Origin: Treponema sp.
GTDB lineage: Bacteria; Spirochaetota; Spirochaetia; Treponematales; Breznakiellaceae
Direction of reading: 5' to 3'
Assembly (NCBI GenBank): GCA_031279815.1
Contig: JAITHW010000079.1
Span: 1-33,985, forward strand
DNA length: 33,985 nucleotides
Positions 1 to 33,985 of the stretch are shown in pieces. The stretch's first letter is position 1, and the number at the start of each line of letters is the position of its first letter. The notes under the pieces are model-generated. The model was not told the DNA's origin and did no database searches. It worked only from the letters and a program-made list of their open reading frames with translations. Made by a program: the position numbers and the translations under genes.

Positions 1-105
1 AATGGTGGGGGTGATATACCCGTTCCCTTTCCGAACACGGAAGTCAAGCCCCCCAACGCCGATGATACTGCCCCTCAAGGGCGGGAAAGTAGGTAACCGC
101 CAGGC
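1..105 (+). rRNA. rrf: 5S ribosomal RNA, 5' end cut by window
   Basis: The sequence carries the hallmark 5S core (CCCGTTCC, CCGAACACGG, GAAGTCAAGCC, CGATGATACTGCCC) and the 3' end GTAGGTAACCGCCAGGC. The 3' strand of helix I (about GCCAGGC) has no partner in the window, so roughly 11-12 bases of the 5' end are missing. A T-rich tract (108-119) follows directly and probably ends the rRNA operon transcript. 16S and 23S genes should lie just upstream of the window. Confidence 0.93.
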
Positions 106-137
106 TCTTTCTTTTTTTATTTATGCAGTTTAAGGCT

Positions 138-161
138 GAGGGCGACTGATCAGCCGCCCTC
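138..161. terminator. Hairpin between 5S rRNA and metA
   Basis: GAGGGCG (138-144) pairs with CGCCCTC (155-161) around a loop that is itself self-complementary (CTGATCAG, 146-153). It sits between the converging 5S gene and metA and could stop transcripts from either side. Neither side has a long T tract immediately after the stem, so the terminator call is tentative. Confidence 0.45.
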
Positions 162-172
162 ACAAAGTTCTT

Positions 173-1084
173 CTATAGTTCTTCCAAATTATAAGGGGTT
201 TCTTGATACACGTAGTTGAGCCAGTTGGAAAAAAAAAGATGGGCATGTGCGCGCCAGCGGACTACCGGTGTTTTGGAAGGATCATCATCAGGATAATAAT
301 TCTTAGGAATGGCAATGGGAAGACCTTTGCCGAGGTCCCGGTGATATTCTCGATCCAGGGTCAAGGGATCGTATTCCAAGTGACCGGTAACGTAAATTTC
401 CCGTCCGTCCTTGGCAGTTACTATGAAGACCCCTGCTTCCGCAGTTTCCGATTGTATACTGAGGGCCGACGTTGCGGCAATGACTTTGCGGTCGCTCTCG
501 GTATGCCGGGACTGGGGAGCGAGAAACTCATCGTCGAAGCCCCGGAATAGAGCCGTATGCCGTTCATTTACGTGATGGGGAAAAATCCCGAACAACTTTT
601 GGTCCAGAGTCCGTTTGGGTATGCTGTAGCGGTGGTAAAGCCCTGCCTGAGCGCCCCAACAGATATGCAGAGTAGACCATACATTATTACTTGAATAATC
701 TAGTACCGTTGCCAGTTCATCCCAGTAATCTACCTTTTCAAAATCCAGGATCTCTACCGGAGCGCCGGTAATGATAAGGCCGTCAAAACGGGAATTCAGG
801 ATCCGCTCAGAACTGATATAAAACCGTTCAAGGTGTCCCGGCGGCGCATTGTGGGACTCATGGCTTCCCATACGCAGGAAGGTTATATCCACCTGCAAGG
901 GGCTATTACTTAAAAGCCGAAGTAATTGAACCTCCGTATCCAGCGTAGTGGGCATTAGATTGACGATAGCAACCTTGAGAGGCCGAATATCCTGCTGTAG
1001 GGCCCGGATATCGGCCATAACAAAAACATTTTCCTCTCTCAGCGCATTATATGCAGGTAAGGCTATAGGAATCTTTATAGGCAT
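173..1084 (-). CDS. metA: Homoserine O-acyltransferase (MetA family), probably acetyl-CoA specific
   Basis: MetA activates homoserine by O-acylation, the first committed step of methionine synthesis; it is cytoplasmic and has a class I glutamine-amidotransferase-like fold. The 303-residue length fits the family. With the start at MPIKIP (ATG at 1082-1084, where family members begin) the numbering matches characterised enzymes: acyl-accepting Cys142 in LHICWGAQ, and His235 and Glu237 in TGHLEY. An upstream in-frame ATG at 1120 would add 12 non-conserved residues, so I did not use it. Glu111 in TGAPVE is the residue reported in Bacillus cereus MetA to favour acetyl-CoA; the E. coli succinylase has Gly there. 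I therefore infer homoserine O-acetyltransferase activity. The usual RSHGNL near the C-terminus reads RAHAHL here. No clear Shine-Dalgarno or SAM riboswitch is seen. It is the only - strand gene and has no operon partner. Confidence 0.92.
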   Translation of the reverse strand: MPIKIPIALPAYNALREENVFVMADIRALQQDIRPLKVAIVNLMPTTLDTEVQLLRLLSNSPLQVDITFLRMGSHESHNAPPGHLERFYISSERILNSRFDGLIITGAPVEILDFEKVDYWDELATVLDYSSNNVWSTLHICWGAQAGLYHRYSIPKRTLDQKLFGIFPHHVNERHTALFRGFDDEFLAPQSRHTESDRKVIAATSALSIQSETAEAGVFIVTAKDGREIYVTGHLEYDPLTLDREYHRDLGKGLPIAIPKNYYPDDDPSKTPVVRWRAHAHLFFSNWLNYVYQETPYNLEEL

Positions 1085-1147
1085 ACTCATTACTATGCCG
1101 AAAAAAGGCAACAAATACAAGATAAGCGTATTACTTCCGGCTTAACA

Positions 1148-1176
1148 TTGACACAGGGAAAACAAATTGATACAAC
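1148..1176 (+). promoter_or_regulatory. Candidate sigma-70 promoter for the chemotaxis receptor
   Basis: A consensus TTGACA (1148-1153) is followed after 17 bases by TACAAC (1171-1176), four of six matches to TATAAT. It lies about 100 bases before the receptor start. The -35 is perfect but the -10 is weak. Confidence 0.4.
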
Positions 1177-1273
1177 TATATTCAAATGCGGTAGGCGGAA
1201 TTCGAATTTCTGCCGAGGTCCTTGCTGATTTTGCCGGTGTTCCTCTTGCCGGTTTAATCCAGGAGATAATGCC

Positions 1274-3076
1274 ATGGGAAAGAGTTTAAAGATACGATTT
1301 TTTTATCTGTTTACCGGTCTGGGAACCTTTATTGCCCTAAGTGTGGGATTGGTTATGTACATCCGCTACATTGCCTACATCAGGTCTGCCTACCGGGAGA
1401 GCTTGACCAACGTGATTACTTTCATGGTTCAGGGATATCCTATTATGTCCGAACCCGGCTGCATCATGGAAGAAGGGCTTGCTCAGTCGGAAACCTACTA
1501 TAATTTGACCGCGGACATAAAGGCCTTGGCGGACGCTTTCAATTTGGCGTATATCTATGTGATCATTCGCAGCAACAATGAATACCGTTTCATTCTGGAT
1601 TCTGAAGCGACTCCGGATGTTTTTGCAGGTCTCTCCAAAGAGGATTATTTTCTCCCTTATGAGGCTACCGATGATATGCGGGAAGCGGAACGGACTCGGT
1701 CCCTCCATATAAGCCCGAAGCCCTTTACCGATGAATACGGCACTTTTGTTTCCGCCCTGTTTCCGGTGATTAAAAACGGCGAAATCCTGGGGTTTATCGG
1801 CGCGGACTATGATGTATCTCAGGTAAAAAGTTTTGAATGGCACGCTATCTTATCTTTACTTGTCGCTCTGGCATCGGCGATCCTCCTCTCCGCCTTTATC
1901 GCCTTTGTTGTTTCCTCGTCTTTCATTCGTCCTATTAAACAAGCTATCGAGACGCTGAAAACCATTGCCGATGGAGACCTTACCGCTCGGATTAATACAT
2001 CTGGGAATGATGAATTGGGGGACATGATGCGCCTCCTGGTTGCGACCCAGGAAGGGCTTAAAAGTCTGATCATAGCCATACGGGGTAAGGCGGATAATCT
2101 TTTTCAGGTAGGCAAAGAACTAACCGAAACCATGACCCAATCCGCTGCGGCGGTAAACCGGATCAAAACCAATACCGACGGCATACAGAAAAAAGCCCAT
2201 ACCCAAACTGTAAGCGTTACCAATACCAACTCCGCCATGGCTCAGATCATCGGCAGTATTGATAATCTTAATACCAACATAGAAGCCCAGGCGAAAAGTG
2301 TTTCCCAATCTTCGGCGGCGGTGGAGAAAATGACCGTGAATATCGCGGCGGTAACAAAGAGCCTTCAGGAGAACGAGCGGAATATCACCAATCTTACCGC
2401 GGCTTCTGAGAAAGGGCATCAGGTTTTGCAAGAAATGTCCAGGGATATTCAGGAAGTGGTGCAGGAATCGGAACGGCTTCTTGAGATAAACAAGATGATT
2501 CAGAACATTGCGAGCCAAACGAACCTGCTTGCCATGAACGCAGCTATTGAGGCGGCTCATGCGGGGGAAGTGGGCAAGGGCTTCGCGGTGGTGGCGGACG
2601 AAATTCGGAAGCTGGCGGAATCTTCTTCCGGACAGGCAAAGATAGTATCTGAGGTGCTGAAAAACATAAGAGGTTCCCTAGACGGGATAAGCAGGTCTAC
2701 TTCCCTGGCGCTGTCCAACTTTGAAGAAATCGACCAGGAAGTACGGATTGTATCGGACCAGGAAGCTAGAATCAGAAACGCGGTGGAAGAACAGGATACC
2801 GGCAGCCGGACTATCTTGGATACCATCGTCAAATCCGATGATATAACCCAAAACGTACGCCGTGATTCCGAAGAGATGCTTACCCAAAGCAAAAATGTAA
2901 TGGATGAAGGAAAACATCTTGAAAATCTTACACAGGATCTTTCAGGCGGCGTGGGCGAGATAGCCGCCGAGATGCGGTCGGTCAGTGCCGCGGTAAACCG
3001 TATTCAGGAAATAGGGCGGGAAAACAGCCAAAGCATTGAAGCGCTGATACGGGAAATCTCGAAATTCAAGATTTAA
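1274..3076 (+). CDS. Methyl-accepting chemotaxis protein with periplasmic sensor domain
   Basis: A 600-residue transducer that senses an extracytoplasmic cue and controls CheA/CheW. Residues 7-31 form TM1, about 32-188 a periplasmic Cache-like sensor, and 190-214 TM2. About 215-268 is a HAMP domain (IRPIKQ, DELGDM). The rest is a long coiled-coil signalling domain. The highly conserved hairpin tip is at about 414-452 ([34 protein letters not shown]). No C-terminal NWETF-type CheR tether is present. AGGAG at 1261-1265 lies eight bases before the ATG. The gene is transcribed alone: metA diverges upstream and a strong terminator follows. The ligand cannot be read from the sequence. Confidence 0.95.
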
Positions 3077-3155
3077 AGAAATAAGGGCAAACCCCCTTAC
3101 GTTGCAGGTTATGACAGCCCGTATAGTTGTTCCCTTTAAGAATAACTAAATGCGG

Positions 3156-3240
3156 TCCACGGATTACATGGATTAACACGGATTTCAGTTCTCCAGAACC
3201 GGTATAATCCATGAAAATCCGTACAATCCGTGGATTTTTT
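3156..3240 (+). terminator. Terminator formed by an inverted pair of ATCCGTG-type repeats
   Basis: A 30-base left arm (3156-3185) and right arm (3205-3234) are complementary at about 25 of 30 positions around a 19-base loop, followed at once by six T (3235-3240). It ends the chemotaxis-receptor transcript. Each arm consists of tandem ATCCGTG/ATCCATG-like units about ten bases apart, and a third, unpaired copy occurs at 13793-13822, so this is also a dispersed repeat. Confidence 0.8.
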
Positions 3241-3305
3241 CAAGAATCCGCCTGTTACATGGCAGGAAGCTGAAATTGAGCTTCGCCCTTTTTAAGTGGA
3301 TTGAC

Positions 3306-3334
3306 TATATAAAAAATTTTGAATTTTTTATATA
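3306..3334. promoter_or_regulatory. Perfect AT-rich palindrome, possible operator
   Basis: TATATAAAAAATT (3306-3318) and AATTTTTTATATA (3322-3334) are a perfect 13-base inverted repeat separated by TTG. It ends seven bases before the predicted -35 at 3342, where an activator or a regulator of the downstream metabolic cluster could bind. It could also be only an AT-rich UP-like element. Confidence 0.45.
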
Positions 3335-3341
3335 TATTTCC

Positions 3342-3370
3342 TTGCGGGCTTCTACCCTGTGCATTATAGT
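3342..3370 (+). promoter_or_regulatory. Candidate promoter of the dehydrogenase/malic enzyme/glycerol cluster
   Basis: TTGCGG (3342-3347), a 17-base spacer and TATAGT (3365-3370, five of six matches). The predicted transcript starts near 3377 and has a leader of about 145 bases before the first gene. Confidence 0.5.
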
Positions 3371-3455
3371 AATAATATTAAGAAACCGTTCCTGAATATT
3401 AAATATAGATCGATTTACTGTTTTCAGTGTTTAATCCTGGTTGCTGAAGAGATTT

Positions 3456-3501
3456 AAGAGCGCAGCAAAATAACCGGACGGTTGTTTTGTTGCGCTCTTT
3501 T
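3456..3501 (+). promoter_or_regulatory. Strong leader hairpin with T-rich tail, possible attenuator
   Basis: AAGAGCGCA (3456-3464) pairs with TGCGCTCTT (3491-3499), and the stem continues inward through CAAAA/TTTTG to AACCG/CGGTT, about 20 bp in all. The tail TTATTTTATT follows and the Shine-Dalgarno of the next gene begins only at 3511. The structure lies inside the predicted leader of that gene. It could be an attenuator, or a terminator that isolates the gene from upstream transcription. I could not match it to a riboswitch class. Confidence 0.6.
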
Positions 3502-3521
3502 ATTTTATTAAGGAGATTTGT

Positions 3522-4631
3522 ATGGCTCAAAATGTGGTGTATGAAAGTTTTGACAAAATGGAAGCTTTTATGAGAGACGTGTTCATAAAAGCGGGGGTAC
3601 CCGCTGAAGATGCGGCTGTTTGCGCCGAAATCCTGATAGAGTCCGACAAGCGGGGCATTGATTCCCACGGGGTAGGCCGGTTCAAACCGGTTTACCTTGA
3701 TCGAATCAAAGACGGCATTCAGCATCCGGTAACGAATTTCGAGGTGGTTAAAGATACGGCGGCCATCGCCGTGGCGGACGGCCATGACGGCATGGGCCAT
3801 GTGATAGGCAAAAAATCCATGCAGATGGCTATTGATAAGGCAAAGCAATACGGCATGGGTATGGTGGCGGTGCGGAATTCCACTCATTACGGCATTGCCG
3901 GGTACTATGCGACTATGGCGACTAAAGCGGGAATGATAGGCATCACCGGGACCAATGCCCGGCCTTCCATTGCCCCCACCTTTGGGGTGGAAAATATGCT
4001 GGGTACCAATCCTCTGACCGTGGGTATCCCCTCGGATGAGGATTTTCCCTTTGTACTCGACTGCGCCACTTCCGTTTCCCAGCGTGGAAAGATCGAGCAC
4101 TACGAGCGTATAGGCAAGACCATGCCTCCCGGCTGGGTTATTGACCGGCAGGGCAACAGCGAAACCGATCCTTCCGTTGCGCTGACGGGCCTGACCGAGG
4201 GTACGTCCGCCTTAGCTCCCCTGGGCGGTCTGGGAGATGATACCGCGGGGTATAAAGGCTACGGCTATGCCACGGTGGTTGAGATCCTGTCCGCCGCCTT
4301 ACAGCAGGGGGCGTTCCTTAAAGCCCTGAACGGCTTAGACGGCCAGGGCAAGAAAATGCCCTATCATCTGGGACATTTTTTCATTGCCATTGATATAAAC
4401 GCCTTTGTGGAACCGGATAAGTTTAAGAAGGCCGCCGGCGATATTCTGCGGGAACTGCGGGCGTCGAAAAAAATGCCCGGCCATGACCGGATATATACCG
4501 CCGGAGAAAAAGAGTACCTGGCATGGCTTGATCGGAAGGATAAAGGGGTCCCCTTAAACGAAAGCCTTAAAAAGACCATTAAGGAGCTTCAAAAAGAATA
4601 TAATCTGGATACATATTCTTTTAATTTTTGA
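3522..4631 (+). CDS. Ldh2-family NAD(P)-dependent 2-hydroxyacid dehydrogenase (malate/L-lactate type)
   Basis: This 369-residue protein belongs to the Ldh2 family (malate, L-lactate, ureidoglycolate, sulfolactate dehydrogenases and 2,3-diketogulonate reductase), which has its own fold and no Rossmann domain. Family signatures are DSHGVGR (47-53, with His49 and Arg53) and NSTHYGIAGYY with His122. Later motifs are GTNP and DCATS; GYKGYGYA follows near residue 242. AGGAG at 3511-3515 supports the ATG. It is the first gene after the structured leader and is followed by a malic enzyme. Malate is therefore the most natural substrate: it could interconvert oxaloacetate and malate, with the next enzyme making pyruvate. 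Substrate is inferred from the neighbour only; lactate or another 2-oxoacid remains possible. Confidence 0.9.
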   Translation: MAQNVVYESFDKMEAFMRDVFIKAGVPAEDAAVCAEILIESDKRGIDSHGVGRFKPVYLDRIKDGIQHPVTNFEVVKDTAAIAVADGHDGMGHVIGKKSMQMAIDKAKQYGMGMVAVRNSTHYGIAGYYATMATKAGMIGITGTNARPSIAPTFGVENMLGTNPLTVGIPSDEDFPFVLDCATSVSQRGKIEHYERIGKTMPPGWVIDRQGNSETDPSVALTGLTEGTSALAPLGGLGDDTAGYKGYGYATVVEILSAALQQGAFLKALNGLDGQGKKMPYHLGHFFIAIDINAFVEPDKFKKAAGDILRELRASKKMPGHDRIYTAGEKEYLAWLDRKDKGVPLNESLKKTIKELQKEYNLDTYSFNF

Positions 4632-4654
4632 ACCTAACTTCGGGTTTTTAATGT

Positions 4655-4686
4655 TTTTGCCGTCTAAGTATGCGTGCGCGGCAAAA
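4655..4686 (+). other. Intercistronic hairpin before the malic enzyme
   Basis: TTTTGCCG (4655-4662) pairs with CGGCAAAA (4679-4686) across a 16-base loop in the 74-base gap between the two genes. No T tract follows, so it is more likely an mRNA processing or stability element than a terminator. Confidence 0.4.
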
Positions 4687-4705
4687 GCCATAGAAGGAGA
4701 TGATT

Positions 4706-7733
<3,028 letters not shown>

Positions 7734-7769
7734 GCAAACCGGGATAGCATCATTATAGGAGGGGCGTAT

Positions 7770-7801
7770 GCGGCGGTTCATTGTTATATGAATGCAGCCG
7801 C
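7770..7801 (+). promoter_or_regulatory. Leader hairpin with a 7-codon ORF upstream of glpF
   Basis: In the glpK-glpF gap AGGAGGGG (7757-7764) precedes an ATG at 7768 that opens a seven-codon ORF (MRRFIVI, stop 7789-7791). The same bases fold: GCGGC (7770-7774) with GCCGC (7797-7801), and TTCAT (7777-7781) with ATGAA (7788-7792). Translation of the mini-ORF would open the hairpin, so it may tune glpF expression. Function is inferred only. Confidence 0.35.
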
Positions 7802-7867
7802 TGCGGTTTATCAACATCTCTTTATAAAACCAGGATACATCGAAAAAGTATCCGAAGGAGAAAGGTT

Positions 7868-8587
7868 ATGGATATGGCATACCTGGGTGAATTCATTGGA
7901 ACCGCTTTTTTGATTTTATTAGGCGACGGCGTGGTTGCTAATGTAATTCTGAAAGGCACGAAAGGTAATAATTCAGGATGGATTGTTATTACCGTCGGGT
8001 GGGCGACGGCTGTACTGGTTCCGGCGCTTATGTTTGGAGCAATGTCGGGGGCTCATTTTAACCCCGCGCTTACCATTGCGCTTGCGGCAGCGGGGAAGTT
8101 TGAGGGGGCGAAAGTAATCGGCTACATCATCGCTCAGTTCCTCGGGGCTATGTTCGGCGCTTTCCTTGTCTGGCTTATGTACAAAGACCATTTCGACGCA
8201 ACAGAAGATCCGGGTACTCAGCTCGGGGTGTTCTGCACGGGGCCTGCGATACGGAATACCGGTATTAATCTTATCTGCGAAATTATCGGAACTTTTGTGC
8301 TGCTCTTTACCCTTACCAGCGGCGTAGCCCAGGCGTCCGACGGCGGATTGGGCGCGATTGGTACCTGGCGTGCCTGGGCGGTTATTCTTGCCATCGGTAT
8401 TTCTCTCGGGGGAACGACCGGCTACGCGATTAATCCTGCCCGTGACTTGGGTCCCCGTATCATGCACGCGATTCTTCCGATGAAGGGGAAAGGCGGCTCT
8501 GATTGGGGCTACTCGTGGATTCCTGTGGCAGGTCCGGTAATCGGCGCTATTGCGGGCGCTCTAGCCAGCGTGGCGGTTTTCGGTTAA
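7868..8587 (+). CDS. glpF: Glycerol uptake facilitator (aquaglyceroporin)
   Basis: A 239-residue MIP-family channel for facilitated diffusion of glycerol across the inner membrane. The two pore half-helix motifs are present: SGAHFNPALT and YAINPARDLGPR. The Asp directly after NPAR marks the glycerol-conducting branch rather than water-only aquaporins. About six membrane segments are visible. AAGGAG (7855-7860) lies seven bases before ATG 7868. The open frame extends upstream to a TTG at 7781, but that segment (charged, Cys-containing) is not family sequence and overlaps the leader hairpin, so it was rejected. Located directly after glpK, as expected for a glycerol uptake operon. Confidence 0.94.
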   Translation: MDMAYLGEFIGTAFLILLGDGVVANVILKGTKGNNSGWIVITVGWATAVLVPALMFGAMSGAHFNPALTIALAAAGKFEGAKVIGYIIAQFLGAMFGAFLVWLMYKDHFDATEDPGTQLGVFCTGPAIRNTGINLICEIIGTFVLLFTLTSGVAQASDGGLGAIGTWRAWAVILAIGISLGGTTGYAINPARDLGPRIMHAILPMKGKGGSDWGYSWIPVAGPVIGAIAGALASVAVFG

Positions 8588-8597
8588 ACTATAGTTT
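8586..8597. promoter_or_regulatory. 12-base perfect palindrome before the rubrerythrin gene
   Basis: AAACTATAGTTT overlaps the glpF stop codon and lies 49 bases ahead of the rubrerythrin start. It could be a small operator for an oxidative-stress regulator, but it does not match a PerR box, and twelve bases of AT-rich palindrome can occur by chance. Confidence 0.25.
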
Positions 8598-8645
8598 GTA
8601 GAAGACAATGAGTTTTATCGCAACTTGATTCGTTAAGGAGTAAAC

Positions 8646-9182
8646 ATGGCAAACTTAAAGGGCAGTAAAACCGAAGAGAATTTAAAGGCCGCTTTTGCCG
8701 GGGAATCACAAGTCCGCGGCAGATACTATTACTTCGCGGCTAAAGCAAAAGAAGAAGGGTATTCGAATGTTGCGCGGTATTTTGAAGAGACCGCGGTAAA
8801 CGAGCAGGAACACGCAAAGCTTTGGTTAAAATGCTTAGACGGCATCGGCAGTACGGAGGACAACTTAAAAACGGCTATTACCGGAGAACACGGGGAAACC
8901 TCCCATCTGTATCCTTCTTTTGCGAAAATCGCAAAAGAAGAAGGGTTTAACGATATAGCCGAACGGTTTGAACAAGTTGGGGTTATCGAAAAAACCCACG
9001 AAGAGCATTTTAAGAAACTCCTCGATACCCTTGGAAAGGCGGGCCCTGTACAGGATACATGGAAGTGTGATAATTGCGGAAATATCATAAACGCGAAGTC
9101 CGCTCCTGCAACCTGTCCTGTCTGTAGTAATTCCGACATCGCCTGGTCTAATTACAAAGCCTATAAGCTTGTCAAAGAATAA
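8646..9182 (+). CDS. rbr: Rubrerythrin
   Basis: A non-haem di-iron peroxidase that reduces hydrogen peroxide in anaerobes, taking electrons through rubredoxin-like redox partners. The N-terminal ferritin-like domain (about 1-130) carries Glu20 in FAGES, Glu53 and His56 in NEQEH, acidic residues in TGEHGE, and Glu115/His118 in EKTHEEH. The C-terminal rubredoxin-like iron site uses Cys141, Cys144, Cys157 and Cys160 (WKCDNCG, CPVC). At 178 residues it is slightly shorter than classical rubrerythrin. An AAGGAG-type site just before the ATG supports the start. It is probably cotranscribed with glpF (58-base gap) and followed by a strong terminator. Confidence 0.95.
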   Translation: MANLKGSKTEENLKAAFAGESQVRGRYYYFAAKAKEEGYSNVARYFEETAVNEQEHAKLWLKCLDGIGSTEDNLKTAITGEHGETSHLYPSFAKIAKEEGFNDIAERFEQVGVIEKTHEEHFKKLLDTLGKAGPVQDTWKCDNCGNIINAKSAPATCPVCSNSDIAWSNYKAYKLVKE

Positions 9183-9204
9183 TGAACAGAGTTTGTTCGT
9201 GAAG

Positions 9205-9254
9205 CTCCGGCTGTTTCGGCAGTTTTGCTGCCGAAACAGCCGGAGGATCTTTTT
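9205..9254 (+). terminator. Strong intrinsic terminator after the rubrerythrin gene
   Basis: An uninterrupted 18-bp stem (9205-9222 with 9228-9245) with a five-base loop is followed by GATCTTTTTGTTT. It should separate the ldh2-malic-glpKF-rbr unit from the dha-PTS unit. No clear promoter lies in the 21 bases between it and dhaK, so readthrough or an unseen promoter must feed dhaK. Confidence 0.85.
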
Positions 9255-9275
9255 GTTTAAAATTAAGGGGGTTAT

Positions 9276-10289
9276 GTGAAAAAGATAATCAATGATCCGA
9301 AAAACATTGTTGACGAAATGGCCGAGGGCTTGGTTCTCGCGTATCCGCGCTATGTCAAACGGGTAGCGCTGGCGGAAAAAGATCAGGCGGTCATTGTCAG
9401 GAGCAATAAAAAGACTGGCAAAGCAGCCCTGGTTTCCGGCGGCGGTTCGGGGCATGAACCTTCCCATGCCGGGTATGTAGGGGAGGGTATGCTTGACGCG
9501 GCGGTGTGCGGCGCTATGTTTACCTCCCCCACGCCGGACGCGGTTTTTGAAGCGGTTAAAGCCGTAGACGTGGGCAAAGGGGTTCTGCTGGTGATCAAAA
9601 ACTACACCGGGGACGTAATGAATTTTGAAATGGCCGGAGAAATGGCCGAAGCGGAGGGCATAAAAACCGCAAAGGTCATTGTCAACGATGATGTGGCGGT
9701 AATGAACAGCACCTGGACCGTGGGACGCCGGGGCATTGCCGGTACGGTGCTGGTTCACAAGATCGCCGGGGCCGCGGCGGAAGCGGGCCTTGATCTGGAG
9801 GCGGTGCGGAATATCGGCGAGCGGGTCATTGCCAATGTCCGGTCCATGGGCATAGCCCTTTCTCCCTGCACGGTTCCTGCCGCGGGAAAACCCGGCTTTG
9901 AACTGGGGGATGATGAGATAGAAATCGGCCTGGGCATACACGGGGAACCGGGCGTTGCCAGGGGCAAGCTCAAGGCCGCGGATGAACTGGCGGAACATAT
10001 CCTTGCGGATTACATCCTGAAGGACAACCCTATCAATCCGGGAGAAGAAGTTGCGGTGCTGGTAAACGGCTTGGGGGGCACTCCGCTGATGGAGCAGTTC
10101 ATCATCAACCGCAGGGTACATGAAATTCTTACCAAAAAGGGCGTCAAGATTTATGCAACTAACGTGGGGAATTACATGACCGCCATTGAAATGGCGGGTT
10201 TTTCCGTTTCGATCCTGAAACTTGACGCTGAACTGAAAAAGTTCTACGACGCCAGGGCAGACACCATAGCCTGGAGGAACTTGGGCTGA
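9276..10289 (+). CDS. dhaK: Dihydroxyacetone kinase, substrate-binding subunit DhaK
   Basis: DhaK binds dihydroxyacetone covalently as a hemiaminal and receives phosphate from DhaL-bound ADP/ATP, giving dihydroxyacetone phosphate. The 337 residues begin MKKIINDP as in the family. GGGSGHEPSH (about 55-64) and KNYTGDVMNF are substrate-domain motifs, and GIHGEPG carries His222, the expected covalent substrate ligand. The start is GTG (9276-9278) after AAGGGGG; the overlapping ATG at 9274 is followed at once by TGA. The stop overlaps the dhaL start by one base (TGATG), which suggests translational coupling. No glycerol dehydrogenase that would supply dihydroxyacetone is present in the window. Confidence 0.95.
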   Translation: MKKIINDPKNIVDEMAEGLVLAYPRYVKRVALAEKDQAVIVRSNKKTGKAALVSGGGSGHEPSHAGYVGEGMLDAAVCGAMFTSPTPDAVFEAVKAVDVGKGVLLVIKNYTGDVMNFEMAGEMAEAEGIKTAKVIVNDDVAVMNSTWTVGRRGIAGTVLVHKIAGAAAEAGLDLEAVRNIGERVIANVRSMGIALSPCTVPAAGKPGFELGDDEIEIGLGIHGEPGVARGKLKAADELAEHILADYILKDNPINPGEEVAVLVNGLGGTPLMEQFIINRRVHEILTKKGVKIYATNVGNYMTAIEMAGFSVSILKLDAELKKFYDARADTIAWRNLG

Positions 10290-10918
10290 TGAGCGTAAAC
10301 ACGGATAAGGCGCGTTCCATCATCGGCGATATTGCCAAGGTGATAGAAGAACAGAAACAGTATCTAAGCGATCTCGATCAGGCCATCGGAGACGGGGATC
10401 ACGGGTTTAACATGGCCCGGGGTTTTGAGGCGGTGACGCGGAAACTTGAGGAAGCCCCGGGCGCGGACATCGGCGAGGTATTAAAAACCGTTGCCATGGC
10501 GCTGATTTCCAATGTGGGGGGCGCTTCGGGGCCCCTCTACGGTACGCTGTTTCTCAAGGCTTCCGGCGCGGCAAAGGGGCTTGCCGAAATCGGCCTGGCG
10601 GATTTTATTCCCCTCTTAAAAGAGGGAATTGCAGGCGTACAGGCCCGGGGCAAAGCGGTGGTTGGCGAAAAAACCATGATCGACGTGCTGGTCCCCGCGC
10701 TTGAGTCCTTGGAAAAGGACTGCGCCGCGGGGCTTTCCGGCAAAGCGGCCTTTGCCAATGCGGAAAAACTTGCCGCCCAGTGCATGGAAAAAACCAAGGA
10801 TATTCTGGCGAAAAAAGGCCGGGCTTCCTACCTGGGTGAACGCAGCATAGGCCATATTGATCCCGGGGCGGCGTCGAGTTATATGATGATCGCCGCGATC
10901 AGTAAAGCCCTGGACTAG
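10289..10918 (+). CDS. dhaL: Dihydroxyacetone kinase, nucleotide-binding subunit DhaL
   Basis: DhaL carries the nucleotide and transfers phosphate to dihydroxyacetone on DhaK; in PTS-type systems its bound ADP is rephosphorylated by DhaM. The 209-residue helical domain has the magnesium-binding aspartates Asp30, Asp35 and Asp37 in LDQAIGDGDHG. Also conserved are NVGGASGPLYG, GEKTMIDVL and the glycine-rich end GRASYLGERSIGHIDPGAAS. It overlaps dhaK by one base and is followed 16 bases later by dhaM. The separate DhaL and DhaM genes point to PEP-dependent rather than direct ATP-dependent operation. Confidence 0.96.
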   Translation: MSVNTDKARSIIGDIAKVIEEQKQYLSDLDQAIGDGDHGFNMARGFEAVTRKLEEAPGADIGEVLKTVAMALISNVGGASGPLYGTLFLKASGAAKGLAEIGLADFIPLLKEGIAGVQARGKAVVGEKTMIDVLVPALESLEKDCAAGLSGKAAFANAEKLAAQCMEKTKDILAKKGRASYLGERSIGHIDPGAASSYMMIAAISKALD

Positions 10919-10934
10919 GGCGCTGGAGTTTCGG

Positions 10935-11324
10935 ATGGTTTCACTGCTGCTTTTATCCCACAGCCCCAAGATCGTGGAAGGGGCCAGGGACCTTGCCCTG
11001 CAAATGGGCGGCGAGGCGAACATTATCACCGTGGGCGGAACAAAGGCCGGAACCCTGGGGGCTGATTATGACAGCACCTGCGCGGCCATGGAGAAAGCCG
11101 CGGCACAGGGCGAAGTGGTGGTCCTTGCGGATCTTGGGTCCGCAAGGCTGACCGGCCAGATGGCCCAAGAGGCCCTGGATGAGGAGCTGCGGAAACGGGT
11201 TTACCTCTGCGACGCCGCCATTGTGGAGGGCGCGCTCATCGCGGCCATTGCCATAAGCGCGGGCCAGACCGCCAAAGAAACCCTTGAGCAGCTTGAAGAG
11301 TATGTATTACCCAAAAACGAATAA
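10935..11324 (+). CDS. dhaM: Phosphotransferase subunit DhaM (EIIA-Man-like domain only)
   Basis: DhaM accepts phosphate from HPr and passes it to ADP on DhaL. The 129-residue protein is a single EIIA-mannose-like domain with His9 in LSHSPKI as the expected phosphorylation site. Other family features are GGTKAGTLGAD and VVLADLGSA. Unlike E. coli DhaM it has no fused HPr and EI domains; those functions are supplied by the two genes downstream. It lies in the same reading direction with a 16-base gap after dhaL. Confidence 0.93.
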   Translation: MVSLLLLSHSPKIVEGARDLALQMGGEANIITVGGTKAGTLGADYDSTCAAMEKAAAQGEVVVLADLGSARLTGQMAQEALDEELRKRVYLCDAAIVEGALIAAIAISAGQTAKETLEQLEEYVLPKNE

Positions 11325-11374
11325 ATACGGGGGGCCCGCCGGAGATTCCGGTATCCGCCGCAGGGGAGAATAAG

Positions 11375-11635
11375 GTGGTTGAATTCAGCTATGTGCTTAT
11401 TGGCGAAGAAGGGCTGCACGCCAGGCCCGCGGGGCATTTTGTAAAAAAGGCCCAGAGTTATCCTGAAAAGGTTACGGTGGCAAAGAACGGTAAAAGCGTT
11501 GACGCAAAGCGTTTATTTTCGGTCATTAATCTGCAAATTAACAAGGGTGACGAGATTGTCATAACCGTAACCGGAGACAACGAAGCCGGCGCCGCCAAGG
11601 ATTTGCAGGATTACTGCGCGTCTGCGCCGCTGTAG
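11375..11635 (+). CDS. HPr-like phosphocarrier protein with Arg at position 46
   Basis: An 86-residue HPr-family phosphocarrier that moves phosphate from EI to DhaM. His15 in GLHARPAG is at the canonical position. The regulatory Ser46 site (KSIMGV in B. subtilis HPr) reads KRLFSV here, so residue 46 is Arg and the HPr kinase site is absent. The start is GTG 11375 with GGGGAGAA upstream. A small CCGGA-GAT-TCCGG hairpin lies in the dhaM-HPr gap (11339-11351). Because dhaM and EI flank it, I infer a dedicated carrier for dihydroxyacetone phosphorylation, though it could also serve other PTS enzymes. Confidence 0.93.
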   Translation: MVEFSYVLIGEEGLHARPAGHFVKKAQSYPEKVTVAKNGKSVDAKRLFSVINLQINKGDEIVITVTGDNEAGAAKDLQDYCASAPL

Positions 11636-11646
11636 TATGGAAAATT

Positions 11647-13275
11647 ATGAAGATACTTTCAGGACAAAAGGCAAGCCCGGGGATTGCCCTTGGGGTCATT
11701 CATTACCTCAAGCGGCGCAAACCGGATGTAACCGCGCATCCGGCGGATGATGTACAGAGGGAGCTTGACCGGGTTGAAGCGGCTGTCCAGGAAGCGGTCC
11801 GGCAGCTTGAGGAACTGCGCGGGATTGCGCTGGAAAAAATGGGCAAGGACGAGGCGGGCCTTTTTGAGGTTCACGCCATGATGCTCACGGACCTGGATTA
11901 CCGGGATTCCATAACCAATATCATCACCGAAGAGAAGGTAAATGCCGAATATGCGGTTTCCAAAACCGCGGATATATTTGCCCAAATGTTTCTGGATATG
12001 GAAAAGGACTACATGAAAGCCAGGGCCGCGGATGTGCGGGATGTTTCCGGGCGGCTTCTGGATGTGCTCCAGGGAAACACGCCCTTTTTGATTTCCTCGG
12101 AAAAACCGGTGATTATCGCCGCGAAGGACCTTTCCCCCAGCGAGACCGTTCAGTTAGACAAGGATAAGATACTCGCCTTTGTTACCTCCGGGGGGTCAAA
12201 CAATTCCCATACCGCAATCTTCGCCCGCAACAGGGGCATACCCGCGGTGGCTGCCCTGGGAGCGGCGCTGGATGAAACCTGCAACGGCAAAGAGGCTGTT
12301 GTTGACGGGGAAGGCGCGGCGCTTTACCTTGAGCCGGACAGGGAAACGGTGGAAAAGTGGGCCCAGCGCAGAGGGGCGGAACAGCGGGAAAAGGCGGAAC
12401 TTGCCGCCCTGATAGGACTGCCCAGTAAAACCCTGGATAACCGGGAGATAAAGCTCTTTGCCAATATCGGCAGCCCTGGCGAGGCGGATGCGGCCCTGGC
12501 CAATGACGCGGAGGGCATCGGCTTGTTCCGCAGTGAATTTATCTACCTGGAAAGCAAAAACTTCCCCGCCGAGGAAGAGCAGTACAGGGCGTATAAAAAA
12601 GCCGCGGAAAAGATGCAGGGCAAGCGGGTGATTATCCGGACCCTCGACATAGGGGCGGACAAACAGGCCGGCTACTTTGGGCTTCCCCATGAGGAAAATC
12701 CCGCCCTGGGACTGCGAGGGCTCCGCATCTGTCTTACCAGGCCCGAAATCTTTATTACCCAGCTCAGGGCCATATACCGGGCCTCGGCTCACGGTAATGT
12801 GGCGGTCATGTTTCCCATGGTTGCTTCCCTTTGGGAACTGCGGGAGGCCAAGGAAATCGCGGCCCAGGTCCGCTCCCGGCTCAAGGCGGAACAGGTTCCC
12901 TATTCGGAGCGGGTTCCCCTGGGAATAATGATAGAAACCCCCGCGGCGGCCATGATGAGCGATGAACTGGCAAAGGAAGCGGATTTTTTCAGCGTGGGGA
13001 CCAATGACCTAACCCAGTACACCCTTGCGGCGGACCGGCAGAACAACGCCCTGGGCCGCTTTGTGGATACCCGCCATCCCGCGCTGTTGAGGCTGCTGGA
13101 ACTGGCGGCCAAGAACGCCCACGCGGTGGGCATACCCATCGGCATCTGCGGGGAACTCGGCGCGGACAGGGAACTTACCCAAACCTTTATACGGATGGGT
13201 ATTGACGAACTTTCAGTGCCGCCCCCTGCGGTGCTGCCCCTGCGCAAGCATATCCGGGGAATGAAGGTTGATTAA
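11647..13275 (+). CDS. ptsI: PEP-protein phosphotransferase (PTS enzyme I)
   Basis: EI autophosphorylates on His with PEP and donates the phosphate to HPr. The 542 residues contain the HPr-binding helical domain (about 20-145), the phospho-His domain and the C-terminal PEP-binding TIM barrel. The active-site segment reads SGGSNNSHTAIFAR where general enzymes I have DxGGRTSHTAIMAR; the His is at the same spacing. The barrel has LFRSEF, RTLDIGADK, ENPALGLRG, GTNDLTQY and the catalytic Cys in GICGELG. It starts 11 bases after the HPr gene. The altered active-site loop suggests a DHA-dedicated EI rather than the general sugar enzyme. The stop overlaps a later ATG (TAATG), but the frame behind it is not convincing. 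Confidence 0.95.
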   Translation: MKILSGQKASPGIALGVIHYLKRRKPDVTAHPADDVQRELDRVEAAVQEAVRQLEELRGIALEKMGKDEAGLFEVHAMMLTDLDYRDSITNIITEEKVNAEYAVSKTADIFAQMFLDMEKDYMKARAADVRDVSGRLLDVLQGNTPFLISSEKPVIIAAKDLSPSETVQLDKDKILAFVTSGGSNNSHTAIFARNRGIPAVAALGAALDETCNGKEAVVDGEGAALYLEPDRETVEKWAQRRGAEQREKAELAALIGLPSKTLDNREIKLFANIGSPGEADAALANDAEGIGLFRSEFIYLESKNFPAEEEQYRAYKKAAEKMQGKRVIIRTLDIGADKQAGYFGLPHEENPALGLRGLRICLTRPEIFITQLRAIYRASAHGNVAVMFPMVASLWELREAKEIAAQVRSRLKAEQVPYSERVPLGIMIETPAAAMMSDELAKEADFFSVGTNDLTQYTLAADRQNNALGRFVDTRHPALLRLLELAAKNAHAVGIPIGICGELGADRELTQTFIRMGIDELSVPPPAVLPLRKHIRGMKVD

Positions 13276-13299
13276 TGGCCGGAGCCGTACCCATCCGGC

Positions 13300-13321
13300 A
13301 AGGGCAGGCGGGACTATTGGA
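13300..13321 (+). repeat. 22-base direct repeat, copy 1
   Basis: A 22-base sequence beginning AAGGGCAGGCGGG and ending CTATTGGA; it matches 17519-17540 at 21 of 22 positions. It lies just after the EI gene, 5' of the TRAP operon. Confidence 0.75.
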
Positions 13322-13792
13322 GAAGATTAAACTTGCCGTAATGACGGACCGTATCGGCCTAAAAATAGCCCGGCGCGGCGTATTTGGTGTCGGTATAGTG
13401 TGCGGATGGGAACCTTTTTCAGGATGGCCGTCTCGTCCGCTTCAAGTAGCTGCTCGATGGCCAGCCGGAGAGCAGCTTGGCTTTGATGTCCGGTATGATG
13501 CGGAAGCCCGTTTGCCTGTAGGAGGCCGATGTTTTCTCGGATAAACGGAACAGGGAACGAATGGGAACGCAAACCGAATCATCCTGCGTTTCTTTCTTAA
13601 AGTAACCGGATTCCCGCATATTAGTGTGCAGAAACACAATGAACAGGGCAAAAGCATTTACCTTTTGAAGAATATAAAAATCCCGCAGCTTAACAGGGAT
13701 TTGGGTACATAGCGCCGGAAAAGGTCTATATTAATCGTTGGTTCCTTGAAATATTTTCCTTATCTGCGTTATTCGATTGCGCATCTCCTTTT

Positions 13793-13822
13793 TAATCCGT
13801 GAAAATCCGTGTAATCTGCGGA
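13793..13822 (+). repeat. Solo copy of the ATCCGTG-type 30-base repeat
   Basis: It matches the right arm of the terminator repeat (3205-3234) at about 25 of 30 positions, with AATCCGTG-type units about ten bases apart. It has no inverted partner nearby. Confidence 0.7.
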
Positions 13823-13935
13823 CCCATGTTTAAATGTTTTGCCCAGACACAATGAATTGCTCTTATTGATTTTACTTCTATAAATACACACTTTGTTAAT
13901 CACTTCTTAATTTACCCTGTTAAGACTGTTCGCTG

Positions 13936-13991
13936 ATACCGTATTGCAGGGCGCTGTAATCGCGGTATTTGTCATGCCCAAGCCCTGGCAT
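13936..13991. promoter_or_regulatory. Inverted repeats upstream of the TRAP promoter
   Basis: ATACCG (13936-13941) pairs with CGGTAT (13963-13968), and ATGCC (13974-13978) with GGCAT (13987-13991). They sit 16-70 bases before the -35 and could bind a regulator that responds to the transported acid. The arms are short, so confidence is low. Confidence 0.3.
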
Positions 13992-14006
13992 ACCTCAAAA
14001 AACTAT

Positions 14007-14035
14007 TTGACAGATGAATACTACCATGTTATATT
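14007..14035 (+). promoter_or_regulatory. Near-consensus sigma-70 promoter of the TRAP operon
   Basis: Perfect TTGACA (14007-14012), a 17-base spacer, and TATATT (14030-14035, five of six). The start of transcription should be near 14042. This rules out translation from the upstream ATG at 14014, which lies inside the promoter. Confidence 0.8.
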
Positions 14036-14073
14036 TAATTATCACGGTACATTCTATATATTTGGAGAAAAAG

Positions 14074-15099
14074 ATGGATGGAGTAAAAAGATTGGTATTA
14101 ACGGCTCTTGCGGGATTAATCGTTGCAGGAGGAGTGTTCGCTGGCGGCGGTAGCGATAAAGGCGGTAGCGGCGGCGCTGCTAATGGGAGTAAAACCTATG
14201 AGATAAATATTGCCCATATTGTCAACGAGGATAATATCTGGCACAAAGCCAGCCTTTTTTTCAAAAAGGAAGCGGAATCCCGGTCAGAGGGACGCATAAA
14301 GGTTAATATTTATCCCAATAGCCAGCTTGGCACTGAAATGGACGCGGTCAACTCGATCATTACCGACGGAGGGACTGATATAACCCTCACAGGGGAAAGT
14401 ATGCAGAGTGTTATCCCCGAAATGGGAGTTTTGGGAGTTCCCTATCTTTTGACTTCTTCAGAATTGCTCAATAAAGTCGCGGCCGGCCCTGTCGGGAAAC
14501 AACTGGAAGACCTGTTACTCAAAAACGCAAATATGCGGGTTCTGGGCTACTTTGAACGGGGCCCTCGGAATGTAACCTCCAACAAGCCCATCCGGTCTCC
14601 TTCAGACATGAACGGTTTTGTCATTCGTGTTTCGGCGTCTCCCATAACCGTAGCGACATGGGAAGCGGTTGGCGCGAAACCCGTGCCCATGGCCTTCGCG
14701 GAGGTATTTACCGCGTTGCAGCAGAAGACCATTGACGGGCAAGAAAATCCTCTGGCAATGATTAAAACGGGAAATTTTAATGAAGTTCAGCGTTTTTTGA
14801 ATAAAACCGAACATTTGCGTACATGGATATACTTTGTTTTAAGTGAAACCAAATTTCAATCCTTACCTAAAGATTTACAGGACTTGGTTATTGATGCGGG
14901 GAAAAAAACCCAGGCTTATGAACATGAACTATTTCTGAAAGATGAAGCGGAACTTGAACAATATCTTTCTCAAAACGGTATGACTATTGTATCCGATGTT
15001 GATCAGGCGGCATTTGTCCGCCAGGCCAGTGCCGGAGTTGAAAAGGTCCTGCCCCCCAAAATTAAACCACTCTACGATCAAATCAAGGCGATGCAGTAA
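14074..15099 (+). CDS. dctP: TRAP transporter substrate-binding protein, DctP family
   Basis: Extracytoplasmic solute receptor that captures an organic acid and delivers it to the DctQ/DctM permease. The start is ATG 14074, with GGAG at 14063-14066 and the promoter directly upstream; 341 residues. Residues 1-23 form a Sec signal peptide with cleavage expected after VFA, followed by a Gly/Ser linker. There is no lipobox Cys, so it is probably soluble in the periplasm. Family features include YPNSQLGTEM, the ligand-carboxylate Arg185 in GFVIRVS, and QQKTIDGQENPL. The substrate is a carboxylate or sialic-acid-like compound by family rule; the sequence does not say which. First gene of a three-gene operon. 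Confidence 0.94.
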   Translation: MDGVKRLVLTALAGLIVAGGVFAGGGSDKGGSGGAANGSKTYEINIAHIVNEDNIWHKASLFFKKEAESRSEGRIKVNIYPNSQLGTEMDAVNSIITDGGTDITLTGESMQSVIPEMGVLGVPYLLTSSELLNKVAAGPVGKQLEDLLLKNANMRVLGYFERGPRNVTSNKPIRSPSDMNGFVIRVSASPITVATWEAVGAKPVPMAFAEVFTALQQKTIDGQENPLAMIKTGNFNEVQRFLNKTEHLRTWIYFVLSETKFQSLPKDLQDLVIDAGKKTQAYEHELFLKDEAELEQYLSQNGMTIVSDVDQAAFVRQASAGVEKVLPPKIKPLYDQIKAMQ

Positions 15100-15184
15100 C
15101 GCCGTATCTCTTGGGGCTGAACGCTGATTGTTTTCAGTCTTCAGCTCTCGGTTTACTTTTAATGATATCATTAAGGAGAAAGAT

Positions 15185-15682
15185 ATGGTACAGACCATCG
15201 CCAAAACTGTTGATAAAATATTATCGGTTTTTGCGGGATTTTTTGTTTTAACATTCTGTTTAATTGTTCTTCTTCAGATTATTTGTCGCGCCCTGCCGTT
15301 TTTGCCTATCCCGTCATGGACCGAGGAGCTTGCGCGGTACTGTTTTATTTACGCGATAGCCTGTGCCGCAGGGCTGGCTGCACGGGGGAATGCTTTTATC
15401 GCGGTGGATATTCTCACGAATCTGATACCCCGAAAGTTTAAGAGAATATATACCATCTGTCTTAACATAGTATTATGCGCTTTCGCGGTATTTTTTGAGG
15501 CCCGGTGCGCGGCTAGGTTCGCGTTCCTGCGGACGAGGATGGTTTCGACCGCGATGGAAATCCCAATGCAGTGGGTGTATTTTGCCCTGGTGGTTCTTTT
15601 TGGCATGCTTTCAATTATGTATTTTTTGGAAGTATTGCTTTTGTTCCGGGGAGAAAAAGTTAAGGAAGGAGTGACCCAATGA
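15185..15682 (+). CDS. dctQ: TRAP transporter small membrane subunit, DctQ family
   Basis: The small permease subunit, thought to scaffold the large subunit. It has 165 residues and four membrane segments (about 15-35, 50-68, 87-107 and 130-152). The DctQ-typical WTEELARY lies after the first segment. AAGGAG at 15173-15178 is six bases from ATG 15185; the longer frame from 15128 would add 19 polar residues without a ribosome site. It overlaps dctM by four bases (ATGA). Confidence 0.92.
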   Translation: MVQTIAKTVDKILSVFAGFFVLTFCLIVLLQIICRALPFLPIPSWTEELARYCFIYAIACAAGLAARGNAFIAVDILTNLIPRKFKRIYTICLNIVLCAFAVFFEARCAARFAFLRTRMVSTAMEIPMQWVYFALVVLFGMLSIMYFLEVLLLFRGEKVKEGVTQ

Positions 15683-16968
15683 GTTTTGTCTGGTTGTTAT
15701 TTATGAGTTTTCTTATGCTCCTTATGACAGGGGTTCCTGTGGCCTACTGTCTGGGGATTTCATCGGCAATCTATTTTCTCGTAACCGGTATGCCCCTTAA
15801 CACGATGGCCCAGCGATTCTTTGCCGGCCTTGATTCTTTTACGCTGCTCTGCGTTCCCGGTTTTATCTTGGCGGGTAATCTGATGAACGCCGGGGGGATT
15901 ACAACCAGGATTATCGGTTTTTGCAATAAAATGGTCGGCCACATTCGGGGAGGCCTCGGTCTTGCCAATATTGTGGCATCCATGATATTCGCGGGTATTT
16001 CAGGCACTGCGGTGGCAGACGCAGCAAGCCTGGGGGGTATCCTAATCCCGGCGATGAAAAAAGAGGGCTATGAAGCGGATTTTTCAGTAGGGATTACCGC
16101 CGCCTCAAGCTGTATCGGACCGATTATCCCTCCTTCCCTGCCGATGATTATGGCGGCGACTCTTACCGGCCTGTCGGTGAGCAAGATGTTCATCGCCGGA
16201 ATCTTTCCAGGACTGCTTATGGGTTTCGGAATGATGGGGATTTCTTATTATATCTCCTGTAAACGCAGCCATCCAAAAAATGAAAAACGCGCCACGGTTA
16301 AAGAGGTTCTCATGAGCGGACGGGACGCATTCTGGGCGCTTTTGATGACCTTTATTATCCTAGTAGGAATTACGGGCGGTATTGTGACACCCACCGAAGC
16401 GTCCATTATCGCGGTTATTTACGCGCTATGGGTGGGTTTTTTTGTGTATAAAGAACTTACGATTAAGGCTCTTCCCCGGATAGTCAAAGAATCGATCATA
16501 ACTACCGCCTCCATTATGGTACTGGTGGGCTGCGCCAATATCTTTGCCTACATCATGTCCAAGGAACAGATTCCCCAAATGGTAGCGAAAGGGATGCTGG
16601 ATATAACCAATAACCGCTTTATGATTCTCCTGCTCATCAATGTTCTGTTGCTGTTTGTAGGCTGTTTTATGGAAACCATCGCGGCATTGCTTATCCTGTT
16701 TCCGGTATTGCTACAGGTCGTAACTTCGGTGGGGGTTCATCCGATTCACTTTGGAATAATCATGGTGCTTAATCTAGTGCTGGGGCTTACCACGCCGCCG
16801 GTGGGTGTGTGCCTTTTTGTTACTTCCAGTATCGGTAAAATTTCCTTGGCTCATGCCTCAAAGGGAGTGGCTCCCTTTCTGCTGATAAATTTAAGCGTCC
16901 TCCTGTTAATTACCTATGTACCTCCTTTGACATTGGGGCTTGTTCGGCTGTTTTTCGGTACCATATAA
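15679..16968 (+). CDS. dctM: TRAP transporter large membrane subunit, DctM family
   Basis: The 429-residue ion-coupled permease, in the ion transporter superfamily, has a dozen or so hydrophobic segments. Characteristic stretches are FAGLDSFTLLCVPGFILAG, GISGTAVADAASLG and GPIIPPSLPMI in the first half, and GGIVTPTEAS and GLTTPPVGVCL in the second. GGAG at 15668-15671 is the ribosome site; the start overlaps dctQ. It is the last intact gene of the operon; the adjacent dehydrogenase remnant (from about 17000) looks like a former fourth gene or a neighbour lost by decay. Confidence 0.96.
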   Translation: MSFVWLLFMSFLMLLMTGVPVAYCLGISSAIYFLVTGMPLNTMAQRFFAGLDSFTLLCVPGFILAGNLMNAGGITTRIIGFCNKMVGHIRGGLGLANIVASMIFAGISGTAVADAASLGGILIPAMKKEGYEADFSVGITAASSCIGPIIPPSLPMIMAATLTGLSVSKMFIAGIFPGLLMGFGMMGISYYISCKRSHPKNEKRATVKEVLMSGRDAFWALLMTFIILVGITGGIVTPTEASIIAVIYALWVGFFVYKELTIKALPRIVKESIITTASIMVLVGCANIFAYIMSKEQIPQMVAKGMLDITNNRFMILLLINVLLLFVGCFMETIAALLILFPVLLQVVTSVGVHPIHFGIIMVLNLVLGLTTPPVGVCLFVTSSIGKISLAHASKGVAPFLLINLSVLLLITYVPPLTLGLVRLFFGTI

Positions 16969-16988
16969 AATAATAAGGTAAGGAAAGC

Positions 16989-17377
16989 AAAGAAAGAGGG
17001 TCTAGGGGCGAAACTGCGGGAGCATACCAAGGGGGCCTACGGTTTCGATTGACGCTGAGGGATTTACCGGTTCCCTGCCGCTGTTGACGGATATGGCCTG
17101 TAACGCCGGGCGGATTATTACTATGGCTTTGCTGGATGAGACCTTCCTGTACAGCAATTCAGAATCACCGGAAAAGAACCGGATATCCGGGTTCAAGGTT
17201 GCAAAATAACAAATTTGAAGAAGTAATCGCCGCCTGCGCAATTCGGGAAAGATACAAATTGAAGGGGCAGTTTCCCATGTGATGCCCTTTAGCGACGCCA
17301 TTAGAGCTTTTGAAATGATAGACTCCGGAAATTCGGATATCAAAAAAGCCGCTTTCGCCTTTGAGCAGAAGAATTGA
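16989..17377 (+). pseudogene. Frameshifted 3' remnant of a zinc-type medium-chain alcohol/polyol dehydrogenase
   Basis: Three reading frames must be joined to follow the protein. The order is LGAKLREHTKGAYGFD, then VSIDAEGFTGSLPLL with NAGRIITMALLDETF, then EPDIR shifting to GSRLQNNKFEEVIAAC. A last shift gives NSGKIQIEGAVSHVMPFSDA and IRAFEMIDSGNSD to the stop at 17375-17377. This is the order of the C-terminal Rossmann half and tail of MDR dehydrogenases (GRIV..., GSR..., H-x-PF-x-A-x-AF). The N-terminal catalytic zinc domain is missing; the remnant starts right after dctM. At least three frame changes and a missing 5' half show it is dead. Family is fairly sure; the former substrate is unknown. 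Confidence 0.72.
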
Positions 17378-17549
17378 TGGGAAGAAAATGATATACATGG
17401 ACATAGAGAGGAAATTGCAGGTTGCAGCATCGGGTGAGAAAAGCCTTTTGCAGAATCTGCCGTTTTTTCAAACAGCCCTCAACCCCTAAAGGCTTGGGAT
17501 ATAAGGCGGCCTTTTATAAAGGGCAGGCGGGGCTATTGGATTTACCTGT
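17378..17549. other. Decayed tail region after the dehydrogenase remnant
   Basis: Short open frames only. One + frame ends at 17547 and reads KGLGYKAAFYKGQAGLLDLPV in two overlapping short blocks; its Gly-Gln-Ala-Gly-Leu-Leu segment is encoded by the 22-base direct repeat. No family was recognised. Confidence 0.35.
17519..17540 (+). repeat. 22-base direct repeat, copy 2
   Basis: It differs from 13300-13321 at one base. The two copies, 4.2 kb apart, bracket the TRAP operon and the dehydrogenase remnant. Confidence 0.75.
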
Positions 17550-17577
17550 TTGAAATTTGCTTTTGATATACTATATT
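17550..17577 (+). promoter_or_regulatory. Candidate promoter of the DJ-1/PfpI gene
   Basis: TTGAAA (17550-17555), a 16-base spacer and TATATT (17572-17577), 53 bases before the start codon. Confidence 0.45.
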
Positions 17578-17630
17578 TAAAATAAAGGCGCTACTAGAAA
17601 AATTAAAATGCCTAAACATAAGGAACGTAT

Positions 17631-18203
17631 ATGACAAAGAAGATATTGGTTCTTTTAGCCGAAGGTTTTGAGGAAGTGGAGGCTATTACCCCTATAGATT
17701 ACCTGAGACGGTCCGGGATTGAAGTAACTACCGTTGCTATCGGGGAGGCTCAAACCGTGAAAGGTTCCCATGGGATACCGCTAATTGCGGATACGACCCT
17801 TTCCGCTCTCACCCGGCAGGGGGGACAGGTAGATTCCGCTGCCTGGGACGGGGTTCTCCTTCCCGGCGGTATACCCGGAGCGCCTAACCTTGCCGCTTCT
17901 AAAGGGACAAGCGATCTGGTGAAGAATATGTCCCTGGCCGGAAAGTGGGTATGCGCGATCTGCGCTTCACCTGCGGTGGTACTCTTTCCCCTGGGCATCC
18001 TCAAGGACCGGCGCTTTACTTGTTATCCCGGAATGGAAGAAAAGGTGTCCGGCGCGACCTGGTCGGAAGAACCTGTGGTGATCGATGGGCATATCATCAC
18101 CAGCCGCGGGGCGGGAACCGCCGCCGCCTGGGCCGTCGCGATTATCGGCAAATTGACTGATGAAGCTACAGCACATAAGACAGCCGCCGCGGTGTTGCTC
18201 TAG
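17631..18203 (+). CDS. DJ-1/PfpI family protein (YajL/ThiJ-like)
   Basis: A 190-residue class I glutamine-amidotransferase-like protein of the DJ-1 branch. Members are linked to oxidative-stress protection and to protein or glyoxal deglycation, activities that are still debated. The nucleophile Cys111 lies in CAICASPAVVL. The partner Glu17 is in EGFEEVEAI, and LLPGGIPGAPNL and SRGAGTAAAWA complete the fold. AAGGAA lies a few bases before ATG 17631. It is preceded by its own candidate promoter and is not in an obvious operon. The precise substrate cannot be assigned. Confidence 0.92.
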   Translation: MTKKILVLLAEGFEEVEAITPIDYLRRSGIEVTTVAIGEAQTVKGSHGIPLIADTTLSALTRQGGQVDSAAWDGVLLPGGIPGAPNLAASKGTSDLVKNMSLAGKWVCAICASPAVVLFPLGILKDRRFTCYPGMEEKVSGATWSEEPVVIDGHIITSRGAGTAAAWAVAIIGKLTDEATAHKTAAAVLL

Positions 18204-18283
18204 GGATTTCCCCGGCGGATTCGGAGCATATACCTTGCTTCTTAATTGCATATTTTGTTATGGGGGTATTGAGTTACAATGGT

Positions 18284-19252
18284 ATGCAGACGAGATATAT
18301 AAAAAGGGCCGTTCTATCTTTCTTGTTATTGGCGTTCAGTTTCAGTATGGTCATGCGTAAAGGCGATGCCCTGGAATACCAAAAATTACAGGAAACCGAG
18401 GCGGAACAGGGATTGGAAAATCATCGGAAAGCGGCCGCTGAACCGGAAATCGAGCGGAGTGAACTGATCATGAAAGCTCTGGCCGCGGCCTACCCCGACC
18501 GTATTGGCCCTGTAGAATATCGAAATGGCGACTGGGCGGTGTCCCTGCAAGGAGTGTACTATTACTATGCTGGGGGCAGGATCCTCCCGGAAGCATTACG
18601 GGAGCAGGCTCAGGAATATGATCCCCAGCCGTTTTATAATTATCCGGTGAATCTGCCTCCCTGGAAAACACCGGGGCCTGAAGAAAACGCCCGGATACAA
18701 AACCAGACGGAACGGCGGCGCCTGCGTCCTCCGAAGCGGTCCCACCATTTCTATGATGCTCTTTGGCGCGCCCATACCAAAGAAGAAGCCTATGACAGAG
18801 TAAAAACCCTGCGTTTTCTGGGTTGCAATACCCTGGCGCACTATTCAATCTTGGAAGAACTTGCCTTGATAGAAGAAGCGATCTATGAAGCCGCCCGGAC
18901 CAATCTTGAGGTACGGTATTGGATAAATAACATTGCCGCGGTTTCCGGCTGGAACTGGCGGAGTATCGCCGATACCCAAAGCAGGAGTTTTCATGCCTAT
19001 GGAGCCGCTATCGACTTTTTATCGAAATCCAATACCGGAGAAACTTACTGGCTCTGGACCGCCCGGACCAACGCCGAATGGTGGACCGTGCCCTACGCAA
19101 AGCGACTTCATCCGCCGGAAGCGGTTATTAAAACCTTCGAGGCTTATGGTTTTGTATGGGGAGGCAAATGGCTCTTTTACGATACCATGCATTTTGAATA
19201 TAGGCCGGAAATACTGATCCTAAACAAGCTGCCCCTCACGAATGTTCATTAA
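18284..19252 (+). CDS. M15-family peptidase, D-alanyl-D-alanine carboxypeptidase-like, membrane-anchored
   Basis: A likely extracytoplasmic zinc peptidase acting on peptidoglycan stem peptides. From ATG 18284 it has 322 residues. An N-terminal hydrophobic stretch (about 9-25) is a signal peptide or anchor. The C-terminal half carries the M15 zinc motif SFHAYGAAIDF (His237, Asp244) and the second half-site YDTMHFEY (Asp300, His303, Glu305). The region between (about 40-180) is rich in Glu, Arg and Pro and has no recognised domain. Start choice is uncertain: ATG 18260 lies upstream in frame and neither has a good ribosome site. No partner gene; it follows the DJ-1 gene by 80 bases. Confidence 0.82.
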   Translation: MQTRYIKRAVLSFLLLAFSFSMVMRKGDALEYQKLQETEAEQGLENHRKAAAEPEIERSELIMKALAAAYPDRIGPVEYRNGDWAVSLQGVYYYYAGGRILPEALREQAQEYDPQPFYNYPVNLPPWKTPGPEENARIQNQTERRRLRPPKRSHHFYDALWRAHTKEEAYDRVKTLRFLGCNTLAHYSILEELALIEEAIYEAARTNLEVRYWINNIAAVSGWNWRSIADTQSRSFHAYGAAIDFLSKSNTGETYWLWTARTNAEWWTVPYAKRLHPPEAVIKTFEAYGFVWGGKWLFYDTMHFEYRPEILILNKLPLTNVH

Positions 19253-19385
19253 CGGATGTTTTTCACCCTTTCCCGCGTAAAACTATTGGCGATATATTTT
19301 TTGCTTATGGATATTTGCTGAAATCACCAATAATTCGGATACTACATTCAACGATAATTTGTTGTAGTTGGTTTGCACGTAACTT

Positions 19386-19748
19386 ATGGAAATAACAGAC
19401 AGCATAAACGGAAGCGCTATCCGTATATTATTCAGTAACAATTTGAGGCGGCTTCGTTCGCTACAGAATATTTCTCAATTAACATTGGCAAACCAGGCCG
19501 GTTTGACCCATAATTTCATTAACGACATTGAGAACTGTAAAAAATGGGTGTCCCCTCAAACCATTGCCAAACTTGCAACGGTGCTTAGGGTTGAACCATA
19601 CCAATTTTTTCTTCCCGAAGCAAGGGCGAATGCAGCGGGGGATAACGTTTTCAGCGTCTATCTGGATGATTTTTCCGATTCCCTTCAAAAAATGGTGGGG
19701 GATCTGAAGAAAAGGTATCTGCACGAGGAGGAAGAAGAAGAAAACTAG
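19386..19748 (+). CDS. Small XRE-family helix-turn-helix regulator
   Basis: A 120-residue DNA-binding protein. Residues about 16-71 form a lambda-repressor-type HTH (NNLRRLRSLQNISQLTLA, then AGLTHNFINDIENCKKWVS). The C-terminal third is short and ends in a run of Glu residues (EEEEEEN), with no ligand domain or protease site. Its targets are unknown. An imperfect inverted repeat with CAAC/GTTG arms lies 20-45 bases upstream and could be an autoregulatory site. No operon partner is visible. Confidence 0.85.
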   Translation: MEITDSINGSAIRILFSNNLRRLRSLQNISQLTLANQAGLTHNFINDIENCKKWVSPQTIAKLATVLRVEPYQFFLPEARANAAGDNVFSVYLDDFSDSLQKMVGDLKKRYLHEEEEEEN

Positions 19749-20298
19749 CCTATAGCCGGTTTGCAGGGACCTGGAATTTGTCGTTGAAGTTAAGCCGGCG
19801 CAAACAGAAGTATGCGGTTTTTCCCGAATAGCCGGAAAATCAAACACAAGGATAAAGCCCGGGCGTTCATCTCCTTTCTCGCCATGAAAATTCCGCTTTT
19901 AGCCGCCGCTTCCCATGCGGCGCCGGGAAGCGGGAACGGCCTTGAGGATTATCCCAAAAGAGGGCCTTCTTATTCCAATGCCTACAGCATATATATGGAG
20001 ACAAGATTCACAAGCCGCTGCGGAAGCTATTCAGCGAAGATGGAAAGAGGTATTGCACAATACGCTGCGCTTTGGAAGTTAGGAGCGGGGAACAGGCAGA
20101 GTAAACCGGACCTGTCCCCTAAAAAGCCATGCCGCTTTCTTTACCTATCTTCCCAGCTTCTTTTTAAGGCATACTCCTCGGTATGTAAAGCCGTATCTTT
20201 AAGGCTATGATTACGCCTCTTACACATAAGGCTTTGTCATGCGGTTTGCTTGCTTTTTGCCCCATCCTTCGCATATTAAAGAAATCGTGAATTTCTTA
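19749..20298. other. Gene-poor stretch between the XRE gene and the tRNA promoter
   Basis: It contains a 132-codon frame (19812-20210, +) with no signal, domain or homologous motif that I can recognise and no Shine-Dalgarno; the predicted protein is basic and Ser/Tyr rich. It could be a small hypothetical gene or, more likely, decayed sequence. Nothing else was found apart from short AAGGCT repeats near 20200-20230. Confidence 0.4.
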
Positions 20299-20327
20299 TT
20301 GACCTATTGTCTAATTATGAGTATTAT
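20299..20327 (+). promoter_or_regulatory. Promoter of the tRNA-Thr/tRNA-Tyr operon
   Basis: TTGACC (20299-20304, five of six), a 17-base spacer and TATTAT (20322-20327, five of six). Transcription should start about a dozen bases before tRNA-Thr. Confidence 0.75.
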
Positions 20328-20345
20328 ATTTAATATAATAAAAAC

Positions 20346-20419
20346 GCCATCTTAGCTCAGTCGGCTAGAGCACCTGACTTGTAATCACGAGGTCCCCGGT
20401 TCGACTCCGGGAGATGGCT
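20346..20419 (+). tRNA. tRNA-Thr (anticodon TGT)
   Basis: The acceptor stem GCCATCT/AGATGGC is perfect, with the discriminator base T at 20419. The D arm GCTC...GAGC and T arm CCCGG-TTCGACT-CCGGG are normal. The anticodon loop reads CTTGTAA, giving TGT. The anticodon stem CCTGA/TCACG has a C-C mismatch at 28-42, the other four pairs being Watson-Crick. CCA is not encoded. Cotranscribed with tRNA-Tyr. Confidence 0.94.
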
Positions 20420-20435
20420 CGTGTAAGCGTTATAT

Positions 20436-20516
20436 GGGGAGATTCCCGAGCGGTCAAAGGGGGCAGACTGTAAATCTGTTGCTGCGGCTTCGTAGGTTCG
20501 AATCCTTCTCTCCCCA
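20436..20516 (+). tRNA. tRNA-Tyr (anticodon GTA)
   Basis: An 81-base class II tRNA with a long variable arm. The acceptor stem is GGGGAGA/TCTCCCC, the discriminator A, and the anticodon loop CTGTAAA gives GTA. CCA is not encoded. A terminator starts at the next base. Confidence 0.95.
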
Positions 20517-20552
20517 AAAGGGCTGTCCCTTGTAAAGGGGCAGCCCTTTTTT
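20517..20552 (+). terminator. Intrinsic terminator of the tRNA operon
   Basis: AAGGGCTG (20518-20525) pairs with CAGCCCTT (20541-20548), with an inner CCCTT/AAGGG extension, followed by six T ending at 20552. The ribosome site of the next gene (GGAG, 20553-20556) begins immediately after the T tract. Confidence 0.85.
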
Positions 20553-20561
20553 GGAGTTACC

Positions 20562-21011
20562 ATGCTGCCCAATCAGTGTTTTTATGCCCCAGGGCTCCGT
20601 TTTTCCTGTATCCGCTGTTCGGCCTGTTGCCGTTACGAGAGCGGTTTTGTGTTTCTTTCTGAAAAAGATGTTGCTTTTCTTGTTAAATCCTTAAAAATAG
20701 GGTATAATGATTTTATAGAAACCTATTGCCGATGGGTACCTACAGGGGGCGGAAAGGAACGCCTTTCTTTAAAAGAAAAGCCTGATTATGATTGTATTTT
20801 CTGGAAAGAAGGGTGTTCGGTATATGAAGCTCGTCCTCTGCAATGCAGAACCTTTCCCTTCTGGCGGTCCATTCTCACCTCTTCCGAAAGCTGGAAGTTT
20901 ACGTCCGCTTCTTGTCCCGGTATGGGAAAGGGTACATTATTTACAAGGAATGAAATAGAATCATGTTTACGAAAACAGGCTTCAGAGCCGATTATTATAA
21001 GAGAGATATAA
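20562..21011 (+). CDS. YkgJ-family cysteine-cluster (zinc/iron-chelating) protein
   Basis: A 149-residue cytoplasmic protein of the YkgJ/FliB-N family, whose cysteine cluster is thought to hold Zn or an Fe-S centre. The pattern is Cys16-x2-Cys19-x2-Cys22-Cys23, then a Cys-rich middle (CIFWKEGCSVYEARPLQC), then RTFPFW and CPGMGKG. The biochemical role of this short form is not known. GGAG at 20553-20556 is the ribosome site. It heads the run leading into dnaG-rpoD and has no visible promoter of its own. Confidence 0.85.
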   Translation: MLPNQCFYAPGLRFSCIRCSACCRYESGFVFLSEKDVAFLVKSLKIGYNDFIETYCRWVPTGGGKERLSLKEKPDYDCIFWKEGCSVYEARPLQCRTFPFWRSILTSSESWKFTSASCPGMGKGTLFTRNEIESCLRKQASEPIIIREI

Positions 21012-21032
21012 GTTACTACGGGGAACTATAAG

Positions 21033-21995
21033 ATGCGGATCCGTTTTTGGGGGGTTCGAGGCTCGCTTCCATCACCGCAGGTCTCCTCTCAAATACAAAG
21101 CAACATTGCGGCAATCATAGCGCAGATGACTCCGGCGGATATTGAAACCCCTGAAAACCGGTCCCGGTTTTTGGCGGGCCTTCCGCCGTGGCTGTCCGGT
21201 ACGGTCGGCGGTAATACGTCCTGTATCTCCGTTGCCTTAGAGGACGATTCTCATGAGCTTATTGTATTTGACGCGGGGTCGGGGCTTCGGGAATTGGGGG
21301 TTGCCCTAACCGGGGAACGGGCTAGGATTACTACCTACCATCTATTTTTTTCTCATTTTCATTGGGATCATCTCATGGGACTGCCTTTTTTTAATCCCGC
21401 GTATAATCCCTCGGTAGGGATTAATTTTTACTCTCCCAAACAAAATCTTGAATCGATCCTGGCGGGACAGATGACTTTCCCGTATTTTCCGGTTACTATG
21501 GAAATGATGAGGGCAAAAAAAAATTTTCATTTGTTGCCCGAGAGGAACGGCGCGGCTTATGAGGTTGCCCTATCCGGGGCGGTCATCTGCTATAAAAAAA
21601 TGCGTCATCCCGGAGATTCCTATTCTTATAAGGTTAATGACGGAAAACATAAGTTCATCTATGCCACTGATGTGGAGTTATCCGCCGCGGATTTTATCAA
21701 AAACGAAGAAAACAGCCGTTTTTTTCAAGATGCGGATCTGGCGGTCATTGATTCTCAATACACCTTGGAAGATGCGATGGAAAAGTACGATTGGGGGCAC
21801 AGCTCTTTTAATATGGCGGTGGATTTTGCCGCCCACTGGGGGATCAAACATCTGGTTATGTTTCACCATGAACCTGCTTATAACGACCGGAAACTCTATA
21901 ATATCCTGCAATCCGCCCGGTGGCATGCCGAACAGATGCATTTCAAGGGAATAGAAATAACCCTAGCTACAGAGGGGTTGGAGATACTATTATAA
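21033..21995 (+). CDS. Metallo-beta-lactamase-fold hydrolase (cyclic phosphodiesterase/PhnP-like)
   Basis: A 320-residue MBL-fold hydrolase. The metal motif HFHWDH (His108, His110, Asp112, His113) is intact. VGGNTSCISV and FDAGSGLRELG precede it, and RHPGDSYSY, YATDVE, GHSS and FHHEP supply the remaining metal ligands. This arrangement resembles the RNase Z/PhnP/cyclic nucleotide phosphodiesterase branch, so a phosphodiester substrate is likely but not proven. Lies 21 bases after the YkgJ gene and 24 before mltG. Confidence 0.85.
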   Translation: MRIRFWGVRGSLPSPQVSSQIQSNIAAIIAQMTPADIETPENRSRFLAGLPPWLSGTVGGNTSCISVALEDDSHELIVFDAGSGLRELGVALTGERARITTYHLFFSHFHWDHLMGLPFFNPAYNPSVGINFYSPKQNLESILAGQMTFPYFPVTMEMMRAKKNFHLLPERNGAAYEVALSGAVICYKKMRHPGDSYSYKVNDGKHKFIYATDVELSAADFIKNEENSRFFQDADLAVIDSQYTLEDAMEKYDWGHSSFNMAVDFAAHWGIKHLVMFHHEPAYNDRKLYNILQSARWHAEQMHFKGIEITLATEGLEILL

Positions 21996-22019
21996 ATCTA
22001 GAAACCGTGAGGTAGAGAG

Positions 22020-23099
22020 GTGGTTATCCCTAGGGTAATCAAAAATATCGGTCTCATTAGTGCGATTCTGGCGGGTACGGTGTTTTTATGCGCGGCCCTG
22101 GCGGCGGGAGGATATCTGTATTTTAACGCGCCGCCTGCGGCGATCTCGGATAACCCGGAAACCGGACAGAGAATAGTGTCTTTTGAAGTGCATAAAGGGG
22201 AAACCGCCCTGGCGGTGGGGAAACGGCTGGAAGAAGCGGGGCTTATCAAAAGCCGGTATCTCTGGTACATTCTTTCCCGGCTGGATAAAAGTTATATAAA
22301 AGCCGGCACCTATCAACTGGAACTTCCCGCAACTCAAAAGGATATCCGTTCCGTACTCTTAACCGGAGGGCGGCAGATCCTCCGGCGCGTAACCATTCCC
22401 GAAGGGGTTACGCTAAAAAAAACCGCCTATATTCTTGAAGAAGCGGCTATCTGTGATGATGGAGCCTTTCTTGCGGCTGCTTCGGACAGGGAAATCCTTG
22501 CCGCGTACCATATTCCTGGAGAAACTATGGAAGGGTTCCTCTATCCTGATACGTATTTTTTCCCTCCTGACTATCCCGCTCGCCTGGTGGTGAAAACCAT
22601 GGCGGATACCTTTTTCCTGCGGCTTGAAGAACTGCTCATCAATCCATTGGCCTTGAGCCCGGAAGAGCTGTACCGGAAAGTTACTCTCGCTTCAATAGTG
22701 GAACGGGAATACCGGGTGGATGAAGAAGCCCGGCTCATGGCGGGCGTGTTTTATAACCGGCTGAATATCAGGATGCCCCTCCAGTCCTGCGCTACGGTGG
22801 AGTATGTGATCACCGAAATTTTGGGGAGACCTCACCCGAAGGTGATCTATATCAAGGACACGGAAATCCGGAATCCCTATAATACCTATGTGATGCCCGG
22901 ACTGCCCCCGGGACCTATTTCCGCTCCGGGAGCTGTTGCCCTGAATGCGGTCTTTAATCCGATTGCCAGCGATTACCTCTACTTCCGACTGGTGGACGGC
23001 GCTACAGGACGGCACTATTTTTCCCAGACTTTTGATGATCATATCAAAGCGGGACTGCTGTATGTCAAGGGAAATCAGAAAGTCCAGAGGAGCCTCTGA
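22020..23099 (+). CDS. mltG: Endolytic murein transglycosylase MltG
   Basis: A membrane-anchored lytic transglycosylase that cleaves nascent glycan strands and may set their length. The 359 residues begin with a TM helix (about 10-32), then a LysM-like segment (FEVHKGETALAVGKRLEEAG), then the YceG catalytic domain. Glu228 in LASIVERE is the catalytic residue; GFLYPDTY, NRLNIRMPLQSCATV and NPYNTYVMPGLPPGPISAPG are family motifs. The start is GTG 22020, after a purine-rich stretch (GAGG near 22010). It ends two bases before dnaG, so the two are almost certainly cotranscribed. Confidence 0.95.
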   Translation: MVIPRVIKNIGLISAILAGTVFLCAALAAGGYLYFNAPPAAISDNPETGQRIVSFEVHKGETALAVGKRLEEAGLIKSRYLWYILSRLDKSYIKAGTYQLELPATQKDIRSVLLTGGRQILRRVTIPEGVTLKKTAYILEEAAICDDGAFLAAASDREILAAYHIPGETMEGFLYPDTYFFPPDYPARLVVKTMADTFFLRLEELLINPLALSPEELYRKVTLASIVEREYRVDEEARLMAGVFYNRLNIRMPLQSCATVEYVITEILGRPHPKVIYIKDTEIRNPYNTYVMPGLPPGPISAPGAVALNAVFNPIASDYLYFRLVDGATGRHYFSQTFDDHIKAGLLYVKGNQKVQRSL

Positions 23100-23100
23100 T

Positions 23101-24915
23101 ATGAGAATCATCGCCAAATCCACCATACAAGAGGTGAACGATAAAATGGACCCTATTGCGGTGGTAGGGGACTATGTACGGCTTGAAAAACGGAGCGGCG
23201 AATATATGGGGCTTTGTCCTTTCCATACCGAAAAAAGCCCTTCCTTTTCGGTGAATCCGGATCGGAAATTATACTACTGTTTCGGCTGCGGCAAAGGCGG
23301 CACGGTGATCAGTTTCGTCATGGAGATGGATAAACTTTCTTACGGGGAAACGGTGGAACTGCTGGCAAAACGGTTTGGAATTCCGGTTGTCTATGAAAAC
23401 ACCGCAGGGCAGCAGCAGGATCAGGACCGGGCAACCAGGATCGAAGCGGTTACCGAGTTGTACCATCGAGTGGCGGGAAGTTTTCACTATTGGCTTAAAG
23501 AAAGGCCTGAAGGACGGCCTGTATTACAGTATATTATATCCAGGGGGATCAATATGGAGATGATTGAAGCCTTCCGTTTGGGCTACGCTCCGGCGAATAG
23601 GCAGTGGCTTTTTCAGTTTCTCTCCCGCAAGGGTTATTCCGGAGCCTTTCTTGCCTCTTCCATGCTCTTTTCCCATAAAGACCCGCGGCTTAGTTTCTTT
23701 ACCCATAGGCTCATATTTCCCATTACTGACCGGCAGGGAAGGACCGTTGCCTTTGGAGGGCGGCTGTTGTCCGGCGAGGGACCCAAGTACCTCAATTCAG
23801 CGGAATCGGATGTTTATAAAAAGGGGCGAACCCTCTTTGCTATTGATCGGGCTTTGGGAGAAATTCGGAAAACCAAGGAAGTTTATATTGCCGAAGGGTA
23901 TATGGATGTGATTGCTCTTCATCAAGCGGGGATTACCAATGCGGTGGCGCCTCTGGGTACAGCCCTGACCGATGAACAAGCCAAGTTCCTCCGGCGCTGG
24001 GCGGAGAAAGTCTATCTCATCTTTGATGCGGATAATGCGGGACGGAACGCCACCGTGCGGGCCATAATAACCTGCCGGAAACAGGGTCTATCCTGCGGGG
24101 TGGTGGTTCCCGGTAAAGGATTGGAAAAGGCGGCGGAATTTAAAGATCCTGCAGATATTTTACAAGAAGCCGGCGCCAGGGTATTGCAAGAAAGTGTAAA
24201 ATGTTTTATGCTTGATTGTGAATATCTTATGTTCCATAGTAAGTCTCTGTTTGATATATCCGGCGCCGAAGGGAAGTCTAAGGCCATTACATTCATGTTT
24301 CCCTACCTGGAAACCCTAGATTCAGATGTTTCAAGGGAGCTGGCTATTGGACGCATTGCCGATGCCTTTGGAGTTGATCAGACGGCAATACGCAATGATT
24401 TTAATCGAAGGTATAGCATATATGGGGAGGGGAAAAGGGAAAATGAGGCTCCCAAGAAATCAAGACCGGTTTACATGAACGATGAGTTGTATTTGCTTAT
24501 CGTGGTTTTAATCAATTATCAATTATATCCTGAATTTCGTACCAAGCTTTTAATTAAGGATATTGAATATCCTGTTGCAAAAGAACTCTTTATCGCGCTG
24601 GAAGAGTGTTATATCCATGATGAGTCCGGTATGGATGCCCTGTTAGCCCGTATACACTCGGAAGAGTTGCGGAATTTTATTGTTGAACGGGGAACTTCAA
24701 AAGAATTTTCGGCAAACCCCGAACAGCTCATGTTAGACGGTATTAAAAAGGCCATGCAGCGGCGGCTTGAAAAGAGACGTAAGGATATTGTAATGGAGCT
24801 TCGTATTGCCAAGCACAATGCTGCCGACATACATAAGGATCTCCATAAGGGAACTCGTTGGGAAGAACTCCTGGCTGAGAAAATGCATATTGATGCTCAA
24901 TTACATCAATTGTAA
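23101..24915 (+). CDS. dnaG: DNA primase
   Basis: Makes RNA primers for replication. From ATG 23101 it has 604 residues. The CHC2 zinc domain uses Cys39, His42, Cys60 and Cys63 (CPFHTEKSPSF, YYCFGCGKGG). The catalytic core has LSYGETVELLAKRFGI, and FPITDRQGRTVAFGGR with GPKYLNS. The TOPRIM segment runs at about 260-340 (YIAEGYMDVIALHQAG, APLGTALT, FDADNAG). The C-terminal third is the DnaB-binding region and is little conserved. The frame extends upstream inside mltG to 22945, but family members start near the zinc domain, and AGAGGAG lies just before 23101. rpoD follows after 12 bases. Confidence 0.96.
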   Translation: MRIIAKSTIQEVNDKMDPIAVVGDYVRLEKRSGEYMGLCPFHTEKSPSFSVNPDRKLYYCFGCGKGGTVISFVMEMDKLSYGETVELLAKRFGIPVVYENTAGQQQDQDRATRIEAVTELYHRVAGSFHYWLKERPEGRPVLQYIISRGINMEMIEAFRLGYAPANRQWLFQFLSRKGYSGAFLASSMLFSHKDPRLSFFTHRLIFPITDRQGRTVAFGGRLLSGEGPKYLNSAESDVYKKGRTLFAIDRALGEIRKTKEVYIAEGYMDVIALHQAGITNAVAPLGTALTDEQAKFLRRWAEKVYLIFDADNAGRNATVRAIITCRKQGLSCGVVVPGKGLEKAAEFKDPADILQEAGARVLQESVKCFMLDCEYLMFHSKSLFDISGAEGKSKAITFMFPYLETLDSDVSRELAIGRIADAFGVDQTAIRNDFNRRYSIYGEGKRENEAPKKSRPVYMNDELYLLIVVLINYQLYPEFRTKLLIKDIEYPVAKELFIALEECYIHDESGMDALLARIHSEELRNFIVERGTSKEFSANPEQLMLDGIKKAMQRRLEKRRKDIVMELRIAKHNAADIHKDLHKGTRWEELLAEKMHIDAQLHQL

Positions 24916-24927
24916 GGAAGATAATCA

Positions 24928-26667
24928 ATGACGGATTTGCAGCTTGATCCCGCTATTTTGAAGCTGATTGCTTACGCAAAGGAAAAAAAGGCTCTCTCTT
25001 ATGAGGAACTATCCGATTATTTGCCTGAGCATATTGCCAATTCCGATAAAATTGAACAGGTCCTGGTGCTGTTGGAGAAAAATAATGTCCAACTCATTGA
25101 GGAAGATGCCTCCGGTGAGGATGAGGGGGAATCGGAAACCCGGAAACCTCCGGACGTGGGAAAGAAACGTCTGGTGTACAGCGATAAGGAAGCATCGGTA
25201 GATGATCCTATCAGGCTCTATCTCAGGGAAATCGGCAGAGAAAACCTGCTCACTGCGGAACAGGAAATAGAGCTTTCCAAGCAGATGGAAGAGGGGGAGA
25301 ACATCATCAAAGGGGTGATAAAAAAATCGGGGATGATTATCCTGGAATTTTATCACATCGCGCAAAAGGCTTTTTCCAAGAAGGACCTGCGGGAATTAAA
25401 CCTCTCCAAGAAAGAGATTACCGAACACATGACCGAGCGCCGCCGGCTCAATCAGTTTTATAAGGAAACCCTGCGGATTATTCTGGGGGATCTGAAAAAT
25501 TATATAGACCTCAAGCGGCGGCTTATGAGCAGGGGGATAAATATATTTGAGGATTCGGAGCTTCAGGGTCTTCGTACCCACATTATGGAAGCTGTGGACG
25601 CGGCGGAGATTCATCCCGAAGAGATTGCCGATTTCTCGGAGAAGTTTATCCAGGCCGCCAAAAAGATAAAGCGGTATAAAAAAGAGCAGGAACGGATAGA
25701 AAAACATCTCAGGGTACGGTTTCTCAAGGAACTGCGGGTATTGGGCCGGGGTCTTACCATTAAAGAGGAGCGGGAACGGCTGGAGGAAGAACTAGGGCTT
25801 TCATCAGATGAAATCAAAGAAAAAATCCGGGTCATCCAAGTAACCGAAAAACGGCTTCGTCAGATGGAAGCGGAATTTGAGGAATCTATCGATAATATTA
25901 ATCTGATGGCAAGGGAGATCAGCCGGGGCCGTACCATGATGAAAAACGCCAAGGATCGGCTCATCAAGGCGAATCTGCGGCTGGTGGTATCTATTGCCAA
26001 GAAGTATACCAACCGGGGACTGCACTTTTTTGATCTGGTTCAAGAGGGAAACATCGGGCTTATCAAGGCGGTGGAGAAATTCGAATATCAGAAGGGCTTT
26101 AAATTTTCCACCTATGCGACCTGGTGGATCCGTCAAGCTATTACCCGCTCCATTTCGGATCAGGCCAGGACCATCCGGGTTCCGGTACATATGATAGAAC
26201 AGATCAACAAGGTGGTTCGGGAATCCAGGCAGCTTATGCAGGTTTTGGGACGGGAACCCACAGACGAGGAAATCGCCGAACGGCTGGGCTGGACCGCCCT
26301 GCGGGTAAAATCCGTTAAGAATGTTGCTCGCGAACCCATAAGTCTGGAAACCCCTATCGGGGAAGAGGAAGACTCTTTGTTGGGGGATTTTATCGAAGAC
26401 AAGGAAGTGGAAAATCCTGCAAATCTCACGGCTTTTACCCTCCTACAGGAGCAGCTTTCAGGGGTGCTTTCCACCCTGCCGGTCCGGGAACAGGAGGTGC
26501 TCAAAATGCGTTTCGGTCTGGATGACGGCTATTCTCTGACTTTAGAGGAAGTGGGACTCTATTTTAATGTTACCAGGGAACGGATCCGGCAGATTGAGGC
26601 AAAGGCGCTCCGCCGCCTGCGTCACCCGAAACGGAGCCGGCGGCTAAAAGATTATTTGGATCACTGA
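24928..26667 (+). CDS. rpoD: RNA polymerase primary sigma factor (sigma-70)
   Basis: The housekeeping sigma factor; its -35/-10 preference fits the promoters found in this window. It has 579 residues: region 1.1 (about 1-60), region 1.2 ([12 protein letters not shown]), a long charged non-conserved region, then region 2 (about 345-415, with [17 protein letters not shown] and [13 protein letters not shown]). Region 3 follows, then region 4 (about 515-575, [20 protein letters not shown]). AAGGAAG precedes the ATG. The dnaG-rpoD pair is the classical macromolecular-synthesis order. Confidence 0.97.
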
Positions 26668-26748
26668 TTGCAGTGAGAGGGAAGTTGTACCGCTCTTGCT
26701 GTACGCTGCTTATGGTTCACCACTCGTAATAGGTTAAGGGGATAATGT

Positions 26749-27591
26749 ATGGTAATGGATGAAATTTTTGAGAAGCTGCGGACCTTGCAGGATATACTCT
26801 CTCAAAAAATACGCTTGGAACATGATATCAAGGAAATTCCTAAGATTCTGACCAATCAAGAGGAAGTGTTAGCTCGGCTGAAGAAATCCTTTATTGAGAA
26901 GAATCAGGAGTATGAAAGAACCAAGTCTGAGGAAGGGGAATACCGAAACCTCCTAGTTGAAGCGGAAAGCGCCCGGGAGCGGGCTGAAAAAAACATGGAT
27001 TCCATCAGTACCCAGCGGGAATACGAGGCCCTGGACAAAGAAATTCGGGATGCCTCGGAAAAAGAACAGCTGTACCGGAAAGAGCTGCAACAGAAAGAAC
27101 GGCTTTTATCGGACTTGGATGAACAGATGAAACAGGGCGCCGCCTTAATTGAGCAGCAGGAACAGGAGTTAGCCGAGCGCCGGGCAGGTATTGAAGCGGA
27201 AGTGGCGGAAAAGAAAGCCCAGATGGAACGGCTTAAAGAACAGGAAAACGAGGTTAAGCCGGGACTAGACGACGAGGTGCTTTTTAAGTTTGAACGGATC
27301 ATCAGGAACAAGATGGGGCAGGGTATCGTTGCCATCAAGGGAGGGGTCTGTCTGGGCTGCCACATGATCCTTCCGGTGCAATTCGCCAACATGGTCCGCC
27401 TGGGGGAAGAGATCGTCTTCTGCCCCTATTGCTCCCGAATTCTCTTTCATGAAGAATCCGATCAGGGGATCGAAGATTTCTTCAATATTGAAGATGCGGG
27501 CAGTCTTTCGGACCTGGATGATATGGACGAAGAAGAGTATGATGAAGAGGAGGAAGAGGAAGAAAAGGTAAATATTGACTATGACGAATAA
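26749..27591 (+). CDS. Coiled-coil C4 zinc-ribbon protein (CdsZ/CT398-like, DUF164)
   Basis: A 280-residue cytoplasmic protein. Residues about 10-175 form a long coiled-coil hairpin rich in Glu, Lys and Gln. It is followed by a C4 zinc ribbon with Cys201, Cys204, Cys225 and Cys228 (GGVCLGCHM, VFCPYCSR). The tail after residue 232 is extremely acidic (about 45 residues, mostly Asp and Glu). Chlamydial CT398 interacts with sigma-54 and type III secretion factors, but the role in spirochaetes is unclear. AAGGGG (26736-26741) supports ATG 26749. Placed between rpoD and the RNase P RNA, with 81 and 9 bases between them. Confidence 0.87.
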   Translation: MVMDEIFEKLRTLQDILSQKIRLEHDIKEIPKILTNQEEVLARLKKSFIEKNQEYERTKSEEGEYRNLLVEAESARERAEKNMDSISTQREYEALDKEIRDASEKEQLYRKELQQKERLLSDLDEQMKQGAALIEQQEQELAERRAGIEAEVAEKKAQMERLKEQENEVKPGLDDEVLFKFERIIRNKMGQGIVAIKGGVCLGCHMILPVQFANMVRLGEEIVFCPYCSRILFHEESDQGIEDFFNIEDAGSLSDLDDMDEEEYDEEEEEEEKVNIDYDE

Positions 27592-27600
27592 GTGATTTAC

Positions 27601-27986
27601 GGCGATGCATCAGGCTGCCGCGCCGCGCCTTCGGGAGCGGTGAGGAAAGTCCGGGCTCCGCAGGGCATGATGCCGGGTAACACCCGGGCGGGAGCATCGC
27701 TCCCGACAGCAAGCGCAACAGAAAGCAAACCGCCACGCCTGCATGGTTGCAGGCCGGTAAGGGTGAAAAGGTAGGGTAAGAGCCTACCGCGGAACCGGCA
27801 ACGGTTTCGGCGCGGCAAGCCTCATCAGGAGCAAAGTCAAACAGCGGCGGAACGGCCCGTTTATGCCGCGGGTAGACTGCGTTGATCTGTTCCGTAAGGA
27901 GGGGGCCAGATAGATGGCAGCGTCGTTGATTGCCGTAACCGGTACATGAGACGACATATACAGAACCCGGCTTATGGTTCATCGCC
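27601..27986 (+). ncRNA. rnpB: RNase P RNA (bacterial class A)
   Basis: The catalytic RNA that trims tRNA 5' leaders. Conserved segments are GAGGAAAGTCCGGGCTCC near the 5' end, AACAGAAAGCAA, AGGGTGAAAAGGTAGGGTAAGAG in two overlapping parts, and AGATAGATGGCAGC with ACAGAACCCGGCTTA at the 3' end. GGCGATG (27601) pairs with CATCGCC (27980-27986) as P1, and five T follow as a terminator. It begins nine bases after the zinc-ribbon stop codon, so its promoter lies inside that gene or it is processed from the longer transcript. Ends are set by the P1 pairing and are good to a few bases. Confidence 0.95.
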
Positions 27987-28026
27987 TTTTTCTCGATATT
28001 ACGAAGAACTTTAGGTCTTACCCCCT

Positions 28027-28055
28027 TTGACTTTTTATTATAAAATGGTTATACC
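28027..28055 (+). promoter_or_regulatory. Candidate promoter of the TPR-mreBCD-mrdA-rodA cluster
   Basis: TTGACT (28027-28032), a 17-base spacer and TATACC (28050-28055, four of six). A start of transcription near 28062 would leave only about five bases before the ATG at 28067. Confidence 0.5.
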
Positions 28056-28066
28056 TTAATAAAATT

Positions 28067-29089
28067 ATGACGAATACCTATTCTCGGTCTGGGTATGGGG
28101 TACAGCTTCATTGGAAACAGACCTTTTATACAGCCCTCTTGGCTGTCTTTATAGTGATCATCACATCCCTCTTGCTGGTCTTTTCTAAAGACTGGAAAAA
28201 CAAGTTAGGCAATGAAAAGCAGGAATTGGTTCAGCTTTGGGAGGATGGGGCATACGATAAAGCCTTCTTTATGAGCGAAGAAATGCTTGCCCATAAACCT
28301 ATGGATCACTTTCTTTTAACGGTCCGGGGGTTTTCCGCGTATCAGCTTGCCATTGCGCAGATCAACAATTATGATACCCAGACTTACATCGATGCTTGTA
28401 TCTGGTCCCTCCGCAAAGCCCTTTTGATCAAACATAGTCCTGAAGACGGGCGTATTCAGTACGTCTTAGGGAAGGCGTATTACTACAAGGGCTTTGGTTA
28501 TGCGGATTTGGCGGTGAAATTTCTTGAGGAGGCAAAACAAGCGGCCTATCATGCCTCGGATATCCCTGAATATTTAGGATTGGCTTATGCGGCGTTGCAT
28601 GATTATCGAGGCAGTGTGGCTTCTTTTACCCTAGCCTTGAACCCCCTGGACATTGAACAGGAGGGAAATGAACCCTATGGCGGGAACAGGAAGGGCCTGG
28701 AAACCGGCGCTTTTGATGGCCCGGAGGATATGACGTATCCCTCGGATCTCTTGTTTCTCGCCATTGCCCGCTCCTATATAGAACTTGAAGAACTGGAGGC
28801 GGCCCATGCCTATCTTATACGCTGCGTGGAGACTTCCAAAGATTCCAAGCGGATTATGGCTGCCCGCTTGTTGGTAGGTGAAATCCTGAGAAAACGGGGA
28901 GATATCCGGGGGGCGGAACAGCAGTATACGGCTATTCTTGCCGAGGGCGGTGAAAACGCGGAAGCCCATTATCAATTAGGTGAACTCTATGCAGTAAATA
29001 ATGATCCGACCCGGGCGCGGGCCGAATGGCGGAAAGCGGTACGAATGGACCCGGCCCATAGGCAGGCCCGACTGCGGCTTAATATGTAA
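28067..29089 (+). CDS. TPR-repeat membrane protein upstream of mreB
   Basis: A 340-residue protein with an N-terminal membrane helix (about 18-41) and TPR-like repeats over the rest, visible around 115-165, 165-200, 240-275 and 290-335 (the last YQLGELYAVNNDPTRARAEW-like, followed by KAVRMDP). The orientation (short basic N-terminus, one helix) predicts an extracytoplasmic TPR domain that could scaffold cell-wall proteins. Position directly before mreB (29-base gap) suggests a role with the elongasome, but no function is established here. No Shine-Dalgarno is seen before the ATG. Confidence 0.8.
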   Translation: MTNTYSRSGYGVQLHWKQTFYTALLAVFIVIITSLLLVFSKDWKNKLGNEKQELVQLWEDGAYDKAFFMSEEMLAHKPMDHFLLTVRGFSAYQLAIAQINNYDTQTYIDACIWSLRKALLIKHSPEDGRIQYVLGKAYYYKGFGYADLAVKFLEEAKQAAYHASDIPEYLGLAYAALHDYRGSVASFTLALNPLDIEQEGNEPYGGNRKGLETGAFDGPEDMTYPSDLLFLAIARSYIELEELEAAHAYLIRCVETSKDSKRIMAARLLVGEILRKRGDIRGAEQQYTAILAEGGENAEAHYQLGELYAVNNDPTRARAEWRKAVRMDPAHRQARLRLNM

Positions 29090-29118
29090 GGGCAAGAAAA
29101 TGAAGAAACGGAGGGAAT

Positions 29119-30153
29119 ATGTTTGGGAATAATTCGTCAGATATCGGCATTGATTTGGGAACTTGTAATACCCTTGTTTATATACAAGGCAAAGGTATTG
29201 TTTTAAATGAGCCTTCGGTAGTAGCGGTGGAGCGGGGTACAAAGCGGGTGGTGGCCGTGGGAAGCGACGCGAAACGGATGCTGTGGAAGACTCCGGGAAA
29301 TATCATCGCCATTAGGCCCATGCGGGACGGGGTTATCGCGGATCTGGAATCCTGTGAAAAAATGATCCGGTTTTTCATCTCCAAAGTCCTTCCCCGAGGC
29401 CCTTTTCGGGTCGTAAAGCCCAGAATGGTCATCGGGATTCCCTCGTGTATCACCGAGGTAGAACGCCGGGCGGTGGAGGAAAGCGCCTATAAAGCGGGGG
29501 CCCGGGAAGTGATCGTGATCGAGGAGAGTCTTGCCGCGGCTATTGGGGCGGATATCTCCATCTTCGAGCCTATGGGACACATGGTCTGCGACATTGGGGG
29601 AGGGACCACTGAAGTTTCGGTTATTTCCCTGGGAGGTATGGTGGTAACTAACGCCATACGGCTTGGGGGGGATGAATTTGATGAAGCCATCATCAAGCAG
29701 GTGCGGAGCGTCCACAACCTGATCATCGGCGAGCAGACCGCGGAGAGGCTTAAAATCGAAATCGGGAATGCCGCGCCGGACAAAACCATTGAAAAAGTGG
29801 AGATCAAGGGAACCGACGCTATCACCGGGCTGCCCCGGAGGCTGGAGATTGATTCTGTTGAAGTCCGGGAAGCCCTCAAGGATCCGATAAACCAAATCAT
29901 CGAAGTGATTAAAGCTACCCTGGGACAAACCCCCGCGGAATTAGCCGCGGATATTGTGGAACGGGGGATTGTTATGACCGGCGGGGGGTCCCTTCTCAAA
30001 GGGCTGCACAAGCTGGTTTCCAAAGAAACCGGCGTACCGGTTATTATTGCGGAAAACCCTCTTGATTGTGTTGCCTTGGGTGCGGGCAAATACTTTGAAT
30101 TCGCTCGGGATTTCGATAATAACCGCGCTATTTATGACAGTTTGAATAACTAG
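29119..30153 (+). CDS. mreB: Rod-shape determining protein MreB
   Basis: An actin-like ATPase that forms filaments under the membrane and steers lateral wall synthesis. The 344-residue length is standard. [13 protein letters not shown] is phosphate loop 1 (Cys where many have Ala), [14 protein letters not shown] phosphate loop 2, and [11 protein letters not shown] the adenosine site. [16 protein letters not shown] and [10 protein letters not shown] are further family blocks. GGAGG about six bases before the ATG. The stop is followed ten bases later by mreC. Confidence 0.97.
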
Positions 30154-30163
30154 GATACCGGGG

Positions 30164-31078
30164 ATGGATGAGGGTAAAAAACAGAAAGGGCATGTTATTG
30201 CAGATGTGTATGTTTTTGTGGTTCTCACCCTGGTTTCTTTTCTGGTGCTGTATTTTTCAAACAGCAGTTTCATTATAAATTTCAAGGACCTGGGTTTATC
30301 CTTCTTTTTCGGTTTTCGGAACGGGCTTTATGAGGTTACCTCTTTTGTATCCAGAACCGTTCTTTCGGTACAGGAACTCGCCAAATTGCGGCGGGAATAT
30401 GCGGAATTGACCGAGCGAATAGCTAAGTATGAAAAGGATGAGCGGACTACCGCGGAGATTCGGCAGGAAAACCGGAGGCTCCGGGAACAGCTTGGATTTG
30501 CGGAACGCCTTGAATATGTATCTATTGCGGCGGAGATTATCGGGCGGGATCCGGATAACCTGTTCTCCGCTTTTGCCATCAACAAGGGAAAACAAGCGGG
30601 AATTGCGAACGATATGCCGGTGATTGCCTATCAGAACGGCGTTCAGGGACTGGTAGGCAAGGTAATCCAAACCGGGCAGTTTGAAAGTTTGGTCATGCCT
30701 ATCTATGACGGGAGTTCCTATATTCCCGCCAGGCTCTCGGAATTGCGCTATGAGGGAATCGTGGAGGGCCAGGGAAGTCCTGAATCTCCTCTGCTTATGC
30801 GGTTTATCCAGAAACGGGCCAGAGATGAGATTAGTTATGGGGATATTGTTATTACCAGCGGTATAGGAGGGCGGACCGGGGTGTATGCTCCGGGGATCAA
30901 CGTAGGCCGGGTGAGCAAGGTATTATATCAGGAAAACGAAATTTCTATGGAACTCGAATTGGAAAGCGTTATTGATTTTTCCCGGCTTGAACATGTGTTT
31001 GTCATCGATGCCCATCAGTTGAGGTACGAGACGGTCCAAGAGGATACTGAAGCAGCGGTAGAAAAACAGGATGGCTAA
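30164..31078 (+). CDS. mreC: Rod-shape determining protein MreC
   Basis: A bitopic membrane protein of 304 residues linking MreB to PBP2 and RodA. The TM helix is at about 11-33 and the dimerising coiled coil at 66-112. The two-barrel periplasmic domain follows, with GRDPDNLFSAFAINKG, NGVQGLVGKV, RLSELRYEGIV and GDIVITSGIGG. The ribosome site is weak (GGGG). It overlaps mreD by eight bases, so translation is probably coupled. Confidence 0.94.
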   Translation: MDEGKKQKGHVIADVYVFVVLTLVSFLVLYFSNSSFIINFKDLGLSFFFGFRNGLYEVTSFVSRTVLSVQELAKLRREYAELTERIAKYEKDERTTAEIRQENRRLREQLGFAERLEYVSIAAEIIGRDPDNLFSAFAINKGKQAGIANDMPVIAYQNGVQGLVGKVIQTGQFESLVMPIYDGSSYIPARLSELRYEGIVEGQGSPESPLLMRFIQKRARDEISYGDIVITSGIGGRTGVYAPGINVGRVSKVLYQENEISMELELESVIDFSRLEHVFVIDAHQLRYETVQEDTEAAVEKQDG

Positions 31079-31574
31079 GAATGTGTTGTGGGCGACTTTT
31101 TTTGCTCTCTTAGCGGCTATGCTGCAATCAACCCTTCTTTCCCGGTTGGCGGTGTATCATGCGGTCCCGGATCTGGCCCTGGGAATCATTGTGTTTATGG
31201 CCTATAATAACGGGACCATGACCGGACAGTTGAGCGGCTTTTTTTCCGGACTTATGCTGGACTTCTTATCCGCCTCTCCTTTGGGGCTTAATATGCTTAT
31301 CCGTACTTTGATTGGCGCTCTGGCGGGTCTTATGAAGGGGTCTTTCTTTTTGGATACCATTTTTTTGCCCATGTTCCTCTGCGCCGGGGCTACGGGCATC
31401 AAAGCCCTGCTCCTGTCCGGGCTTCATTTCCTGTTCACATCAGGAGTGCCGGGATACACCTTGGATACCCCCATGTTTTGGGTTGAAATCCTATTCAATA
31501 CTGTTTCGGCCCCTTTTTTATTTGCCTTTCTTAAACTGTTCAAATCACTGCTTATTAAAGGGAGGAATATCTGA
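31071..31574 (+). CDS. mreD: Rod-shape determining protein MreD
   Basis: A 167-residue integral membrane protein of the elongasome with about five hydrophobic segments; sequence conservation in this family is low. The FFSGLMLDFLSASPLGLNML block (phrased as two adjoining parts, FFSGLMLDF and SPLGLNML) is typical, and the position between mreC and mrdA settles the call. It overlaps both neighbours (eight bases with mreC, one base with mrdA as TGATG). Confidence 0.93.
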   Translation: MAKNVLWATFFALLAAMLQSTLLSRLAVYHAVPDLALGIIVFMAYNNGTMTGQLSGFFSGLMLDFLSASPLGLNMLIRTLIGALAGLMKGSFFLDTIFLPMFLCAGATGIKALLLSGLHFLFTSGVPGYTLDTPMFWVEILFNTVSAPFLFAFLKLFKSLLIKGRNI

Positions 31575-33451
31575 TGCCCCCGCCTGTGTTTCAAGAGTCT
31601 ACAGGAGATCCCCGGCCTATAGGACGGATCAAAATTTTAATGGTCGTTTCCATCGTTATTTTCGTTATCTACACCGTAAAGTTGTTCAGTATGCAGATCC
31701 TCAGCGGTGAAACCTACCGTTCCCGGGCGCAGAATATATCCCGGCGGGTTACGGTTATTCCCGCACAGCGGGGAGAGATCTACGACCGTACCTTTACGCA
31801 GCCTTTGGTACTCAATACCGATTCTTTTGCGGTAAGCATTACCCCCGCGGAAGTACCCGAAGGGAGCATATCGGAACTTATCGAGCAGGTGGCCGCTATT
31901 CTCCAGGTTAATCGGGATGTGATTGACCGGAAAATACCGGTCCAGTATTATTCGCTCTACCAGCAGGTGGAAATAGCGGCGAACGTCCCTTTTGCCACTA
32001 TCGCCGCTCTTGCGGAGCGGAAAGACGCTCTGCCCGGAGTGTCTTGGCAGTCCAAACCCCTGCGGAACTATGTTGATCCCGGCAGCCTCTCCCATGTCCT
32101 GGGGTATGTGGGGAATATCACCCAGGATGAGCTGATCCGCCTGTTCAACCAGAATTACCGCATGGGGGATATTATCGGCAAAGCCGGCATAGAACGGCAA
32201 TACGACGAACTGCTCCGGGGCAGGGAAGGCAGGGAAATTCGGATCGTTGATGTGAGGGGAAGACGGGTATCCGGCGAGGGGACCATTCGAGAGCCGCCTA
32301 TGATGGGCAAAAATCTGGTCCTTACCATAGACCGGTCCATACAGACCTTGGTGGAAAAGGCCCTGGGGAAACGGATCGGCGCGGCCGTGGTCTTGCGTCC
32401 TACTACCGGCGAGATTCTCGCTATGGTCTCGTATCCTTATTATGATCCCAACCTCTTTAACCGCTCGGATATGAGCGTCCAATATCAGGCGCTGATCAAT
32501 GATCCGAACAAGCCGTTTCTCAACCGGACCATCCAATCAAACTATCCTCCGGCGTCTACCTTTAAAATTGTAATGACCACCGGTATCCTCACGGAAAACG
32601 CCTTTCCGCCGGATAAGGTGGTGGAATGTCCCGGAGAAATAACCTACGGGGACAGGCTCTGGCGCTGTCATATCCGCAGGCCGGGTCACGGGTGGCTTAA
32701 TTTATCCCAGGCTATGGCTCAATCCTGCGATATCTATTACTGGGCCGTGGGACGGGACAACCTGGGGGTTGAGCGGATTGTGTCATACGCCAGGGATTAC
32801 GGGTTTGGAGAGCTTACCAATATTGACCTTCCCGGAGAGATTGCAGGCTTTATTCCCACGCCTCAATGGAAGGATAGGCGCTTCCATGAGCGGTGGCAGG
32901 GAGGAGACACTATGAACATATCCATAGGTCAGGGGTATACTTTGGTTACGCCCCTCCAGATGGCGAACATGGTTGCCATGACTGTGAATAACGGGCTTAT
33001 CTACGAGCCCCATCTCCTTAAAGAAGTACGAAATCCGCTGACCGGCGAGATAGAAAGCGCCGTTACCCCGCAAATACTCCATAAAAGCGATATAAACCCC
33101 GGTATTTTCAGGGCCGTGCGCCGGGATATGAGGGGGGTTATCTCCGAGGGGACAGCCCGGTTTCCGGTAAATATCAAGCCTGTCGAGATTGCGGGAAAAA
33201 CCGGTACCGGCGAAGTGGGGTTTCATAACCGGTGGCATTCCTGGTTTGCCGCGTTTGCTCCGTATGAAACGGCCAATCCTGAAGAGCGGGTTGTGCTTTC
33301 TATTATTGTGGAAGCGGTTAATAATTGGGAATGGTGGGCGCCCTATGCATCGGCGATTATCTTTCAAGGGATATTTGCCAATCAAACCTATGAAGAGGCG
33401 CTGGCGACCTTGGGGGTCCAGTATCAGCCTGTTCAGGGACGGAGGGAATAG
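31574..33451 (+). CDS. mrdA: Penicillin-binding protein 2 (elongasome transpeptidase)
   Basis: A class B penicillin-binding protein of 625 residues that crosslinks peptidoglycan during side-wall growth, paired with the RodA glycosyltransferase. An N-terminal TM helix (about 17-37) is followed by the pedestal domain with RGEIYDR and NYVDPGSLSHVLGYVG. The transpeptidase motifs are STFK (Ser328, Lys331), SCD (Ser384-Asp386, the SxD form usual in PBP2) and KTG (542-544). The start overlaps the mreD stop. rodA follows two bases after the stop. Confidence 0.96.
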   Translation: MPPPVFQESTGDPRPIGRIKILMVVSIVIFVIYTVKLFSMQILSGETYRSRAQNISRRVTVIPAQRGEIYDRTFTQPLVLNTDSFAVSITPAEVPEGSISELIEQVAAILQVNRDVIDRKIPVQYYSLYQQVEIAANVPFATIAALAERKDALPGVSWQSKPLRNYVDPGSLSHVLGYVGNITQDELIRLFNQNYRMGDIIGKAGIERQYDELLRGREGREIRIVDVRGRRVSGEGTIREPPMMGKNLVLTIDRSIQTLVEKALGKRIGAAVVLRPTTGEILAMVSYPYYDPNLFNRSDMSVQYQALINDPNKPFLNRTIQSNYPPASTFKIVMTTGILTENAFPPDKVVECPGEITYGDRLWRCHIRRPGHGWLNLSQAMAQSCDIYYWAVGRDNLGVERIVSYARDYGFGELTNIDLPGEIAGFIPTPQWKDRRFHERWQGGDTMNISIGQGYTLVTPLQMANMVAMTVNNGLIYEPHLLKEVRNPLTGEIESAVTPQILHKSDINPGIFRAVRRDMRGVISEGTARFPVNIKPVEIAGKTGTGEVGFHNRWHSWFAAFAPYETANPEERVVLSIIVEAVNNWEWWAPYASAIIFQGIFANQTYEEALATLGVQYQPVQGRRE

Positions 33452-33453
33452 GA

Positions 33454-33985
33454 ATGAAAATACAAGACATTTTGGGCATTGATTTTCTCCTGCTTCTGGC
33501 ATCCATTAGTCTGACCATATTCGGGGTCCTCTTTATCTATTCTTCCGGCATAACCTCTGGAGGGGTATCCATTTCCACCGAATACGTACGGCAGATAGTG
33601 TGGGGCGTCGGCGGTCTCATCTTTGCCATGATTCTATCCATGATCAATTACCGCCGGTTTAAGAACCCTTCCCTGTATCTCTATATGGGAACCCTGATAT
33701 TGCTGGTATACACCTATAAATTCGGACGGGAAGTCAACGGCGCCAAAGCATGGATAGGTATCGGCGGCTTCGGTATCCAGGTATCGGAATTCGCCAAGAT
33801 CACCACGATTCTCTTTCTTGCCCGGTATCTGGATAATTCCAAACGAAAAGTAGCGTCGTTCCTGCGGTTTCTGATCTCCTGTATTATTGTGTTCGTCCCT
33901 ATGGTGCTTATCCTGATTCAGCCGGATTTCGGGACCTCCCTGGTATTCATTCCCATACTCCTGGTGATGACCTTTATCGCCGGAG
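33454..33985 (+). CDS. rodA: Rod-shape determining protein RodA (SEDS glycosyltransferase), cut by window end
   Basis: The peptidoglycan polymerase of the elongasome. 177 codons are visible from ATG 33454 (GGAGGG at 33441-33446); the frame is still open at the window end. At least four membrane helices are seen. SEDS motifs include IYSSG, NGAKAWIGIGGF, SEFAKI and QPDFGTSLVF. The usual QPSE reads QVSE here. A full-length protein should be near 370-430 residues, so rather less than half is present. Confidence 0.94.
   Translation, partial: MKIQDILGIDFLLLLASISLTIFGVLFIYSSGITSGGVSISTEYVRQIVWGVGGLIFAMILSMINYRRFKNPSLYLYMGTLILLVYTYKFGREVNGAKAWIGIGGFGIQVSEFAKITTILFLARYLDNSKRKVASFLRFLISCIIVFVPMVLILIQPDFGTSLVFIPILLVMTFIAG

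Follow-up and report, generated by a model that had tools for sequence, protein, structure and literature searches.

The window, that is, the whole stretch of 33,985 nucleotides that was analysed, carries a dehydrogenase gene of the Ldh_2 family that is preceded by a structured leader and followed, on the same strand, by a malic-enzyme-like gene, by the glycerol kinase gene glpK and by the gene of a MIP-family channel (Table 1). The last two connect the gene cluster to glycerol and glycerol-3-phosphate (G3P). The NCBIfam models nearest to the dehydrogenase product all score below their cut-off.

Table 1. Features of the leader and of the gene cluster that follows it, in positions of the window
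Feature	Position	Strand	Basis or remark
Candidate promoter, TTGCGG (3342-3347), 17 nt, TATAGT (3365-3370)	3342-3370	+	8/12 to the sigma-70 consensus
Antiterminator 5' arm, TTGCTG	3441-3446	+	Complementary to 3463-3468; conserved arm pairing
Antiterminator loop with two AGAG repeats (3448-3451, 3457-3460)	3448-3460	+	Proposed GlpP recognition site; near-invariant columns
Antiterminator 3' arm, CAGCAA	3463-3468	+	Also inside the terminator 5' arm
Intrinsic terminator	3456-3508	+	Stem 3456-3475/3480-3499, loop GGAC, T-rich tail from 3500; fold, inverted-repeat scan and covariation
Shine-Dalgarno sequence, AAGGAG	3510-3515	+	Sequence; 10 bases after the stem
Ldh_2-family malate/L-lactate dehydrogenase gene (regulated gene)	3522-4631	+	PF02615, E 5e-128
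Malic-enzyme-like gene	4700-6160	+	Likely co-transcribed; orthologue bears its own element in three relatives
Glycerol kinase gene glpK	6240-7733	+	TIGR01311, above cut-off
MIP-family channel gene, probable glycerol facilitator	7862-8587	+	TIGR00861, 163.9 bits, just under the cut-off of 171.25

The most prominent part of the leader is the inverted repeat AAGAGCGCAGCAAAATAACC-GGAC-GGTTGTTTTGTTGCGCTCTT, which forms 20 pairs, two of them G-U, and runs into the T-rich tail TTATTTTATT. This hairpin, its tail, the Shine-Dalgarno sequence and the ATG at 3522 lie where the first-pass annotation had put them. The whole window holds only three inverted repeats of at least 14 nt with arms at most 60 nt apart, this one included, and the leader (3370-3530) reaches a minimum free energy of -49.4 kcal/mol, as compared to -29.6 +/- 3.8 kcal/mol in 200 shuffles (z = -5.2). 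The stem is also maintained across the spirochaetes, in which seven pairs have changed on both sides, a level of covariation attained by 3 of 500 shuffles. Two neighbouring pairs (columns 32 and 33 of alignment A3) are C-G and G-C in the window through matched changes relative to most relatives. The short stems that had been pointed out further upstream do exist as sequence, but one of them, ACTG-TTTT-CAGT, is absent from the minimum-energy fold, and none of them showed any sign of conservation.

The first-pass annotation had found no obvious antiterminator, but there is one: the TTGCTG that lies just ahead of the terminator can pair with a CAGCAA located inside the terminator 5' arm. Since the latter segment belongs to both hairpins, antiterminator and terminator are mutually exclusive. 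The pairing of the arms is retained in 92.1% of the cells over 20 spirochaete elements, with limited covariation (one pair changed on both sides), and the columns of the AGAG repeats are invariant or nearly so in the same 20 elements. The attenuation layout that had been suggested for this leader is thus supported by two exclusive structures, both of which are retained in relatives. The computed energies are very unequal, about -5 kcal/mol for the antiterminator and about -31 for the terminator; termination would therefore be the default unless something holds the antiterminator, and a protein would be needed for the on state. In folds of successive prefixes, a minimum-energy calculation that does not represent kinetics, the antiterminator is predicted only for RNA ends at 3480 and 3485 among those tried, and it then gives way to the terminator.

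Transcription of this leader would start near 3377, from the candidate promoter that had already been proposed. This promoter is only a partial match to the consensus and went unreported by a promoter scan, but a similar pair (TTGCNN-N16-18-TANNNT, a pattern picked post hoc after inspection of the sequences) lies upstream of 14 of the 18 related elements described below, against a mean of 0.7 and a maximum of 4 in shuffles. At L158, the first match of this pattern differs from the promoter-like pair found there separately.

To follow the element through the spirochaete family, dehydrogenase orthologues were gathered by protein search from 145 family genomes and a wider contig set (best 80 of 461 loci). 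The element lies directly before the dehydrogenase in 10 of the 26 leaders inspected, all of orthologues at 77% identity or more; homologues under that level were excluded, as were two partial genes (G019, whose start falls outside its contig, and G083). In G027, it precedes the malic enzyme gene, itself upstream of the dehydrogenase. A covariance model, R1, was built solely from nine of these ten dehydrogenase leaders, and L022 was kept out of the models on account of a misaligned 3' arm. When R1 was run over 195 family genomes, 15 matched at E <=0.01, of which 12 are strong (best E <1e-9) and three (G052, G101 and G112) pass the first threshold and not the second. The covariance search with homologous leaders that had been proposed as a check does recover a conserved element. 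A second model, R2, run over 390 genomes of the order, finds the element in 10 of them, all in the same family. The window's own genome holds a single copy, the second R1 match there being the same hairpin on the opposite strand.

In this family, we count 18 elements, including three (L022, L043 and L049) that were obtained by routes other than R1. They precede the Ldh_2 dehydrogenase in ten cases, malic enzyme in three (G027 by Pfam; G187 and G189 by their common N-terminal sequence), an FAD oxidoreductase in three, glpK in one and a transporter/glycerophosphodiesterase operon in one. The oxidoreductase, found in G037, G056 and G086, is GlpA-like, with DAO and BFD domains, and resembles glycerol-3-phosphate dehydrogenase, while the operon, in G037, associates an ABC transporter with a glycerophosphodiester phosphodiesterase (GDPD). 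In G086 (L162), a C-terminal remnant resembling the dehydrogenase is found between the element and glpK, and it seems that a deletion has handed the dehydrogenase leader on to glpK. Three variant elements, included in alignment A4 and outside the count of 18, are found in G051 and G081, which belong to one genus (L164 4666-4737 on the minus strand and 5555-5624 on the plus strand; L165 1949-2021 on the plus strand). Their arms TGCTC/GGGCA replace TTGCTG/CAGCAA around the loop AAGAGAATAAGAG, and their settings are the vicinity of a glpP fragment, in G051, and the upstream side of an S33-type hydrolase gene.

The gene that recurs upstream of these elements encodes a regulator of family PF04309 (G3P_antiterm; 202 bits for a cut-off of 27), which is GlpP, an antiterminator that responds to G3P, and structures of its relatives have been solved (3kts, 1vkf). 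At 10 of the 18 loci, glpP is directly upstream on the same strand (L042, L043, L044, L046, L049, L022, L156, L158, L160 and L161), L022 showing the end of glpP alone, at a contig edge, and L158 having it about 690 nt off. It is elsewhere in the genome for four others (L080, L051, L159 and L162) and was not found in the assembly for the remaining four (the window, L021, L157 and L163). PF04309 exceeds its cut-off in 13 of the 195 family genomes; these include 8 of the 12 that bear a strong element (hypergeometric P 1.3e-8, relatedness being not fully removed). At the level of genera, 7 are shared between 10 with the element and 11 with GlpP among 56 (P 1.4e-4, with relatedness again not fully removed). 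In four genomes (G025, G029, G061 and G141), glpP is present, whole or as a fragment, and the model finds no match. In G029, glpP adjoins a dehydrogenase whose leader is devoid of the motif. In G141 (L040 2754-3010), a truncated glpP is joined directly to a terminator-like CACTCTTTTTTT tail before the dehydrogenase and nothing else remains of the element; one deletion apparently took out the regulator and the switch together.

The same motif is found in Bacilli. A PF04309 search of 151 genomes, from the class of an Alkalibacterium, gave 104 positives, and 30 glpP loci, those among the matches listed, were sampled. A strict rule was derived from the spirochaete element, but after the Bacilli leaders had been viewed: a pair of RGAG repeats with a spacing of 7-12 nt, enclosed by arms that form at least 4 bp, and a 3' arm that re-pairs with a T-tailed stem. 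A match within 300 nt after glpP is found at 15 of the 30 loci, while 100 dinucleotide shuffles average 0.37 matching loci and never exceed 3. Upstream of glpP, 1 of 30 matches, and the reverse strand gives 0 of 30; over both strands of the 34-kb window, the rule returns a single match, the leader itself, at 3448. The gene that follows is of MIP (9), DAO (4), MFS (1) or MgtC (1) type in the 15 matching leaders, hence 14 of 15 for the first three types. In the 15 non-matching ones, it is MIP in three, MFS in one and GDPD in one, the rest being unrelated or unassigned, and the three MIP leaders and the MFS leader are, by eye, near variants of the site. In the analysis of the Bacilli leaders, the arms pair with their own partner over at least 4 bp in 14 of 19, against a mean of 6.3 and a maximum of 10 when permuted. 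The spirochaete arms are longer (6-7 bp) than those of the GlpP leaders of Bacilli, and their repeats are mostly AAGAG, not GGAG. Leaders from Acetobacterium and Clostridia, which have no clear repeat pair by eye, were excluded from the counts.

Among RNA-binding antiterminators, GlpP belongs to the less well understood ones; its binding to the glpD leader RNA was reportedly described by Glatz et al. in 1998. In the RAT antiterminators of the BglG/SacY/LicT type, an RNA hairpin whose sequence extends into the terminator 5' arm is held in place by a protein; a comparable arrangement would apply here, with a different protein family and a different RNA site. The closest comparison is Bacillus subtilis, in which glpD, glpFK and glpTQ are controlled by GlpP through a 5' UTR made of a promoter, a GlpP site and an intrinsic terminator, as outlined in a passage of PMC9604022. 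The leader of the window would have the same composition, with a candidate promoter, a putative GlpP site and presumably G3P as effector, and its loop motif recurs in the Bacilli leaders downstream of glpP. What differs is the phylum, and the fact that the spirochaete glpP adjoins the dehydrogenase or the malic enzyme gene in addition to glp genes.

Judging from the sequence, the leader is very probably a GlpP-type conditional transcription terminator that is off by default. RNA polymerase leaving the candidate promoter would first produce the weak hairpin, whose loop would display the two AGAG repeats. If inducer is lacking, this hairpin would give way to the 20-bp terminator and transcription would stop near 3505. 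GlpP loaded with G3P would hold the antiterminator and have the terminator opened, allowing read-through into the dehydrogenase gene. The effector is likely the RNA-binding protein GlpP with G3P, not a riboswitch, and, among glycerol, malate and lactate, glycerol is the condition predicted to matter.

The weak point of the GlpP reading is the regulator in the window's own lineage, for which neither PF04309 nor tblastn with the GlpP of a relative finds a glpP in the assembly (79.94% complete). Three other genomes with strong elements (G073, G187 and G189) likewise give no PF04309 match above the cut-off. These four among the 12 strong R1 genomes would be accounted for by an RNA-binding protein other than GlpP that works the same switch in this lineage. 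We consider this unlikely: the loop and the arms of the window match those of genomes that do bear glpP, its 9-nt repeat spacing is also that of L160 and L161, both with a neighbouring glpP, and the metagenome-assembled genomes are incomplete. The bacterium of the window may have GlpP; incompleteness alone would account for all four absences only if glpP lay in an assembly gap in every one of them. The missing regulator could also mean that the leader has decayed and is no longer regulated, or that it is a constitutive terminator with partial read-through, which is hard to reconcile with both structures being intact in the window and with the matched changes at two terminator pairs, and which we regard as very improbable.

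Two exclusive hairpins in a conserved leader, upstream of glycerol and malate genes, are also what is seen in the riboswitch-type attenuators of Rfam, in which case the leader itself would sense a metabolite. There is scarcely any likelihood of this: Rfam returned nothing above the gathering score and only sub-gathering matches at a relaxed threshold; moreover, the conserved part amounts to a loop of about 13-15 nt, devoid of any larger aptamer fold, and it is genetically linked to a dedicated RNA-binding protein. As the hairpin lies so close to the ribosome site and another abundant repeat is present nearby in the genome, one can think of translation control by sequestration of that site, of a mobile-repeat copy or of a chance hairpin. 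The chances of these are negligible in our estimation, since the Shine-Dalgarno sequence is outside the stem, the start codon of L046 is much further 3' of the terminator, and the repeat-element reading was rejected because the leader is single-copy in its own genome. A leader peptide, considered by eye, was rejected too: the window has one extra base between the repeats as compared to most relatives, and L049 also differs, so the frame is not kept.

If the GlpP reading is right, its control would reach beyond the glycerol genes, to the malate/lactate dehydrogenase and the malic enzyme of spirochaetes whose host habitat is probably the termite gut, and G3P would gate the pyruvate/malate branch in these bacteria. 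A target motif that spans two phyla, in which fixed RGAG repeats are separated from free arms, also makes the RNA recognition of GlpP directly testable. One could go further and see in the RGAG pair, held in a hairpin loop by free arms, a portable code open to adoption by any terminator; in lineages where glpP is not seen, such as that of the window, another factor would read it or it would sense G3P directly. We give this idea a low chance. To a system known from Bacillus subtilis, this would add a spirochaete regulon and an RNA motif shared across phyla, both apparently new: GlpP together with Treponema led to a synteny-method paper, no title retrieved on GlpP binding, target or regulon concerned spirochaetes, and no earlier description of the RGAG pair in print was established in the literature searched, which leaves out most subscription papers.

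Some other repeats of the window can be mentioned. A perfect 18-bp hairpin with a 5-nt loop lies at 9205-9245, after a rubrerythrin-like gene and before a dihydroxyacetone-kinase-like gene, and a long, terminator-like inverted repeat lies at 20510-20556, directly 3' of a tRNA gene. Finally, a 96-nt intergenic stretch at 3150-3245, which contains the inverted repeats CCACGGATT...AATCCGTGG, is matched 43 times in its own genome, itself included, mostly at 90-98% identity; it represents an abundant family of small repeats, perhaps MITE- or REP-like.
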